Source: Halalkalicoccus paucihalophilus (GTDB lineage Archaea; Halobacteriota; Halobacteria; Halobacteriales; Halalkalicoccaceae). Taken from it: a stretch of 64,000 bases of DNA. The stretch spans positions 124,001-188,000 of the forward strand of contig NZ_LTAZ01000003.1 in assembly GCF_001593955.1 (NCBI RefSeq). The letters are read 5' to 3'. This document shows positions 1-64,000 of the stretch, piece by piece. Below the pieces are notes generated by a model. That model ran no database searches and had not been told where the DNA came from. It saw only the letters and a list, made by a program, of their open reading frames with translations. A program made the position numbers and the translations under genes. Positions within the stretch are counted from its first letter, which is position 1. Every line of letters begins with the position of its first letter.

Positions 1-1686
1 TATCAGTTCCTCGCGGAGGGGACGACGCTGTACGTCGGCAAGGCGGTCGATCTCAGGGATCGAGTCCGATCCTATGCGGACCCCAGGAGCGCGCGGATCC
101 ACCGGATGGTGCAGGCTGCAGAGACGATCGATTTCGCCGTCACGGACACCGAGACGCAGGCCCTCCTGTTGGAAGCGAACCTGATCAAGCGCCACCAGCC
201 CCGGTACAACGTCCGGCTGAAGGACGACAAGTCATACCCGCTGGTCCAGCTCACGGACCACGAGTTCCCCCGCATCGAGATCACGCGCGATCCCGATCCG
301 GCGGCCACCGCCTTCGGACCCTTCACGAACAAGGGGGTCGTCGAAGTCGTGGTGAAAGCCCTCCGGGAGGTCTACGGCGTGCGGGGCTGTTCGGACCACA
401 AGTTTTCGGGGAGAGCGCGACCCTGTCTCGATCACGACATCGGACTCTGTACCGCGCCCTGTACCGGCGAGATCGGACGCGAGGCGTATATCGGAGACGT
501 CGAATCGGTGAACCGCTTTTTCGCGGGCGAGACGGGTGTGCTCGGCGACCCCCTCCGACGACGGATGGAACAGGCCGCTCAGGAGCAGTCCTTCGAGCGG
601 GCGGCGAGCCTGCGTGATCGACTCGACGCGGTCGAGAGCTTCCACGAGGGACGGGGCGAGGCCATTAGCGACGCGAGCGACGCCCGCGCAGTCGACGTGC
701 TCGGGGTGGCGACCGAGGGCGAGCGCGCGATCGTCTCGCGCCTGCAGAGCGAGAACGGTCAGCTGGTCGACCGCGAGCGCCACCACCTCACGATCCCCGA
801 CGCCGAGGAGGGTACGGACGGCCACGCGGGCGTCCTCGCGGCCTTTATCGCCCAGTACTACGCCGAACGCGACCTTCCCGACGCCGTTCTGGTCCCCGAA
901 GACCCCGCCGACCCCGAACTGCGCGAGTGGCTCGAACGCGAGGGCGTCGACCTCCGGGTGCCCGGTGCGGGCCGGGAGGCCACTCTCGTCGATCTCGCGA
1001 TCAAGAACGCCCGGCGGAGCGACTACAGCGACGACCCCGTGAGCGCGCTCGGGGAGGCCCTGTCGATGGATCGTCCGGAACGCATCGAGGGGTTCGACGT
1101 GAGCCACGCTCAGGGGAGATCCGTCGTGGGAAGCGACGTGCTGTTCGTCGGCGGCGAGAGCGACACGTCGGGATATCGCCGGAAGAAACTCGAGGAGCGA
1201 AACGACGACTACGCCAACATGCGCGCGCTGGTGCGCTGGCGCGCGCTTCGGGCCGTCGAGGGACGGGACGACCGCCCCGACCCCGACCTCCTGCTCATCG
1301 ACGGCGGGGAGGGCCAGCTCGACGCCGCCCGCGAGGCGATGCGCGAGGTCGGCTGGGAGATACCGACGATCGCGCTCGCCAAAGCCGAGGAGCTGGTGAT
1401 CACGCCCGACGGGCCGCTGGATTGGCCCTCCGATGCCGCGCATCTCCACCTCCTCCAGCGGGTGCGCGACGAGGCCCACCGCTTCGCGGTCCAGTACCAC
1501 CAGACGCTCCGGGACGACGTTTCGACCGTGCTCGACGACGTGCCCGGAATCGGCCCGAAGACGAGGACGAGCCTCCTGCGACGGTTCGGTAGCGTCGAGG
1601 GGATCAGGAAGGCCTCGACGGGCGACCTCGAAAGCGTCGAGGGCGTCGGGAAAAAGACCGCGAGGACGATATCAGAACGGCTCTGA
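1..1686 (+). CDS. uvrC: UvrABC system protein C, 5'-truncated by window edge
   Basis: Nucleotide excision repair endonuclease that cuts both sides of a lesion held by UvrB. The frame is open from base 1, so the start codon lies outside; 561 residues are visible. They begin inside the GIY-YIG domain ([13 protein letters not shown]). Next come four Cys with spacing 12, 8 and 4, the same as the iron-sulfur cysteines of E. coli UvrC. A UVR motif ([12 protein letters not shown]) follows. The RNase H-like nuclease starts at GFDVSH, with its Asp at codon 1096-1098. Two helix-hairpin-helix motifs ([16 protein letters not shown]) close the protein. It faces the regulator gene convergently. A short repeat of its 3' end lies just downstream. 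Confidence 0.96.
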
Positions 1687-1719
1687 GGCGTGATGAGATC
1701 TCCGAACGGCTCTGAGGCG
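1675..1719 (+). repeat. Short tandem duplication of the uvrC 3' end
   Basis: The 16-bp sequence gaacggctctgaggcg occurs at 1675-1690 and again at 1704-1719. The first copy contains the uvrC stop codon. The second copy, read in its own frame, would again give ISERL followed by a stop. This looks like a small tandem duplication of the gene's tail, not a functional element. Confidence 0.7.
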
Positions 1720-1738
1720 GAGGACGGTCGCTGCGGCT

Positions 1739-2548
1739 CTACCTGTCTGCGGCCTCGACCATCTCGTAACCGACGGTCCCCTCACGCAGCGCCTCGGTAT
1801 GGGCCGCCAGTCGGTCCTCGGTCGCCAGCAGGAGCACGTCGAGTCCCTTCGTCGCCGCCTCCCTGATCGCGTCGGGCGTCCCGAATCGGATCTCGGGGTC
1901 GAGGCCGGCCGCTCGCGCGGCCGCGACCGCCTCGGTTCCCGCGGTCGCCACCAGATCGTGGGCGGCGGCGTACTCTCTGAGGGGTTCCGAATCTGCGACC
2001 GAACTGCCGCCCTCGTGGACCCGGGGCAGCGAGACGATCGTGACCCGACCGAGTTCGTAGTCGAGCACGCCCTCGACGTCGGTGATCCCGACGTCCTGTC
2101 CCTCGTCGGCGCCCGTGATCGCGACGGCGGTCGCCGCGCCGGCCTCGCCGGGGGTCGCCCGGAGTACCCCGTCGGCCATCGAGAGGCTCACCGTCCGGCC
2201 GTCCTCGATCGCGTCGGTCGCGAGCGCCGTCTCGATCTCGACCTGGCCGATGACGTCCTCGGCGACGTGGGCCGTGAACGTCCGGAGCTCGTCCGTCCGG
2301 CCGATCAGCCAGTCGACGCCCTCCTTGCTCACCTCGTAACGCCCCCGACCGCCCTTCTCAACGAACCCCTCTTCGACGAGTCCCCGAAGGTAGTCGCTGA
2401 CCGCCTGGGCGGTGATCCCGATGGCGTCGGCGATCTCCTGCTGGCTCACGGCGGGCTGGCGTTCGGCGATCTCCACGAGGATCTGATACCGCGTGGCGTC
2501 GCGCTTGCTCCGCAGGACGCTCGACCCCGCTCTTTCGGTGTCCGCCAT
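1739..2548 (-). CDS. Winged-helix transcriptional regulator (MarR/ArsR-like) with unknown C-terminal domain
   Basis: Predicted DNA-binding regulator of 269 residues. The N-terminal 80 residues form a winged helix: RYQILVEIAER, then QQEIADAIGITAQAVSDYLR as helix-turn-helix, then a wing (EKGGRGRYEVSKEG). The remaining ~180 residues resemble a small-molecule-binding or effector domain found with such haloarchaeal regulators, but no ligand is evident. The start chosen is the ATG at 2548 (MADTERAG); the frame stays open further upstream, but that sequence looks non-coding. It lies downstream of nrdB on the same strand, separated by about 120 bp that should hold its promoter. Its targets cannot be told from sequence. 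Confidence 0.8.
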   Translation of the reverse strand: MADTERAGSSVLRSKRDATRYQILVEIAERQPAVSQQEIADAIGITAQAVSDYLRGLVEEGFVEKGGRGRYEVSKEGVDWLIGRTDELRTFTAHVAEDVIGQVEIETALATDAIEDGRTVSLSMADGVLRATPGEAGAATAVAITGADEGQDVGITDVEGVLDYELGRVTIVSLPRVHEGGSSVADSEPLREYAAAHDLVATAGTEAVAAARAAGLDPEIRFGTPDAIREAATKGLDVLLLATEDRLAAHTEALREGTVGYEMVEAADR

Positions 2549-2670
2549 TGGGGCCACTCGGGAGCCACAGGACAAGTAATTTTGTGCTTCGAGCGGGTGA
2601 AGACGGATTTCGCTCCAATACACTTGTGTTTCGGTCGGGGCGAACGGCCGGGAAACGCCCTCGGCGGTAC

Positions 2671-3663
2671 CTACCACTCCAGCGAGCCGCCCGACTGGTA
2701 CTCCGCGACGTTGGTCTCGAAGAAGTTCTTCTCCTTGTTCAGGTCGACCTGTTCTGCCATCCACGGGAACGGGTTGTCGGTGTCGTAGACCGGCTCCATC
2801 TCCAGCTGGTCGAGGCGTCTGTCGGCGACGTACTCGACGTACTCGGCGAACTGCGCCGGCCCCATCCCGAGGAGCTCCTCGGGGCAGGCTTCGCGGGCGT
2901 AGCGTCGTTCGAGCTCGACGGCCTCACGGATCAGTCCCTCGATCTCGCGTTCGAATTCGGCAGTCCACACCCTTGGATTCTCCTCGCGGATCGTCTCGAT
3001 CAGGTCGACCCCGAAGTTCAGGTGCAGCGACTCGTCGCGCATGATGTACTCGAACTGCTCGCCGACGCCGACCATCTTTCCGTTCCTCTTCAGCCCCAGC
3101 ATCATCGCGAAGCCCGCGTAGAAGAAGACCCCCTCCATGATGACGTAAAAGCCGACGAGGTCCCGGAGGAACTCCCGGACGTCTTCCTCGCTACGGATCT
3201 CGAAGTCCGGGTCGTCGATCACCTGCGTGAGGTCGACGACGAACTCGTCCTTGGCCTCGATGGCGGGGATGCGGTCGTACATCCCGTAGAGGTACTCAGG
3301 ATCGAACCCAAGGGAATCACAGCAGTAGATGAACGTGTCGGTGTGGATCGCCTCCTCGTAGGCCTGTCTGAGGAGGTACTGGCGACACTCGGGGGCGGTG
3401 ACGTAGTCATACACTGCAAGAACGATGTTGTTGGCTGTCAGCGACTCCGCAGTGGAGAAGAACCCGAGGTTCCACTCGACGAGCTGTCGTTCTTCGTCAC
3501 TGAGCGCGTCGTTCTCCCACTGGTGAACGTCGTCGGCCATCGGCACCTCCTCGGGCGTCCAGTTGTTGGCGACGCCGGCCTTGTAGTACTCGCGGGCCCA
3601 GTCGTAATCGATGGGCAGGATCTTGTTGGGGTCGTGGTGGCCCTGGTCGTTGATGATCGGCAT
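2671..3663 (-). CDS. nrdB: Ribonucleoside-diphosphate reductase, beta (R2) subunit, class Ic-like
   Basis: Radical-generating small subunit of class I ribonucleotide reductase, which supplies dNTPs with NrdA; 330 residues. Likely dinuclear-metal ligands are E73 (AESLTANN), E104 and H107 (YEEAIH), E177 (MEGVFF), and E211 and H214 (RDESLH). The tyrosyl-radical position, four residues after H107, is F111. The first ligand is Glu rather than Asp. Both features match the chlamydial class Ic (Mn/Fe) type rather than E. coli class Ia. A Tyr near the C-terminus (Y322) could serve radical transfer. The start codon overlaps the nrdA stop by one base, so the two genes are probably coupled. Confidence 0.96.
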   Translation of the reverse strand: MPIINDQGHHDPNKILPIDYDWAREYYKAGVANNWTPEEVPMADDVHQWENDALSDEERQLVEWNLGFFSTAESLTANNIVLAVYDYVTAPECRQYLLRQAYEEAIHTDTFIYCCDSLGFDPEYLYGMYDRIPAIEAKDEFVVDLTQVIDDPDFEIRSEEDVREFLRDLVGFYVIMEGVFFYAGFAMMLGLKRNGKMVGVGEQFEYIMRDESLHLNFGVDLIETIREENPRVWTAEFEREIEGLIREAVELERRYAREACPEELLGMGPAQFAEYVEYVADRRLDQLEMEPVYDTDNPFPWMAEQVDLNKEKNFFETNVAEYQSGGSLEW

Positions 3664-6062
3664 TACTGGCAGGCCTCGCAGGTGGGGTCCTCAACGCTCG
3701 GCAGGCTACTCTCCTCGTTTCCACCGTCCTCGTCGTCCGAATCGCGGAACTGGGTGTCGTCGTACTCGCGCATGTCGAGAGTGGTCTTCTCGACCTGGCT
3801 CGCGCCCAGCGTCCGGAGGTAGTAGGTCGTCTTCAGGCCGAGCTTCCAGGCGGTCTCGTAGACGCCCGCGAGCAGCGAGCCGTCCGTCGACGGGAAGAAG
3901 ACGTTGTGCGACTGGCTCTGGTCGATCCAGGTCGCACGCTCCGCCGAGAGGCGAAGCTGGTGACGCGGGTCGATCTCGAAGGCGCCCCGGTAGAGCTCCT
4001 TCAGCTCGTCGGGGATCGCGTCGATCTCCTGGATCGAGCCGTCGTGGTACTTGATCCGGTCGCGGATCTCGCCGGTCCACAGCCCCCGCTCGCGCAGATC
4101 GGCGACGAGGTGGTCGTTGATCACGGTGAAGTCGCCGGACATGTTCGATTTTACATATAAATTCGAATAGACCGGCTCGATCGAAGGGGTTGTCCCCGCG
4201 ATCGTCGAGATGGTCGCCGTCGGCGCGACCGCTATCGTGTTGGAGTTTCGCATTCCGTGCGTGTCGACGTGCTCGCGCACCCGCCCCCAGTCGAGGCGCT
4301 CCTCGACGTCGATCGGGATCTCCCGTCCCCGTTCCTCCTCGAGGAGTGAAACGGTGTCCTGCGGGAGGAGGTCGCGGTCCCACTTCGACCCCTCGTAGCT
4401 GTCGTAAGCGCCGCGCTCGGCGGCCAGCTTCGAGGAACTGAAGATCGCGTGATACGAGACAAATTCTTGAGTGCGGTCGGCGAACGCGACTGCTTTCTCG
4501 GAGTTCATCGGGATCCCCTGCTCAAGCAGGGCGTCGTGAAAGCCCATGATACCGAGGCCAACTGGCCGGTGGCGCATGTTCGAGCGCTCTGCCTTCTCCG
4601 TGGGGTAGAAGTTCAGGTCGACGACGTTATCGAGCATCCGCATCGCGGTGTGGACAGTGTCCTCTAACTGCTCGCGGTCGAGGCCGTCCTCGCTTGCGTG
4701 GCGCGAGAGGTTCACCGAGCCGAGGTTACAGACGGCGGTCTCCTCCTCGCTCGTGTTCAGCGTGATCTCCGTACAGAGGTTCGAGGAGTTGACGACACCC
4801 GCGTGATCCTGGGGCGAGCGGACGTTACAGGGGTCCTTGAACGTGATCCACGGGTGGCCGGTCTCGAACAGCCGAGTGAGGGTCGTGCGCCACAGCTCGG
4901 CGGCCTCGCACCGCTCGTACTGGTCGAGTGCGCCATTTTCGGCCTGTCGTTCGTATTCCTCATAGCGCTCCTCGAACTCGGCTCCGTAGGAGCCGTGCAG
5001 ATCCGGCACCTCCTCGGGCGAGAACAGCGTCCACTTTTCGTCGTTCTGAACGCGCTTCATGAACAGGTCGGGCACCCACGCCGCCGTGTTCATGTCGTGG
5101 GTTCGCCGGCGCTCGTCGCCGGTGTTTCGCCGCAGGTCGAGAAATGCCGGGAAATCCATATGCCACGCCTCCAAGTACGCACAGGCCGCCCCGCGCCGTT
5201 TCCCGCTCCTGTTTATCGCGCCGGTCACGTCGTTCGCGATCTTCAGGAACGGGACCGTCCCCGTCGACTCGACGCCCGTCGAGGAGATCCGCGCGCCGCT
5301 GGCGCGAAGGGGGGTCCAGTCGTTGCCGAGCCCGCCCGACCACTTCGAGAGCTTCGCGTGTTCCTTGTACGCGTCGAAGATGCCCTCGAGGTCGTCGGGG
5401 ACGGTGGTCAGATAGCACGAAGAGAGCTGCGGGTGGGTCGTCCCGGCGTGAAACAGCGTCGGCGTCGAGTGGACGAACCGCAGCGTCGAGAGCAGCTCGT
5501 AGAACTCCCTCGCGTACTCCTCGCGCTCGTCGGGGGCCTCCCGGAGCGCGATTCCCATCGCGACCCGCATCCAGAACGTCTGGGGCAGTTCGATGGGCTC
5601 GTCGCCGTCACGGAGGAAGTACCGTTGAGAGAGCGTCTCCATCACCATATAATCGAGTCGGTCGTCGCGTCCGATCTCCAGGGCCTCGGCGAGGCTCGAG
5701 AGGTCGTACTCGGCCATGCGCTCGTCGAGCAGGTCGGCCTCGACCCCGCGCTCGATCGACGCGACGAACGACTTCCGGTAGGCCTTCTCACGGTCCCCGT
5801 CTTCAATCTCGCCGACGCGCTCCTCGAAGTACCGCTCCCGGAAGACCCGTGCGGCAACCGTCTTATACTCGGGTTCGCGGTCGATTCGGGCGGTGAGTGC
5901 CCCGATAACGGCCTCGTAGACCTCCTCGCGGCTCGCGCCCGCATAGCAATCGCGCTCGGCCGCGCGGGCGATCTCCGAGCGCGCCTCGTCGTCCACCCGG
6001 TCGCTCCACGCCCGTTCCAATATCGTTTCGATCGTGTCGGTTCGCTTCGTAGCCTGGCTCAT
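3663..6062 (-). CDS. nrdA: Ribonucleoside-diphosphate reductase, alpha (R1) subunit
   Basis: Catalytic subunit of class I ribonucleotide reductase, 799 residues from the ATG at 6062. Visible signatures are SSCYL (first redox Cys), SSNLCTEI (thiyl-radical Cys and Glu), [10 protein letters not shown] (second redox Cys), PTATIS (substrate phosphate loop), a Tyr pair in LKTTYYLRT, and a C-terminal C795-x2-C798 pair for re-reduction. The N-terminus aligns only with the latter part of an ATP-cone; the basic, glycine-bearing first strand is missing. Classical dATP inhibition may therefore be altered (inference). The reading frame upstream of 6062 does not resemble the family. No intein is present. 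It is cotranscribed with nrdB. Confidence 0.96.
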
Positions 6063-6365
6063 GATAACTCGACCCGACAGCGTCGCCACTACCGGCACAG
6101 CGCCACTCAGGGCGGCGGATCGGGCCGTGTTCGTCCCTCCGTCGGCACCGGCATAAATATTACCAAGTTTAGTTTTTATAGAACAAGTATGATTGATATA
6201 GTTGGTGGCGAAGCGGGGCTCAACGAGCGCCGAGGGGAGGATCGAGTCCGGAGGACTCCCGCGAGAGAACCCACACACCGAACCGACGAGCCACCGCCAC
6301 CCGAACCCGCGTTGAACCCCTCTATCGACCGATTAAAGTCCGGTTGGGAGAGAGACGGCTCAGTG
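6063..6365. promoter_or_regulatory. Divergent nrdA / cobT-like promoter region
   Basis: A 303-bp gene-free stretch between divergent genes. It holds an AT-rich block at about 6150-6205 (ataaatattaccaag... through gattgatatag), 90-140 bp before the nrdA start. If this block is the nrdA promoter, the transcript would carry an unusually long leader for a haloarchaeon. On the other side, gattaaag at 6331-6338 lies about 30 bp before the cobT-like ATG at 6366 and fits a TATA element for a near-leaderless message. No coding sequence is convincing here. Confidence 0.5.
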
Positions 6366-7430
6366 ATGGTCGAGGAACGAGGGCGGCGGCCAGGCGGGAC
6401 CGAAGCGGAGCGGCTGATCGTTGTCGCCGGGAGCACCCGAACGGCGGGGGTCGAGGGGAGGGATGGACCGATCAGCGCCGCCGGGGCGGATCCCGAGGCG
6501 ATGGCGACCACCCCGAGTGCGGACCTCGAGCTCCTCGAATACGGCGACGTGACCCGCGCCCCGACCGTACCGGTCAGTCCCACCGGCTGTCCGACCCCGG
6601 CGGTCCACACCCGCGCGATCCGCGAGTTGGTGGGTTTCGACGTGACACCGATGGACGCCGGACTCGAACGGGAGAGCGGCGCGCCGACCGTTTCGCTGGG
6701 CGAGGAGCCGGGCAGCGATATCCGGGACGAGGAACCGGTCGAAAACGCCCGCGAGCTGTTCGACACGGCAAAGGGGTTCGGCCGGTCGCTTCCCGATGCC
6801 GAACTCGCCATCGGCGAGACGATCCCCGGCGGGACGACGACCGCGATGGCGGTCTTGGGGGCGCTGGGCGAGCGGCCGGCCGTCTCCTCGTCGCTACCGG
6901 CGAACCCGCTTGCGCTCAAACGGAAGGTAGTGGACGACGCCCTTGCTTCGAGCGGGCTCGAACCCGGCGACGCCGCGGGCACACCGATAGAAGCGGTTCG
7001 GTGTGTCGGCGATCCCGTTTTGGCTGCGGTCGCGGGCCTGATCGTCGGGGCGACCGACGCCGGGATCGAGGTGACCCTCGCGGGCGGTACCCAGCTCGCG
7101 GCGGCCGCCGCGCTGGCGCGTCACGCGGGCGTCGAGGCACCGCTGCGGCTCGCGACCACCTCGTTCGTCGCCGAGGACGGGAGTGCCGGGATCGAGGCGC
7201 TGGCGACGGATCTCGATCTCGACCTTCAGGTGACTGACCCCGGATTCGATGGTCGAAACCACCCGGCGATGGCCGCCTACGCCGCCGGCGAGGCGAAGGA
7301 GGGCGTCGGGATGGGCGGGGCACTGTGGCTGGCCGAGCGCGATGGGGTTCCGATGGACGCGGTCCGCGAGCGGATCGAGACGGTCTACGACCGGCTCACT
7401 CGCTCGAAACGCTCGCTATCGCGGCCTTAG
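6366..7430 (+). CDS. cobT: CobT-like nicotinate-nucleotide phosphoribosyltransferase (TIGR00303-type)
   Basis: Archaeal homologue of CobT, which activates the lower-ligand base of cobamides; 354 residues. Features include the N-terminal [10 protein letters not shown] strand, [12 protein letters not shown], the glycine-rich [19 protein letters not shown] loop and late [16 protein letters not shown] and [10 protein letters not shown] segments, all typical of the family. The start at 6366 is supported by a TATA-like element about 30 bp upstream; a GTG at 6363 is an alternative. Upstream frame continues but is arginine/proline-rich and unlike the family. Its stop overlaps the uvrB stop by three bases on the opposite strand. 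The exact base specificity in archaea is not known from sequence. Confidence 0.88.
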
Positions 7431-9487
7431 AACTCGGTTTCCGGTTCGGGAACGACGCCCTCGTCGTCGGCGAGCGCGTCGAACTCCTCGCGGAGTTCGC
7501 GGATCCGATCCCGGATGTCCGCCGCGAGCTCGAACTCCAGGTTGCTCGCGGCCTCGTTCATGCGCTCTTCGAGGGCCTGAATTCGCGCCTGTGCGGCCTC
7601 CGCGTCCTCGGGGGCGTCGCCGGTCACGCTCGAGGTGTCGGTCTTACTCCCCGGGAGGTTGGTCTCGCCGACCTCCTTGTCGATGGTTGTCGGCGTGTAG
7701 CCGTGCTCTTCGTTGTACTCGCGCTGGATCTCCCGGCGGCGCTGGGTCTCCTCGATGGCCTCGGCCATCGCGTCGGTCGTCTCGTCGGCGTACAGGACGA
7801 CCTCGCCATCGGCGTTTCTCGCGGCCCGACCCATCGTCTGGATCAGGGTGGTCCGCGAGCGCAAGAATCCCTGCTGGTCGGCGTCCAGAATGGCGACCAA
7901 GGAGACCTCCGGGATGTCAAGCCCCTCACGCAGGAGGTTAATACCTACAAGAACGTCGAACTCGCCGAGTCGAAGTCCCCGGATGAGTTCGTGGCGTTCG
8001 AGGGTGTCGGTCTCGTCGTGCATGTACTCGACGCCCACGCCCGCGTTTTCGAGGTACTCGGTGAGGTCCTCTGCCATGCGCTTGGTAAGCGTCGTGACCA
8101 GCACCCGCTCGTCGCGCTCGACGCGCTCATCGATCCGGGCCATCAGGTCGTCGATCTGCTCCTGTGCGGACTGGACCGAAACGGCGGGATCCACGAGGTG
8201 CGTGGGCCTGACGATCTGTTCGACTATCTGCTCGCTGACCTCGCGTTCGTAATCGCCGGGTGTCGCCGAAACGTACAGGCGTTTTCCGACCCGTTCTTCG
8301 AACTCTTCGAAGGTCAGCGGGCGGTTGTCGTACGCCGTGGGAAGACGAAAGCCGTTCTCTACCAGCGAGTCCTTGCGCGATTTGTCGCCGGCGTACTGGC
8401 CCTTGATCTGCGGAATCGTCTGGTGGGATTCATCGATGACGGTGAGGAAGTCCTCTGGGAAGTAGTCGAGCAAGGTATAAGGAGCGTCGCCCGACTCGCG
8501 ATCCGAGAGATACACCGAGTAGTTCTCGATGCCCGAACAGTAGCCCGTCTCGCGCATCATCTCGATGTCGAAGGTGGTGCGCTCCTCGATACGCTGGGCC
8601 GAGAGCATGTCGCCGTTTCGCTCGAAATAGCGGATCCGTTTTGCGAGGTCCTCCTCGATCTCGCTGATGGCGTTTTCCATGCGCTCTTCTGGGATCGAGT
8701 AGTGCTCCGCGGGGTGGATGAGGACGGCCGGCTCCTCGCTTTTGAGCTCGCCTTCGAGGGGGTCCAGTTTACTGAGCCGGTCGATCTCGTCGCCCCAGAA
8801 CTCCACGCGCACGGCATACCGACCGTACATCGGGAAGACCTCGACGGTGTCGCCCCGAACCCGGAAGGTCCCCTGCGTGAAGTCCACGTCGTTGCGTTCG
8901 TAGTTCAGGTCGACGAGGCCCTTGAGCAGCTCGTCGCGGTCGATCCGCTGGCCCTGCTCCAGTTGGAGGCTCATGTCGACGTAATTGCGCGGGTCGCCCA
9001 ACCCGTAGATGGCCGAGACCGAGGCGACGACGATCACGTCGTCGCGGGTGAGTAGCGAGCGGGTCGCGGAGTGACGAAGCCGGTCGATCTCGTCGTTGAT
9101 CGAGGCGTCCTTGTCGATGTAGGTATCGGAGGCCTCGACGTAGGCCTCGGGCTGGTAGTAGTCGTAGTAGGAGACGAAGTACTCGACGGCGTTGTCCGGG
9201 AATAAATTTCTGAACTCCTCGTAGAGCTGGGCCGCGAGCGTCTTGTTATGGGCGATGACCAGAGTAGGAGTTTGAATGCCCTCGACGGTCCAGCTGACGG
9301 TATTGGTTTTGCCCGAACCCGTCACGCCCAAGAGGGTTTGGCGGTCCATTCCCGACTCGTAGCCCGAAACGAGCTGTTCGATCGCCTCGGGCTGATCTCC
9401 GGCCGGTTCGAAGGGAGCCTCGACGCGGAACGGCTTCTCGGCCTCCGGTCTGTCGGGCCGCAGTGGACCGGAACTGCTGTCGCTCAT
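7427..9487 (-). CDS. uvrB: UvrABC system protein B
   Basis: Damage-verifying helicase-like subunit of nucleotide excision repair, 686 residues. Walker A is GVTGSGKTN near residue 55. The damage-probing beta-hairpin region ([20 protein letters not shown]) is intact. Walker B region has DESH; motif V is [13 protein letters not shown]; motif VI is [11 protein letters not shown]-terminal UVR motif ([16 protein letters not shown]) would contact UvrC, whose gene is ~6 kb away in this window. Some conserved motifs (V, and [10 protein letters not shown]) are written in unusually AT-rich codons compared with the rest of the gene. Confidence 0.97.
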
Positions 9488-9651
9488 TGAGTGTGCAAGG
9501 GTCCGGAGCCACTTGATCCGCTCGCCTGCAGGGTGAAAGTGAACCGTCCCTCTGGACTCGATTACGACCGGTACCGGTCGCCTCAGGGGTAAAACACCTC
9601 AACTGCGGGACTCACGACGGGGTTAAGCTGTGCTATGATGTAACACAGTAT

Positions 9652-9813
9652 ATGGGAACAAGATGCACGCTCTGCCGGCATCGCTTCCCGGACTACACGC
9701 TACAGGAGTGGTGTGAGTGCGGGTGGTGTATGGACGAGAACTGCAAGCGCAATCACGAGCCGTTCTGCCCGGCCCACGGCGAAGACCGCTGGATCGGCAC
9801 AGTCGAGTTCTGA
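9652..9813 (+). CDS. 53-residue cysteine-rich zinc-finger protein
   Basis: A short open frame with ATG at 9652 and stop TGA at 9811-9813. It encodes Cys pairs CTLC, CECGWC and later single Cys/His residues (CKRNHEPFCPAHG). Such dense CxxC knuckles in a 53-residue protein match the small haloarchaeal zinc-finger proteins. An AT-rich segment (gctatgatgtaacacag) sits ~20-30 bp before the start and can serve as a TATA element. It stands alone between uvrB and the TauE/SafE gene. Function is unknown; zinc binding is inferred from the motif. Confidence 0.72.
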   Translation: MGTRCTLCRHRFPDYTLQEWCECGWCMDENCKRNHEPFCPAHGEDRWIGTVEF

Positions 9814-9892
9814 GTCGGTTCAGTGGATCGATTTCCGGATTCATCTGCAAGCCGAATCCTCAACGGGGCCACGCGAATAGGCGTGGCCCTGA

Positions 9893-10654
9893 ATGGCATT
9901 CGCGCTCGGTACCGGAGTCCTCCTCGCCCTCGCCGTCCTCTCGTTTCTCGGCGGGATCATCGTCTCGACGATTGGTCCCGGCGGGATCCTCATCGTCACC
10001 GGCCTGTACCTCCTGACGCCGCTTTCGAGCGCCGAGGTCGCGGGCACCTCCAGTGCGACGTTCGTCGTCGGCGCGATGCTCGGTAGCGCCGTCTACGCGC
10101 GCTCGGGCGAGATCGACTGGCGGGTCGCGGGCGTCGTGGGCGCCGCGGCCGCCGTCGGCACCTGGGTCGGCGTGCAGGCCAACGCTTACCTCTCGCGTGG
10201 GCTCTATGGACTGATTCTGGCCGCGATGCTCGCGGCGGTCGGACTCAACGTCCTCTATCGGGAGTACCGCGACCTCGAACCCCGTGTCGAGCTCGGGCGC
10301 GAGGGTCGGGATCTCCTCGCATTCGTCGTCATCGGCCTCGTGATCGGCGTCTTCGGCGGGCTGTTGGGGATCGGCGGGGCGGCGCTGTCCGCGCCGGCGC
10401 TCGTCCTCGTGGGCGTCCCGATGCTCGTGACCATCGCCGTCACGCAGGTCGTCGTCCTCGTTACCGCGCTGTTCACGACCGCGAACTACCTGCTGCTCGA
10501 CACGGTCGTCACCCCGCTGGTGTTCCTGATTACGGCCGCCTACCTCGGGGGCGTCACGCTGGGCTGGTGGCTCGCTCACCGCATCGTCGCCGACCGGCTG
10601 AAGCTCGCGCTCGGGGTCGTCCTGCTGGGGCTGGCCGCGTCGCTCGTGATCTGA
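9893..10654 (+). CDS. TauE/SafE family membrane transporter
   Basis: Polytopic membrane protein of 253 residues with about eight hydrophobic helices. It shows the internal duplication typical of TauE/SafE proteins: the glycine-rich IVSTIGPGGILIVTGLYLL in the first half and VIGVFGGLLGIGGAALSAPALVL in the second. Family members are thought to export sulfite, sulfoacetate or other organosulfur anions; the substrate here cannot be told. The start is the ATG at 9893, immediately followed by a hydrophobic helix. The next gene begins 56 bp downstream on the same strand. Confidence 0.88.
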   Translation: MAFALGTGVLLALAVLSFLGGIIVSTIGPGGILIVTGLYLLTPLSSAEVAGTSSATFVVGAMLGSAVYARSGEIDWRVAGVVGAAAAVGTWVGVQANAYLSRGLYGLILAAMLAAVGLNVLYREYRDLEPRVELGREGRDLLAFVVIGLVIGVFGGLLGIGGAALSAPALVLVGVPMLVTIAVTQVVVLVTALFTTANYLLLDTVVTPLVFLITAAYLGGVTLGWWLAHRIVADRLKLALGVVLLGLAASLVI

Positions 10655-10710
10655 CGGCCACCGTCGAACGGTCGTAATGATTATGCGACTAACAGCCGGA
10701 GAGCTGATAG

Positions 10711-12267
10711 ATGAAGGTCACCGACGCGCTCGACGGCGCCCTCTCGACGCTGGTCGAAAAGCCCGCGGCGGTCCTGCCGGCGTACTTCGTCGGCTACGGC
10801 GCCGGTACGGCTGCGCGGACGATCCCCCTCGTCGGGCTCGTTCTCGCGTACCTCCTCCTGCTCGTCCAGGGCCGTCTCGCCCCGGTCGAGGAGGCGCTCG
10901 CGGCGACCGACTTCGACGCGCTCGCGGAGGCGACGGACGACCCGGCGACCGCCGATCCCGCCGCCCTCCCGACCGAACAGTTGGACGAGGCGCTCGCGGG
11001 CCTCGTTACGCCGGGCGTCGTGGCGGTCCTCGGCCTCTCGATCCTGCTGGGACTCGCCGTCTGGATCCTCGTCGGTGCCGCCTTCCACGCCGGACAGATC
11101 CATACGGTGTACGCCGCCCTCGAAGGTAGAACGCCCGTCGAGTCGGGGGTGACGGGCGCGATTCGGGACACGAAGTCGTTCGTCGGACTTCGAGTACTCG
11201 AGTACGGCCTCCTTTTCGTCGCGAGCCTCGTCTACGGGCTCGTCGTCTTCGTCGCGAGTGCGGTCTACGCGGCCGATCAGGGGATCGGGCTGTTCGTCGC
11301 GGTCGGGGCCGCACTGCTGGCCCCGGTGTGGCTGCTCTCGCTTCTCGTGATCGCCGCCGCCTTCGTCTTCGCGCCGCAGGCGGTGGTCGTCGACCGTGGA
11401 GGGGCCATCGAGGGGCTCAAACGGAGCGTGGGGTTCCTCCGGCGACGACCGGGCGCGTTCGCCGTCTACGTGGTGATCGCGATCGGGATCTCGGCCGCGA
11501 TCGGCGGCGCGACCGCCCTCCTCTCGGTTCTCGGCGTCTCGAACGTCGTCTCGGTGCTCTCGTTGCTGTTCGTCACACCCTTTCTCCACCTCCTGAAGAC
11601 GGCCATCTACGCCGAGGGCGAGCGGATCGACACCCGCCCGCTGCTCTCGGACAAGGGTCGCGGGGTCCGGGCGCGACTCCGGGACGGCTGGGAGAAAAGC
11701 ACGGGGTCGCTGTGGTCGTTTGCCGTCTCGACGACGGGACTCGCGCTGACGGCGGCGAGCCTCGCGCTGTTCGGTCTCGGCACCCTCGGGGGCTATCTCG
11801 CGGTCGGCGGGTTCGCGATCGGGACGGGCGAGATCGCGGATCCCGCCGCCGTGTTCGGAGCGGTCCCGCTCGATATCTTCGTCATGATCGCGGTGAACAA
11901 CTGGCTGGTCGCGCTCGGCCAGACGTTCGCGGGGCTCGCGCTCGGGATCCCGACCGCGGTCAACCTGCTCTTTAACGGCGCGGTCGTCGGGATCGTCGCC
12001 GGGATCAGTAGCGATCTACTCGTGGTGGCCGCACTGGTCGTCCCCCACGGGATCGTCGAAATCCCCGCACTGGCGGTCTCGGGCGCGATCGGCCTTCACC
12101 TCGGGCACGTCGGCTGGCGGCGCTTTCGAGGCACGATCGACGACGCGGCGCTCGCGGCGGAGATCCGCACGGCTTTCTGGGTGATGGTCGGACTCGCGCT
12201 CGTATTCGTGGTCGCCTCGTTCGTCGAGGCGTTTCTCACCCCACGGATCGCGGGCTGGCTGCTGTGA
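10711..12267 (+). CDS. Polytopic membrane protein, haloarchaeal, function unknown
   Basis: 518-residue membrane protein with roughly ten or more hydrophobic segments separated by short charged loops. The first stretch (KVTDALDGALSTLVEKP, then a hydrophobic helix) and the amphipathic GGAIEGLKRSVGFLRRRPG segment recur in haloarchaeal membrane proteins related to the glycerophosphoryl-phosphodiesterase membrane domain. No catalytic or transport signature is visible. The start is the ATG at 10711, preceded by a gattatgcgac AT-richer element. An ORB-like 22-bp sequence begins right after the stop codon (12268). Confidence 0.8.
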   Translation: MKVTDALDGALSTLVEKPAAVLPAYFVGYGAGTAARTIPLVGLVLAYLLLLVQGRLAPVEEALAATDFDALAEATDDPATADPAALPTEQLDEALAGLVTPGVVAVLGLSILLGLAVWILVGAAFHAGQIHTVYAALEGRTPVESGVTGAIRDTKSFVGLRVLEYGLLFVASLVYGLVVFVASAVYAADQGIGLFVAVGAALLAPVWLLSLLVIAAAFVFAPQAVVVDRGGAIEGLKRSVGFLRRRPGAFAVYVVIAIGISAAIGGATALLSVLGVSNVVSVLSLLFVTPFLHLLKTAIYAEGERIDTRPLLSDKGRGVRARLRDGWEKSTGSLWSFAVSTTGLALTAASLALFGLGTLGGYLAVGGFAIGTGEIADPAAVFGAVPLDIFVMIAVNNWLVALGQTFAGLALGIPTAVNLLFNGAVVGIVAGISSDLLVVAALVVPHGIVEIPALAVSGAIGLHLGHVGWRRFRGTIDDAALAAEIRTAFWVMVGLALVFVVASFVEAFLTPRIAGWLL

Positions 12268-12289
12268 CTCCAGCCGAAGCGAAGGGGTT
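12268..12289 (+). repeat. ORB-like element (satellite origin recognition box)
   Basis: The sequence ctccagccgaagcgaagggg (plus two further bases) matches the ORB at 17947-17973 at 19 of the first 21 positions compared. It lies directly after a stop codon, about 5.7 kb from the origin core. AT-rich DNA follows at ~12297-12340. Whether Orc1 binds here is inference. Confidence 0.5.
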
Positions 12290-12453
12290 GTGAACCTCAC
12301 ACACTAGTTTTATCATGGATAATAACTATCGAGTAAAATCGGTGTACGGATCGGTCTTTCCAGCGGGGAGGATGGCGTTGGCCGCCGAGATCCCGTTCGA
12401 TGGCTCGCCCGCCCTCGAACGACTCGGATGATAGAGGTACGTTTCGGGTGGAG

Positions 12454-13134
12454 CTACGGGACGACACCCACGGTGAGAAGCGTGCCGTAGGTTCGATAGC
12501 GCTCGACCATTTCTTCCCTGTCCTCCCAGTCGTCGGTCGGAAACGCGCTCTCATCGGGGATCTCGATCTCGCGGTCGGGGATGGCGTCCTGTTCGGCGAC
12601 GTGAAAGCCCGCCTCTCGAAAGGCCTCGCGGTACTGGGCACGCGACCAGCGGGTCATCTCGACGGCGATGTCCTCCTGCCACCCGTGGGAATGGACGTTC
12701 TCCTCGTAGTAGTTGACCGCACAGAAGAACGTGCCGCCCGGCCGGAGGATCCGGGCGAGCTCTGGGAGCGTGTGGTGGGGGTCGCTCGCGTAGTAAAAGG
12801 CCTCCATCGAGAAGACGTGGTCGACGCTGTCGGAAGCGAGCGGGAGCGAGTCGAAGTCGCCGATCAGGAACGAAATCGAGGAATCGTCGGTGTACGAGCG
12901 GGCGTTTCGCGCCATCTCGGGCGAGCCGTCCAACCCGTAGCCCCGGCCCGCGCCCTTGGTGTCACGGAGCGCACGGAGCGCATACCCCGAGCCGGTCCCG
13001 AGGTCGAAGACGGTATCGCCCTCCTCGACGGGCATGCGGGCCAGCGCGTGTTTCGCGGTGTGCCAGTGGCGCTCCTCCATCCCCCTGTCCCGGCCCTCGG
13101 CGGCCCACTCGTCGAACTCCTCGCGAACGCTCAT
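12454..13134 (-). CDS. Class I SAM-dependent methyltransferase
   Basis: 226-residue Rossmann methyltransferase of the UbiE/Methyltransf_11 type. Motif I is VFDLGTGSGYALRAL near residue 42, followed by the acidic strand end at GLDGS, the motif around FLIGDFDSLPLASDSVDHVFSMEAF, and LARILRPGGTFF. These define the SAM pocket. The N-terminus (EEFDEWAAEGRDRGMEERHW) and the C-terminal lid should set substrate choice, which is unknown. ATG at 13134 starts it. It is separated from the MgtE pair by about 45 bp and may be transcribed with it. Confidence 0.87.
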   Translation of the reverse strand: MSVREEFDEWAAEGRDRGMEERHWHTAKHALARMPVEEGDTVFDLGTGSGYALRALRDTKGAGRGYGLDGSPEMARNARSYTDDSSISFLIGDFDSLPLASDSVDHVFSMEAFYYASDPHHTLPELARILRPGGTFFCAVNYYEENVHSHGWQEDIAVEMTRWSRAQYREAFREAGFHVAEQDAIPDREIEIPDESAFPTDDWEDREEMVERYRTYGTLLTVGVVP

Positions 13135-13180
13135 ACGGGGTGATCGGGTGGCGACGACAAAACCGGTTCGAAACGGACGG

Positions 13181-13816
13181 CTAGATCACGACCGACGCGA
13201 CCCCGAAGAGGAGCAACACCCCGACGATGTCACAGACGTTCGTGACCAGCGGAATGGTGGTGTCGTCGGGGTCATACCCCAGCCGGAACGATCCCCACAC
13301 CGAGAGCAGACTGAGGACGACCACGAGGACCGCGAGCGCCATCCCACTGACCATCGAGATCGTGAGCACCGCGAGGAGCGCCAGATCCCCGCCCAGCACC
13401 CGCCCGATCGCCCACGCCGCGATCCCGACCACGAGAAACACCGTCGCCGCGAGCCCGAGGATCGCGAGCGTGTTCGCACGGACGTCAGGGTTCGAGGGGT
13501 CGAGCTCGAACGTTCCGAGGTGGAGCTGGGTCGACAGGCGCGCGCACATGATCGAGGCGAGGTTGCCAGCGGTGCCGATCTGGACGGGGACGAGCACGAG
13601 GAGCGCGGGATAGGCGAGCAGGGTCTCCTCGAAGGCCTGGAGGACCGACCCTGAGACCATCTGGAGCACCGACAGCACCGCGAGTAGGGGGAGCATCGTC
13701 GTGACGATCGTCCGGGTCGCCCACTGATCGAGCGGGTCGTCATCCTCGCCGAACAGCCCCTCGTAGAGCTCGTCGAGTCGGTCACTCATCGCCGAGAGGT
13801 CGTCGCCGAACGTCAC
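13181..13816 (-). CDS. MgtE-type divalent cation transporter, membrane-domain-only, second half
   Basis: 211-residue protein consisting only of the MgtE/SLC41 transmembrane domain with about five helices. It begins with an acidic N-terminal stretch (LYEGLFGEDDDPLDQW) and has family features PALLVLVPVQIGTAGNLASI and YDPDDTTIPLVTNVCDIVG. No N-domain or CBS pair is present. The GTG start at 13816 overlaps the stop of the upstream gene by four bases, so the two are probably translated together and assemble as a heteromer. Transport of Mg2+ or a similar ion is a family inference. Confidence 0.85.
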   Translation of the reverse strand: MTFGDDLSAMSDRLDELYEGLFGEDDDPLDQWATRTIVTTMLPLLAVLSVLQMVSGSVLQAFEETLLAYPALLVLVPVQIGTAGNLASIMCARLSTQLHLGTFELDPSNPDVRANTLAILGLAATVFLVVGIAAWAIGRVLGGDLALLAVLTISMVSGMALAVLVVVLSLLSVWGSFRLGYDPDDTTIPLVTNVCDIVGVLLLFGVASVVI

Positions 13817-14382
13817 AGGAACCACCCGACGATCAGGACCCCCACGAGCAAGAAGAACACGCCGAAGACGTCTCCCAGCGTCGTCACGAGCGGGCCGATC
13901 AGGTTGTCCGGGTCGAACCCGCGGCGGTAGCCGACGAAGACGACGCTCACGAGCACCGAGAGCATAAGCAGCGCGCTCAGAAAGCCGGCGATCAGCATGA
14001 TACCGACGAGCTGGAGCAGGCTCCCCTCTCGGCCCGAGACCACGAGCACGAGAAACGCCACACACGCGATGAACACGGAGACGGCCATGCCGTTGATGAA
14101 GGAGGCGACGACCGCGTTGACGAGGCGCTCGTCGGCCTCGAACCGGGGTTCGATCACGCCCTGGTGGAGCCCGCTCGAGAGGCGCGCACCCAGCGAGCCG
14201 TAGACGCTGCCGCGGGTCGCGAGAAACGCCGGGAGCAGGAGCAAGAGCCCGGGGACGCTCTCGATACCCGCACGCATCGTCTCGCTACCGAGGATCGTCC
14301 CGGCGAACAGTCCGGCCACGAGGCTGACCAGAATGACCGGCAGCGCGCTCCGGTAGACCTCAAGTGCCGTGTCGTGGGGCAT
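13813..14382 (-). CDS. MgtE-type divalent cation transporter, membrane-domain-only, first half
   Basis: 189-residue membrane protein, the partner of the following gene. It has five hydrophobic segments and the family signatures LLLLLPAFLATRGSVYGSLGARLSSGLH and FDPDNLIGPLVTTLGDVFGV (shown here as the recognisable block, with Pro/Asp-rich turn and Asp in a helix). Like its partner it lacks cytoplasmic regulatory domains. Two adjacent single-domain genes replace the fused tandem found in eukaryotic SLC41. The ATG start is at 14382; the neighbouring gene upstream is divergent. Confidence 0.85.
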   Translation of the reverse strand: MPHDTALEVYRSALPVILVSLVAGLFAGTILGSETMRAGIESVPGLLLLLPAFLATRGSVYGSLGARLSSGLHQGVIEPRFEADERLVNAVVASFINGMAVSVFIACVAFLVLVVSGREGSLLQLVGIMLIAGFLSALLMLSVLVSVVFVGYRRGFDPDNLIGPLVTTLGDVFGVFFLLVGVLIVGWFL

Positions 14383-14510
14383 CGTTCCGTTCGGTAGGTG
14401 TCGTCACTGGTAGAAAAAGAACCCGGCAGAACCGGACGGGAAGAGCGCGATGCGGGACGGATCCCCCGAGATCCACCTACGCTTAAGTCGATCCGTCGGG
14501 TGGCCCCAGT

Positions 14511-15089
14511 ATGGACTACAGGCTGGCGATCGAAGGGGCACCCGAGACGGTTCCGGGCGGAACCGGCGTCCTCCTCCTGCATCCGAGCACCGGCGAGACC
14601 GACCGGATCGACACCGACTTCCTCGCGACCGACACCGACCACTTCCTCGTCATCTCGACCCGAACGACCGCCCGCGAGGTCGAGCAGAAACTCGACTACT
14701 ACGACGTCGACGAGTCGCGCGCGGTGATCCTCGACACCCTCTCGGTCGAACGGGGCTACTCGCGGCGAAGCGGCGAGAAGGTCCACTACGTCTCGGCCCC
14801 CCACGACCTGAAGGGGATCCTCGCACAGGCCCGGAACTTCCTCGAATCCCACGACGGAAAGCTCCGGATCACGGTCGATTCGGTCACGGAACTCGCCTAC
14901 TACGCCGACGAGGACGCGGTCTACGACGCGATGGGCGAACTGCTCTCGCTCCTCGAAGAGTACGACGCCATCGGCCTCTTTCACCTCTCACAGGAGGTCC
15001 ACGACGAGGAGACCACGCAGAAGTACATCGAGTTGTTCGACGGCACCATCGACCTCAAGGTCGACGGCAGCGTCAACTGCGAGTTCTGA
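14511..15089 (+). CDS. KaiC/RecA-like domain protein lacking a Walker A motif
   Basis: 192-residue protein with the strand order of RecA/KaiC-type folds: VLLLHPSTGETDR at the position of the P-loop, FLVISTRTTAREVEQKL, AVILDTLSVERG, and KLRITVDSVTELAYY resembling a Walker B strand. The P-loop is degenerate, with no GxxxxGK[ST], so ATP hydrolysis is doubtful. The C-terminal GLFHLSQEVHDEE..DLKVDGSVNCEF segment resembles the end of KaiC-like domains in haloarchaeal regulators. A cttaag element lies 25-30 bp before the ATG. Its role is unknown. Confidence 0.7.
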   Translation: MDYRLAIEGAPETVPGGTGVLLLHPSTGETDRIDTDFLATDTDHFLVISTRTTAREVEQKLDYYDVDESRAVILDTLSVERGYSRRSGEKVHYVSAPHDLKGILAQARNFLESHDGKLRITVDSVTELAYYADEDAVYDAMGELLSLLEEYDAIGLFHLSQEVHDEETTQKYIELFDGTIDLKVDGSVNCEF

Positions 15090-15144
15090 ACCGGACCGCG
15101 TCGAGCTATAGTGGTCGTCGAGGGCGAACGGTGTGTGAACCGTT

Positions 15145-15948
15145 TCAACGACTGCTATCGTCGTCCCCTTCGACCGCATCGAACGTCTTTTCGACCCACC
15201 GTACCGCGAAGGGTGCGCCGTGGTCGCGATACGCCTTCGTATCGAGCGCGCCGAAGGGCGCGGGAAGGTCGAGGCCGTGTTTGATCGCGCTGCAGGCGAG
15301 TTCGGTCGCCTCCGCGAAATCGAGTTCGTTCGTAGCGATCAGCGAGGGGAGCTCCCCGATCCGGCCTTCGAGGCGCTCGCCGGCGTCGACCCACGCGTCG
15401 TACAGGGTGGGTTCCTCGCCGTCCCAGCCCGCGAAGACCTCGCGGGTGGAAAGCCCGCGCCACCCCGCAAAGAGGGCCGTGGCGACCTGATAGGTGGCGT
15501 TGGGACCGAGTCCCGTCGCTCTGGCGAGGGCGGGATATGCCTCCTCGAAGAATCCAAGAAACTGTTCGGGGACGTCGAGCCCGACCTCGACGAGCGCCTC
15601 GGCGATCAGGAAGTCGACGAACCCCTCGGGGACTCCTTCGATCCGTGCCTTGACGAAACAGAGCGGCGGCGCCGTCTGCGTGGTCCACGCGATGCTTCCG
15701 GCTCCGGGAGTGCCGACGACGAGGTCCGAACCGGCGTACCGCCGGAGGATCGCGGGGGCGTCTTCAGGGAGCCACTCGTCGGGGTGGCTCGTCGGCGAAA
15801 CGTCCTCGACGATGAGGGCGAGATCGTCGAGGGCCTCCCGAGGGAGAGTCTCGAAATCCCCGTCGCAGTCGAGCACCAGCGCGTCCGGAGCGTGTTTCTC
15901 ACGCACGCGCGAGAGGGCGGGCGAGAGCGGCCGCTCCTCGAACCTCAT
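15145..15948 (-). CDS. Conserved haloarchaeal protein, function unknown
   Basis: 267-residue acidic soluble protein that I do not recognise beyond being haloarchaeal. The N-terminal half alternates strands and acidic loops (ALVLDCDGDFETLP, LALIVEDVSP, DLVVGTPGAGSIAW); the C-terminal half is mostly helical. There is no membrane segment, Cys cluster or nucleotide-binding motif. The start ATG at 15948 overlaps the stop of a 30-residue membrane peptide gene upstream by four bases (ATGA), so translation is probably coupled. A partnership between this protein and the peptide is likely but unproven. Confidence 0.7.
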   Translation of the reverse strand: MRFEERPLSPALSRVREKHAPDALVLDCDGDFETLPREALDDLALIVEDVSPTSHPDEWLPEDAPAILRRYAGSDLVVGTPGAGSIAWTTQTAPPLCFVKARIEGVPEGFVDFLIAEALVEVGLDVPEQFLGFFEEAYPALARATGLGPNATYQVATALFAGWRGLSTREVFAGWDGEEPTLYDAWVDAGERLEGRIGELPSLIATNELDFAEATELACSAIKHGLDLPAPFGALDTKAYRDHGAPFAVRWVEKTFDAVEGDDDSSR

Positions 15949-16037
15949 ACGAGGAACGCGTAGTACGCGATCAACGCGAACGACAGGACCACCGAAATCG
16001 CGATCGTTCCGACCACGACCTTCGTAGCTTGGCTCAT
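15945..16037 (-). CDS. 30-residue single-span membrane peptide
   Basis: Very short frame: ATG at 16037, stop TGA ending at 15945. The product starts MSQATKVVVGTIAISVV and is one uninterrupted hydrophobic helix ending YYAFLV, with a single Lys near the N-terminus. Its stop overlaps the next start (ATGA), a hallmark of coupled genes. The ataaagg element at about 16061-16067 fits a TATA box ~27 bp upstream. Synonymous conservation in related genomes would be decisive. Function is unknown; it may anchor the downstream protein to the membrane. Confidence 0.65.
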   Translation of the reverse strand: MSQATKVVVGTIAISVVLSFALIAYYAFLV

Positions 16038-16123
16038 ACCGATCGAATCGCCGTCCCGGCGTATAAAGGTGAACATCCGAACCTCCGGGACTCCGTGACG
16101 ACCACACCCCGTCTTCGGGTGGA

Positions 16124-16149
16124 ACGAACCGCCGATATCGGCGGTTCGT
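16124..16149. repeat. 26-bp perfect palindrome
   Basis: Bases 16124-16149 read acgaaccgccgat followed by its exact reverse complement with no loop. It lies in the 178-bp gap between oapC and the 30-residue peptide gene, ~20 bp from an ORB-like box. It could be a dyad operator, a cruciform-forming origin accessory site or a transcription terminator for oapABC. Confidence 0.85.
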
Positions 16150-16168
16150 CAGTGATTCTAGACGTGTT

Positions 16169-16187
16169 GCAGGCGAAACGAAGGGGT
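16169..16187 (+). repeat. ORB-like element next to oapC
   Basis: gcaggcgaaacgaaggggt shares the uninterrupted core cgaaacgaaggggt with the origin boxes. It sits downstream of oapC, outside the main intergenic origin, in the same orientation as the 18158 and 12268 elements. Binding by Orc1 is inferred. Confidence 0.55.
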
Positions 16188-16215
16188 TATCACTCAGTTG
16201 AAGGTATCGGTGCTG

Positions 16216-16707
16216 TCAGTTCTCGGGGCCGCGCCGGAACGATTCGGGTACTTCAATGACGTACCGGCCGTTCTCCTGGAGCGCGATGATGAACTCCTCG
16301 CGCTTGTAGAGTTCCATCAGGTTGAGTTCGTACTGACCGTGATCGACGATCCGGATACTCTCGAACTGGTCGTTCAGTTCCTCTCGAAGCTGTGAGAGGT
16401 CCGGTCTGTCGTCGGCGTCGGGTTCGGATGCGGGTTCGCTTGCGGCCTCCGACAGTTCGTCGGCGTCGACGACCGACGAGCGGGCGTCCGCCTGCGCGCG
16501 GTCCTCGCGGTCGGGTGTGCCGCTCGACGCCGGTCGTTCATCCGACGGTTCGGGGGTCGGATCGGGCTCCGACTCCGGTTCGTCGGGCCGTCTCGCCCCC
16601 TCGGGGAGGAACTGGAACTTGTTGCCGCCACACTCCGGACAGCCCGAAAGCATCTCCTTCGAGCCGTCCTCGAAGGAGTGGCCACATTCCGTACACTGGT
16701 GGGGCAC
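16216..16707 (-). CDS. oapC: Origin-associated zinc-ribbon protein OapC
   Basis: 163-residue protein with an N-terminal zinc ribbon (CTECG at residues 5-9, CPECGG ~20 residues later). A long Pro/Glu/Ser/Asp-rich disordered linker follows, then a C-terminal domain (VDHGQYELNLMELYKREEF, ALQENGRYVIEVPESF). This architecture and its place after oapB and oapA beside an orc1 origin match OapC of other haloarchaea. It starts with GTG at 16707, two bases after the oapB stop. Oap proteins are linked genetically to origin function; the molecular role is not known. Confidence 0.82.
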   Translation of the reverse strand: MPHQCTECGHSFEDGSKEMLSGCPECGGNKFQFLPEGARRPDEPESEPDPTPEPSDERPASSGTPDREDRAQADARSSVVDADELSEAASEPASEPDADDRPDLSQLREELNDQFESIRIVDHGQYELNLMELYKREEFIIALQENGRYVIEVPESFRRGPEN

Positions 16708-16709
16708 GG

Positions 16710-17096
16710 TTACTCTCGTGAGACGAGCGCGCTGATGAGCGTCTCGTCCTTGTGAAGGGTTTCGATCTGGTTGGCCGGCCCGATCACGGTCAGCTTCTTC
16801 GTCTCCCCTTTCCCTATCAACCGCCCCAGAAAGCCGGCGTCCTTGGTCCCGGACTTGGGGTAGGTCTCGATCTCGATGCCGTTGAAACCATCGGGATTGA
16901 TCTCGCTCATCGTCACCTCGATCAGTCTCGACTCCTCCTCGGGGGTCAGGCCCTCCTCTAGGATGACGATGTTGCCCTCGTGAACCCCGTCGAGGATCAT
17001 CCGTATCTTCTCCATGCTCGCGAGCGAGTCCATGCGCTCGCCGCTGATGAGGTCGATCTGCACCCCGTTTCCGTCCGAGCCGGTTATCTCTGCCAT
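16710..17096 (-). CDS. oapB: Origin-associated protein OapB (DUF2073)
   Basis: 128-residue DUF2073 protein. It starts MAEITGSDGNGVQIDLISG and contains the MEKIRMILDGVHEGNIVILEE and GFNGIEIETYP segments, with a lysine-rich patch (GRLIGKGETKKLTVIGP). The family is restricted to archaea and travels with an Era-like GTPase. The ATG at 17096 is four bases after the oapA stop; an in-frame upstream extension overlaps oapA and is rejected. It is the middle gene of the oapA-oapB-oapC operon, transcribed away from the origin. Confidence 0.85.
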   Translation of the reverse strand: MAEITGSDGNGVQIDLISGERMDSLASMEKIRMILDGVHEGNIVILEEGLTPEEESRLIEVTMSEINPDGFNGIEIETYPKSGTKDAGFLGRLIGKGETKKLTVIGPANQIETLHKDETLISALVSRE

Positions 17097-17100
17097 TCGA

Positions 17101-17742
17101 TCACCCGAAGTACTCCGCGATCTTGTCGTAGACTTCGTCCATGTTCTGCCCTTCGAGCGCCGACAGCTCGACGGTCTCGTGCTGTGGGAAGGCATTCTCG
17201 ATGCGTGTGACGTTCGACTCCTCCAGATCGATCTTGTTCGCGAAAATGAGGACGGGAAGGTTCTGGCTCTCGATGATCCCGACCAGCATGGTATTCACTT
17301 GGGTGAAGGGGTCGTCCGTCGAATCGAGCACGTAGATAACGCCGTCGACGTCCTCACGCAGCCAGTGCATCGCCTCGGCGACACCCTCGGTCGCCTCCCG
17401 GGAGCGACGAACGGCGTCTTCTTCTTCCATGTCGTACTCGAGGAACTCGTTGTAGTCGACCTTCGTCGTCACCCCGGGGGTGTCGACGATGTCGATCGAG
17501 ACCGACTGGCCGTTGCGCTTGATCTCGACGTTTTCCTTCCGGCGGGCGCGTCGGGTCTCGTGTGGTACGTGACTCTCCGGGCCGATGGCGTCGCCGGTCC
17601 AGTCACGGGCGATTCTGTTCGCGAGTGTCGTCTTACCCGCGTTCGGCGGGCCGTAGATACCGATCCGCTTCTGGGTATCGGTAGCGAAGAGCCGGTCTGC
17701 CGCGCGTGAGATACTATCTTTGATATCTGTGAACAGTCCCAT
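17101..17742 (-). CDS. oapA: Origin-associated Era-like GTPase OapA
   Basis: 213-residue small GTPase. G1 is GPPNAGKTT (residues 31-39), G3 is DTPG (86-89) and G4 is NKID (168-171). An N-terminal amphipathic stretch (GLFTDIKDSISRAADRLF) precedes the G domain and could touch membrane or a partner. There is no KH domain as in bacterial Era. It is the first gene of oapABC and its start borders the origin intergenic region, so its promoter overlaps the origin. The family is associated with haloarchaeal oriC, with function unresolved. Confidence 0.87.
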   Translation of the reverse strand: MGLFTDIKDSISRAADRLFATDTQKRIGIYGPPNAGKTTLANRIARDWTGDAIGPESHVPHETRRARRKENVEIKRNGQSVSIDIVDTPGVTTKVDYNEFLEYDMEEEDAVRRSREATEGVAEAMHWLREDVDGVIYVLDSTDDPFTQVNTMLVGIIESQNLPVLIFANKIDLEESNVTRIENAFPQHETVELSALEGQNMDEVYDKIAEYFG

Positions 17743-17946
17743 CCTGTCCTCCCGCGCCAGACGGCGCGTCCATGCGCGTAGACGAGTAGTCAGGGCTACT
17801 TAAGCCTGCGTCAGACATCCATACGATAGATTATACGAACGGGGAAACGCCGGTAGCGGACGGCGAGCGTGTCGTATCAAGACGGATGAACGAGTACAGC
17901 CTGATTACCGTCCGGCTCGGGAAGAGTAAAGTCGCCGAGTCGGAAC

Positions 17947-17973
17947 ACCCCCACCCCTTCGTTTCGACTGGAG
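17947..17973 (-). repeat. Origin recognition box (ORB) 1
   Basis: On the minus strand it reads tccagtcgaaacgaagggg followed by tggggg: a dyad half (ccagt), the gaaacgaagggg core and a G-string tail. It is the left-hand box, with its tail pointing away from the AT-rich core. Orc1 binding is inferred from match to known haloarchaeal ORBs. Confidence 0.85.
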
Positions 17974-17999
17974 AGCGTCGAACGACCGGGACCCAATTC

Positions 18000-18120
18000 G
18001 AGAGCGAGTTAGATTCCACTAGTAACAAGTCTCTAGACAAGAATATACTCTCCCTTAATAATTGCTGCTACTGCAGTACGGGTTTGGTTGTTTTTGCTAC
18101 CTCTTAGTGATTCCCCTTTA
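18000..18120. other. Candidate duplex unwinding element
   Basis: AT-rich relative to everything around it, with segments such as agattccactagtaacaag, caagaatatactctccctta and gtttttgctacctc. It sits between two inverted ORBs, the expected position for first strand opening. Confidence 0.7.
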
Positions 18121-18157
18121 CTAGAGCCCTTTCCGAGGGGGACCCTTCTCTTACCGG

Positions 18158-18185
18158 TTCCACCTGAAACGAAGGGGTGGGGGGG
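18158..18185 (+). repeat. Origin recognition box (ORB) 2
   Basis: Reads ttccacctgaaacgaagggg followed by tgggggg on the plus strand. It shares the gaaacgaaggggtggggg core with ORB 1 and is inverted relative to it across the AT-rich core. Confidence 0.85.
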
Positions 18186-18210
18186 ATTGGTGAGAAATAT
18201 CGAAGAATCA

Positions 18211-18232
18211 ACCTTTCTTCGTTTCCCGATTG
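18211..18232 (-). repeat. Degenerate ORB-like element
   Basis: The minus strand reads ccaatcgggaaacgaagaaa. It keeps gaaacgaa but lacks the G-string, so it is a weaker candidate binding site. Confidence 0.45.
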
Positions 18233-18373
18233 GTTCACGAACGGAAAGACAGTTTTAAGGCCCACTGTAACCTTGGGTTCGTCTGCACTACCTCTCGCCC
18301 GTTGGTCGTTTGAAACCCCTCGAATCGGTTGTTTCGGGCGGTTTTGGCGTCAAATCGGGCGTTCGAGCGGTAA

Positions 18374-18395
18374 CTCCACTTGAAACAAGGGGGTT
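18374..18395 (+). repeat. Origin recognition box (ORB) 3 in the orc1 promoter
   Basis: Reads ctccacttgaaacaaggggg on the plus strand, 24-45 bp before the orc1 start. Its position over the probable promoter suggests that Orc1 could repress its own gene (inference). Confidence 0.75.
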
Positions 18396-18418
18396 CGCGG
18401 ACGAGGCGCGCACGACCC

Positions 18419-19921
18419 ATGACAGCGAATGACTCACCAAGCGAGGACGGAACACCCAACGAGGAGCGAGACCAGTCGTTCGCCGTCGACGTCGAGGACG
18501 TCCTCGAGGACGGAATGCTCGATGAGACGGATTCGGGCTCGCAGGGGCTGTTCGACGACCTCCTTTCGGGCGAACCGATCTTCGAGAACAAGGAGGTGCT
18601 TCGCCCCTCCTATACCCCACACGAACTCCCGCATCGCTCGGATCAGATCAACAAGATGGCGACGATCCTCGTCGCCGCGCTCAGGGGTGAAACCCCTTCG
18701 AACATCCTCATCTACGGGAAGACGGGGACGGGAAAGACCGCGAGCGCGAAGTTCGTCAGCCAGGAGCTAGAACAGACCTCCAAGAAGTACGACGTCCCCT
18801 GTGAGGTCGAGTACATCAACTGCGAGGTGACCGACACCCAGTACCGCGTGCTCGCCCAGCTCGCGAACAAGTTCATCGAGCAGAACGAGGCCCACGTCGA
18901 ACGCCGTCTCTCGGATCTCGCCGACCTCCGCGAGGCCGTCGAGGAGGGTGTGACTGCAGCCGAAGCGACCCCCTTCGAGGATATCGGGGGGATCGACTCG
19001 CGGGTCGACGAACTCGAAGGCGAACTCGAGGACATGGAGCCGGTGCCGATGACCGGCTGGCCCACTGACCGGGTGTACAAAGAGTTCTTCGAGGCCGTCG
19101 ACTACCGCGAGCGCGTAGTGGTCATCATGCTCGACGAGATCGATAAGCTCGTCGAGAAATCGGGCGACGACACCCTCTATAACCTCTCGCGGATGAACTC
19201 CGAACTCGATAATTCAAGAGTGTCGATCATGGGCATCTCGAACGACCTCAAATTCACGGACTTCCTCGATCCTCGCGTGAAATCTTCGCTGGGCGAGGAG
19301 GAAATCGTCTTCCCGCCCTACGACGCGAACCAGCTCAGGGACATCCTACAGCACCGCGCGGATATCGCCTTCGAGGACGCCGCGCTGACCGACGACGTGA
19401 TCCCCCTCTGTGCTGCGTTCGCCGCCCAGGAACACGGCGACGCCCGCCGGGCGCTCGACCTGCTTCGAACCGCGGGCGAGCTCGCAGAGCGCAGCCAGTC
19501 CGAGCACGTCGACGAGAGCCACGTCCGCAAGGCCCAGGACAAGATCGAACTCGACAGGGTCGTCGAAGTGGTACGGACGCTTCCGACCCAGTCGAAACTC
19601 GTCCTCTTTTCGATCATCCTCCTCGAGAAGAATGGCGTTCACAACGTCAACACCGGCGAGGTGTTCAACATCTACAAACGCCTCTGTGAGGAGGTCGACG
19701 CAGACGTGCTGACCCAACGGCGGGTCACCGACCTGATCAGCGAACTCGACATGCTCGGGATCGTCAACGCCATCGTCGTCTCGAAGGGGCGATACGGCAG
19801 GACGAAGGAGATCAGCCTCTCGGTTCCGATCGAGGAGACCGAAGCGGTCCTGCTCGCGGACTCACGGCTCTCGGAGATCGAGGAGATCCAGCCGTTCGTG
19901 CAGGCCCGGTTCGACAATTGA
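18419..19921 (+). CDS. orc1: Orc1/Cdc6 replication initiator
   Basis: AAA+ origin-binding protein, 500 residues from the ATG at 18419. Walker A is GKTGTGKT (residues 100-107), Walker B is VVIMLDEIDKL, and sensor 1 follows at GISNDLKF. A family-specific ARRALDLLRTAGELAE helix and a C-terminal winged helix (FNIYKRLCEEVDADVLTQRRVTDLISELD) follow; the latter contacts ORBs. The ~50-residue acidic N-terminal extension is typical of haloarchaea. A TTG start at 18380 would place the N-terminus inside ORB 3 and is rejected. It is probably the initiator of the adjacent origin and loader of MCM. Confidence 0.95.
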   Translation: MTANDSPSEDGTPNEERDQSFAVDVEDVLEDGMLDETDSGSQGLFDDLLSGEPIFENKEVLRPSYTPHELPHRSDQINKMATILVAALRGETPSNILIYGKTGTGKTASAKFVSQELEQTSKKYDVPCEVEYINCEVTDTQYRVLAQLANKFIEQNEAHVERRLSDLADLREAVEEGVTAAEATPFEDIGGIDSRVDELEGELEDMEPVPMTGWPTDRVYKEFFEAVDYRERVVVIMLDEIDKLVEKSGDDTLYNLSRMNSELDNSRVSIMGISNDLKFTDFLDPRVKSSLGEEEIVFPPYDANQLRDILQHRADIAFEDAALTDDVIPLCAAFAAQEHGDARRALDLLRTAGELAERSQSEHVDESHVRKAQDKIELDRVVEVVRTLPTQSKLVLFSIILLEKNGVHNVNTGEVFNIYKRLCEEVDADVLTQRRVTDLISELDMLGIVNAIVVSKGRYGRTKEISLSVPIEETEAVLLADSRLSEIEEIQPFVQARFDN

Positions 19922-19957
19922 CGCCCTCGACCCGTGTCGCGTCGTCCTCCCGGCGGG

Positions 19958-20773
19958 CTATGCGACTACGGGATCGACCCACTCTACGGGCTCGGTCGAT
20001 CCGCCCGGGGTCGGCGATTCCACTGGAACCGGCGTCGTCTCGAGCATTACCTGTGGAGCCCCGCCGGCGGCGAGTTCCGCGAGTTGCAGTCGGACCCAGC
20101 CCAGCCACGGGATCCGGATCTCGGCGGTGCCGATCACCCACTCCTCCTGGACGGGTCCACTCAGTCCGCGGGCCTGGTCGTAGCGCTGGTTCGTCACCTC
20201 GTTGTCGCCCTTGGTGATGAACCCGGCGTTGGGGGCCGGGCAGTTCCTGAGTTCCTCACAGTTCTCGGCATCGCCCACGTAGTCGGGGTTCGCCCGGTCG
20301 TACCAGTTCTCGCCGTCCTCGACCCAGAAGTGCGCTCGGTGGATGATCGGTACCTGCCTGTCGTTGCCGTTGGGCTCGTAGACTATCACGTCGCCGTAAT
20401 CGCCGAACATCGTGTACCCCACTTCTCGGCCCGTCTCGTGGGTCACGACGCCGGTATCGCCGTGGGCGGCGTCCTCGATGAACCGGTCGTTGTCGGTGAT
20501 GAAGACCAGATCGTTCGTCTGCATGTGTGGCTCCATGCTGCCGCTCTCGATGGCGACCATCGGCGGCCAGACGCCCGAAAGCGAAAACAACAGCAGACCG
20601 ACCAGGAGGACCGCACCGACGCTGACGAGGAACTCGCGGACGACCATCGCGCTGCCGCGATCGACCGTCCAGAACCAGTGAAGCCAGCCACGAACCGTCT
20701 GGGGACGGTCCTCGGCCCGTCCCGTCCGTGCCGACTCCTCGGAGGGCGAGCGACCGTCGCCGGGGGAACTCAT
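19958..20773 (-). CDS. sec11: Signal peptidase I, archaeal Sec11-type
   Basis: Membrane protease that removes signal peptides after Sec export; 271 residues. One transmembrane helix (about residues 48-66) precedes the catalytic Ser79 in IESGSMEPHM. The second catalytic residue is His145 (VPIIHRAHFW) rather than Lys, the ER/archaeal type, and Asp190 lies in GFITKGDNEVTN. The C-terminus carries a Pro/Thr-rich tail. The ATG at 20773 gives a compact N-terminal cytosolic region. It is divergent from the PolD small-subunit gene, with which it is commonly paired in haloarchaea. Confidence 0.92.
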   Translation of the reverse strand: MSSPGDGRSPSEESARTGRAEDRPQTVRGWLHWFWTVDRGSAMVVREFLVSVGAVLLVGLLLFSLSGVWPPMVAIESGSMEPHMQTNDLVFITDNDRFIEDAAHGDTGVVTHETGREVGYTMFGDYGDVIVYEPNGNDRQVPIIHRAHFWVEDGENWYDRANPDYVGDAENCEELRNCPAPNAGFITKGDNEVTNQRYDQARGLSGPVQEEWVIGTAEIRIPWLGWVRLQLAELAAGGAPQVMLETTPVPVESPTPGGSTEPVEWVDPVVA

Positions 20774-20854
20774 TGTCCTTGTTACTCCGGGTTCGGGTTT
20801 CAACCTTCTGGGTTTTCGGCACGCTTTTGACGGCGCTCCGACTATCGGAGGGGT

Positions 20855-22435
20855 GTGCCGGGAGAGACGGACAGACGGATCATCACCGAACTCGCCGCCC
20901 GCGGCTACAACGCCGACCGCGAGGCCGTGACCCTGCTCGCGAGCGAAGCGGACCCCGACGATGCACTCGAGCGCGCCGTCGAGGCCGCACCCCCCGATGC
21001 ATTCAAGATCACCGGCGAACACCTCCGAGAAGTCTTCGAGGCTGACGCCCGGGACTCACCGCGGGACCCGACCGCCGAGACTCCCGATTCGACCTCGAAC
21101 ACCGACCCCTCGATTTCTCCTGCAGAACTCGAAGACCGAACGACGGATAGCGCTGATACTTCTCCATCCGAAACGGTGGGTGACGATCCGACCCGTACCA
21201 CGGACGAACGGGTCCCGACCGATCCCGAACACCGGTTCGTCGAGATCGTCGGCGACATCACCGGACAGAGCACGGGCACCGGCGAATACTCGGACTTCGT
21301 GACGGTCTTTCGCGATCGCTACGAGCGCCTCGCCGGCAAACTCCGCGGACGGATCAATCACCGGCCCGCCGACGCGATCCAGACGATGCCCGGCGGGGGC
21401 GACGCCGAGATGATCGGGATGGTAAACGACATCCGCTCGACGGCGGGCGGCCACTGGCTGATCGAACTCGAGGACACCACCGGCGTGTTCCCCTGTCTCG
21501 TGATGAAGGACCGCGAGATCGCGGAGCTGGTCGGCGAGATCGTCTACGACGAGGTGATCGCGGTTCGGGGAACGCTCGCCGACGACGCGGGCATCCTCTT
21601 CACCGACGAGATCTTCTTCCCCGACGTCCCCCATACCCATCAGCCGACCACCGCCGACAGACATGTCCAGGCCGCGCTCATCTCGGACGTCCACGTGGGC
21701 AGTCAGGAGTTCGCCGAAGAGGCCTGGAGCCGCTTCGCCGACTGGCTTCACACCGCCGAGGCCCAACACGTCGAGTACCTGCTGCTCGCGGGCGACATGG
21801 TCGAGGGCGTCGGCGTCTATCCGAACCAGGACGAGGAGCTCTCGATCGTCGACATCTACGAGCAGTACGAGGCGTTCGCGGAATACCTAAAGGAGGTCCC
21901 CGGCGATCTGGAGATCGTCATGATCCCCGGGAACCACGACGCGGTACGGCTGGCCGAACCCCAGCCCGCCTTCGACGAGGAGCTTCGGGAGATCATGAGC
22001 GCACACGACGCCCGCATCACGGGCAACCCCTCGACTGTCACGATCGAGGGCGTGTCCGTGTTGATGTACCACGGGATGAGTCTGGACGAGATCATCGCGG
22101 ACCTCCCCGAGGAAAAGGCGAGCTACGATAACCCCGAAAAAGCGATGTACCACCTGCTGAAGAAGCGCCACGTCGCGCCCAAATACGGCGGGAAGATGCG
22201 GATCGCGCCCGAGGAACACGACTACTTGGTGATCGACGACGTACCCGACGTCTTCCATACGGGTCACGTCCACAAGCTCGGGTTCGGCACGTATCACAAC
22301 GTGACCGCGATCAACAGCGGCTGTTGGCAGGAACAGACCGAGTTCCAGAAGAGCGTCAACATCGACCCCGACGTGGGCTACGCGCCGATCGTGGACCTCG
22401 ATACGCTCGACGTCACCGCCCGGAAGTTCACCTGA
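20855..22435 (+). CDS. polB: DNA polymerase D small subunit DP1 (exonuclease)
   Basis: Proofreading subunit of archaeal PolD, 526 residues. The calcineurin-like phosphoesterase motifs are complete: LISDVHVGSQEF, LLAGDMVEG, IPGNHDAVR, MYHGMS and HTGHVHKLG. This indicates an active 3'-5' exonuclease. An OB-fold domain (GGHWLIELEDTTGVFPC) precedes it. The N-terminal ~60 residues (ITELAARGYNADREAV...) form a helical domain, joined by a Ser/Thr/Asp-rich linker. Translation starts at GTG 20855. The catalytic partner DP2 is encoded at 46266-49769. Confidence 0.95.
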   Translation: MPGETDRRIITELAARGYNADREAVTLLASEADPDDALERAVEAAPPDAFKITGEHLREVFEADARDSPRDPTAETPDSTSNTDPSISPAELEDRTTDSADTSPSETVGDDPTRTTDERVPTDPEHRFVEIVGDITGQSTGTGEYSDFVTVFRDRYERLAGKLRGRINHRPADAIQTMPGGGDAEMIGMVNDIRSTAGGHWLIELEDTTGVFPCLVMKDREIAELVGEIVYDEVIAVRGTLADDAGILFTDEIFFPDVPHTHQPTTADRHVQAALISDVHVGSQEFAEEAWSRFADWLHTAEAQHVEYLLLAGDMVEGVGVYPNQDEELSIVDIYEQYEAFAEYLKEVPGDLEIVMIPGNHDAVRLAEPQPAFDEELREIMSAHDARITGNPSTVTIEGVSVLMYHGMSLDEIIADLPEEKASYDNPEKAMYHLLKKRHVAPKYGGKMRIAPEEHDYLVIDDVPDVFHTGHVHKLGFGTYHNVTAINSGCWQEQTEFQKSVNIDPDVGYAPIVDLDTLDVTARKFT

Positions 22436-22558
22436 GAACGGGACCGCAGTGGGCGAACCGCCGGTGCCGGGTCGGGCAATTCTGCCCCGGATGAGTAGGG
22501 TTATCTGTCCGCTTTTGTTATTCTCCGGCATGATCGCGACACACGCGGGTGAGGGCGA

Positions 22559-23737
22559 ATGCGCGTCGTAGCGAAGTTCGGCGGGACGAGTCTGGGAAGC
22601 GGTGACCGGATCAACCGCGCCGCGGACTCGATCGCGAGTGCGGTCGAGGGCGGCCACGAGATCGCGGTCGTCGCAAGCGCGATGGGCTCGACCACCGACG
22701 ACCTCCTCGACGACATCACCTTCGAGACCGACGAGGCCGACAGGGCCGAGATCGTCAGCATGGGCGAGCGCACCTCCGTCCGGATGTTGAAGGCCGCGCT
22801 GGCCTCCCGGGGCGTGAACGCGGTCTTCGTCGAACCCGGCAAAGAGGAGTGGCCGATCGTCACCGACGAGTACGGCGAGGTCGATGTCGAGGAGACCCGC
22901 CGGCGTGCCAGAGAGCTCGCCGCCGACCTCGATGGGGTCGTCCCCGTCATCACCGGTTTCCTCGCCGAAACTCGTGAGGGGAGCGTCACCACCCTCGGAC
23001 GCGGCGGGAGCGACACCACCGCCGTCATGCTGGGCAAGTACATGGACGCCGACGAGGTCGTGATCGTCACCGACGTCGAGGGCGTCATGACGGGCGACCC
23101 CTCCGTGGTCGAGGGCGCGCGAAACGTCGGCGAAATAAGCGTCGACGAACTCCGCAACCTCTCGTTTCGTGGTGCGGAGGTCGTCGCGCCCTCGGCGCTC
23201 TCGTATAAGGACGGCCGGATGGGCGTCCGGGTCGTCCACTACCAGCACGGCGACCTCCTCACGGGGGGAACGAGCATCGAGGGCGAGTTCGAGAACCTCG
23301 TGGACATGCGAGAAGAACCGCTCGCCTGTGTGACCATCGCGGGACGGGCGATCAGGAACCGTCCGGGGATCCTTTCGGACCTCTCGACCCCACTCGCCGA
23401 ACAGGGGATCAACCTCGACGCGGTCGCAAGCGGGATGGATTCGGTCACCTTCTACGTCGACACCGCCGCCGCAGAGGAGACCGAGGCGATCCTCCACGAG
23501 GCCGTCATCGAGGACGACTCCCTTTCGAGTGTGACTCTCGAGGGCGACTTCGCGGTCATTCGTGTGACGGGCGGGGAACTACCCAACCAGTCGGGGATCA
23601 TCCAGGAGGTGATCACGCCGGTCGCAGAGCAGAATATCACGGTCCACGACGTGATCACCAGCGCGACGAGCGTCGCCGTCTTCGTCCCGTGGGCCGACCG
23701 CGAGCGGACCCTCGAAGTGCTCCAGAAGGCGTTCTAA
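22559..23737 (+). CDS. lysC: Aspartate kinase
   Basis: First enzyme of the aspartate-family amino acid pathway (Thr, Met, and Lys where made); phosphorylates aspartate. 392 residues. The N-terminal VAKFGGTSLGSGDRI motif binds ATP/aspartate, and TLGRGGSDTTAV plus TDVEGVMTGDP lie in the kinase core. Two C-terminal ACT domains (from about residue 255: LACVTIAGRAIRNRPGIL and FAVIRVTGGELPNQSGII) suggest feedback control by an amino acid. ATG at 22559. It ends one base before the convergent phosphoesterase gene. Confidence 0.95.
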   Translation: MRVVAKFGGTSLGSGDRINRAADSIASAVEGGHEIAVVASAMGSTTDDLLDDITFETDEADRAEIVSMGERTSVRMLKAALASRGVNAVFVEPGKEEWPIVTDEYGEVDVEETRRRARELAADLDGVVPVITGFLAETREGSVTTLGRGGSDTTAVMLGKYMDADEVVIVTDVEGVMTGDPSVVEGARNVGEISVDELRNLSFRGAEVVAPSALSYKDGRMGVRVVHYQHGDLLTGGTSIEGEFENLVDMREEPLACVTIAGRAIRNRPGILSDLSTPLAEQGINLDAVASGMDSVTFYVDTAAAEETEAILHEAVIEDDSLSSVTLEGDFAVIRVTGGELPNQSGIIQEVITPVAEQNITVHDVITSATSVAVFVPWADRERTLEVLQKAF

Positions 23738-23738
23738 C

Positions 23739-24398
23739 TCAACGGCCCTCGCGGAGCCGATTCCCGATCTCCGCCGGGAGATCGGCCGCCTCGACCGCCC
23801 CGATCACCGAGTCGATGTCGTACTCCACGCGACGCTCCTCGACCTCCCGCTCGTCGAGATCCACGACCGCGTACGCGGCGCGTGGATCGCTGTCACGGGG
23901 CTGGCCGACGCTTCCGGGGTTGCAGACGATCCCCCCGTCGTAGATCTCGTGGGCCTGGATGTGAGTGTGACCCATCACGAGGAGTTCCTCGTCTCCCAGG
24001 AGATCGGCCCCGAACTCCGCGGGATAGGTGTAGTGATCCGGGTTCTCGGGGTGGCCGTGGACGAGTTTCACGTTCCCATCCAGCTCCGTGCGCTCCTCCG
24101 GAAGCGCCGCGAGCCACTCCAACTGCTCGTCCGAGAGCTCCCGGCGGGCGTGCTCGACCCCGGCTCTCGCCATCGCGTTGAACCGAAAGGCGGTGTCGCT
24201 GGCGACCGCCCGGTCGTGATTCCCCATCACCGTCGGAATTCCCCGTTCGCGGACCGTTTCGAGACACTCGGCGGGCCACGGGTTGTAGCCGACGACGTCG
24301 CCCGCACACAGCAGGTGATCGACCGCGGGCATGTCCGAGAGCACTGCTTCGAGTGCGACTCGATTCGCGTGGATGTCGGAGAGGAGGCCGACGCGCAT
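23739..24398 (-). CDS. Calcineurin-like metallophosphoesterase (YfcE/MJ0936-type)
   Basis: 219-residue phosphodiesterase with all metal-ligand motifs: LLSDIHANRVAL at the N-terminus, CAGDVVGYNPWP, MGNHDRAV, VHGHPEN and MGHTHIQAHEI. The YfcE family hydrolyses phosphodiesters with Mn or Ni; the physiological substrate is unknown. The start ATG at 24398 places the DIH motif at residue 8, as usual. It is 25 bp downstream of purO on the same strand and may be cotranscribed. Confidence 0.88.
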   Translation of the reverse strand: MRVGLLSDIHANRVALEAVLSDMPAVDHLLCAGDVVGYNPWPAECLETVRERGIPTVMGNHDRAVASDTAFRFNAMARAGVEHARRELSDEQLEWLAALPEERTELDGNVKLVHGHPENPDHYTYPAEFGADLLGDEELLVMGHTHIQAHEIYDGGIVCNPGSVGQPRDSDPRAAYAVVDLDEREVEERRVEYDIDSVIGAVEAADLPAEIGNRLREGR

Positions 24399-24423
24399 AC
24401 CCCCTGTATGGGAGTGGAGGCCT

Positions 24424-25002
24424 TCAGTCCTGCCCGTTCTCGATCGCCCACTCGAACCCGTCGTCTTTCCGAACGACGCCCGCAGCACAGACCGCGTGTT
24501 CGAACTCGTGGTCGTATACCGTTCGAGCGGCCTCCTCCGCAGTTTCGGGCGAAAAGTCGATTTCCTCGGGACTGTCCTTCTCGTAAGTCGCGACCAGCCT
24601 CGGCTCCTCGACGCGCTCAACCAGCAGGGCGTCCTTCCGGACGATGCCTATGACGGCGCCCTCCCCGTCGAGCACGCCCGCGATCCGGGGGGTGTCGTAG
24701 TCGTCCTTCTCGTAATCCAGCGCGAGCAGGCTCGAAGCGAGCGCGTCGCGGGCGGGGTAGCCCAGGTCGATCTTCTCGGCGATCGGGTCGACGTGCGAGC
24801 CGTTGCCCAGTACCGCACCGTTTCCGGTCGAACGCACGCAGTTGTACGAGATGTAGGGGTTCTCGGTCTCCTCGGCCTCTTTGGTCGGGCCGACGGTGAG
24901 ACGGTCTTCGCGCTCCGTGATCCGGCGGTTCGGGAACGAGCGTGAGGAGACACGGTAGGCCCCACAGTCGGGGCCGACGATTAGGAAGCGGCCGACGTAC
25001 AT
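24424..25002 (-). CDS. purO: Archaeal IMP cyclohydrolase PurO
   Basis: Last step of purine synthesis, closing FAICAR to IMP; 192 residues. It begins [20 protein letters not shown], the family hallmark, followed by [15 protein letters not shown] and [13 protein letters not shown]. Bacteria and some archaea use PurH for this step; many archaea use PurO. A tctatttg element ~25 bp upstream of the ATG on the minus strand (plus-strand 25025-25032) fits a TATA box. It is divergent from tRNA-Gln. Confidence 0.92.
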
Positions 25003-25134
25003 ACACGTCCGTGACTACTTCGTGGACAAATAGATGTCGATGTATGCATAGACAGGGTATGTGTGCTAGTCACATTGATGGTCGAAACGCGCAACGCTTA
25101 CATTGTAGCGACGGATACGGACGGGTGCAAGCGT

Positions 25135-25207
25135 AGTCCCATGGGGTAGTGGCCAATCCTGAAGCCTTCTGGGGGCTTCGACCCAGGTTCGAATCCTGGT
25201 GGGACTA
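25135..25207 (+). tRNA. tRNA-Gln (CTG anticodon)
   Basis: The 7-bp acceptor stem pairs agtccca with tgggact. The anticodon arm is aagcc-ttctggg-ggctt with CTG at the anticodon, and the T arm is ccagg-ttcgaat-cctgg. The D stem is short (ggg/cct). Base 25207 (a) is the discriminator; CCA is not encoded. No intron is seen. Confidence 0.95.
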
Positions 25208-25245
25208 TACCTTCCTTTCTGGCCTTTGGAACCGCGCTAGACCCC

Positions 25246-25276
25246 CGATTCCGATTCCAATCCGTGATCGGAATCG
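25246..25276. repeat. 10-bp inverted repeat downstream of tRNA-Gln
   Basis: cgattccgat at 25246-25255 pairs exactly with atcggaatcg at 25267-25276 across an 11-base loop. It lies between the tRNA and the next gene. It could be a processing/termination hairpin or an operator for the downstream wHTH gene. Confidence 0.6.
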
Positions 25277-25339
25277 ATTCGATGTCCAGTCCGTAATTTT
25301 ATTACAGATTCATCTGTGTCTCAACTCGTCACTAGCTCT

Positions 25340-25681
25340 ATGGTAACTTTAGACACGGTCTTCGATCTCCTTCGCAAGGAACGCCGTCGATACGCGCTGT
25401 ACTATCTCGAACAGCAGGAGGGGAGGGTATCGATCGAGGAGGTCGCCGAGCAGGTCGCACAGTGGGAGGACGATTCCGCCGGCGACCCGACACCCGAGGA
25501 GTACGATCGGGTCGCGTTGTCGTTGTATCACACCCATCTCCCGAAGACGGCGAGTGCGGATTTCATCGAGTACGACGCCGAGGAAGGCGTGATAACCGTT
25601 CATGGGACGCCGACGGAGTTCGACGCCGTCCTGACGGTTGCGGAAGTGTTCGATGACAAGGACGAAACGACCGACTCGTGA
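25340..25681 (+). CDS. Small haloarchaeal winged-helix protein (DUF7344-type)
   Basis: 113-residue acidic protein. It begins with a helix TLDTVFDLLRKERRRYALYYL, followed by SIEEVAEQVAQWED and a strand/wing region (FIEYDAEEGVITVHG). This is the pattern of the short haloarchaeal HTH proteins with one DNA-binding domain. The start chosen is the ATG at 25340; an in-frame GTG at 25316 is less likely. A taattttattacag stretch ~30-45 bp upstream can be the TATA region. Target genes are unknown. Confidence 0.75.
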   Translation: MVTLDTVFDLLRKERRRYALYYLEQQEGRVSIEEVAEQVAQWEDDSAGDPTPEEYDRVALSLYHTHLPKTASADFIEYDAEEGVITVHGTPTEFDAVLTVAEVFDDKDETTDS

Positions 25682-25794
25682 CGCCGACACTCGACCGTTT
25701 TCCCCTCCCATCCCTCTCCAGTCGTGTGAATATCAGGCACGTCGAATCGGATCACGGAAGCCTTATCCGTCGAGGGGGCATGGTTCTATTCGTA

Positions 25795-25989
25795 ATGGCG
25801 AAAGGCGAAGTTGATTTCTTCAACGACACTGGCGGCTACGGTTTCATCTCGACGGACGACGCGGACGACGACGTGTTCTTCCACATGGAAGACGTTGGCG
25901 GCCCGGACCTCGAAGAAGGCACCGAGATCGAGTTCGACATCGAACAGGCCCCCAAGGGCCCCCGAGCGACCAACGTCACCCGCCTGTAA
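25795..25989 (+). CDS. cspA: Cold-shock domain protein
   Basis: 64-residue OB-fold single-stranded nucleic acid chaperone. RNP1 is GYGFIS and RNP2 is VFFHMEDV, in the order MAKGEVDFFNDTGGYGF... as in CspA proteins, with acidic substitutions typical of halophiles. ATG at 25795. A T-rich stretch (acatttttcgg) lies about 40 bases after the stop codon and may end transcription. Confidence 0.93.
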   Translation: MAKGEVDFFNDTGGYGFISTDDADDDVFFHMEDVGGPDLEEGTEIEFDIEQAPKGPRATNVTRL

Positions 25990-26214
25990 GGCGGACCACG
26001 ACGTCTCAGCGGTTTCAACACATTCCAACATTTTTCGGACACTCATCCCATAGTGGCGTCGCTTCCGACATACCCCGGCGCCAAGCGAGTCGCTTCAAGG
26101 ACGGCCACGAACCGTCGAACTGCCGGCGGGTACCGGTGAGCCACTCCGAAGACGGAACGCCCGCGATCGCCGCCTCACCAACCGTTTACCGCCTGTGATC
26201 CGTATTCGGTGTCG

Positions 26215-27147
26215 ATGGCAGCCAACTGGAGCGCCGAGTCGATACAGGACCTTTCAGGGGCAACGATCGTCGTCACCGGTGCGAACAGTGGTCTCGGCTA
26301 CGAGGCCACGAAAGCGTTCGCCCGCGAGGGCGGGCACGTGATCATGGCCTGTCGGAGCGAGAAACGGGGCCGGACCGCGGCCGAATCGATCCGCGAGGAC
26401 CTCCCGAGCGCCTCGCTGTCGGTCCACGAGTGCGATCTCGCGGATCTGGATTCCGTTCGGGCGTTCGCCCGGGAGTTCGAGGCGACCTACCCCTCGCTCC
26501 ATGTCCTCTGTAACAACGCGGGCGTAATGGCGATCCCCCGGACCGAGACCGAACAGGGCTTCGAGACGCAGTTCGGCGTCAACCACCTGGGCCACTTCGC
26601 GCTGACGGGCCTCCTCCTCGACCGCCTCCGCGAAACCGGCGGCGAGACCCGCGTCGTCACCCAGAGCAGTGCGGTCCACGAGCGCGGCCGAATCGACTTT
26701 TCGGACCTACAGGGCGAAACACAGTACGACCCGTGGAACGCCTACGCCCAGTCGAAACTCGCGAACCTGCTCTTTGCCTACGAACTCGACCGGCGACTCT
26801 CCGAGAGCGAGGGCGAGATCGAAAGCGCCGCCTGTCATCCCGGTTACGCCGCGACCGACCTCCAGCGACGCGGCCCGGAGATGCGCGGGTCGCGTCTCCG
26901 GTTGTGGGCGATGGGCGCGATGAACGCCCTCGTCGCCCAGGACGCCGAGACCGGTGCACTCCCCCTCCTCTACGCCGCGACCCACCCCGAAATCGAGGGC
27001 GGAGAGTACGTCGGCCCCGGCGGGTTCATGGGGATGCGCGGCGCGCCCGAGATCCAGCGTTCGAGCGAGCGCTCCTACGACCGCGAGGACGCCGCCCGGC
27101 TCTGGGAGCTCTCCGAGGAGCTCACCGGCGTCGATTACCGCCTGTGA
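26215..27147 (+). CDS. Short-chain dehydrogenase/reductase (retinol dehydrogenase-like)
   Basis: 310-residue NAD(P)-dependent oxidoreductase. The cofactor motif is TGANSGLGYE, followed by NNAGVMA, and the catalytic motif is AYAQSKLAN (YxxxK) with Ser in VTQSSAVHE. Sequence style resembles RDH/WWOX-type SDRs common in haloarchaea; the substrate is unknown. Start taken at ATG 26215, with GTG 26209 as an alternative. Its 3' end overlaps the convergent P450 gene by 13 bp. Confidence 0.88.
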   Translation: MAANWSAESIQDLSGATIVVTGANSGLGYEATKAFAREGGHVIMACRSEKRGRTAAESIREDLPSASLSVHECDLADLDSVRAFAREFEATYPSLHVLCNNAGVMAIPRTETEQGFETQFGVNHLGHFALTGLLLDRLRETGGETRVVTQSSAVHERGRIDFSDLQGETQYDPWNAYAQSKLANLLFAYELDRRLSESEGEIESAACHPGYAATDLQRRGPEMRGSRLRLWAMGAMNALVAQDAETGALPLLYAATHPEIEGGEYVGPGGFMGMRGAPEIQRSSERSYDREDAARLWELSEELTGVDYRL

Positions 27148-28455
27148 ACCCGCATCGCCATCCCGTCGGCGGGATGCATCGTCAGCGAGGGCCGCAGATC
27201 GAGCGGTCCCTCCCCGACCCGCTCCAACCTGTATTCCCGGCCGACAGTCGCGAGGATCAGCGTCGCTTCGAGGAGTGAGAACTGCCGGCCGATACAGCTC
27301 CGGGAACCGCCCCCGAACGGGAAGTACGCGAACCGGTGGCGTTTTTCGGCTCGTTCGGGGAGCCACCGGTCGGGGTCGAACTCCTCGGGGTCGTCGTACC
27401 ATCTGGGATCCCGGTGGACGCCCCACTGGGGCAGCATGAGTAGCGAGCCGGCAGGAACGTCGTAGCCCGCGAGATCCATCGGCGTGACCGTCTCGCGGAA
27501 CAGGGTGTAGACCGGCGGGTACAGTCGCATCGCCTCCGTGAGGACGCGGTTCGTATAGTCGAGCTTCCGGGCTTCGGCCGCCGTCGGGGATGCCCCGCCC
27601 AGCACCGTGTCGAGTTCCTCGTGGAACCGTCGCTCGACTTCGGGGTGTTCCGAGAGCAGGAACCACGTATAGGTCAGCGACAACGCGGTCGTGTCGTGAC
27701 CGGCGAGCAGCATCGTCATCAGTTCGTCGCGCACTCGCTCCTCGGGGATCGCACCGCTTCGCTCGGCCCGAAGCAGGATCGCCAAGAGGTCCTCGCCCTC
27801 CTCCCCGCGGCGTTCGGCGACGATCCCGTCGATCACCGCCTCCAGTTCGCGGATCGACGACCGGTACGAGCGAGTCTCGGGGGTCGGCAACCAGTCGGGT
27901 AACAGGAACCGTATCGGGTCGGGTTCGAAGCGCCGACCCAGGGGTTCGAGGTTCTCCTGGACTCGCCGGGTTCGTGCCTCGCCGAGGTCGGCCCCGAACA
28001 TCGCTTCGACGATGATGCCGACGGTCAGACGCGCCATCTCCCGTTCTACGTTTCGCACGTCGCCGTCGGTCCACCCTGCGATTGCATCGCGTGTGCGCTC
28101 GACCATCATCGAGTCTAATCCTGCTAACCGGCGCATGTCGAAGGCGGGCTGGGAGAGTTCGCGCATCCGCCGCCAGACCGAGCCCTCGCTCAACAACAGC
28201 CCCTCGCCGAGAAGCTCCCCCCAAGGCGTCGGCCTGAAAGTCGGGCTTTCTCACCGAGTCCTCCTCGCTGACCAGCACCCGCTCGATGTCGCTCGGATCG
28301 GTCAGCAGCCACGTCTCGCGGGGTCCCAGCGTGAAGACGGCGGCGTCGCCGTAGGCGTCACGGACGGCCTCGATGAATCGAAACGGATCCCGCGCGTAGC
28401 GATGGGTGTTCCCGACGACCGGTAGCCCCTTCGGCCCCGGTGGATGCGTCGCCAT
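27135..28455 (-). pseudogene. Cytochrome P450, disrupted by a single-base frameshift
   Basis: The N-terminus (MATHPPGPKGLPVVGNTHRYA...) reads from 28455 to about 28225. The rest continues in another frame (LLGEGLLLSEGSVWRRM...) to the stop at 27135. Deleting one base from the run of six C at 28217-28222 restores a ~440-residue P450. Its motifs are AGHDTTALS (I helix), EAMRLYPP (ExxR) and FGGGSRSCIG with the heme Cys at about 27294-27296. The rest of the gene is undamaged, so this is either a very recent mutation, a slippery tract, or a sequencing/assembly error. Substrate is unknown. Confidence 0.85.
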
Positions 28456-28548
28456 GCCGTCACTACGGATGCTGACAGGAATACTCTTTGCCCGCCACGA
28501 TTTCGGCCGAACGCGGGCCGAACCCCGATCCCAACGGATCCGTGCGTG

Positions 28549-29139
28549 TTACGACCGCTCGGTCCCGGTCACCTGTCGATGGGTGCCGACGACGAGTTCC
28601 CGGAGCACGGGCATCCCGTCGTAGGTCCACAGCAGGAACGCACAGCCCATCAGTCCGAGCTGGAAGGTCAGCTCCGGCGACGGATCCAGCGTGATCAGTT
28701 GGTAGGCGAGGGGGACGAACGCCTCGAGGAAGCCGTTGATCAGCCCCTGTCCGTGTTCTCCCTCCGCCTGTTCGAGCGGCCAGAGGACCCGCTCGACGGG
28801 GAATCGCCCGTAGCGGGGGTAATCCGGGATCACGTCGCTCGGCAGGTGCAGCAGGTAGCCGGCTCCGAACGCGAGTCCGGCCCGTGGGCGTCCCAGCCGA
28901 TGGGCGAGCACGCCGGCGAGGACCGACAGCGGGACCGCGACGAACACCGAGTGGCCAATCGCGTACCCACCGGGGAATATCCCGAACTGCCACGACAGGG
29001 TCTTATCGAGGAGATCGGGAAACAGCGCCGCGAAGACGACCGCCAGAGCCGCCACTCCGTCCGGCCCCTCGCGGTAGACGAGGTGGCTGAACAGGGAGTA
29101 GGCGACGTAGCCGACGATGACGTGTTCCCAGGGCCACAT
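28549..29139 (-). CDS. Membrane-bound metal-dependent hydrolase-like protein (DUF457/YdjM)
   Basis: 196-residue polytopic membrane protein. It begins MWPWEHVIVGYVAYSL and has the family pattern of a His near the N-terminus, LFPDLLDK, GHSVFVAVPLS and a later HLPSDVIPDYP; these His/Asp residues in membrane helices are the putative metal ligands. The family is annotated as hydrolase on distant similarity to phospholipase C-like proteins; activity has not been shown from sequence. It is 93 bp downstream of the P450 start on the same strand. Confidence 0.8.
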   Translation of the reverse strand: MWPWEHVIVGYVAYSLFSHLVYREGPDGVAALAVVFAALFPDLLDKTLSWQFGIFPGGYAIGHSVFVAVPLSVLAGVLAHRLGRPRAGLAFGAGYLLHLPSDVIPDYPRYGRFPVERVLWPLEQAEGEHGQGLINGFLEAFVPLAYQLITLDPSPELTFQLGLMGCAFLLWTYDGMPVLRELVVGTHRQVTGTERS

Positions 29140-29350
29140 GTTCTACTCGCCTGATAGTTACGCGCGTGACGTTAATACCTTTCTGCATGTCGTTGTTAAC
29201 TCGCCACACACCGATTTCGCCTCGAGTTGTGCCAGTTTGGTCCGGTTTCACGAGCTGCTTACCGCCGTCCTCGCCGTCGAACGGGCCGTGAAGGCCGTAG
29301 ATACGTTCTCGAACCGCGGGGTCGTCCCTTCGTACCGGAGTTCGTCGTCG

Positions 29351-29557
29351 CTATCGCTGCCACGCCCCGGGGGCGATTCCGAGACGGCGGGCGGCGAATG
29401 GGTAGCCCCCTGCGATCAGGATCGCTACCGCGAACGAGGCCCAGAAGCCGATATCGCCGTAGAGTTCCTGGATCGCAAACAGTACCGCGAACATCGCCGC
29501 GACCATCGCCAGGTAGTGCGGCAGTAGTTCTACGAGTCGGGAGCCGAACGAAGCCAT
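29351..29557 (-). CDS. Small membrane protein, 68 residues
   Basis: Two hydrophobic helices (LPHYLAMVAAMFAVLFAIQ and WASFAVAILIAGGYPFAARR) joined by an acidic turn (ELYGDIGF). No known motif. The ATG is at 29557. It lies between the DUF456 gene and the DUF457-type gene on the same strand, with ~90 and ~210 bp gaps, so it probably has its own promoter. Hypothetical but with normal halophile codon use. Confidence 0.6.
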   Translation of the reverse strand: MASFGSRLVELLPHYLAMVAAMFAVLFAIQELYGDIGFWASFAVAILIAGGYPFAARRLGIAPGAWQR

Positions 29558-29648
29558 TTACCCGCCCTACGCGTCCAGACGGAGTATAGTTACGGATTCC
29601 GATACCCGTTTGTCGCTGGAGTCGAACGACGAAAGCTCCCTCTGGTGA

Positions 29649-30128
29649 TCACCACACGACTACGAGGAACCCGACGAGCAGCGCGCCGGTGAGTACGACC
29701 TGCATCGCCGTCGAGGCGAGCATTCCCAGTGTCGTGTAGAGCGCCGTCCGACCGCTCCGTTCGAGGTCGCCCGAGCGCTCGAACTCGAGGGCGAAGGTCA
29801 CGATCACTACGCCCGCGAGCATACCGATCGGCCCCGTCAGGAAGAGGAGGACGAACCCGACCGCCCCGGCGATCGCCGCCGTCTTCAACGAGGCCCCGCT
29901 GGCCGTCGAGGAGATCACGCTCGAGAGGAAGTCGAAGGCGAGCGTCAACAGTCCCAACAGGGTCGCCCCCACGAGAAAGAGGACACCGGGTTCCGCGAAG
30001 CCGCTCTGCCACCAGTAGTAGTAGATCCCGACCAGCGAGAGCAGCGCGCCCGGAACGAGCGGAACGAAACTCCCCAGTACCCCACAGACGAGCAGCGCGA
30101 CGGCGAGTGCGAGCACGAGGTCGACCAT
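29649..30128 (-). CDS. DUF456 family membrane protein
   Basis: 159-residue polytopic membrane protein. It has the DUF456 pattern: an N-terminal hairpin (CGVLGSFVPLVPGALLSLVG), YYYWWQSGF, the LTLAFDFLSSVISSTASGAS loop and a glycine-rich second pair of helices (IAGAVGFVLLFLTGPIGML). No function is established for the family. The start ATG at 30128 overlaps the stop of the upstream old-yellow-enzyme-like gene, so the two are probably cotranscribed. Confidence 0.82.
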   Translation of the reverse strand: MVDLVLALAVALLVCGVLGSFVPLVPGALLSLVGIYYYWWQSGFAEPGVLFLVGATLLGLLTLAFDFLSSVISSTASGASLKTAAIAGAVGFVLLFLTGPIGMLAGVVIVTFALEFERSGDLERSGRTALYTTLGMLASTAMQVVLTGALLVGFLVVVW

Positions 30129-31417
30129 CAGCGTTCGTAGGCCCCCCGTCGGACCAACTCCCCGCGTTTTGCGAGCACGCTCGGGGTGCGACAGACCCCC
30201 CGTGCGCCCGCGACCTGCGGGACGGTGCAGTTGTTGCAGTTCTCACAGACCGCCCGTTCACCCGAGAGAACGCGCGCGGGCAGGCGTGGCTCGGCGTAGA
30301 AGGGTCGGCCCATCCCGACGGCGTCGGCCCCCGTACCGAGCACTCGCCCTATTTGGGGGCCACGGATCCCGCCCTCACAGAGGACGGGAATCGAGACCCG
30401 CTTGCGCACCTCCTCACAGAGCCCGGCGTTCCACGCTGGCTCGAAGTCGAAACCAGTGGCATGGATTCGGTTGGCGAGCGCGACCGCCCGCCAGCCCGCG
30501 CCGAAGGCGTCCTCGTAGCCCTCGGCGAAGCGCTCGTCGGCCCACGCGCGCTCGGGGAACTCGCCCCTGATGAGGCTCATGTCCCAGAACACCGAACCCC
30601 GAACGGGGGCGACTGCGTTGTAGCCCATCGCCTCGCAGGCCCGGCAGATCTCGATGGCATCTCGTTCTGAGAGATATCGCCGGACGACGGCTGGACTCCC
30701 GGTTTCGGCGGGAACTTTCGTCACGAGCGGCACCGACCCGGCGCGCTCGCGGACCTCGTCGTGGATCGCGGCGAGGAACCTGACGCGGTTCGTGAGGGAC
30801 CCTCCGAACTCGTCGGTCCGACGGTTGTAGAACGGCGAGAGGAACTGCTGGACGATCCCCATGTTCGCACCCGCGATGTGGATCCCGTCGTAGCCCGCCG
30901 AGAGGGCGTATTTTGCCGAACGTCCGAAGTCGGCGGCCAGATCGTAGACCTCCTCGGTCGAGAGAACCTGCGGGTCGTACTCGAGGATTCCCAGCCGATC
31001 CGCGAGCCGGAGCGATCGGGGCGGCCGTGAGACCGCGAGCTGTTTTATATCCGGGTGCTCGGCGCGATAGCCCGCGTGCCACGTTTCCATGCTCCGCAGT
31101 CCGCCGTGTTCGAGTTGGAGGAAGACCCGCGAGCCATGGTCGTGAATCGCGTCGGTCAGTTCCCCGAGACGGGAGACGAACTCGGGATCGTGGACGCGGG
31201 TCATCCCCGGTGCGGCACAGCCGCCCTCGCCGCGGACGATCGTTGCGCCCTGGAATATCAGACCGACACCGGATTCGGCAGCGGGTTCGAGCTCGCTGAT
31301 CAGGGTGTCGACCGCGCCGGGACCGTTGCCCGCACACTCCAGTAACGGGGCGCGATACAGTCGATTGGGTATCGAGAGCCCGCCGATAGTGAGTGGGTCG
31401 GTGAGCCGCGGGGACAT
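30128..31417 (-). CDS. Old yellow enzyme / 2,4-dienoyl-CoA reductase-like FMN oxidoreductase
   Basis: 429-residue TIM-barrel flavoprotein. It begins with LTIGGLSIPNRLYRAPL; FLQLEHGGLRS and YDGIHIAGANMGIVQQFLSPFYNRRTDEFGG (recognised as the HxxN-type active-site block with Asn for His) follow. The C-terminal CENCNNC..C cluster matches the [4Fe-4S] ligands of FadH-type enzymes. The protein stops there: the second half (FAD and NADPH domains) of full-length FadH is absent. It may act with a separate reductase. Substrate is unknown. Confidence 0.85.
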   Translation of the reverse strand: MSPRLTDPLTIGGLSIPNRLYRAPLLECAGNGPGAVDTLISELEPAAESGVGLIFQGATIVRGEGGCAAPGMTRVHDPEFVSRLGELTDAIHDHGSRVFLQLEHGGLRSMETWHAGYRAEHPDIKQLAVSRPPRSLRLADRLGILEYDPQVLSTEEVYDLAADFGRSAKYALSAGYDGIHIAGANMGIVQQFLSPFYNRRTDEFGGSLTNRVRFLAAIHDEVRERAGSVPLVTKVPAETGSPAVVRRYLSERDAIEICRACEAMGYNAVAPVRGSVFWDMSLIRGEFPERAWADERFAEGYEDAFGAGWRAVALANRIHATGFDFEPAWNAGLCEEVRKRVSIPVLCEGGIRGPQIGRVLGTGADAVGMGRPFYAEPRLPARVLSGERAVCENCNNCTVPQVAGARGVCRTPSVLAKRGELVRRGAYER

Positions 31418-31456
31418 GGCCCCTACTACGGGATCAGGAGAATAAGGGGTTCGGCC

Positions 31457-31858
31457 CTACAGCGAGCCCTCGGGCTGGTCCTGGTCGCCTTCGACGTCCT
31501 CTTCGATCCCCGCTAGATCCCGCTCGTCGTTGTACTCCTCGGGGCCTCCCTCGCTTCCGGTGAGCTCGTTGTACAGCGCCTCTTCTGCCTCCTCGGCGGT
31601 GTCGAAGCGCTCACCCTCCAGCCGGTCGAAGACGCTGCCGATGGATTCGGTTTCGTTGGGCATGTCGATGGGCTCCTGCCCGTAGTCGACCGCGAGCTCC
31701 TCGCTGGTCGCGGGGTACTTGTGCTCGGAAAGCATCTCGCCGAAGCGGTCGTCCGCGGCGGCGGATTCGGCGGCTTCGGCCCGCTCGCGCTGGCGTTCGC
31801 GTGCGCTCTCCTGTGGGTCTCGTTCTCCCATGTCCGTCGGTTCGTCGGCCCGGCCCAT
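31457..31858 (-). CDS. Acidic haloarchaeal protein (DUF5789-type)
   Basis: 133-residue very acidic protein from ATG 31858; ATG 31831 (MGERDPQES) is an equally good start. The core HKYPATSEELAVDYGQEPIDMPN and SIGSVFDRLEGERFDTAEEA resembles the small DUF5789 haloarchaeal family, which has no assigned function. The N-terminus is a charged helix rich in Arg/Glu/Ala; the C-terminus is disordered. It lies 27 bp after cgi121 on the same strand. Confidence 0.68.
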   Translation of the reverse strand: MGRADEPTDMGERDPQESARERQRERAEAAESAAADDRFGEMLSEHKYPATSEELAVDYGQEPIDMPNETESIGSVFDRLEGERFDTAEEAEEALYNELTGSEGGPEEYNDERDLAGIEEDVEGDQDQPEGSL

Positions 31859-31885
31859 AACGGTTGGACCTGCAGACGCACCGTC

Positions 31886-32380
31886 CTATCGCTCGACGAC
31901 CAGTAGCGCGACCCGTTCGCAGACCAGCTCTTCGAGGCTCGCGTCGCTCGCCGCTCGCTCGGCGTCCGTGATCGCGTAAAACTCCGTGATTCGTCCCTCG
32001 TCGGCCCGGTCACCGGGCTTCCACCCAGTCGGTTCGACGTGTTCCGAGAGCGCCTCGATCACCCCGCTCTCGTCCTCGCCGTCCACGACGATCACGACCG
32101 CCTGTTCGCCTTCTGAAACGCCGATTCCGAACGCCCGGTTGATCTGTCTTCGTCCGGCAGCATACAGCAGAACCTCGACGCTTTGCTCGCGGGCGATGGT
32201 CTCTCCGCGCTCGCGTGCCCGGTTCGCGAGTTCGACTGCGCGCGAGAGGTGGTCGGGACCGGCGACGTAGCGGGCGTCGAACGCCTGTACGACACAGCCG
32301 AACCGTTGGCCGATCGAGTCGAGATCCCCGAGAAAGGTATCGAGATCCGTAATCTCGGCGCTCCCTGCGAGAAGTTCCAT
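31886..32380 (-). CDS. cgi121: KEOPS complex subunit Cgi121
   Basis: 164-residue subunit of KEOPS, the complex that makes t6A37 on ANN-decoding tRNAs; Cgi121 binds the tRNA 3' end. Recognisable features are VQAFDARYVAGPDHLSRAVELA near the N-terminus, VEVLLYAAGRRQINRAFGIGV (the family core) and the GVIEAL..PTGWKPGD segment. Its ATG at 32380 follows the hel308 stop with no gap, so it is translated as the second gene of that operon. Confidence 0.9.
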   Translation of the reverse strand: MELLAGSAEITDLDTFLGDLDSIGQRFGCVVQAFDARYVAGPDHLSRAVELANRARERGETIAREQSVEVLLYAAGRRQINRAFGIGVSEGEQAVVIVVDGEDESGVIEALSEHVEPTGWKPGDRADEGRITEFYAITDAERAASDASLEELVCERVALLVVER

Positions 32381-34618
32381 TCAGAAATCACCCAACCCCG
32401 CCTGCCCATCGCCGCGATCGGGCTCGACTTCGACGGCCGCCGACTCGTCGGCCTCTACCCCCTCGATCGAGGGGTTCGGGTGGCCGGCGTTTCTGAGGAT
32501 CGTCTCCGTGGTCTTCTCTCGTCCGCGAAGCGCCCCGAGGACGACCGATTTCTCGGCCGTTCGGAGGTCCTCACGGGTCTCGATCCCGGCCTCGAACAGC
32601 CAGCGCGCGCGCTTTCGGCCGACGTTGCCGACGCCGGTGAGCCCGAGCAGCTCCTCGCCCACGCCGTGTTCGACGCGCTGGCGCGCGGCGCTGATCGACG
32701 CGACCACGTCGGGTCCGAGGTCGAGTTCGACCGCGAGGCGCTCGGCGGCGTTGAGTAGCCACTCGGCAGTCTCGACTTTCCCACGGAGATCGCCGGGGCC
32801 GATCGAGTAGCGCTCGGTGATCCGGTCCTCGTCGACCTCGCTCGCCCAGTCCTCTAGTAAGGAAGCGGTCTTGAGCGCCGAGAGCCAGTCTTCGAACCTT
32901 TCAGACTCGAACTCGGTGGGCATATCTCCCAAGAACTCGGTCTCGCGCTCGTAGGCGATCTCGGTGTACTTCTCGCGGTCGCCCGACCGGAGGTAGAGCT
33001 CCCACATGTCGGGGGTGCGCGCGACGAGGTGATACAGGCCGAGCGCGCTCGCCTGCTCCGAACCCCGGAGTCCGTCGATCATCTCGGCGGCGCTCATGGG
33101 GTCGAGGTAGAGCCGCGAGACAGTGTGGCCGATTCCCGTCGCCTCGATGTTCCCACTATCGAGTTCGAGGAAGCCGTTCCGTTCGAGGTAGTCGAGCATC
33201 CGGTCCGTCACCGATTCGAGCCGACCGGGATCGGTCGACTGGGTCGCATAGAGGGTGCGTTCGAGGAACTCGAGGAGTCCCTCGTGAGTGTTCGCGAACC
33301 CGGAGGCGATCGTCGCGAGGATATGTGTGCGGAGTGCGGGTTCGGTCGCCAGTTTCGAGCGGACGGGTTCGGGGTCGGCCCAGACGTACCGTTCGAAGAG
33401 TTCGTCGAGTTCGTCGTGGTTCTTCGCGAGCAGCAGGGCCTCGCCGTAGGGATCGAGCCCGGGCCGGCCGGCTCGCCCCATCATCTGGTGGACCTCCAGC
33501 GTTGCGAGCGGTTTCATCCCGCCGGCGTCGCCGTCGTAGCGCTGCCAGTCCCGAACGATCACCCGCCTGCTGGGGGTGTTGACGCCCGCCGCGAGCGTCG
33601 GCGTCGCGCTGATCGCCTTGATCAGCCGGTTGCGGAAGGCGTCCTCGACGAGCGTGCGGTGCTCGCGCGCGAGGCCGGCGTGATGGAACGCCGCGCCGTT
33701 TTCGATGGCGTCAGCCAGATCGTCGCTGGTCTCCGAGTCGCTTACGCCCCGGACCTCCTCGGCGAGTTCGGCGAGCCGTGCTCGCTCTTCGTCCGTGAGC
33801 TGGTCCTCCACGGCCCCGCCCAGCCGGCGGGCGGCGGCCTCGGCGTTCCGTCGGGAGTTGACGAACACGAGCGAGGACCCCCCGTCGGAGAGGGCATTGG
33901 AAACGAGCGCAGTCGTCGGGTTTTCGCCCGACTCAACGACGAACTCCTCCTGTGAGCCGTCGTCGAAATGGAGTGCGCTGCCGTAGTGGACGCCTGTCCG
34001 AAGGTCGATGGGGCGCCACTCCGAGTGGACGAGTTCGGCGTCGAGCCACTCGGCGATCTCGCCCGCGTTTCCGACGGTCGCCGAGAGCGCGACCGTCTGG
34101 AGCGCGGGGTTCAACTGTCTGAGCTTCGCCAGCGTGACCTCCAGCGTGGGTCCGCGGTTCGCGTCGTCCACGAGGTGGATCTCGTCGGCGACGACACACG
34201 AGAGGTCCTCGATCCACGACGCGCCGTTCCGTACGAGCGAGTCGACCTTCTCGCTGGTGGCGACGACGATATCCCGATTGGAAAGCCACTCCTCGTCCGA
34301 GTCGTAATTTCCCGTCGAGACGCCCACCGAAACGCCGAAGGACTCGAAGCGCTCGAATTCTCGCTTCTTCTCGCTCGCCAGTGCCCGTAGCGGGACGATA
34401 TACAGCGCCTTGCCGCCGCGTTCGACCGACGCGAGCATCGCGAGCTCGGCGATCAGGGTCTTGCCGCTGGCGGTGGGGACGCTCGCGACGACGCTCTCCC
34501 CCTCGGTGACGCCGGCCTCGACGGCCTCCGCTTGGGGCGGGTAGAGTTCCTCGATGCCCTCCTCGCGAAGGTGTTCCGCCACCCCCTCGGGAAGGCCCGA
34601 AAGCTCCGCGGTTTGCAT
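32381..34618 (-). CDS. hel308: Hel308 superfamily 2 DNA helicase
   Basis: 3'-5' helicase that acts at stalled replication forks; 745 residues. Motifs in order: Q-motif YPPQAEAV, Walker [16 protein letters not shown] box, [15 protein letters not shown] and [11 protein letters not shown] winged helix, ratchet domain and C-terminal helix-hairpin-helix ([16 protein letters not shown]) follow. The last residues QAGLGDF match a PCNA-interacting (QxxLxxF) motif. The start at 34618 ([10 protein letters not shown]) puts the family N-terminus first. A gtttaaac element at 34643-34650 is a likely TATA box giving a leaderless mRNA. It is divergent from ferredoxin. Confidence 0.95.
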
Positions 34619-34706
34619 TGGACGTTTTTGGCCCGTCAGTGGGTTTAAACTGTCGCACCGGGGCGGGCTCCGCCACGGTTTTAGGCCTCTCGGCGCAACC
34701 TCGGGT
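34619..34706. promoter_or_regulatory. Divergent hel308 / ferredoxin promoters
   Basis: The 8-bp palindrome gtttaaac (34643-34650) lies ~27 bp before the hel308 ATG. ggttttaggc (34676-34685) lies ~25 bp before the ferredoxin ATG at 34707. Both spacings fit leaderless haloarchaeal transcripts. Confidence 0.6.
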
Positions 34707-34952
34707 ATGCGAATCGAATATGATAGAGACACCTGCATCGGGATCTACCAGTGCGTCGACGAATGGGAGAAGTTCGAGAAGGACATGGACGCCGGGAAGG
34801 CCGAACTCGTCGGCGCCGAGGAGACCGAGGACGGGACGTTCGTCCTCGAAGTCCCCGAGGGCGAGGAGTTCGACGCCGAGATGGCTGCCCGGGTCTGCCC
34901 GGTCGACGCCATCACGCTCTACGATGACGACGGCGAACAGACGGTTCCTTAA
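34707..34952 (+). CDS. Small acidic ferredoxin with three cysteines
   Basis: 81-residue electron carrier. Cysteines occur only at residues 10, 16 and 64 (DTCIGIYQC and VCPVDAI). The pattern is that of single-cluster ferredoxins in which one Cys of CxxCxxC is missing, so a [3Fe-4S] cluster or a non-Cys fourth ligand is expected. The central acidic segment is halophile-typical. The ATG at 34707 is set by the family N-terminus ([10 protein letters not shown]) and the promoter spacing. Stop codons overlap with the convergent cupin gene. Confidence 0.85.
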
Positions 34953-35431
34953 CTCTGTAGATCCCAGAACTCGCGGGCGTCCTCGCGCTCGAAGAAGCCC
35001 TCCACACTGCGTTCCTCGCGTCCGCCCGGCGGCGACCCGGCGAAGACGCCGATCGCGTCGGCATCGGGATAGACGGTCACGTCGGGATCGCGCATCGTCG
35101 AGATCGCGAGATAGCGAAGCGGCTCCTCGGAGTCGTTGATCACGCGGTGAGCACCTGCCTCGCCGACCGGGAGCGCGACGTACTCGCCCGCCCGGAGGTC
35201 GTGTTTCTCCTCCTCACCTCGTAGGACGCCGGTCCCCGAGAGGACGTAGAGCGCCTCCTCGTTTCCCGTGTGGTAGTGATAGGGCCACGACCCGCTTTCA
35301 GGTGGGAGTTCGTAGAGGCTACACCCGATCCCCTCACCGCCCGCTTCCTCGGCCAGTTGCTTGCGCCGAAAGCGCGTGTCGCCGCGATCGGTTTCGTTCC
35401 ACTCGAGGTCGGACTCGTTGACGCGATCCAT
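34949..35431 (-). CDS. Cupin-domain protein
   Basis: 160-residue single-domain cupin. Motif 1 is YHYHTGNEEALYVLSGTG (His-His-Glu metal ligands) and motif 2 is LPVGEAGAHRVIN. The C-terminus carries DPDVTVYPDADAIGVFAG, seen in cupins related to sugar isomerase-like and mannose-6-phosphate isomerase-like proteins. Substrate unknown. Start taken at ATG 35431; GTG 35437 is an alternative. It ends overlapping the ferredoxin stop on the other strand. Confidence 0.85.
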   Translation of the reverse strand: MDRVNESDLEWNETDRGDTRFRRKQLAEEAGGEGIGCSLYELPPESGSWPYHYHTGNEEALYVLSGTGVLRGEEEKHDLRAGEYVALPVGEAGAHRVINDSEEPLRYLAISTMRDPDVTVYPDADAIGVFAGSPPGGREERSVEGFFEREDAREFWDLQS

Positions 35432-35489
35432 GAGCACGTGCTCGCCGCGGACGGCGATAGTCGTTCGGGGCGGCTCGGTTCCCGCCCGG

Positions 35490-35687
35490 CTACTCGCCCG
35501 ATGTCGACCGGTATCCGGCGGCGATCCCGGCGAATCCGACGAGCAGCATGAGTATCATCCCCGGATCCAGCAGTACCGCCGGATCGAACTCCCCCGAATA
35601 GGCGGCGGCCCACAGGACCGCCACACCCGGTAGTACCACGAGCGCCAGCACCAGCGCGGTCACGAACCCCTCGCTCGACGCGTTCAC
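35490..35687 (-). CDS. 65-residue two-helix membrane protein
   Basis: Starts with GTG at 35687 (VNASSEGFVTALVLALVV...) and contains two hydrophobic segments separated by YSGEFDPAVLLDPG, ending GYRSTSGE. No recognised motif. It lies between the cupin gene and another small membrane protein, all on the minus strand. Upstream frame is arginine-rich and antisense-like, which supports the GTG start. Hypothetical. Confidence 0.6.
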   Translation of the reverse strand: MNASSEGFVTALVLALVVLPGVAVLWAAAYSGEFDPAVLLDPGMILMLLVGFAGIAAGYRSTSGE

Positions 35688-35733
35688 ATCCCTTCTCTCG
35701 ATGCGGCCCTCATACGATCTCGGGGTGGGGTGA

Positions 35734-35994
35734 TCACTCGTATCCCTGCCGGTAGTCGACCGCGCGGTACAGGACGAAGAGTACGGCGTTGAGCACGCCT
35801 GCGAGCGCGAGAACCGTTCCGATCTGCGGACCGAGGGTCTCGAGCAGGCTGCCGGTCGATCCCACGTTGGCCATCCCGTACGTAAAAAAGGCGGCGATGG
35901 CACCCCAAACGAACAAAATCGCCGCGATTCGGGCCCCGTCCTCTACGTAATCCGACACCGGATGTGCGCTCGGAACGGAGGGTGGCTCGGACAT
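35734..35994 (-). CDS. 86-residue membrane protein, haloarchaeal
   Basis: ATG at 35994 (MSEPPSVPSAHPVSDYVED). It has two hydrophobic helices (IAAILFVWGAIAAFFTYGMA and IGTVLALAGVLNAVLFVLYR) and a short polar tail. AT-rich DNA (ttctaatactcgtgaaaaatatatg) immediately upstream provides the promoter. It sits between mdh and the 65-residue membrane protein. No function can be assigned. Confidence 0.65.
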   Translation of the reverse strand: MSEPPSVPSAHPVSDYVEDGARIAAILFVWGAIAAFFTYGMANVGSTGSLLETLGPQIGTVLALAGVLNAVLFVLYRAVDYRQGYE

Positions 35995-36059
35995 AATTCC
36001 TTCTAATACTCGTGAAAAATATATGTTCCGGCCACGCGAGCGATGCCATCCGGCGCCGG

Positions 36060-36974
36060 TCAGGCGATCTCGTCGTACTGCTCGGCCAGTTTGTCGGCGG
36101 CCGCCCCCAGCTGCTCGCGCTCGTACTCGTCGAGGTCCCACTCCACCACTTCCTCGACGCCCTCGCTACCGAGTTTCGCGGGCACGCCCAGTCCGACGCC
36201 TTCGTGGCCGAACTCGCCGTCCAGGGGGACCGAGGCGGGGAACACCTCGCCGGTGTCGCGCACGACGGCCTCGACCATGTGGCCGACACCGGTGGCGGGG
36301 CCCCACTCGGTCGCGCCCTTGCGCTCGATGACGTTCATCGCGCTCTCCTGGAGTTCGTCAAGGATCTCCTCCTTTTCCGCATCGGAAAAGTCGGGATCCG
36401 TACCGTCGACGCGCACCTTCGAGAAGACGGGTACCTGCGCGTCGCCGTGCTCGCCGAGGATCGTCGCTTCGACGTTTTTCACCTGGGTGTCGAAGCGCTC
36501 GGCGAGGACGTATCGGAACCGTGCGGAGTCGAGCCGGCCGCCGAAGCCGATCACTTTCGTCCTATCGCGGTCGCCGACCTCGTAGAGGTGGCGGTTCAGC
36601 AGATCCACGGGATTCGAGGTGGTGATGGTTACGAAGTCGTCGTTGTGCTCGGCAAGCGAGGAGCCGATGTCGTCCATGATCGGGGCGTTGTCGCCGGCCA
36701 GATCCGTCCGACTCTGGCCCGGCGAGCGGGGGATTCCGGCGGTGATGACGACGACGTCCGAGCCCGCGGTGTCCTCGTAGCCACCCTGTCGGATCGTGGT
36801 GTTGGCGTCGTAGGCCACCCCGTGGTTGACGTCGGCGGCCTGCCCCACCGTGTCGTCTTCCTTCTCGGGGATGTCCACGAGGACGAGTTCGTCAGCGATG
36901 TCCCGCAGCGCGATGTTGTAGGCCGCGGCGGCACCCACCGTGCCGGCCGCGCCGACGACGCTCACTTTCGTCAT
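36060..36974 (-). CDS. mdh: Malate dehydrogenase (LDH/MDH family)
   Basis: TCA-cycle oxidation of malate with NAD; 304 residues. The Rossmann motif is [13 protein letters not shown], the NAD-specific acidic end is LVLVDIPE, and [19 protein letters not shown] is the active-site loop containing Arg. The catalytic His lies in [13 protein letters not shown]. It belongs to the LDH-like MDH type known from Haloarcula. ATG at 36974 (MTKVSVVG) is chosen over an ATG six codons upstream. Divergent from the next gene. Confidence 0.95.
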
Positions 36975-37084
36975 ATCACGTAGTACGGCCACGCCGAGGC
37001 CGTTAAACGTATCGGAACGGGGGGTTCTCGCGTCGGTTTGAGCGACCCACAGTCCTTTTCGGTATCACCGCCCTCTCTCCTCGT

Positions 37085-37672
37085 ATGAGCGACTTCGATA
37101 AGGAAGCCGAACGCGAGAAGCTCCGGAAGAAATACGCGAACGAACGGCAGGACCGCGAGGCCACCCAGCGCATGAGCGACCTCCTGCTTCAGGGCGCGAC
37201 CATGACCAACAAGCACTGTGATCGGTGTGGTGACCCGGTCTTCCGCTACGAGGGCCAGGAGTTCTGTGCCTCGTGTCAGGCCGCAGGACAGGTGGCCGAT
37301 ACCGGTGGAGCGGCCGACCCGGAGGAATCGCCCGACCCCGCCGAGACGGCCCCCGAGAGCGAGGCCGCCGCCCGCGCGGTCGCCGACGAGGAGCGCTCGG
37401 ACCCGGTCGACACCGGTTCCCAGCCCTCCGAGGTCCGCGATCCCGAACCTGAGTCGGAGAGCCCGTCCTCCGCCGAGTCCCGTGAGTTACCCACCGAAAC
37501 CCGGTCGGCCCCGACCGGGGCCGATCTCTCTGGAGCGCGCGAGGAACTCGGGCGGACGATCGCCACGCTCGCCCGACGGGCCGCCGACGCGAAGGATCCC
37601 CGGCGCGCCCGCGAATTCCTCGAAGCCGCGGACGAAGCCGCCGAAACCCTTGCAACGCTGAACGGGCGGTAA
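37085..37672 (+). CDS. Sjogren's/scleroderma autoantigen 1 (SSSCA1/UPF0148) family zinc protein
   Basis: 195-residue protein. The N-terminal helix (EREKLRKKYANERQDRE..TQRMSDLLLQGATM) and zinc ribbon (CDRCGDPVFRYEGQEFCASC) define the archaeal SSSCA1/UPF0148 family. A long acidic, Pro/Ser-rich linker leads to a C-terminal helix (GRTIATLARRAADAKDPRRAREFLE). Function is not known; the zinc ribbon is visible. ATG 37085. It is divergent from mdh across ~110 bp. Confidence 0.85.
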   Translation: MSDFDKEAEREKLRKKYANERQDREATQRMSDLLLQGATMTNKHCDRCGDPVFRYEGQEFCASCQAAGQVADTGGAADPEESPDPAETAPESEAAARAVADEERSDPVDTGSQPSEVRDPEPESESPSSAESRELPTETRSAPTGADLSGAREELGRTIATLARRAADAKDPRRAREFLEAADEAAETLATLNGR

Positions 37673-37808
37673 TCGGACCGTTTCGAGCACGAGCGGTTCG
37701 ATAGCCGAATTCCATCCTCTTCCCGCAGCACCCTTTGCGAACCCCGTTTTGCCATCGCCCGTGAATTAGCACGATCATTTATGCGTGATACGCCCACAAG
37801 CACGGACG

Positions 37809-39437
37809 ATGTCCACGCACAACATGGCGGACTACGACGACTTACGCGAGACCTTTGAGTGGGCCGATATCTACACCGAAGCCGACTGGAACGCCCCCGA
37901 GGAGCTCAACGTCGCCCATGAGGTCTGTGATCGCCATCCCCCCGATCGAACCGCACTGGAGTACGCCGGAAGCGAGGGAGAGCGTGAGACGCTCACTTTC
38001 GGCGATCTGACCGAGCGCTCGAACCGATTCGCGAACGTTCTCACCGACCTCGTCGACCGGGGCGACCGCGTCTTCTCGTATATGCCGCGGATCCCCGAGC
38101 ACTACGTCGCGCTCGTTGGGACCCTGAAGGCCGGTGCAGTCTTCGGCGGGGTCAACGAGCGGTTCGGTCCGGAGGGGATCGCCTATCGGCTCGACGACTG
38201 CGACGCGAAGGCTGTCGTCACGACCGCCGACAACCGCGAGACGGTCGGAACCGCCCTCGAAAACGCCCCATCGGTCGAGCACGTGATCACCGTCGGCGAG
38301 GGTCGGACGGGGGACCTCGACTTCCACGAGGAGTGCGGGGCGGCGAGCCCCGAGTTCGAGGCCGTCCGTACGGGTGGCGAGGACGACGCCCTGCTCTACT
38401 ACACCAGCGGCACTACCGGCAGGGCGAAGGGCGTACTCCACAAGCACCGCTGGATCGCGGGCGTCGCGGCCACCCAGCGCTTTGCAGTCGACCTCCAAGA
38501 CGAGGACCTCTACTGGTCGACCGGGGACTTAGGCTGGCTCACCGGCCCGATCAACACGCTGGGAGCGTGGTTCTGGGGAACGAGCCAGTTCACCTACGAG
38601 GGCGAGTTCGACCCCGAGGCGTGGGCGGAACTGCTCGACGAATACCCCATCACGGTCCTGTTCAGCGTTCCCACGGCCTACCGGATGCTCCGCGAGCGCG
38701 AGTCGATCCTCGAGGACGTCGAGTTGGACCTGCGTCACGCCCTCTCGATCGGCGAACCCCTTTCCGCTGGCGTCGTCGACTGGGGCGAGGAGGTACTGGG
38801 GGTGACGATCCACGACACCTACGGCCAGACCGAGACGGGGAACATGATCATCAACAACTACCCCACGATGGAGGTACGTCCCGGTAGCATGGGAAAGCCC
38901 CTCCCCGGAATCGAGGCGACCGTCGTGGATCCCGAGACGGGCGAACCGCTCGAACCCGGAGAAACCGGCGAGATCGCCCAGCGAGGGGACTATCCCTGCT
39001 TTTTCGCCGAATACTGGGAGCAGCCCGAGAAGACAGAGGGATGTTTCAAAAACGACTGGTACCTCTCGGGGGATCTCGGCTACCTCGATTCTGATGGCTA
39101 CTTCTGGTTCGAGGGGCGGGCCGACGACGTGATCATCTCCTCGGGTTACCGGATCGGTCCCTTCGAGGTCGAGAGTTCGCTCGGCGAACACCCCGCCGTC
39201 GCCGAGGCCGCCGTCGTCCCGAAATCCGACCCCGAGCGGGGCAACATCGTCAAGGCCTACGTCGTCCTCAGCGAGGGAACCGACCCCTCCGAGGCCCTCG
39301 TCTCCGACATCCAGAACCACGTCAAAAAGGAACTCGCAGCCCACGAATACCCGCGAGAGATCGAGTTCGTCGAAGAACTACCCAAGACGGTGACCGGCAA
39401 GATCCGCCGTACCGAACTCCGCGAGGAGACGGCTTAG
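37809..39437 (+). CDS. AMP-forming acyl-CoA/acetyl-CoA synthetase
   Basis: 542-residue ANL-family ligase that activates a carboxylic acid to acyl-CoA through an acyl-AMP. The P-loop is YYTSGTTGRAKGVLHKH; motif 2 is YGQTETG; the hinge is SGDLGYLDSDGYFWFEGRADD; and the catalytic Lys lies in PKTVTGKIRR near the C-terminus. Its size is nearer medium-chain acyl-CoA synthetase than Acs. Substrate unknown. ATG 37809 is ~30 bp after a catttatgcg TATA-like element (37776-37785). Its stop overlaps the next, convergent gene. Confidence 0.9.
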   Translation: MSTHNMADYDDLRETFEWADIYTEADWNAPEELNVAHEVCDRHPPDRTALEYAGSEGERETLTFGDLTERSNRFANVLTDLVDRGDRVFSYMPRIPEHYVALVGTLKAGAVFGGVNERFGPEGIAYRLDDCDAKAVVTTADNRETVGTALENAPSVEHVITVGEGRTGDLDFHEECGAASPEFEAVRTGGEDDALLYYTSGTTGRAKGVLHKHRWIAGVAATQRFAVDLQDEDLYWSTGDLGWLTGPINTLGAWFWGTSQFTYEGEFDPEAWAELLDEYPITVLFSVPTAYRMLRERESILEDVELDLRHALSIGEPLSAGVVDWGEEVLGVTIHDTYGQTETGNMIINNYPTMEVRPGSMGKPLPGIEATVVDPETGEPLEPGETGEIAQRGDYPCFFAEYWEQPEKTEGCFKNDWYLSGDLGYLDSDGYFWFEGRADDVIISSGYRIGPFEVESSLGEHPAVAEAAVVPKSDPERGNIVKAYVVLSEGTDPSEALVSDIQNHVKKELAAHEYPREIEFVEELPKTVTGKIRRTELREETA

Positions 39438-39667
39438 TCGCCGGCCGACAGCGGCTGTGTTCGTCTCCCCGCCGGTAGGCTGGCGCTCTCGTCTTCGATC
39501 CGGTACTCGATTTCCGTGACGAACTCGATATCGACTAGTGTGTCCTGCTGGTCGCCGTTGCCGTAGTACTCGCTCTCCCACTCGTTCCACCGCTCCTCTT
39601 CGTGTTGTGGCTCCCCGTACCGCGATTGCGGATCTACGTCCGCCGATTCGGATCGCGTAGTAAACAT
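39434..39667 (-). CDS. 77-residue acidic haloarchaeal protein
   Basis: Starts MFTTRSESADVDPQSRYGEP and is rich in Glu/Asp/Trp/Tyr (EERWNEWESEYYGNGD). It contains a TLVDIEFVTEIEYRIEDES strand-like segment. I do not recognise the family. It overlaps the 3' end of the acyl-CoA synthetase gene by four bases on the opposite strand. The AT-rich region upstream (39668-39735) is a credible promoter. Confidence 0.55.
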   Translation of the reverse strand: MFTTRSESADVDPQSRYGEPQHEEERWNEWESEYYGNGDQQDTLVDIEFVTEIEYRIEDESASLPAGRRTQPLSAGD

Positions 39668-39762
39668 TGTTTCTCGTATTCGAGTAAACTCTCTCCATAC
39701 TAATAACTCTACTCTACAAACAACTAGTTGTGTATAATGACCACGGGTGTGAATCAGTATCC
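39668..39762. promoter_or_regulatory. AT-rich intergenic region with 12-bp palindrome
   Basis: The 95-bp gap holds several AT-rich tracts (ttgtttctcgtattcgag, atactaataactctac) and the perfect palindrome acaactagttgt at 39720-39731. It should contain the promoter of the 77-residue protein gene. The palindrome is a possible operator; it also lies just past the 3' end of hef. Confidence 0.5.
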
Positions 39763-42177
39763 CTATGAGTCGTACCTGCTGGCGACGACCTCGCGGATCC
39801 GGTCCGCCGTCACCTCGCCGACGCCCTCCGCCTCCATGAGCTCCTCCTCGCTCGCGGTCAACACCGCCTCGACGCTGCCGAACTCGGCGAGTAGCGAACG
39901 GGCAGTCACGGGTCCGATGTCGGCGATCGACCCGACGACGTACTCCTGTTGTTCGGCGAGCGTCTTCGAGGACTTCCTGCCGTGGACGCTGACCTCGCGG
40001 TCGGCGGCCTCCTGTTCGCGTCCGGCGATCACGGCGAGCAGGTCGGCGGTGTCGGCCTCGTCCTCGGTTCGCAACACGGAAGCCCCGAAGTCGATCGCGA
40101 GGCTCGCGAGCGCCCCTCGGATCGCGTTCGGGTGGACGTTCCGCTCCTCGTAGAGGCCCTCGCCCTCGATGATCACGACGGGCCGGCTGTAGAAACGGGC
40201 CATATCCCCGACCTGCTCGAACACCGAGCGGTCCCCGCCCACGAGGGTTGCGAGGAAATCAGTCACCGATTTCCGCTCGACCGCCACGCGGTCCGAGAGG
40301 ACGTAGTCGCCGACTTCGAGGGTTTCGAGACGCGTGGTGATCCCCTCCCGGGTCGAGAGGTCCCGCGCGATTGTCGCGTCGAGTTCGCGCTGGTCGGCGA
40401 CGATCTCGATCCCTCCATCGGGATCGGGCGTCGCGGCTTCGGCATCGTCCGTGTCTCTCGTTTCTTCCGCTTTCTCCTCGTCCTCTCCACCTCTATCGTC
40501 GCTTCCGTCCTCTGCTTTAGACCCGTAGGACTCAAGCCCGTGGGCCAGATCGTCCACCTCGCTCTCCTCGTTGCGCGCACCCTCGGCGTCGAAGTCGGCG
40601 AGCTGGCGCTGGCTCGGGTCCAGTTGTTCCTCGACCTCGCTCGCGACCCCCTTCAGCTTGCGGAGTTCCGACTCCATCTCCTTTTCGCGTCGCCGGGAGA
40701 TCCAGAAGTACGCCTCGTCACGGGTGTCCTCGGCGAGCAGGACGACTACGCGGCCCTCGTCCTGGCGTCCGGTCCGGCCCTTGCGCTGAATCGAGCGGAT
40801 CGCGGTCGGGACGGGCTCGTAAAAGAGCACCAGATCGACCTCGGGCACGTCGAGACCTTCCTCCGCGACGGAGGTCGAGACCAGCACCTCGAACTCCCCC
40901 GTCCGGAAGGCGTCGAGCACCTCCTTTTGCTGTTTCTGGGTCATCCCTGAACTCCCCTCTTTGTCGCCCTGTCCGACGAACCGCCGGGCGTCGACGTGCT
41001 CGGAGAGGAACTCGGTGAGGGTCTCGGCGGTGTCGCGGTATTCGGTGAAGACGATCACCCGACTCCCGCCCTCGACCAGCGTCTCGATGGCGAGTCGCCT
41101 CGTTTCGGAGAGCTTCGGGTGGAGGTCGTCGTACTCGTCGGCCCGGCGCATCGCTTCCCTGACTTTCGCCTCCGAAACGAGGCGCTGGCTCGCCTTCGAA
41201 GCCCCGGAAGAACGGGCTTCGTTGCGTAGGCGCTCGAAATACGCTTCGAGCGCCTCGACGCCCTGTGATTCGACGACCTCGACGGCGTGTTTCAGCTTCA
41301 TCACCTCCGCGTGGATCGACATTCCGGTGTAGCCCTCCGACTGGTCGTTCTGGATGAGCTTCTGGAGTTCGCTTCGCACCCCGAACAGCTCCTTGCGCGA
41401 GACGTCGACCCGTGCCGAGCCGATCACGCCCATCTCTTTGAGCTTCTCCAAGCGATCCTTGATCACCTCGTTGAGCGCGTCCCGGATCTCGATGATCTCC
41501 TCGGGAACCTGAATCCGCTTCCACTCGACCTCGGTGTCGTGGGTGTACTCCGCGACGTCCGAGTCGTCCTCGGTCATGACCTCGACCTCGGTGATCCCGA
41601 GGTTCTCACAGACCTCCAGGATGGCCTCCTCGTCGCCGCCGGGCGAGGCGCTCATTCCCGTTACTAGAGGATCGTTCGCGTCCCCGTGATAGCGCTCGGC
41701 GATATATACATACGAATAGTCGCCCGTGGCGCGGTGACACTCGTCGAACGTGAGGTGTGTCACCTCGGCAAGCGAGATCCGCCCGCCGACCAGATCGTTC
41801 TCGATCACCTGTGGGGTGGCGATGACTACTCGAGCGTCGTCCCATAGGGCCGCGCGATCATCGGGTCGGACTTCTCCGGTAAAAACGACGATCTCCTCGT
41901 CGGGGATCTCGAGGGCGTCGCGGTAGAACTCGGCGTGCTGCTCGACGAGCGGCTTGGTCGGTGCGAGAAACAGTGACTTCCCGCCGAGGTCGTTGAACCG
42001 CTCGGCGGTGACGAGCAAGCTCACAGTCGTCTTGCCGAGTCCGGTGGGGAGACAGACGAGGGTGTGGGCGGTCTTCGCCTTCCCCGCGAGTTGGATCTGG
42101 TAGAGTCGGCGTTCGATGAAACCGGGCGTGAGGAGGGGGTGATCCACGCGGGGAATCTGCTCGTCCGTGGCGGCCAT
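39763..42177 (-). CDS. hef: Hef helicase-nuclease (XPF/FANCM-type)
   Basis: Fork-structure helicase and endonuclease for stalled replication forks; 804 residues. SF2 motifs are CLPTGLGKTTVSLL, TFDECHRA (DECH), GMSASPGGDEE and RKGRTGRQDEGRVVVL. An acidic linker leads to an ERCC4 nuclease with DQRELD and the signature ERKSVTDF, so the nuclease looks active. Tandem helix-hairpin-helix motifs (IADIGPVTARSLL, AEGVGEVTADRI) end the protein. The ATG at 42177 is conventional. It is the last gene after glyS and the dolichol-kinase-like gene on the same strand. Confidence 0.95.
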   Translation of the reverse strand: MAATDEQIPRVDHPLLTPGFIERRLYQIQLAGKAKTAHTLVCLPTGLGKTTVSLLVTAERFNDLGGKSLFLAPTKPLVEQHAEFYRDALEIPDEEIVVFTGEVRPDDRAALWDDARVVIATPQVIENDLVGGRISLAEVTHLTFDECHRATGDYSYVYIAERYHGDANDPLVTGMSASPGGDEEAILEVCENLGITEVEVMTEDDSDVAEYTHDTEVEWKRIQVPEEIIEIRDALNEVIKDRLEKLKEMGVIGSARVDVSRKELFGVRSELQKLIQNDQSEGYTGMSIHAEVMKLKHAVEVVESQGVEALEAYFERLRNEARSSGASKASQRLVSEAKVREAMRRADEYDDLHPKLSETRRLAIETLVEGGSRVIVFTEYRDTAETLTEFLSEHVDARRFVGQGDKEGSSGMTQKQQKEVLDAFRTGEFEVLVSTSVAEEGLDVPEVDLVLFYEPVPTAIRSIQRKGRTGRQDEGRVVVLLAEDTRDEAYFWISRRREKEMESELRKLKGVASEVEEQLDPSQRQLADFDAEGARNEESEVDDLAHGLESYGSKAEDGSDDRGGEDEEKAEETRDTDDAEAATPDPDGGIEIVADQRELDATIARDLSTREGITTRLETLEVGDYVLSDRVAVERKSVTDFLATLVGGDRSVFEQVGDMARFYSRPVVIIEGEGLYEERNVHPNAIRGALASLAIDFGASVLRTEDEADTADLLAVIAGREQEAADREVSVHGRKSSKTLAEQQEYVVGSIADIGPVTARSLLAEFGSVEAVLTASEEELMEAEGVGEVTADRIREVVASRYDS

Positions 42178-42256
42178 TGGCTCGTTTTGTTCGTTCTCGG
42201 GGTTAAGGGTTCGCGTAGTGTGGTGGAAGTAAAACGCACGCCGGTTCGGACGAGGA

Positions 42257-42811
42257 TCAGATCACCGTACTACCGACCCACATCGCGATCGCCGCCCCGA
42301 TCGGGATCGTCAGGTTGTCGTCGACGATGTACCCCCGCACCGACAGTAGATAGCCGTCGGCAGCCGTCGCCGCCAGTGCGCCGAAGACGGCCGCTACTGG
42401 CGAAACGAACGCAAGCGCGAACAGAAAGCAGACCGAGAAGACCGCCCCGAGCGCCAGCGGCGATTTCGTCTCCCTGCCCTTTCCGAGATAGCCCCCGATG
42501 GGGTCGCCGACCGCGAGCATGAACATCGCGGGGACGCCGATCGCGGGGGGAAAGACGAGCGCCACGACGGCCATTCCGACCATGTACAGCGCGTAGCCCG
42601 CGATCTTCTCGTGTTCGTACTCGCGGGTGAGGTTCTGGTAGATCCACCAGTCCAGCCCCGAACGGAGCCGAACGAGTTCGAGCCCCATCGCGAGCACGAC
42701 TCCGCCCGCGAGGATCCATCCCAACTGGGTCCACGTGAGGGCGCCGAGCAGATAGCTCGCGGGCGCTAACGCGCCGCTTGCGTGTACCAGTCGTCGCCCG
42801 ATCTCTGCCAC
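42257..42811 (-). CDS. Dolichol/phytol kinase-like membrane protein
   Basis: 184-residue polytopic membrane protein. It starts EIGRRLVHASGALAPASYLL and contains LALGAVFS, PAMFMLAVGDPIGGYLGKGRETKSP and AATAADGYLLSVRGYIVDDNLTIP. The GDPIGGYLGK and DDN segments correspond to the CTP-dependent polyprenol/phytol kinase motif of the dolichol kinase and CDP-diglyceride synthetase group. It may phosphorylate dolichol or phytol-type alcohols. The ATG overlaps the glyS stop by one base, so it is probably coupled. Confidence 0.8.
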   Translation of the reverse strand: MAEIGRRLVHASGALAPASYLLGALTWTQLGWILAGGVVLAMGLELVRLRSGLDWWIYQNLTREYEHEKIAGYALYMVGMAVVALVFPPAIGVPAMFMLAVGDPIGGYLGKGRETKSPLALGAVFSVCFLFALAFVSPVAAVFGALAATAADGYLLSVRGYIVDDNLTIPIGAAIAMWVGSTVI

Positions 42812-44619
42812 TACTCCGGCGCGTTCTCGGGCCCGACCGATAGTTCTTCGTATTCGTCGACGAGCGAGCCGAACGCCCGACCGCCGTCCCGTAGGGCGGC
42901 GAGAACGTCCGATAGCTCCGTGATCGGCACTCGGACTTGGGCGGTCGAATCCCGATCACGAACCGTTACCGTCTCGCTTTCGGCGGTCTCGTAGTCGACG
43001 GTCACACAGAAGGGTGTCCCAACCTCGTCCTGTCTCCGGTAGCGCCGCCCGATGTTGCCCGAGTCGTCGTAGGCGACCTCCAGTCCCGATTCTCTGAGAT
43101 CGCTCGCGAGCCTGCGGGCGCGCTCGCCGAGACCGTCCCGGTCCATCAGCGGGAACACCCCTACCGTCGTGGGCGCCATTTCGGGAGCCAACGAGAGGTA
43201 GCTCCGCTCCTCGCCGTCGACCTCGTCCTCGCGGTAGGCGTGGGCCAGTAGGGTGTACAGCGTTCGACCCACCCCGAAGGAGGGCTCGACCACGTGGGGC
43301 GTGACGTGCTCGCCGGATTCGGTGACCTCTTCGATCGAAAAGCCGGTCTTCTCGATCGGGATCTCGTGGGATTCGCCCGCCACTTCAACCGCGACCGTTT
43401 CGCCCCCGAAGGCGGCCCGGTCCCGTTCTGCGAGCGTTTCGAGCGCGTCGGCGATCTCTCCCGCCGTCCCGCCGAACTCCGGCCCGAGATAGCTCATGTC
43501 GGGATCGACCGTGGCCCGCTCGGTCGTGATCGGCTCGTCGTACTGCTCGAACACCGTAAACTCCTCGTCGGCGTGGTCGGCGTGTTTCGAGAGGTCGTAG
43601 TCGCCCCGGTAGGCGAAGCCGGCGATCTCGACCCAATCCCCCCCTAACTCGCTTTCGGCGTCCCAGCAGTCGCTCGCGTAGTGGGCACGCTCGCCGGGCA
43701 GATGTTGGCGGAACCGGAACCGGTCCATGTCGACGCCGACACGCTCGTACCACTCCTGGGCGATTCCCAGATAGTAGGCGACCCACTCGGAAGCGATGGT
43801 GCCCTCCTCGACTGCCTCGCCGATGGTGGTGGTGAGGTACTCGCGTCCCTCCTCGCGCTGGTTCTCGATCGGGTACAGCGTCACCTCGACGTCGGACACC
43901 CGCGAGAGGTCGGGTTCGTCGCGCTCGGGGTTTACGAACTGCTCCAACTCCGCCTGCGTGAACTCTCTGACTCGGATCACGCCCTTGCGGGGGCTGATCT
44001 CGTTCCTGTAGGCGGGACCGATCTGGGTGACGCCGAAGGGGAGTTGATTCCTCGCGTACTCGGCGAGTTGGGGGAACTCGACGAAGATCCCCTGTGCGGT
44101 CTCGGGGCGCATATACCCCTGCTGGCCGCTGCCGGGCCCGATGGTCGTCTCGAACATCAGGTTGAACTCCTCGACGGGCTCGCCGGCCAGCGCGGCCCCA
44201 CACGAGGGACAGACCAGTTCGTGTTCGCGGATCAGCTCCTCGACTTCCTGGATGGGGAGGGCTTCCGCGTCCTCGATTCCGGTGTTGTCCTCGATCAGGT
44301 GGTCCGCGCGGTGGCTCTCGCCGCAGTCGGCACACTCGACGAGCATGTCGTCGAACCCGTCGAGATGCCCGGAGGCCTCGAAGACCGCCTCGGGCATGAT
44401 CGTCGGCGCTTCGATCTCCTGGTTGCCCTCCTTCACGGTAAAGCGGTCGCGCCAGGCGTCCTCGAGGTGGCGTTTGAGCGCCGCGCCCTCCGGCCCGTAG
44501 GTGTAAAAACCCGCGACGCCACCGTAGACGCCGTTGGAGGGGAAGAAGAAGCCGCGGCGTTTCGCGAGTTCCGAGAGGGTGCGTCCCTCCGAGTCGGACT
44601 CGCGCTCGCTATCGCTCAT
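42811..44619 (-). CDS. glyS: Glycine--tRNA ligase (class II, eukaryote/archaeal type)
   Basis: Charges tRNA-Gly; 602 residues. It begins with SELAKRRGFFFPSNGVYGGVAGFYTYGP (recognisable GlyRS N-terminus), and has a Cys-pair insert (CADCG, CPSCG) that likely binds zinc. Class II motif 2 is YRNEISPRKGVIRVREFTQAE and motif 3 is PSFGVGRTLY. The anticodon-binding domain (VGVFPLMDRDGLGERARRLA) closes it. The start overlaps the upstream CBS gene by 11 bp. It is followed by the dolichol-kinase-like gene and hef. Confidence 0.96.
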   Translation of the reverse strand: MSDSERESDSEGRTLSELAKRRGFFFPSNGVYGGVAGFYTYGPEGAALKRHLEDAWRDRFTVKEGNQEIEAPTIMPEAVFEASGHLDGFDDMLVECADCGESHRADHLIEDNTGIEDAEALPIQEVEELIREHELVCPSCGAALAGEPVEEFNLMFETTIGPGSGQQGYMRPETAQGIFVEFPQLAEYARNQLPFGVTQIGPAYRNEISPRKGVIRVREFTQAELEQFVNPERDEPDLSRVSDVEVTLYPIENQREEGREYLTTTIGEAVEEGTIASEWVAYYLGIAQEWYERVGVDMDRFRFRQHLPGERAHYASDCWDAESELGGDWVEIAGFAYRGDYDLSKHADHADEEFTVFEQYDEPITTERATVDPDMSYLGPEFGGTAGEIADALETLAERDRAAFGGETVAVEVAGESHEIPIEKTGFSIEEVTESGEHVTPHVVEPSFGVGRTLYTLLAHAYREDEVDGEERSYLSLAPEMAPTTVGVFPLMDRDGLGERARRLASDLRESGLEVAYDDSGNIGRRYRRQDEVGTPFCVTVDYETAESETVTVRDRDSTAQVRVPITELSDVLAALRDGGRAFGSLVDEYEELSVGPENAPE

Positions 44620-45463
44620 TCAACGCCTCCAGCAGGTGGGTGTCTTGGACGATACCTACGAGTTCGTCGCCGCCGGTCATCGGGAGCTGCTCGATGTCGT
44701 GGCGGATCATGAGCTGGGCGGCCTCCTGTGCGGTCCGACGTTTCGTCACCGTCTCCACGTCGGCGGTCATGAACTCCCGAACCGGTGCCCTCGGGATCTC
44801 GACGTTCCGGGTCGGCAGATATCGGTTTCCGATCGCCTTGATGCTCTCCCACTTCCAGTCGCTGTCGTCGCTGGCCATGCTGTCGCCGGTGCGCTCCTCG
44901 CCCTCGACGACCTCCGCGACCCCGATGACGTCGACCTCGGTCAGGATTCCGCAGGGATCCGCATCGTCGTCGAGCACCACCGCGTACGGCTCGTCGGCGT
45001 AGTAGAGTTCGCGCTCGGCGACGGGAAGGGGCGTCTCGGCGTAGATGCAGTTGACGTGGCGGGCGGCCAGCCCGCCGACCTCGACGTCGCCCTCGACGTC
45101 GCCGTTTGCGATCGCGTGGATCACGTCGGTGATCGTGACGATCCCCTCTAACTGACCGTCAACCACGGGGACGCGGCGTGCGCCCTCCCGAAGCATCAGG
45201 CTCGCAAGCTCCTCGATGGTCGTCCCTTCGGTCGTCGTCGGCACCTCCTCCAAGAGGAGCGCGAGTTGGTCCTCGTCGGGGTTCTCGATCAGCCCCTCGC
45301 GTGAAACCAGCCCGCGGAACTCCTCGACGCCGTCCTCGTTTTTCACCACCGGTACCGAGGAGAAGGCGTTCTCCTGGAGGTATTCGAGCGCGTCGTCACG
45401 CGAACCCGGAAGCTCGACGGTGACGAGCGCCGAGCGTGGCGTCATCGCGTCTGCGACCTTCAT
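44609..45463 (-). CDS. Four-CBS-domain protein
   Basis: 284-residue soluble protein made of four CBS repeats, i.e. two Bateman modules. Repeats start at VADAMTPRSALVTVE, LLEEVPTTTEGTTIEE, HVNCIYAETPLPVAE and VREFMTADVETVTKRRTAQ. Each pair probably binds an adenine nucleotide; what it regulates is unknown. ATG at 45463. It overlaps glyS by 11 bp, so translation coupling is likely, and adenylate sensing of translation or metabolism is possible (inference). Confidence 0.88.
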   Translation of the reverse strand: MKVADAMTPRSALVTVELPGSRDDALEYLQENAFSSVPVVKNEDGVEEFRGLVSREGLIENPDEDQLALLLEEVPTTTEGTTIEELASLMLREGARRVPVVDGQLEGIVTITDVIHAIANGDVEGDVEVGGLAARHVNCIYAETPLPVAERELYYADEPYAVVLDDDADPCGILTEVDVIGVAEVVEGEERTGDSMASDDSDWKWESIKAIGNRYLPTRNVEIPRAPVREFMTADVETVTKRRTAQEAAQLMIRHDIEQLPMTGGDELVGIVQDTHLLEALNER

Positions 45464-45607
45464 GCTCGCCGCATATGGCCCCGGGCGTCTTGTACCCCCC
45501 GGTCTCCCCGTTCGGATCGGCCGACAGCCCATCACCCCGAAACGCCAGCAAGCAGGTGCATGGCGTTGATTAGCGGGTGGATAAATCCGCACCCCGACTC
45601 CGAGAAG

Positions 45608-45614
45608 TTTATAA
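45608..45614 (+). promoter_or_regulatory. TATA element of the 56-residue protein gene
   Basis: tttataa ends 24 bp before the ATG at 45638, the spacing of a leaderless transcript. This promoter probably also serves the PPC-domain and DP2 genes downstream. Confidence 0.6.
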
Positions 45615-45637
45615 GCCTCGCTATCGATTGTCATATC

Positions 45638-45808
45638 ATGTCCACGAAAGCGACCCCCGCGTCCGCTGTGGATGGCGAGACCGAGGTTATGACCTCGATA
45701 GACGACGCCGACGACGAGGAGTGCGTCATTATCGCCGACATCACCGCCGACGAGGCGTGGCTCGCCATGCCGCTTCGGGACGCGATGTCGCTTCCGGACT
45801 GTCGATAG
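45638..45808 (+). CDS. 56-residue acidic haloarchaeal protein (DUF7556-type)
   Basis: ATG at 45638 (MSTKATPASAVDGETEVM). It contains the hydrophobic/acidic core EECVIIADITADEAWLAMPLRDAMSLPD and no Cys or membrane segment. Short proteins of this form are found singly in many haloarchaea with no function. A good TATA element fixes the start. It lies 37 bp upstream of the PPC-domain gene and the DP2 gene on the same strand. Confidence 0.75.
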   Translation: MSTKATPASAVDGETEVMTSIDDADDEECVIIADITADEAWLAMPLRDAMSLPDCR

Positions 45809-45845
45809 AGAGGCTTTTTGACGTTCGCGTTCGTTGGCCTCCCGC

Positions 45846-46265
45846 ATGCACTACCGCGAGGTCCGTACGAAACGGGAGTTCGCCGCCCGGATGGAGACCG
45901 GCGCAGACTGGCGCGAGGAGATCGAAACCCTCGCCGCCGAGGAGGAGATCGATGCGGGATTTTTCTACGCGCTCGGTGCGGTGCAGGACGCCGAACTCTG
46001 GTTCTACGACCAGCGCGACAAGGAGTACGAGACCGTCCAGTTCGAGGAACCCCTCGAAGTCGCCGCCTGCGTCGGCAACGTCGCGTGGCTGGACGCCGAG
46101 CGCTTCGCCCACACCCACGCGGTGCTCTCGCGGCCAAGCGGGCAGGCACTGGCGGGTCACCTCCACGCCGGAACGGTGTTCGCCGGCGAGTGTTACATGC
46201 GCGAGTTCGAGGGTGAATTCGTCCGCGAGCCCGACGAGACGACCGACCTCGACCTCTGGTTGTAG
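45846..46265 (+). CDS. PPC (DUF296) DNA-binding domain protein
   Basis: 139-residue protein with the plants-and-prokaryotes-conserved (PPC/AHL) domain. The hallmark is the metal-binding block AHTHAVLSRPSG.ALAGHLHAGTVFAGECYM, including His-x-His and Glu. Archaeal members form trimers and are presumed to bind DNA; targets are unknown. The stop codon directly abuts the DP2 start with no spacing, so it is cotranslated with the polymerase subunit. The ATG at 45846 is preferred over an upstream TTG. Confidence 0.87.
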   Translation: MHYREVRTKREFAARMETGADWREEIETLAAEEEIDAGFFYALGAVQDAELWFYDQRDKEYETVQFEEPLEVAACVGNVAWLDAERFAHTHAVLSRPSGQALAGHLHAGTVFAGECYMREFEGEFVREPDETTDLDLWL

Positions 46266-49200
46266 ATGCACGAGGAGGACGAACGCTACTTCGAGCGGAT
46301 CGAGTCCCGGTTGGACGAGGCGTTCGATCGGGCCGAGCGCGCTCGCTCGACCGGCGGCGACCCCCGTCCCGAGGTCGAGATCCCGGTCGCGAAGGACATG
46401 GCCGACCGAGTCGAGAACATCCTCGGGATCCCGGGCGTCGCCGAGCGGGTCCGGGAACTCGAGGAGCGGATGAGCCGCGAGGAGGCCGCGCTCGCGCTCG
46501 CTGAGGACTTCGCCGAAGGTCGCGTGGGCGAGTACGAGACCAAGGACGGCAAGATCGAGGGAGCCGTCAGGACTGCGGTCGCCCTGCTTACGGAGGGCGT
46601 AGTCGCCGCGCCCATCGAGGGGATCGACCGGGTCGAACTGTTGGAAAACGACGACGGAACCGACTGTGTGCGGGTCTTTTACGCCGGTCCCATCCGTTCG
46701 GCCGGTGGCACTGCACAGGCGCTCTCGGTGCTGGTTGCCGATTACACCCGCGCACTGTTGGGCGTCTCGGAGTATCAGGCACGTGACGACGAGATCGAGC
46801 GCTACGCCGAGGAGGTGGGACTCTACGACAAGACGACGGGACTGCAGTACTCCCCGAAGGACAAGGAGACGAAGTTCATCGCCCGGAACTGCCCGATCAT
46901 GCTCGACGGGGAGTCGACGGGCGACGCCGAAGTCTCGGGCTTTCGCGATCTGGAGCGCGTCGACACCAACAACCCCCGTGGCGGGATGTGTCTGGTGCTC
47001 GCGGAGGGGATCGCGCTCAAGGCCCCGAAGATCCAGCGCTACACCCGCGAACTCGACGAGATCGACTGGCCGTGGCTTCAGGACCTCATCGACGGGACGA
47101 TCGGCGAGGGCGACGAGGTTGACGAGACGGACGCCGGCGACGAGGGCGACGGGGACGAGACGGCGGACGCTGAACCCGACGAACCCGCCGGCCCGCCGCG
47201 GGTCGAACCCGCGACGAAGTTTTTGAGGGACCTGATCGCGGGCCGACCGGTCTTCTCCCATCCCTCCCGGCCGGGCGGCTTTCGCCTGCGCTACGGGCGG
47301 GCGCGCAACCACGGCTTTGCGACCGGCGGCGTTCATCCGGCGACGATGCATATCGTCGACGACTTCCTCGCGACGGGCACCCAGATCAAGACCGAACGCC
47401 CCGGCAAAGCACACGGGATCATCCCCGTCGACACCATCGAGGGGCCCACAGTTCGATTGGCAAACGGCGAGGTCCGGCGGATCGACGACGCCGCGGAAGC
47501 CCTCGAGGTGCAAAACGGGGTCGAGAAGATCATCGACGCCGGCGAGTACCTCATCAACTTCGGGGAGTTCGTCGAGAACAACCACCCGCTTGCACCCGCC
47601 TCCTACACCTTTGAGTGGTGGATCCAGGAGTTCGAGGACAGCGAGGCGAACGTCCAGGCACTCGCGGATTCGCCCCGTGTGGATCTCGAATCACCCACCG
47701 TCGAGGAGGCCCTCGACTGGGCGGTCGAGTACAACGCCCCGCTGCATCCGAACTACACCCATCTGTGGCACGACCTCTCTACCACCGAATTCGAGGCGCT
47801 CGCGGAGGCCGTCGATGAGGGGACGGTCAAAGCGGGCGAACTCGAACTGACTCGAACACAGGTGGTTCGGGAGGCGCTCGAGACCCTGCTGGTCGAACAC
47901 CGACAGACCGCAGAGACCCTTTCGATCCCCGAGTGGCGCGCGCTCGTCGCGACGATGGGCTTCTCGGAGGAGCTGACCCGCGAGTGGGCCTCGCTCTCAG
48001 AGGAGGCCCACGCGTGGGACGGCGGGAACAACGCGATGAGGGCCGTCGCGGAGGTCGCGCCCTTTACCGTGCGAGAACGCGCCCCGACCCGGATCGGCAA
48101 CCGGATGGGCCGGCCCGAGAAATCGGAGAAACGCGAACTCTCGCCCGCGGTCCACACCCTCTTTCCGATCGGGGAGGCCGGCGGCTCCCAGCGCGACGTC
48201 GCGAAGGCGGCCCGCTACGCCCCCGGGATGCGCGATACCCCCGGCGAGGTCGAGGTGAGCGTCGGCCGTCGGGAGTGCGAAGCCTGCGGGAGCCATACCT
48301 TCCGCGGGGACTGTCCCGACTGTGGGGCCAACACGTTTCCGCACTACGAGTGTCCCGACTGCGGAACCGAACTCGAACCCGACGAGGCCGGACGCGTCGA
48401 GTGTGCCCGCTGTGAAATCGAGGGTACGAGCGTCGACCGACAGGTCCTCGACCTCGACGAGATCTACCACGACGCCCTCTCCGCAATCGACGAGCGCGAG
48501 GGCTCCTTCGAGACGCTGAAAGGGGTCAAGGGACTGACTTCCTCGCACAAGACGCCCGAACCGATGGAAAAGGGGATCCTCCGGGCGAAACACGGCGTCT
48601 CGGCGTTCAAGGACGGCACCGTCCGCTACGATATGACCGACCTTCCCGTCACGTCCGTCCGCCCCGAGGAGCTCGACGTCTCCGTCGAGGAGTTCCGCCG
48701 GCTCGGCTACCACGAGGACATCGAAGGGACACCCCTCGAACACGCCGATCAGTTGGTCGAACTCAAGGTCCAAGACATCGTCCTCTCGGACGGCGCGGCC
48801 GAACACCTGCTGAAGACCGCCGATTTCGTCGACGAACTGCTGGAGGATTACTACGGGCTCGACCCGTTCTACGACGTTTCCGAGCGTGAAGAACTCGTCG
48901 GCGAACTCGTCTTCGGGATGGCGCCCCACACCAGCGCCGCCGTGGTGGGTCGCGTCGTCGGGTTTACGAGCGCCGCAGTGGGTTATGCCCATCCGTATTT
49001 TCACGCATCAAAGAGAAGAAATTGTGATGGGGACGAGGACTGCGTGATGTTGCTGATGGACGGCCTGCTCAACTTCTCGAAAGAATATTTACCCGACAAG
49101 CGCGGCGGACAGATGGACGCACCACTCGTGATGTCCTCGCGGATCGACCCTGCCGAGATCGACGACGAGGCCCACAACATGGACGTCGTCGAACGGTATC

Positions 49201-49769
49201 CTCTCGAATTCTACGAGGCGACCCTCGAACTGGCCGACCCCGGCGAGGTGGACATCAGGCTCGCGGAGGAATCGGTCGGCACCGCCGACCAGTATCGGGG
49301 CTTTGCCCACACCCACGACACCTCGAACATCGCGCTCGGACCCGATCTGTCGGCGTACAAAACCTTGGGCTCGATGATGGAGAAGATGGACGCCCAGCTC
49401 GAACTCGCGCGAAAGCTCCGAGCAGTAGATGAAACCGACGTCGCAGAACGGGTCATCGAGTACCACTTCCTCCCCGACCTGATCGGGAACCTGCGAGCGT
49501 TCTCCAGCCAGGAGACGCGCTGTCTCTCCTGTGGGAAGAAGTACAGGAGAATGCCCCTCTCGGGCGAATGCCGGGACTGCGGCGGGACGGTGAACCTGAC
49601 CGTCCACGAGGGGTCGGTCAGCAAGTACATGGACACCGCGACCCGCGTCGCCGAGGAATACGGCTGTCGCGAGTACACCAAACAGCGCCTGAAGATCCTC
49701 GACCGCTCGCTCGAAAGCGTCTTTGAGAACGACAAGAACAAGCAGTCCGGAATTGCGGACTTCATGTAA
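46266..49769 (+). CDS. polC: DNA polymerase D large (catalytic) subunit DP2
   Basis: Replicative polymerase of archaea; 1167 residues. The N-terminal domain (VAKDMADRVENILGIPGVAERV) is followed by catalytic core segments VFYAGPIRSAGGTAQA, RARNHGFATGGVHPATM and the active-site block with N919-CDGDED-(920-925), whose aspartates bind metal. Zinc modules are CEACG..CPDCG..CPDCG..CARC and CLSCG..CRDCG. The last residues QSGIADFM form a PCNA-binding motif. No intein interrupts the known intein site before C920. Codons 907-923 are unusually AT-rich (TCA AAG AGA AGA AAT TGT). DP1 is encoded at 20855-22435. Confidence 0.97.
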   Translation: MHEEDERYFERIESRLDEAFDRAERARSTGGDPRPEVEIPVAKDMADRVENILGIPGVAERVRELEERMSREEAALALAEDFAEGRVGEYETKDGKIEGAVRTAVALLTEGVVAAPIEGIDRVELLENDDGTDCVRVFYAGPIRSAGGTAQALSVLVADYTRALLGVSEYQARDDEIERYAEEVGLYDKTTGLQYSPKDKETKFIARNCPIMLDGESTGDAEVSGFRDLERVDTNNPRGGMCLVLAEGIALKAPKIQRYTRELDEIDWPWLQDLIDGTIGEGDEVDETDAGDEGDGDETADAEPDEPAGPPRVEPATKFLRDLIAGRPVFSHPSRPGGFRLRYGRARNHGFATGGVHPATMHIVDDFLATGTQIKTERPGKAHGIIPVDTIEGPTVRLANGEVRRIDDAAEALEVQNGVEKIIDAGEYLINFGEFVENNHPLAPASYTFEWWIQEFEDSEANVQALADSPRVDLESPTVEEALDWAVEYNAPLHPNYTHLWHDLSTTEFEALAEAVDEGTVKAGELELTRTQVVREALETLLVEHRQTAETLSIPEWRALVATMGFSEELTREWASLSEEAHAWDGGNNAMRAVAEVAPFTVRERAPTRIGNRMGRPEKSEKRELSPAVHTLFPIGEAGGSQRDVAKAARYAPGMRDTPGEVEVSVGRRECEACGSHTFRGDCPDCGANTFPHYECPDCGTELEPDEAGRVECARCEIEGTSVDRQVLDLDEIYHDALSAIDEREGSFETLKGVKGLTSSHKTPEPMEKGILRAKHGVSAFKDGTVRYDMTDLPVTSVRPEELDVSVEEFRRLGYHEDIEGTPLEHADQLVELKVQDIVLSDGAAEHLLKTADFVDELLEDYYGLDPFYDVSEREELVGELVFGMAPHTSAAVVGRVVGFTSAAVGYAHPYFHASKRRNCDGDEDCVMLLMDGLLNFSKEYLPDKRGGQMDAPLVMSSRIDPAEIDDEAHNMDVVERYPLEFYEATLELADPGEVDIRLAEESVGTADQYRGFAHTHDTSNIALGPDLSAYKTLGSMMEKMDAQLELARKLRAVDETDVAERVIEYHFLPDLIGNLRAFSSQETRCLSCGKKYRRMPLSGECRDCGGTVNLTVHEGSVSKYMDTATRVAEEYGCREYTKQRLKILDRSLESVFENDKNKQSGIADFM

Positions 49770-49833
49770 CCGTCCCTGTCCGTCGTTCCTACCGCAGAAG
49801 GTTGATGTGTGTCTCGATTCTACTGACAGTCGT

Positions 49834-51060
49834 ATGAGTTCCGCAGAACCGCGGGGGCTGCAGGCGTTTCCCGAGGCGCTCTCGACGCGCGAGGCGTGGC
49901 TCGAACCGTTCGGGTGGTACCGCGAGATGCGCGAGAACGCGCCCGTTCGCTACGACCCCGGGCGCAACTCGTGGGACGTCTTTCGCTACGCCGACGTCAA
50001 GCGGATCCTGGACGACGATTCGACCTTCTCGGTCGACCCCTCGAAGGCGACCGATTTCGTCGAACCCGAGGGTCAGGGTGCGGGGCTGATCCTCGATACG
50101 ATGCTCTTCGAGGACCCGCCGCGCCACGACGAGCTCCGGGGGGTCGTCGAGGACTCGTTTCGCCCGCGGGCGATCCGCGAACTCGAACCCCGGATCCGGG
50201 AGCTGACCCGCGAAATCCTCGACGACACCCTCGAAGGGGAGGGCGAGATGGATCTGGTCTCGGAGTTCGCCTACCCGCTGCCGGTCGTGGTGATCGCCGA
50301 ACTGCTCGGCGTGCCCGTCGAGGACCGCGACCGGTTCAAAGAGTGGTCCGACGCCATCGTCTCCTCGGCGAGCGACGGCGAGGGCGGCGAAGAGTTCGCA
50401 GAACGCCAGCAGGAGGTCCAGCGCGAGATGGGCTTTTACTTCCTCCAGCTCATCGAGGAACGCCGCGAGAACCCCCAAGACGACCTGATCTCAACGATCG
50501 CGACCGCAGAGATCGACGGCGAGCCCCTGCCCCGCGAGGAGGTGCTTGGAACCTGCATGCTGTTGCTCGTCGCGGGCAACATCACGACGACGAACTTGAT
50601 CACCAACGCCGTCCGGTGTTTCGGCGAGAACGACCTGTTCGGCACCTACACCGATGCGGGTGCGGTCCCGAGGTCAGCCATCGAGGAGACGCTTCGCTAC
50701 CGCGCGCCGGTACAGGCGATGACCCGCATCGCGACCGAGGAGGTAACGATGAACGGCGAGACCATCGGTGCGGGCGAGCGGGTGATCGTCTGGATGGGCT
50801 CGGCCAACCGCGACGGCCGACAGTTCCCCGACGGCGATTCGTTCGTTCCCGATCGCTCGCCCAACCAGCACCTCGGGTTTGGCCACGGCACCCACTACTG
50901 CCTGGGCGCGCCGCTCGCCCGACTGGAGGCGGAGGTCGCCCTCTCGGAACTGTTCGACCGTCTCACGGACGTCGAACTCGTCGGGACGGACCTCGAACCC
51001 ACCAGAAGCTCGTTCATCTACGGCGTCGAGTCGCTTCCACTGGAATACGCGACGGTCTGA
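49834..51060 (+). CDS. Cytochrome P450 (bacterial class I-type)
   Basis: 408-residue soluble monooxygenase, intact. The I-helix motif is AGNITTT (Asn in place of the usual acidic/His residue before Thr), the ExxR motif is EETLRYRAP, and the heme loop is FGHGTHYCLGAPLAR with Cys356 as the thiolate ligand. It belongs to the CYP107/CYP109-like bacterial style and so needs ferredoxin electrons; the gene for a ferredoxin at 34707 is not adjacent. Substrate is unknown. ATG at 49834. It is only distantly similar to the frameshifted P450 at 27135-28455. Confidence 0.92.
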   Translation: MSSAEPRGLQAFPEALSTREAWLEPFGWYREMRENAPVRYDPGRNSWDVFRYADVKRILDDDSTFSVDPSKATDFVEPEGQGAGLILDTMLFEDPPRHDELRGVVEDSFRPRAIRELEPRIRELTREILDDTLEGEGEMDLVSEFAYPLPVVVIAELLGVPVEDRDRFKEWSDAIVSSASDGEGGEEFAERQQEVQREMGFYFLQLIEERRENPQDDLISTIATAEIDGEPLPREEVLGTCMLLLVAGNITTTNLITNAVRCFGENDLFGTYTDAGAVPRSAIEETLRYRAPVQAMTRIATEEVTMNGETIGAGERVIVWMGSANRDGRQFPDGDSFVPDRSPNQHLGFGHGTHYCLGAPLARLEAEVALSELFDRLTDVELVGTDLEPTRSSFIYGVESLPLEYATV

Positions 51061-51099
51061 GGGTCGACCTTTATGCTTCCCGGCGTCGAATCATTCGCC

Positions 51100-51423
51100 A
51101 TGAACGACGGCGAGACACCCGACGACGTCAGCGAGGAGGAGATCGACCGGATCGACTTCGGCCAGCCGGTCTTCGACGGCGAGGGCAATCGCCTCGGGAA
51201 GGTCCGCGGGTTCGACAACGCGGGCTTTTACGTCACGATGCGCGAGGGCTACGAGTCCATGAGCGTCGAGCACGCCCGTTCTGGCGGCGAGTTCGGCGAG
51301 GCCGAACTCATGTGGCGTTGCACGGAGTGTGGCGAGATGGGCCGGATCGACGAGGGCCTCCCCGAGGAGTGTCCCAACTGCGGCGAACCCAAGGAGTCGC
51401 TGATGTACTGGACCGAAGACTAG
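51100..51423 (+). CDS. PRC-barrel-like protein with rubredoxin-type zinc ribbon (DUF7130-type)
   Basis: 107-residue acidic protein. The N-terminal half (DRIDFGQPVFDGEGNRLGKV.RGFDNAGFYVTM) looks like a PRC-type beta barrel. The C-terminal CTECGEMG and CPNCGEP pairs form a zinc ribbon. The ATG at 51100 is fixed by a cctttatgc TATA element at 51068-51076, ~27 bp upstream. It precedes panE by two bases. Function is unknown. Confidence 0.75.
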   Translation: MNDGETPDDVSEEEIDRIDFGQPVFDGEGNRLGKVRGFDNAGFYVTMREGYESMSVEHARSGGEFGEAELMWRCTECGEMGRIDEGLPEECPNCGEPKESLMYWTED

Positions 51424-51425
51424 CG

Positions 51426-52316
51426 GTGAGGATCGTCGTCTTCGGCGCGGGCAGTCTGGGGAGCCTTCTCGGGGGCTTGCTCGCTCGCGAGCACCGCGTC
51501 ACGCTGGTCGGGCGCGATCCCCACGTCTCTGCGATCCGCGAAAACGGCCTGCGGATTTCGGGTGCTATCGAGGCCCGCGTCTCCCCGAACGCGACGACCG
51601 ACGGAACCGACCTCGCGGCGGATCTCGTACTCGTTACGGTCAAGAGCTACGATACTGCCGAGGCCGCCCGGACCCTTTCGACTGGCGAGTTCGGGGCCGT
51701 ACTCTCGCTTCAGAACGGGATCGGCAACGAGGAGCGCCTCGCACGCGACCTCGACTCCCCGGTTCTCGCCGGAACGGCCAGTTACGGCGCGGCCCTCGAG
51801 AAACCGAGCGAAGTCGCCTGCACGGGGGTCGGGCGAGTGGTCCTCGGATCGCCCGAGGGCGGCGAGAGCGCGCTCGCAGCGCGTGTCGGAGAGGCGGTCG
51901 CCGGTGCGGGCGTCGAGACGGCCGTCGCCCGCGATATGCCCCGGCGGCTCTGGGAGAAGTGTGCAGTCAACGCGGGGATCAATCCCGTGACGGCGCTGGC
52001 GGGAACGGAAAACGGCGCGATACTGGCCGAACCGGCGTGGCCGATCGCCCGCGAGGCGGCCCGCGAGACCGCCCGTGTCGCCCGCGAGAACGGGGTGGCT
52101 CTCTCCGAGGAAACGGCCGTCGGCGCGCTCCGGCGGGTCACGAGCGCCACACGTGAAAACACCTCCTCGATGGCACAGGACCTCGGGAAGGGACGGCGAA
52201 CCGAGATCGACGCGATCAACGGTGCCGTCGTCGAACACGCCCGAAGGGAGGTCCCGACGAACGCATTGCTCGTCGGACTTGTGAAAACGTGGGAGAACTC
52301 GCGCGGACTGCGTTAG
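51426..52316 (+). CDS. panE: Ketopantoate reductase (2-dehydropantoate 2-reductase)
   Basis: NAD(P)H-dependent reduction of ketopantoate to pantoate for coenzyme A; 296 residues. The N-terminal Rossmann motif is VVFGAGSLGSLLGG, followed by VTVKSYDT, SLQNGIGNEE (conserved Asn/Gly loop) and LWEKCAVNAGINPVTAL, whose Lys is the catalytic residue of the family. The start is GTG at 51426, two bases after the previous stop. Its stop codon overlaps the convergent NifU-like gene. Confidence 0.88.
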   Translation: MRIVVFGAGSLGSLLGGLLAREHRVTLVGRDPHVSAIRENGLRISGAIEARVSPNATTDGTDLAADLVLVTVKSYDTAEAARTLSTGEFGAVLSLQNGIGNEERLARDLDSPVLAGTASYGAALEKPSEVACTGVGRVVLGSPEGGESALAARVGEAVAGAGVETAVARDMPRRLWEKCAVNAGINPVTALAGTENGAILAEPAWPIAREAARETARVARENGVALSEETAVGALRRVTSATRENTSSMAQDLGKGRRTEIDAINGAVVEHARREVPTNALLVGLVKTWENSRGLR

Positions 52317-52669
52317 AACGGCGCCTGCGGGCCTTCGTCGCTCGACTCGTCGTCGGTGGTCTCGCCGGGGAACGAGGGGCTCATACCGCCGCCCATCCCG
52401 CCGTCGCCGCCCATGCCGGTCTCGGCGTGGACCTGGTTGATCTCGGGGATCTCCTTGACCATCCGGCTCTTGATCGCCTGGATCGTCATCGGGGAGATAC
52501 CACAGCCGCTGCAGGCCCCGCCCAGCTGGATCGTCACCTCGCCGCTCTCGCGGTCGAGGTTCTGGATGGCGGCGCTACCGCCGTGCATCTGGATCTGTGG
52601 GAAGTTGCGCCGCAGGAAGTTCATCACGCGCTCGTCGAGGTCGTCCGCTCCCTGCGTTTCGGTGCTCAT
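52313..52669 (-). CDS. NifU C-terminal (Nfu-type) iron-sulfur scaffold
   Basis: 118-residue Nfu-type protein thought to carry and deliver [4Fe-4S] clusters. The core runs DERVMNFLRRNFPQIQMHGGSAAI, then GGACSGCGISPMTIQ with the CxxC ligands. A Gly/Met-rich tail (GMGGDGGMGGGMSPSFPG) and an acidic end follow, as in haloarchaeal members. ATG at 52669. It is followed upstream on the same strand by the DUF5783-type gene and is convergent with panE. Confidence 0.87.
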   Translation of the reverse strand: MSTETQGADDLDERVMNFLRRNFPQIQMHGGSAAIQNLDRESGEVTIQLGGACSGCGISPMTIQAIKSRMVKEIPEINQVHAETGMGGDGGMGGGMSPSFPGETTDDESSDEGPQAPF

Positions 52670-52712
52670 GTCCACGCGTAGGGTGCGACCGTTCTTAGAC
52701 CTTTGGACTGCC

Positions 52713-53036
52713 TCAGTGCTCGACGCCAAGCACCCGGTGAAGCTCCTCCTCGATCCGCTCGACGTAGGTATCGAGGACTCCCTCAAATCGTTCGCGCTCG
52801 ACGATAACGCCCCCTAATCGGTCGTAGGGGCTCTCCGGGAGATCGACCGAGAACTCGCCGCGTTCCTCGTCGTACTGGGGTTCGCTCTCGTTTAGTACCT
52901 GCTGATCGATCGCGTGGACCAGTTCGGAGTCGTAGCGCTCGTTCATGTACTCGAAGGCGTTCTTATAGGCCCGCTGAAGCTCGTTGAAGTAGTGGACGTA
53001 CTTCTCCTCGAACTTCTCGGGATCGAACTCGGTCAT
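52713..53036 (-). CDS. Small acidic haloarchaeal protein (DUF5783-type)
   Basis: 107-residue acidic helical protein. It begins MTEFDPEKFEEKYVHYFNEL and has LQRAYKNAFEYMNERYDSELVHAIDQQVL and a C-terminal helix (YVERIEEELHRVLG). These match the conserved haloarchaeal DUF5783 style; function is unknown. ATG at 53036. It is 43 bp upstream of the NifU-like gene on the same strand and may share its transcript. Confidence 0.75.
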   Translation of the reverse strand: MTEFDPEKFEEKYVHYFNELQRAYKNAFEYMNERYDSELVHAIDQQVLNESEPQYDEERGEFSVDLPESPYDRLGGVIVERERFEGVLDTYVERIEEELHRVLGVEH

Positions 53037-53407
53037 ACGCGTTCCTCGAACGGCGCGAGTAAAAACGGGCCGGTGTCGCACGACCGTTTCATTCTATATC
53101 GCCATTATCGATTTACTACATATCTCCCGGTCCGGTACCGGAGCGGTCGAGGAAACCCGAATCGGCCTGCGATGACCGGGTATGCCTCCGATACCAGTGA
53201 TACCGGTCAGTGATCCCGACAGGCGGCGCGATGACCACGGTCGACTTCGTCACCTACGCCGGTCCGACCGTCCCCGGAGGATCGGCCCTCTAAGCCGACT
53301 TCGGAGCGGATCGACGGTGATAAATCTATTACGACGATACAAAATTCCTACCCAACTCCTGTACGTGTTTCACGGGGTGTATTACCCCCTCCCACGTAAC
53401 CGGACCC
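53037..53407. promoter_or_regulatory. Intergenic region with divergent promoters and an operator-like dyad
   Basis: 371 bp without a convincing gene. AT-rich segments occur at ~53090-53125 (minus-strand promoter side) and ~53325-53350. The inverted repeat ggggt-gtatt-acccc at 53374-53388 is centred ~27 bp before the HTH-10 ATG at 53408, on top of the probable TATA box, and suggests repressor binding. A 20-codon open frame at 53231-53293 is too short to support. Confidence 0.55.
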
Positions 53408-54067
53408 ATGAGTGCTACGATCGTGGAGGTAGAACTGCCATCCGAGGAGTTCGCCCTCTCGGAAACGCTTTCGGAACTCGAGGACATCGAGTTCGAGGTC
53501 GAACGGTTCGTCGCCCACGACGCGGATCACGTCATGCCGTTCGTCTGGGTCACTGGAACCGACAGTGACCGGATCGAGGACGCGCTCGAACGGGACGAGT
53601 CGGTCGAAAACCTCGAACTGCTTTCCGAGCTCGACGGCGAGTGGCTCTATCGGATGGAGTGGGTCGATCACATCGAGACGTTGATTCGAATCCTCGTGGA
53701 GGAGGATGGCTCGATCCTCGCCGCCTTCGGTGACGAGTCCGGCTGGCAGCTTCGCGTGCTCTTTGCCGAACGGGACGCGCTCTCTCGGACCTACGACTAC
53801 TGTCGGGAGGCCGGACTTACGCTCGACATCCGAAGCATCTACCAGCTCGACGACGGTCGCGAGGGTCGATTCGGCCTCACGGACGAACAGCAGGACACGC
53901 TTGTCATCGCCTACGAGCGCGGCTACTTCGACGTTCCGCGGGAGATCACCCTCACCGACCTCGCCGACGAGCTCGATATCTCCCATCAGGCGCTCTCAGA
54001 GCGTCTGCGCCGCGGGGAAAAGAGCGTCCTCAAAAACACGGTTATCATCGGCTCCGAGGACGAGTAG
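53408..54067 (+). CDS. HTH-10 (bacterioopsin-activator-like) regulator A
   Basis: 219-residue haloarchaeal regulator. The first ~150 residues are the Bat-associated domain (LPSEEFALSETLSEL, MPFVWVTG, LLSELDGEWLYRMEWVDH, WQLRVLFAERDALSRTYDYCR). The C-terminal HTH-10 domain (LTDEQQDTLVIAYERGYFDVPRE, TLTDLADELDISHQALSERLRRG) binds DNA. It is a paralogue of the protein at 59802-60455, with the same domain order and similar length. An inverted repeat over its TATA box suggests autoregulation. Signal sensed unknown. Confidence 0.88.
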   Translation: MSATIVEVELPSEEFALSETLSELEDIEFEVERFVAHDADHVMPFVWVTGTDSDRIEDALERDESVENLELLSELDGEWLYRMEWVDHIETLIRILVEEDGSILAAFGDESGWQLRVLFAERDALSRTYDYCREAGLTLDIRSIYQLDDGREGRFGLTDEQQDTLVIAYERGYFDVPREITLTDLADELDISHQALSERLRRGEKSVLKNTVIIGSEDE

Positions 54068-54163
54068 ATCGCCGCTCGCGAACGTACAGCCGATGAGCAA
54101 CACGACGAGGACGAATCGAGCGGATTTGTCGATGGCGTCGAGTACGTCAAGCGACCCGTTCAC
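53996..54163 (-). CDS. Possible 55-residue membrane peptide coupled to the RecJ-like gene
   Basis: GTG at 54163 overlaps the stop of the upstream RecJ-like gene in a GTGA junction, a common sign of coupling. The product (VNGSLDVLDAIDKSARFVLV...) has one hydrophobic helix (FVLVVLLIGCTFASGDLLVL). Its last 24 codons run antisense to the end of the HTH-10 gene, which weakens the case. It would explain the otherwise empty 92 bp between the convergent genes. Conservation is needed to accept it. Confidence 0.4.
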   Translation of the reverse strand: MNGSLDVLDAIDKSARFVLVVLLIGCTFASGDLLVLGADDNRVFEDALFPAAQTL

Positions 54164-55566
54164 GCCAGTTGGTCGCCCACGAGCCGATCCGCGTGGGCGA
54201 TGAATGCCTCGCGCTCGCGTTTCGGAACCGTCGCCCCGGCGGCGACGTCGTGACCGCCGCCGTCGCCGCCGACGGCACTCGCGGCCGTCCCGATCACCGT
54301 GGAGAGGTCGAGTCCCCGGCGGACCAGCACGTGCGTTCCCCGGGCCGAGACCTTCGCGTTCTCCTCGTCCTTCTCGGCGAAGGCGACGATCGGTTTCTCG
54401 GGACTGATCCCGTCGGAGCCGAGCGCCATCCCCGCGACGATCCCGACGATCGTCTCGGGAATCCGATCCCCGGCGTCGAACCACTGGAGGTGGTCTTCAC
54501 CGACGATACCGGTCTCTTTCACCCAGCCCAACCCCTCCGAGAGGTTGCGCCGGTGGTTTCGAAGCAGGGTTCGGGCCTCCTCGAGTGCCCCCTCGCGATC
54601 GCCCAGACAGACCGCGAGCCCCACGTCCGCGCGCTCGTAGCGCGCGGTGGCGTTCAAGAGGGTGGAAAACTCGCTCGCGTTCCGGAGTTCGGTCCCCGGT
54701 TTTTCGCGGGTGAGGATGTAGGTCGTCCCGATCAACCCGTCGATCTTCTCGCTCGACACGCCGCTTGCGACCGCCCGACGGACCAGCGCGCTCGCGACGG
54801 TTCGCTTCTCGTCGTCCGCCAGATCGGCCCAGCAGCGCCACTCCCCGTCCTCGCGCAGATCGAGGTCGAGGCCGTCGAGGAATCGAAGCGTCCCGTTGGC
54901 GTCGCCCGAGATCCCCGGGATCCCGACGTCGCTCGTGTACTCCAGCAGTTTGGGCAGCGGGCGCGTCTGGGTGCCGTAGATCGCGAGATCCGTGCCGGCC
55001 TCCAGTACGCCCGCCTCGACGCCCTCCCTGACGATCGCTTCGTTCGCGCCGACGAGTTCGCCGGTACTGGCCTGCATGTCGCCGACCGCGCCAACGACCG
55101 CGAGTGCCGCCAGATCCCGGTTGTCACCACTGCCTAACGCGCGAGCGAGGAGATACGTCGTTCCGGCCCCCGAGAGCTCCGTCGCCCCGTTGAGCCCTTC
55201 GAGCAAGGGGTTACAGTGAAACTCGGTCCCGGCGTCTGCGGGCTGGTGGTGATCGCAGATCACTGGCGTGAAATCGTCCGCCGCCTCGTGGTCGGCGATC
55301 AGGTCGAGTTGCCCGCTGCCGAAGTCGGTAAACAGCACCGTCTCGAAGTCGCGTTCGGCGATCCGTTCCAGTTCGTCCGCATCGAGCTGTTTCGCGAACG
55401 TCGCCTCGAAGTCGATTCCGGCGCGTTCGAGCGCGCTCGCGGCGATCCCCGCGCTCGTCAGCCCGTCGGCGTCGATGTGGGAGGCCAGCAGCACCTCCTC
55501 GGCCGCTGCTATCCGCCCTGCACAGGCGCTTGCACGTGCGTCGAGTTCGGGGACCGGACCGGTCAT
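54160..55566 (-). CDS. DHH/DHHA1 RecJ-like exonuclease
   Basis: 468-residue single-strand-specific nuclease-like protein of the archaeal RecJ/GAN/Cdc45 group. DHH motifs are SHIDADGLTS, LFTDFGSGQ and CDHHQPADAG, giving the metal ligands; motif IV (VVGAVGDMQA) and a C-terminal DHHA1 domain (GGDGGGHDVAAGATVP) are present. The catalytic motif set looks complete, so activity is likely, in contrast to Cdc45-like proteins. Haloarchaea have several paralogues, and which one this is cannot be said. ATG at 55566. Confidence 0.88.
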   Translation of the reverse strand: MTGPVPELDARASACAGRIAAAEEVLLASHIDADGLTSAGIAASALERAGIDFEATFAKQLDADELERIAERDFETVLFTDFGSGQLDLIADHEAADDFTPVICDHHQPADAGTEFHCNPLLEGLNGATELSGAGTTYLLARALGSGDNRDLAALAVVGAVGDMQASTGELVGANEAIVREGVEAGVLEAGTDLAIYGTQTRPLPKLLEYTSDVGIPGISGDANGTLRFLDGLDLDLREDGEWRCWADLADDEKRTVASALVRRAVASGVSSEKIDGLIGTTYILTREKPGTELRNASEFSTLLNATARYERADVGLAVCLGDREGALEEARTLLRNHRRNLSEGLGWVKETGIVGEDHLQWFDAGDRIPETIVGIVAGMALGSDGISPEKPIVAFAEKDEENAKVSARGTHVLVRRGLDLSTVIGTAASAVGGDGGGHDVAAGATVPKREREAFIAHADRLVGDQLA

Positions 55567-55650
55567 CTACCGACCCTTGGCCCGGCCTCGGGTATAAACT
55601 TCCGGAGGGACTCACCGAGCGTTTATCCTCGGCTCTCCATAGTCTCCGAT

Positions 55651-55977
55651 ATGCCCTCGGACTCGCTCGTTACCGTCCTCACGAAGCTACTGGTCGTGGG
55701 GCTGCTCGCTGTCACGCTCGTCTCGACGTACTTCACGGGCCGCCAGTCCGGCCCCGTCGCCGCGATCCCGGGTCTCATCCGTGTCTACCTCACACTCGCG
55801 CTGGCGGTCGGCGTTTTCGTCACGAGCCTGCTCGATCCGCGCTTTCAAATCGCGTTCGCGCTCGGGCTGACGGCGTTCGGGGTTTCGATGTATTTCACCG
55901 AAAGCGCCCTCGTCGGCGCCTTGCTCGCGGTCGTCGGGCTGTTCACGCTGGGAACGAAGGCCCGCGAACTCGCCTGA
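55651..55977 (+). CDS. Small polytopic membrane protein, 108 residues
   Basis: ATG at 55651 (MPSDSLVTVLTKLLVVGLLA). It has about four hydrophobic segments, with YFTGRQSGPVAAIPG and SLLDPRFQIAFA loops. No recognised function. It lies ~85 bp from the RecJ-like gene (divergent) and ~40 bp before the S66 peptidase gene on the same strand. A gtttatcctc element ~27 bp upstream fits a TATA box. Confidence 0.7.
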   Translation: MPSDSLVTVLTKLLVVGLLAVTLVSTYFTGRQSGPVAAIPGLIRVYLTLALAVGVFVTSLLDPRFQIAFALGLTAFGVSMYFTESALVGALLAVVGLFTLGTKARELA

Positions 55978-56016
55978 AGGCGAAACCGAAAAACGCCCGT
56001 CCGCCGTGGCGTCGGT

Positions 56017-57030
56017 ATGAACGCCGCCTACCCACCGCCGATCGAACGCGGCGACACGGTCGCGGTGATCGCCCCCTCACACGCCGCCCCGAACGGCGCG
56101 CTCTCGCGGGGCGTCGAACGCCTGCGCTCGTTCGACCTCGACGTGGAGGTCTTCGATACCGCGACGCGCACGACTGAGTGGCTCCGGGCGAACCCCGAAG
56201 CGCGCGCCGAGGACGTCCACCGCGCGTTCGAGCGCGAGGACATTCGAGGGGTTGTCGCCGCGTTCGGGGGCAACTGCGAACTCCAGATGCTCCCCCATCT
56301 CGAGCCCGAGCGCCTCCGTGAGAACCCCACGCGTTTCTACGGCGCGAGCGACAACACCCACCTCCACCTGTTCCTCGATTCCCTCGGAATCGTCTCCTTT
56401 TACGGCGCGCAGCTGTTTCCGGACCTCGTCGCCGACCCGCGGATGCGCCCTTACACCCGGGAGGCAACCGAACGCGCGCTCTTCGGGACGCCTTTCGGCC
56501 CGCTCTCGCCCGCCGCGAAGTGGACCGACGAGTACTACGACGTCGGGAGCGACCTGCCAAGAACGTGGTTCGAAAGCGAGGGCTGGCACTGGCACAACGC
56601 GACCGAGGAGGTCCTCACCGCGCCCGTGGTCGGTGGCTGTCTCGCCATGCTCGAATCACAGCTCCTGACCGACACGTCCTACTTCACGCGCGAGACCTGT
56701 GAGGGACGGATCCTCGCGGTCGAGACCTCCGGGGAGATCCCCGAGCCCGCGGTCGTCGAGCGGTTCTTCATGGCGCTGGGCGAACGGGGGGTGCTCGACG
56801 CCTGCGAGGCACTCGTCGTCGGTAAACCCGAAACGCCCGGGGGTGACGAACGTGAGAAGTATCGTAGTCGCCAGCGCCGAGTTATCGCCGGCACCGTCGA
56901 CGAGTACGCCGACCTCCCGATCGTCTTCGATCTGGATTTCGGCCACGCCGCGCCCGACCTCCCCCTGCCGCTCGGCGCACCCATGACGATCGACGCCCCC
57001 GCGCGGGCGATCCGCTTTAGCCGGTCGTAA
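56017..57030 (+). CDS. Peptidase family S66 (LD-carboxypeptidase/MccF-like)
   Basis: 337-residue serine peptidase homologue. The N-terminal RGDTVAVIAPSHAAP loop, VVAAFGGNCELQMLPHL, and nucleophile Ser111 in FYGASDNTHL match the family. Candidate Glu and His of the triad are in LAVETSGEIP and LDFGHAAPDL. S66 members cleave murein tetrapeptides (LdcA) or inactivate microcin C-like peptide-nucleotides (MccF). Haloarchaea lack murein, so an MccF-like detoxifying role or another substrate is more plausible (inference). ATG at 56017. Convergent with hemD. Confidence 0.87.
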   Translation: MNAAYPPPIERGDTVAVIAPSHAAPNGALSRGVERLRSFDLDVEVFDTATRTTEWLRANPEARAEDVHRAFEREDIRGVVAAFGGNCELQMLPHLEPERLRENPTRFYGASDNTHLHLFLDSLGIVSFYGAQLFPDLVADPRMRPYTREATERALFGTPFGPLSPAAKWTDEYYDVGSDLPRTWFESEGWHWHNATEEVLTAPVVGGCLAMLESQLLTDTSYFTRETCEGRILAVETSGEIPEPAVVERFFMALGERGVLDACEALVVGKPETPGGDEREKYRSRQRRVIAGTVDEYADLPIVFDLDFGHAAPDLPLPLGAPMTIDAPARAIRFSRS

Positions 57031-57036
57031 TCGCCG

Positions 57037-57780
57037 TCAGTCGTGATAGCTCGGTGCCGCCCGTTCGACGACGCCGCAGGCCAGTTTCTCGAAATCCGCG
57101 ACGGCAGGGACGACGTCCACTTCGATCCCTGCGCGCTCGGCGGTCGCACGGGTCGGCTCGCCGATCGCACCGACAATAGCAGCCGAAAGGCCCGCGGTCG
57201 CCTCCTCGCGCAGTCCGCGCTCGGCCGCGGCCGCGAGGAAGTGCTCGACCGTCAGCGAGGAGGTAAACAGCGCGCCCTCGAGTTCGCCGGCGGCGGCCCG
57301 CTCGGCGGAGACGCCCGATTCGGGTGGGCGGATCAGTCTGTAAAGAACCGTCTCGTGGACGTACGCGCCCGCGTCGTTCAGCCCGTCGGTGAGCACCGAA
57401 CTGCCGTGGTCCGAGCGGGCGACCTCGACGCGTGTGCCCGCGACCTCCCCGGCGAGCGCGCGGACGAGTCCGACAGAAGAGAACTCCTCGGGGATCAGGT
57501 CCACCTCGTAGCCCGTCTCCCGGAGCGCTCTCGCCGTTCTATCGCCGATCGCACAGACGGTCCCCGACGGCTCCCACCCCTCCTTTCGGGCGAGTTCGAC
57601 GCCGGTCTTGCTCGTGAGCACGGTGAACTCGGCGTCCTCGCGCGGGCTTGCGCCCGCCGGCTCGACGGCGAGCATCGGGTCGGCTATCGGGTCCGCGCCG
57701 AGCGCCTTCAACAACTCGACCGCCTCCGCGAGGCGCTCGTCGTCGGGACGGAACACGGCGATCCGCGTTTCCTGGGTCAT
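57037..57780 (-). CDS. hemD: Uroporphyrinogen-III synthase
   Basis: Closes hydroxymethylbilane with D-ring inversion; 247 residues. Sequence is weakly conserved across the family, but ADPMLAVEP, FTVLTSKTGVE, CAIGDRTARALRETGYEVDLIPEE (recognisable block), LFTSSLTVEHFL and AIVGAIGEPTRATAERAGIEVDVVP are present in the expected order. The ATG at 57780 overlaps the sumT stop by four bases, placing it last in a hemC-sumT-hemD operon. Confidence 0.9.
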   Translation of the reverse strand: MTQETRIAVFRPDDERLAEAVELLKALGADPIADPMLAVEPAGASPREDAEFTVLTSKTGVELARKEGWEPSGTVCAIGDRTARALRETGYEVDLIPEEFSSVGLVRALAGEVAGTRVEVARSDHGSSVLTDGLNDAGAYVHETVLYRLIRPPESGVSAERAAAGELEGALFTSSLTVEHFLAAAAERGLREEATAGLSAAIVGAIGEPTRATAERAGIEVDVVPAVADFEKLACGVVERAAPSYHD

Positions 57781-58511
57781 TCCTCGCCCTCCCCGTAGAG
57801 CCCCGCGACCCCGCCGATCACTGTCACCGCGGGCGGTTCGATTCCCGCTTCGTCCCGTACGGAGACGATCGTTTCGAGGGTGCCCGAGACTGCCCGCCCG
57901 TCAGGCCAGGTCCCTCGCTCGACCAGCGCGACGGGAGTCTCGGGGTCCATGCCGGCCTCGCGCAGCGCACGGGTGTACTCGGGGAGCTTCCCGACGCCCA
58001 TCAGCACGACGATGGTCCCGCCGGTCGCGGCGAGCGCCTCCCAGTCGACCGCCGATTCGTCCTTGGTGGGGTCTTCGTGGCCGGTGACGAACGAGACGCT
58101 GGAAGCGTGATCACGGTGCGTCACCGGAATCCCGAAGACGGCGGGCGCGGCGATCGCCGAGGTGATCCCGGGGACCACCTCCACGGGGATCCCGCGCTCG
58201 CGGAGGTATGCCAGTTCCTCGCCGCCCCGGCCGAAGACGAATGGGTCCCCGCCCTTCAGCCGGACGACCCGCTTTCCCGCTCGGGCGAGTTCGAGCAGTC
58301 GATCGTTGATCTCCTCCTGACTCGTGCGTTCGCCGCCCGCGCGCTTGCCGACGTCCTCGCGTTTCTCCTCCGGGATCGACTCGATGATTTCGGGGCCCGG
58401 AAGCTTGTCGTGGAGCACGACGTCCGCGTCTTCGATCAGTCGCTTGGCCTTCACCGTCAGCAGCTCCGGGTCGCCGGGGCCGCTTCCCACCAGATGGACG
58501 GTACCGGTCAT
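57777..58511 (-). CDS. cobA: Uroporphyrinogen-III C-methyltransferase (SUMT)
   Basis: SAM-dependent formation of precorrin-2, the branch point to siroheme, heme (via the Ahb route) and cobamides; 244 residues. Motifs are [18 protein letters not shown] at the N-terminus, [29 protein letters not shown] and [12 protein letters not shown], ending with an [11 protein letters not shown] strand. Start and stop overlap both neighbours by four bases (hemC upstream, hemD downstream). Confidence 0.93.
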
Positions 58512-59635
58512 CCCTCGCCTTCCTCCGTCCGTTCGGTGTCGATCTCCTCCCCGCTCGCCTCGCGTTTGGCCTCCTCGATGAGTTCGCGGGCACCCCGTTC
58601 GGCCAGCTCCTCGGCGAGGTCGCGGGCGGCCTCGACGTGGCGTTCGACGGGGATGTCCCGCGTCACCGAGATCGTCGGCTCGCCCCCTCTGGCGAGCACC
58701 TGTACCCGCGTGCGGACGTACTCGCCCTGGATTACCGCGTGGATCCCGATCGGGGCGACACAGCCCCCGCCGAGCGTCGCGAGGATCGTGCGCTCGACTG
58801 TGGTCTCGACGCGGCTCCGCGGGTGATCGAGCGCGTCGTTGACCTCGCTCGCGAGGTCACCGTCCGCCATCGCCACCGCGAGCGCCCCCTGCCCGGCGGC
58901 GGGGACGAACGATTCAGTGGGAAGCTCTCGCGTGGGTATCTCCCGATCCAGCCCCAAGCGTTCCAACCCGGCCGCCGCGAGCACGATCGCGTCGAACGGC
59001 TCGGTTCGCTCGAAGGCCCGTCGTTCGCGCTCGGAGAGGTCCTCGACCCATTCTTCGGGCCGCTGATCGAACGCCGGATCGAAGTCGTCGTCGGTGTTGG
59101 CCTTTCGCTCCTCGTCGGCGGCGACCCGCCGGTCGTACTCCTCGTTGAGCGACTTCGAGAGCAGTTTCTCGACGCGGGTGTCGACGTTTCCGCGCAGGGG
59201 TTCGACCGTCAGATCCGGTCGCTTCGCGAGCAACTGGGCGCCCCGACGAAGGCTCCCGGTGCCGACCGTCGCCCCCTCGGGAAGCTCCTCCAGTGTGGCC
59301 CCGTTGGGGGTCACGAGGCGGTCGCCAGGCGTTCCGCGTTCGGGGACGGCCGCGATGACGAGTTCCGAGTCCTCCGTGGGCATGTCCTTCATCGAGTGGA
59401 TCGCGCCCTCTACCTCCCCCTCCATCACCTTCTCGTCGAGACTGCGCACGAACGCGCCGGTCTTGCCGAGCCGGTGGATGAGTTCGTCGTCGATCCGGTC
59501 GCCGGTCGTCTCGACGGTGACGAGTTCGACCTCCCGGCGACGCCCCGAGAGCGCTCGCTTGACCGACTCGGCCTGGGCGAGCGCGAGGTCCGATCCGCGC
59601 GTCGCCAGCCGAATCGGGTCCGATCGCGTGGTCAT
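58508..59635 (-). CDS. hemC: Hydroxymethylbilane synthase (porphobilinogen deaminase)
   Basis: Polymerises four porphobilinogens; 375 residues. The N-terminus LATRGSDLALAQAESVK, HSMKDMPTE, GTGSLRRGAQLL and RGNVDTRVEKLL are present, and the dipyrromethane-carrying Cys lies in LGGGCVAPIG. A ~45-residue acidic insert (after LNEEYDRRVAADEERKANTD) occurs before the VLAAAGLERL segment and is typical of halophile versions. ATG at 59635 chosen from the family N-terminus. First gene of the hemC-sumT-hemD operon. Confidence 0.94.
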   Translation of the reverse strand: MTTRSDPIRLATRGSDLALAQAESVKRALSGRRREVELVTVETTGDRIDDELIHRLGKTGAFVRSLDEKVMEGEVEGAIHSMKDMPTEDSELVIAAVPERGTPGDRLVTPNGATLEELPEGATVGTGSLRRGAQLLAKRPDLTVEPLRGNVDTRVEKLLSKSLNEEYDRRVAADEERKANTDDDFDPAFDQRPEEWVEDLSERERRAFERTEPFDAIVLAAAGLERLGLDREIPTRELPTESFVPAAGQGALAVAMADGDLASEVNDALDHPRSRVETTVERTILATLGGGCVAPIGIHAVIQGEYVRTRVQVLARGGEPTISVTRDIPVERHVEAARDLAEELAERGARELIEEAKREASGEEIDTERTEEGEG

Positions 59636-59801
59636 ACCGGCGTTTCGGCTCCCGATGCACATATACTGCCGGTTATCGTCATCGGTCGACCCGTCCGTGT
59701 TCGCCCCGCCCGATCGCTCCTCGAGCGCCCACAATCTCCCGAATAATGGATACCAGTTGTCATTTACGCACCCTTATCCCATCAGCCGTTTTGGACAACA
59801 C

Positions 59802-60455
59802 ATGGGAACGATCGCGGAACTCACGATACCGGCCGCGGAGTTCGCGCTGCGGGACACCCTCGCGGGCGTCCCCAGTGTGGAGGTCGAGATCGAACGCGTC
59901 GCCGCCCACAACGAGGGGCGACTCATCCCGTTCGTCTGGGTCCGTACCGAGGAGTTCGAGACCTTCGAGGCGGCGCTGGAGGAGGACCCGACCGTCGACG
60001 GGGTCGAGTGTCTCTCGGAACTCGAGGCCGAACGGCTCTACAAGATGGACTGGGTGGACTCGATCAACCCGGTTCACGCCATTCTTGAGGCCGACTCGAC
60101 GATCCTCTCGGCGACCGGTACCGGCGGACGGTGGCGCCTTCGCGTTCTCTTTCCCGACCGCGGGGTGCTCTCGGAGACGTACGACCGCTGTCGGCGCGCC
60201 GGCATCGACTTCGACGTCACCAGCATCTACGACCTCGAAGGGGAGCGCCGCGGCCAGTACAGCCTCACGAAAGAGCAATACGACACGCTCGTCGAGGGGG
60301 TCGAACGCGGCTACTACAACGTTCCCCGTGACCTCACGCTCGGCGAGTTCGCAGAGAGCCTCGACGTCTCACACCAAGCGCTCTCGGAGCGACTGCGTCG
60401 GGGTCATCGGAACCTCATCGAGTCGGCGCTGATCACCGGCCCGGCCGAAGAATAA
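59802..60455 (+). CDS. HTH-10 (bacterioopsin-activator-like) regulator B
   Basis: 217-residue paralogue of the regulator at 53408-54067. It shares IPAAEFALRDTLAGV, IPFVWVR, CLSELEAERLYKMDWVDSI, WRLRVLFPDRGVLSETYDRCR and the HTH-10 block LTKEQYDTLVEGVERGYYNVPRD, SLDVSHQALSERLRRG. It is divergent from hemC; a cccttatcc element at 59771-59779 is ~27 bp before the ATG. Its position suggests it could influence the tetrapyrrole operon, but this is inference. Confidence 0.88.
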   Translation: MGTIAELTIPAAEFALRDTLAGVPSVEVEIERVAAHNEGRLIPFVWVRTEEFETFEAALEEDPTVDGVECLSELEAERLYKMDWVDSINPVHAILEADSTILSATGTGGRWRLRVLFPDRGVLSETYDRCRRAGIDFDVTSIYDLEGERRGQYSLTKEQYDTLVEGVERGYYNVPRDLTLGEFAESLDVSHQALSERLRRGHRNLIESALITGPAEE

Positions 60456-60474
60456 CGAAAACGCGGTCGATGGT

Positions 60475-60861
60475 CTACCGGCGGGTGTCGTCGTCGTCCA
60501 ACAGTCCGTCGTCATCGTCGTCCAGTAGCCCATCGTCGTCCCTGGTGCCCGTCTCGCCCGGAGGCGTGTTGGCACCCGACCCGGCCGTACTACCGGTTCC
60601 GGTGGTTCCGGTTCCGGTCGTGGTGGCCGATCCGAGTCGAACCGCGTCGTCGTCTACCGATGCGACGGACTCCGACTGCAACGGGTAGGTGTCCTCGTCG
60701 CGGTCGTCCCAACCGAGTTTCGACTTGATCTTGTCCGTCAACCCGGGGTCCGGGTCGACGTAGGCGGTCCCGTGTTCGACGTCCGCGATGATGCCGACCT
60801 CATCGCCCTGGTCGTTGACGACGGTCTTGCCCTCGTCGTCCTCGGTGAAGTTGTGTGCCAT
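60475..60861 (-). CDS. PRC-barrel-like protein with low-complexity acidic tail
   Basis: 128-residue protein. The N-terminal half (HNFTEDDEGKTVVNDQGDEVGIIADVEHGTAYVDPDP, split here by its Gly turn) resembles a haloarchaeal PRC-barrel. A Thr/Gly repeat (TGTGTTGTGSTAGSG) and a tandem acidic repeat (DDDGLLDDDDDGLLDDDD) follow, encoded by gtcgtc-type microsatellite DNA at about 60487-60541. ATG at 60861. Function unknown; the tail length may vary between strains. Confidence 0.7.
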   Translation of the reverse strand: MAHNFTEDDEGKTVVNDQGDEVGIIADVEHGTAYVDPDPGLTDKIKSKLGWDDRDEDTYPLQSESVASVDDDAVRLGSATTTGTGTTGTGSTAGSGANTPPGETGTRDDDGLLDDDDDGLLDDDDTRR

Positions 60862-60930
60862 CGCGTCACCCACTACACCCGGATTCGGCTTGCTGACCGT
60901 GCTTGCACCCGCAGCCCGTTTATCAGGATC

Positions 60931-61578
60931 TTACGGGCGAACGGGCAGGGTGGTTTGGCGACGATAGAGGTAGTAGGCGGCTACCGGCGGCTGAAGCAGG
61001 GGAACGAACAGGCTCGCGAACGCCAGCGCGAGATACAGCGCGGGGTTGGGTCGCCAGTCGGCGACGGCACGCAGGTAGATCGCGTCCCGGTAGATCCCGA
61101 CCGGGAACACGGCGAGCGCGAGTCCGGCCAACAGCGCCGGGATGGCGACGACGAGCGGGGGCAACGCGAGGACGTACGCCAGCAGCGCAACGGGGATCCC
61201 CGAGAGCGATCCGCCGAGCGAGGCGGCGACGACGGCCCACCAGCCGTCCCACCCCGGCGGGCGGTCGACCCGGTCGTGGCGTCGATAGAGGTAGAACAGG
61301 CCGACGGCCGGCGCGGAGAGCAACAGCGCCCCGAGCGCGTACAGCGGGTAGTTCGGCCGCCACAGCCCGCGCTCGCGAAGCGCCCGTCCGTCGAGGAACA
61401 GACAGACCGGGACGCCGATCCGGATCGCCAGCCCGCCGACGCTCGCTATCGCGAGGATCGCCCGCCCGACGAGCGGGTCGGGATAGCTCCGTAGCACGCC
61501 GACGATCCCGACGCCGATCACGGGCGGGAAGGCGAACAGCAGGACCTCCAAGAGCCGGTACCAGGGCCCGCGCCCCAT
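60931..61578 (-). CDS. Polytopic membrane protein between hemL and the PRC gene
   Basis: 215-residue protein with about five or six hydrophobic segments. Two short similar motifs (LFYLYRRHDRVDRPPG and AYYLYRRQTTLP) follow helices, suggesting an internal repeat of a helix plus basic cytosolic anchor. No transporter or enzyme motif is seen. ATG at 61578 directly abuts the hemL stop, so it is cotranslated with hemL. Its function is unknown, though it is tied by position to tetrapyrrole synthesis. Confidence 0.72.
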   Translation of the reverse strand: MGRGPWYRLLEVLLFAFPPVIGVGIVGVLRSYPDPLVGRAILAIASVGGLAIRIGVPVCLFLDGRALRERGLWRPNYPLYALGALLLSAPAVGLFYLYRRHDRVDRPPGWDGWWAVVAASLGGSLSGIPVALLAYVLALPPLVVAIPALLAGLALAVFPVGIYRDAIYLRAVADWRPNPALYLALAFASLFVPLLQPPVAAYYLYRRQTTLPVRP

Positions 61579-62919
61579 CTACAGGGCGTGTTTGTACGCT
61601 TCGAGCGTTTGCTCGACGTCCTCCTCGGTGTGTGAATCGCTCACGAACTGGGATTCGAACCCGTTCTGGCTGAGGAAGACGCCCTGATCGAACATCGCGG
61701 GCCACAACAGCCGGTTCCAACGCTCGATCTCTGTGTTTCCGACGTCCGCGCCCGTCTTCGGACAGCGAGTGTAGCGCGCACAGTCGGTGCGTTGCTCACA
61801 GCCCGCCTCGCAGTGGCTTTCGCCCTCGACGGGCGTCTCGCGCGTAAAGAGCACCTTGAAGATACTGTCGGTCCCCGCCACCGTGTACTCGGGGGCCTGA
61901 TCCGCACAGATGTCGGTCAGCCCCGACCGCAACTGCTCGCCCAGGTCGTTCACGTGGTCGTAGACGTCGTTCTCGGCGGCGTATTTCAGCGTTTTCAACC
62001 CGGCGGCCATCGTCACCGGGTGGCCCGAGAACGTGCCGGCCTGGAAGACGTCGCCCGAGGGGGTGAACGACTCGATGATCTCGGCACGACCGCCGATCGC
62101 GCCGACCGGAAAGCCCCCGCCGACGATCTTGCCGAAGGTCGTCACATCAGGGGTGACGTCGAACTTCCCCTGTGCGCAGGCGAGCCCACCGACGCGAAAG
62201 CCGGTGATGACCTCGTCGAAAACGAGGAGGGACCCGTGCTCGCGGGTGAGCTTTCGCAGGGTCTCGTGGTAGCCATCGACAGGGGAAACGATCCCCTTGT
62301 TCGCGAGGATCGGCTCGACGAGCACGCCCGCGATCTCCTCGCCGCGCTCCTCGAAGACCCGCTCGATCGCCTCCGTATCGTTGAAAGGCACCGGAATCGT
62401 GTGCTCGGCAAAGGACTGGGGAACGCCCTTCGTACTCGGAGAAGGACTCTCGGGACCGCCCTCGACGAGCGTCGACTCCTGTGCGCCGTGATACCCGCCC
62501 TGCATGACGACGATCTTCTCCCTCCCCGTGTAGCCCCGCGCGAGGCGCACCGCCGAAACGGTCGCCTCGGTACCCGAGTTCACGAAGCGGACCTTCTCGA
62601 CCGAGGGGACGTGGCGGGAGACGAACTCCGCGAGTTCGACCTCGATCTCGGTGGGCGCGCCGTACATCGGCCCGGCGCTGGCCTGTTTTTGGATCGCCGA
62701 CTGCACCTGCTGGGGCAGGTCGTGGCCCAAAAGCAGGGGCCCGAGCCCCATCACCCAGTCGATATACCGATTTCCGTCGGCGTCGATGACGTGTCCCCCG
62801 TCGCCGCGCTCGACGAAGAAGGGGTACGGCTGGATCGACGCTCTCACCGGCGAATTGACGCCGCCCGGCAGGACCGAGAGCGCCCGGTCGTAGAGATCGC
62901 GCGAGTCCTTGAGGGTCAT
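61579..62919 (-). CDS. hemL: Glutamate-1-semialdehyde 2,1-aminomutase
   Basis: PLP enzyme making 5-aminolevulinate in the C5 pathway; 446 residues. The N-terminus has [11 protein letters not shown], the cofactor region includes [20 protein letters not shown] (recognised, with Thr/Ser contacts) and [12 protein letters not shown] (Asp to PLP nitrogen). The PLP Lys is in [17 protein letters not shown]. An extra Cys-rich segment ([17 protein letters not shown]) near residue 370 is unusual and may bind metal. ATG at 62919. It is separated from hemC by the regulator, PRC and membrane genes. Confidence 0.95.
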
Positions 62920-62944
62920 ACCCGCGCTTTGTCGCCGAGGCTCA

Positions 62945-63646
62945 TTAATCGCGGTGGGTCGGCGTCGCGCGTGTCGCCGTCGCCTTGAACGAGGCGACGA
63001 CCGCCCGGCCGGGTTCGAGGCCCAGTCGGTCGACGCTCGTCCGCGTCACGAGTGCGAGAAGCGACACTTCCGAACCGATATCGAGGCGGACGCGCGCGAC
63101 CGATTCGCCGGTCTCGACGGCCTCGACGGTCCCCGAAAACCGGTTGCGAGCGCTCGTTTCCTCGGGTGCGGGCGTCTCCTCGGGTGGGGTGAGCGTGACC
63201 GCATCCGAGCGGATCGCCACCGTGACCGCCTCGGCCTCGGGCGGGACGAGCGCCCGGAGCCGCCCGGGTCCACAGTCGACGGTCCCGAGTTCGCCGTCGC
63301 GCTCGATCACCCGGCCCGAAAGCACCGTCTCCTCGACGGCGGTCAGGCCCTCGGCGGCGGTCTCGAGGCGGTCGAAGCGCGCGAGCAACGCGCGTGCGTC
63401 CTCGGTGAGCGAACTCCCGCCGCCGCCCGATCCTCCCCGCTGGCGGTCGACAAGCGGGCCGAGCGCCTCCTCCAGTTCGACGACCCGACGTTGAGCGTGC
63501 GAATAGGAGCGTTCGAGCGCGTGTGCGGCCGCGTGAATCGACCCGTGTTGCTCGATGGCTTCGAACAGCACGACATCCCGGTCGGTAACGACCGCATCGC
63601 CGACGGCCAACCCCATCTCGAGTGTGCCGCGAACGTCCTCGTCCAT
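62945..63646 (-). CDS. ModE-like regulator with TOBE domain (molybdate/tungstate)
   Basis: 233-residue regulator. The N-terminal winged helix ([33 protein letters not shown], split by its turn) resembles ModE, followed by a Gly/Ser linker ([19 protein letters not shown]). The C-terminal ~120 residues contain TOBE-type strands ([25 protein letters not shown]). TOBE domains bind oxyanions. The gene lies just downstream of an ABC ATPase of the molybdate/tungstate type, which supports the call. ATG at 63646. Confidence 0.82.
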
Positions 63647-63697
63647 GGAAGGAATACGATACCCCAGTGCGGGCGAGAAAATCAATCTAGCGGTGCG

Positions 63698-64000
63698 TCA
63701 GTAGAGCAACTCGCCGTCGATGAACTTCCGGGTGCGCTCGTCGTGTGGCTCCTCGAAGACCCGCCTCGTGGGGCCGACCTCGATGACCTCCTCACCGAGC
63801 AACACGCCCACGCGATCCGCGACCCGCTCGGCCTGGTGCATGTCGTGAGTGGCGATCACGACGCCGATCCCCCGCTCGCTCGCCTTCGCGATCGCCGACT
63901 CCAGTACCGCCGTATTGCGCGGGTCGAGGTCCGACGAGGGTTCGTCGAGCAACAGCACGCTCGGCTCGTAGGCGAGCGCGCGCGCGAACGCGACCCGCTG
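63698..64000 (-). CDS. ABC transporter ATP-binding protein, truncated by window edge
   Basis: C-terminal 100 residues of an ABC ATPase; the gene starts beyond base 64000. Visible are the end of the signature region ([14 protein letters not shown]), Walker B with the catalytic Glu and D-loop ([12 protein letters not shown]), and the H-loop His in [16 protein letters not shown]. The short tail ends [14 protein letters not shown] without a TOBE domain. With the neighbouring ModE/TOBE regulator, a tungstate or molybdate importer (WtpC/TupC-like) is the best guess; phosphate or other anions remain possible. Confidence 0.8.

Follow-up and report, generated by a model that had tools for sequence, protein, structure and literature searches.

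A candidate distal Orc1-binding element behind oapC, one of several near the oriC1-type origin of Halalkalicoccus paucihalophilus

Gene content of the oriC1-type locus

The DNA analysed here is a 64-kb stretch of the Halalkalicoccus paucihalophilus genome (the window). Its central genes follow the order DUF7089, microprotein, oapC, oapB, oapA, origin, orc1, signal peptidase and dp1, which is that of an oriC1-type locus. The genes and boxes are listed in Table 1. OapA-C have been renamed ArvA-C, and the available part of PMC10927574 assigns their genes to the formation of extracellular vesicles in Haloferax volcanii; "origin-associated" therefore denotes the position of these genes and not a demonstrated role. 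In the whole genome of H. paucihalophilus (G000), 15 Cdc6_C matches were found, 14 of them above the family cut-off.

Table 1. Genes, boxes and palindrome of the oriC1-type locus (positions in the window; scores are motif scores)
Feature	Start	End	Strand	Evidence and remarks
Candidate distal ORB, single, at the stop codon of the membrane-protein gene 10711-12267	12266	12289	+	Score 23.7
DUF7089 gene	15145	15951	-	Pfam PF23363
30-aa membrane microprotein gene	15945	16037	-	Pfam PF24004, 33.4 bits; TATA-like TTTATA upstream
Degenerate ORB, left member of the oapC-gap pair, CGTTCCACCCGAAGACGGGGTGTG	16103	16126	-	Score 4.3, weak alone
26-bp perfect palindrome	16124	16149		In the spacer of the box pair; unconserved in relatives
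Candidate distal ORB, right member of the oapC-gap pair, TGTTGCAGGCGAAACGAAGGGGTT	16165	16188	+	Score 28.9; core 16174-16187
oapC (arvC)	16216	16707	-	Pfam PF09845, 107.5 bits
oapB (arvB)	16710	17096	-	Pfam PF09846
oapA (arvA), small GTPase	17101	17742	-	Pfam MMR_HSR1
oriC1 ORB, left	17952	17975	-	Score 37.1
oriC1 ORB, right	18156	18179	+	Score 39.1
Third oriC1 ORB, just upstream of the orc1 ATG	18372	18395	+	Score 29.2
orc1/cdc6 initiator gene	18380	19921	+	Pfam Cdc6_C (2.3e-32), Cdc6_lid; ORF opens at 18380, first ATG at 18420
dp1, DNA polymerase II (PolD) small subunit	20855	22435	+	NCBIfam NF003116, 967 bits
Left box of the dp1-embedded pair, degenerate	21104	21127	-	Score 8.6, best in dp1
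Right box of the dp1-embedded pair	21160	21183	+	Score 7.0, second-best in dp1; 56 bp from the left box

Orc1-type boxes around oriC1

A 24-column motif was built from a training set of 134 boxes, taken from the oriC1 regions of 80 named oapC loci. Scores of at least 10 were reached 352 times in these loci and once in 934 kb of the reversed loci, and neither 200 kb of DNA from elsewhere in the own genome nor 264 kb of reversed own sequence had any such score. Five boxes in the window reached this score (starting at 12266, 16165, 17952, 18156 and 18372), and the boxes of the window form a series at 12.3, 16.1, 18.0-18.4 (oriC1) and 21.1 kb. The suggestion in an earlier note on this DNA that oapABC is bracketed by Orc1-type boxes was borne out, with the bracketing reaching 12.27 kb and 21.1 kb.

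The order of the boxes, a single box at about 12.27 kb, the oapC-gap pair, three origin boxes and the dp1 pair, is shared by H. paucihalophilus and the congeners G004, G002 and G003; in G001 and G006 the order is the same, with some members weaker or below zero. A box directly after the same membrane-protein gene was also present in G001, G002, G003 and G007. When 59 genomes were searched with TSCASNNGAAACGAAGGGG at up to one mismatch, 33 of the 34 matches in G000-G004, G006 and G007, among the matches listed, lay within 8 kb of oriC1; these counts leave out G005, G008 and G009, the matches of which are on short contigs, and the reversed control pattern gave two matches.

Across the 80 loci, 154 of the 352 motif matches, distributed over 64 loci, were located outside the interval from -3500 to -1700 relative to the oapC stop, and ten of these, in 9/80 loci, fall 0-400 bp behind oapC. 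All denominators include 22 loci, many of them from Halorubrum, that have no oriC1 boxes at -3000 to -1700. Outside the family, boxes in the oapC gap are little more frequent than distal boxes in general, and their orientation is mixed. With a box in just 9/80 loci, the gap is therefore, outside the family, one of several places for distal boxes. ORB-like matches within the oapC coding sequence, about 370-490 bp before its stop, were observed in several genera (L050, L077, L085, L105 and L108), and may represent a further coding-embedded box.

The box pair behind oapC

Both a palindrome and a box lie in the oapC gap, which extends from the stop codon of oapC at 16216 to the start codon (ATG) of the PF24004 microprotein gene at 16037; both genes are on the minus strand. 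The ORB-like core that the earlier note had placed at 16169-16187 was recovered as CGAAACGAAGGGGT at 16174-16187, and the full box TGTTGCAGGCGAAACGAAGGGGTT starts 15 bp beyond the palindrome. In the 3.98-Mb genome the exact 14-mer CGAAACGAAGGGGT has two copies, the one behind oapC and a second in oriC1 at 17953; at up to one mismatch there are six matches, four of which cluster within 6 kb in the window. An oriC1-type ORB is recognised as a TTCCA-N5-GAAACGAAGGGG-like sequence with a G-string, and such a sequence is present at 16165-16188, scoring 28.9 compared with 29-39 for the oriC1 boxes of the window. The ORB-like box noticed earlier can thus be assigned to the oriC1 type, since 200 kb of background did not yield any score of at least 10.

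This box is kept in G001-G004, four of the five congeners, and G006 has a degraded version; loci from three other families (L008, L009, L014 and L018) have a box in the oapC gap too; L014 and L069 are apparently one record, with an identical box. An alignment of the congeners showed that the right gap box and its near flank are conserved and that the spacer, which contains the palindrome in H. paucihalophilus, is variable.

The left member is degenerate, and its score of 4.3 compares with a background of five scores of at least 3 per 200 kb; its support comes only from conserved position and spacing. The two boxes face outward and form an inverted pair, with a spacing of 61-62 bp in H. paucihalophilus and G001-G004 and weakly so in G006, and the opposite box scores 4.3 in the own genome, 7.7 in G004, 6.7 in G002, 6.6 in G003, -4.5 in G006 and -11.0 in G001. 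In the sister genus (G007 and G008) the spacing is 54 bp and the boxes are weak. Single partner boxes are weak evidence, because random 91-bp stretches reach such scores (the best partner exceeded -3.6 in 1% of them and -11.4 in 5%). What argues for a pair is the repeated orientation and spacing, in species that are related to each other.

The spacer of the pair is 38 bp long and holds the GC-rich palindrome, and no conserved AT-rich stretch between the gap boxes was found in the congener alignment. The pair is located behind oapABC, about 1.9 kb from oriC1 and not directly adjacent to orc1/cdc6. The oapC-gap site thus lacks two features by which archaeal origins are recognised, adjacency to orc1/cdc6 and an AT-rich unwinding region.

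Two further gaps were of note. In L101 (Halovivax asiaticus), a strong inverted ORB pair, with scores of 30.2 and 30.4 and a spacing of 80 bp, is found 157 and 237 bp past the oapC stop. In L004 (G002), the first 107 bp or so past the oapC stop are a MITE-like insert that has terminal inverted repeats of 18 bp, TGATAGGGATCATCGTAG; the insert displaces the ORB pair while leaving it intact.

The palindrome in the spacer

The loopless perfect dyad of 26 bp reported in the earlier note was confirmed, with ACGAACCGCCGATATCGGCGGTTCGT at 16124-16149 consisting of two arms of 13 bp. The second-longest loopless palindrome of the window has 18 bp. From composition, 0.003 palindromes of at least 26 bp are expected per window and 0.15 per genome; a 26-bp palindrome is rare per window, yet not beyond chance genome-wide. 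In 264 kb of the own genome it is the only palindrome of at least 20 bp, and 934 kb from the 80 haloarchaeal loci contained three (20, 24 and 28 bp). Perfect loopless palindromes of 28 and 24 bp were located in the haloarchaeal loci L055 (489-516) and L094 (1399-1422), respectively.

The earlier note had proposed a comparison of this gap across related genomes, and regarded absence of the palindrome from close relatives with conserved oapC and origin as refuting it. For the palindrome this is the result obtained: the locus was found in five congeners (G001-G004 and G006), all of which keep oapC and the origin boxes, and the dyad is absent from their oapC gaps (0/5), where no inverted repeat is longer than 4-7 bp. 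The flanks of the palindrome are shared by G004 and G002, which differ in the middle. The candidate roles named at the time, a cruciform, an operator or a terminator, were not supported: apart from the missing dyad in the five congener gaps, palindrome and box pair have centres 9 bp apart, the region 15900-16400 contains no terminator-like site and no T-tract after a stem-loop, and the RNA fold is exceptional only in the own species. A scan for sigma-70 promoters and terminators gave nothing. Membership of a repeat family or regulon was rejected on the single copy, and a conserved element on the absence from relatives. The one Rfam match scored 23.8 bits, below the gathering score of 153, and was treated as chance.

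A function restricted to H. paucihalophilus, either as the single-target operator of a dimeric repressor or as an RNA hairpin protecting the 3' end of oapC, appears very unlikely. It would account for the perfect 26-bp dyad, for the predicted fold of -23.6 kcal/mol (z -4.8) and for the terminal repeats ACGAAC/GTTCGT, which occur in G002 as well. However, the palindrome has one copy in its own genome at up to three mismatches, a search of 293 genomes of the order returned one match elsewhere, at three mismatches, the folds of the five congeners reach only z -1.1 to +0.2, and the terminator-like site is missing. The palindrome probably has no conserved role, as judged from these comparisons, and is probably a neutral, species-specific change of the spacer. 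It may have arisen by template-switch correction of an imperfect ACGAAC...GTTCGT repeat.

The box pair inside dp1

Within dp1 of H. paucihalophilus, the two boxes of the embedded pair score 8.6 and 7.0, and the third-best score in the gene is -12.5. The pair was present in 34 of the 47 dp1 loci for which both the N-terminal and the catalytic part were found, with 33 spaced at 56 bp and one at 53 bp, all in frame and free of stops, in a count that allowed frame-keeping spacings only (50-68 bp in steps of 3). When the spacing was left unconstrained, 23 of 26 close minus/plus pairs in the 80 loci had exactly 56 bp between box starts. The pair occupies a variable stretch between the N-terminal and catalytic parts, about 190-400 nt from the beginning of the matched gene part. 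Seven of the loci that carry the pair are named as Haloarcula.

Rare codons are fixed in the boxes: GTT in 24/24 (5% elsewhere in dp1), ACT in 24/24 (3%), GGA in 24/24 (6%) and CCA in 29/30 (6%), together with GAA in 33/33 (22%). The codon test covered 33 of the 34 pairs, preselected by motif score, and the result is conditional on this selection. For pairs chosen in this way, the fixation of rare codons suggests selection at the DNA level. The exact 56-bp spacing and the rare-codon fixation, both seen across genera, point to active constraint on the boxes. A hidden palindrome in the spacers of the dp1 pairs was considered and rejected; the spacers had a slight excess of dyad matches (mean 5.94 of 16 versus 4.49 after shuffling; single-value sd 1.86).

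By an independent pattern, inverted pairs were detected in 116 of the 293 genomes searched, covering 45 of 87 genera, and the reversed control gave 0. Among the matches listed, all 17 placeable pair matches of 62 or 59 bases lie in dp1, and both matches of other lengths (G050 and G122) lie outside it. Also among the matches listed, dp1 of G040 is located about 40 kb from oriC1 and still contains a box, the pairs of G107, G151, G170 and G189 are 15-18 kb from arvA, and that of G249 is about 75 kb from arvA.

Interpretation of the distal boxes

The boxes and their conservation, orientation, spacing and clustering near oriC1 were established by computation, and their identity as ORBs is well supported by the motif. 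Because the distal boxes match the oriC1 box motif, the Orc1 protein encoded by the adjacent gene is predicted to bind them.

For the feature in the oapC gap, the explanation that we tentatively prefer is a distal oriC1-type candidate Orc1-binding element, one of several within about 6 kb of oriC1, which would sequester initiator after firing. The distal boxes would then act mainly as initiator-sequestering sites: the fork would copy them shortly after oriC1 fires, and the added box copies would take up free Orc1 and damp re-initiation. This explanation is preferred because near-origin sites would double soon after firing, because the boxes in dp1 tolerate distance, and because distal ORBs behind cdc6E are reported, in the available part of PMC3936714, to restrain oriC2 in Haloarcula hispanica. 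Retention of a dp1 box at about 40 kb from oriC1 in one genome, and pairs at 15-18 kb from arvA in four, among the matches listed, fit such tolerance of distance.

Several observations do not favour sequestration. The left gap box is degenerate and the own dp1 pair is weak, the gap box outside the family is infrequent and of mixed orientation, and a few boxes are possibly too few to take up enough initiator. Boxes outside the origin, as expected of a titration site, are present, but the density per site is low, with 1-2 boxes versus 11 in oriC2D. In addition, the sites adjoin genes that are open to regulation by them, boxes that move with dp1 would suit regulation of dp1 equally well, and the pair of G249, among the matches listed, is far from arvA.

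A second hypothesis, in which we have still less confidence, is that oriC1 is the centre of a dispersed array of Orc1 boxes with pairs of set spacing behind oapC and, at exactly 56 bp, in dp1, through which the initiator would limit its own re-use at the origin and sense or set the supply of PolD; initiator control would then be embedded in a polymerase gene.

The main rival to sequestration is regulation of the adjacent genes, which we nevertheless consider unlikely. Orc1 at the distal boxes would repress or block the microprotein-DUF7089 unit, and dp1 from within its 5' coding part, and polymerase or membrane genes would thereby be tied to the initiator level. The gap pair just upstream of the conserved TTTATA in the microprotein promoter region, the position of the dp1 pair in the gene, and boxes that travel with dp1 15-40 kb from the origin region (among the matches listed) are consistent with such control; the 12.27-kb box, however, is at the 3' end of a gene, and genome-wide the boxes concentrate near oriC1 and not at many promoters.

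Looping is less likely than regulation, and an accessory role at the origin, in which distal Orc1-bound pairs loop to oriC1 or load extra MCM as subsidiary starts, seems improbable. The inverted layout with outward G-strings is the same as in oriC1, and the clustering within 8 kb of oriC1 would be expected, but plasmids replicate in H. hispanica from a minimal oriC1 that has two ORBs (as described in the accessible text of PMC3936714), the boxes are kept when dp1 is far off, and the gap spacer lacks a conserved AT-rich stretch. That the distal boxes are decaying relics of a once larger or duplicated origin is highly improbable: decay would be in line with the degenerate boxes of the own dp1 and of the G006, G007 and G008 gaps, but the exact 56-bp spacing with fixed rare codons across genera indicates active constraint, and box positions are steady across congeners.

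How archaea avoid re-firing of origins is poorly known, and the titration proposal, as presented in the available part of PMC3936714, rests on one origin in one species. The box set described here makes the question directly testable, with a defined set of distal Orc1 boxes and one pair, inside a polymerase gene, that is removable by synonymous change.

Comparison with known systems

datA of Escherichia coli is a bacterial element with DnaA boxes, which have no homology to the haloarchaeal boxes. As a locus of initiator-titrating boxes away from the origin, it offers an analogy only, and it is cited as a model in the accessible text of PMC3936714.

According to the accessible parts of PMC3528665 and PMC4595724, haloarchaeal origins are defined by ORBs in intergenic regions next to orc1/cdc6, and surveys restricted to these regions would miss origin-linked boxes. 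ORBs downstream of many ori-cdc6 regions are also mentioned in the portion of PMC3936714 available. In the literature covered, subscription papers aside and partly as excerpts, no description of distal oriC1 boxes or dp1 boxes was found.

The haloarchaeal oriC1 ORBs, inverted and with a halophile G-string (PMC3936714 and PMC3528665, available parts), have the motif and the outward G-string in common with the distal boxes. The distal boxes differ in being 1.9-5.8 kb from the origin and not in the intergenic region next to orc1, and their pairs have a short spacer, no AT-rich unwinding stretch and, in one case, a position within coding sequence. The G-rich inverted-repeat enhancer of oriC1 is likewise an inverted repeat between two inverted ORBs (PMC3936714, available part). 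Whereas that enhancer is inside the origin, the palindrome at 16124 lies off-centre in a distal pair, has another sequence and is unconserved.

Another parallel is oriC2D of H. hispanica, which likewise has extra ORBs outside the origin that are proposed to titrate initiator; as far as the available part of PMC3936714 describes it, oriC2D is a single region of 722 bp immediately behind cdc6E that carries 11 ORBs and serves oriC2. In contrast, the candidate sites of the window have one to two boxes each and are scattered around oriC1.
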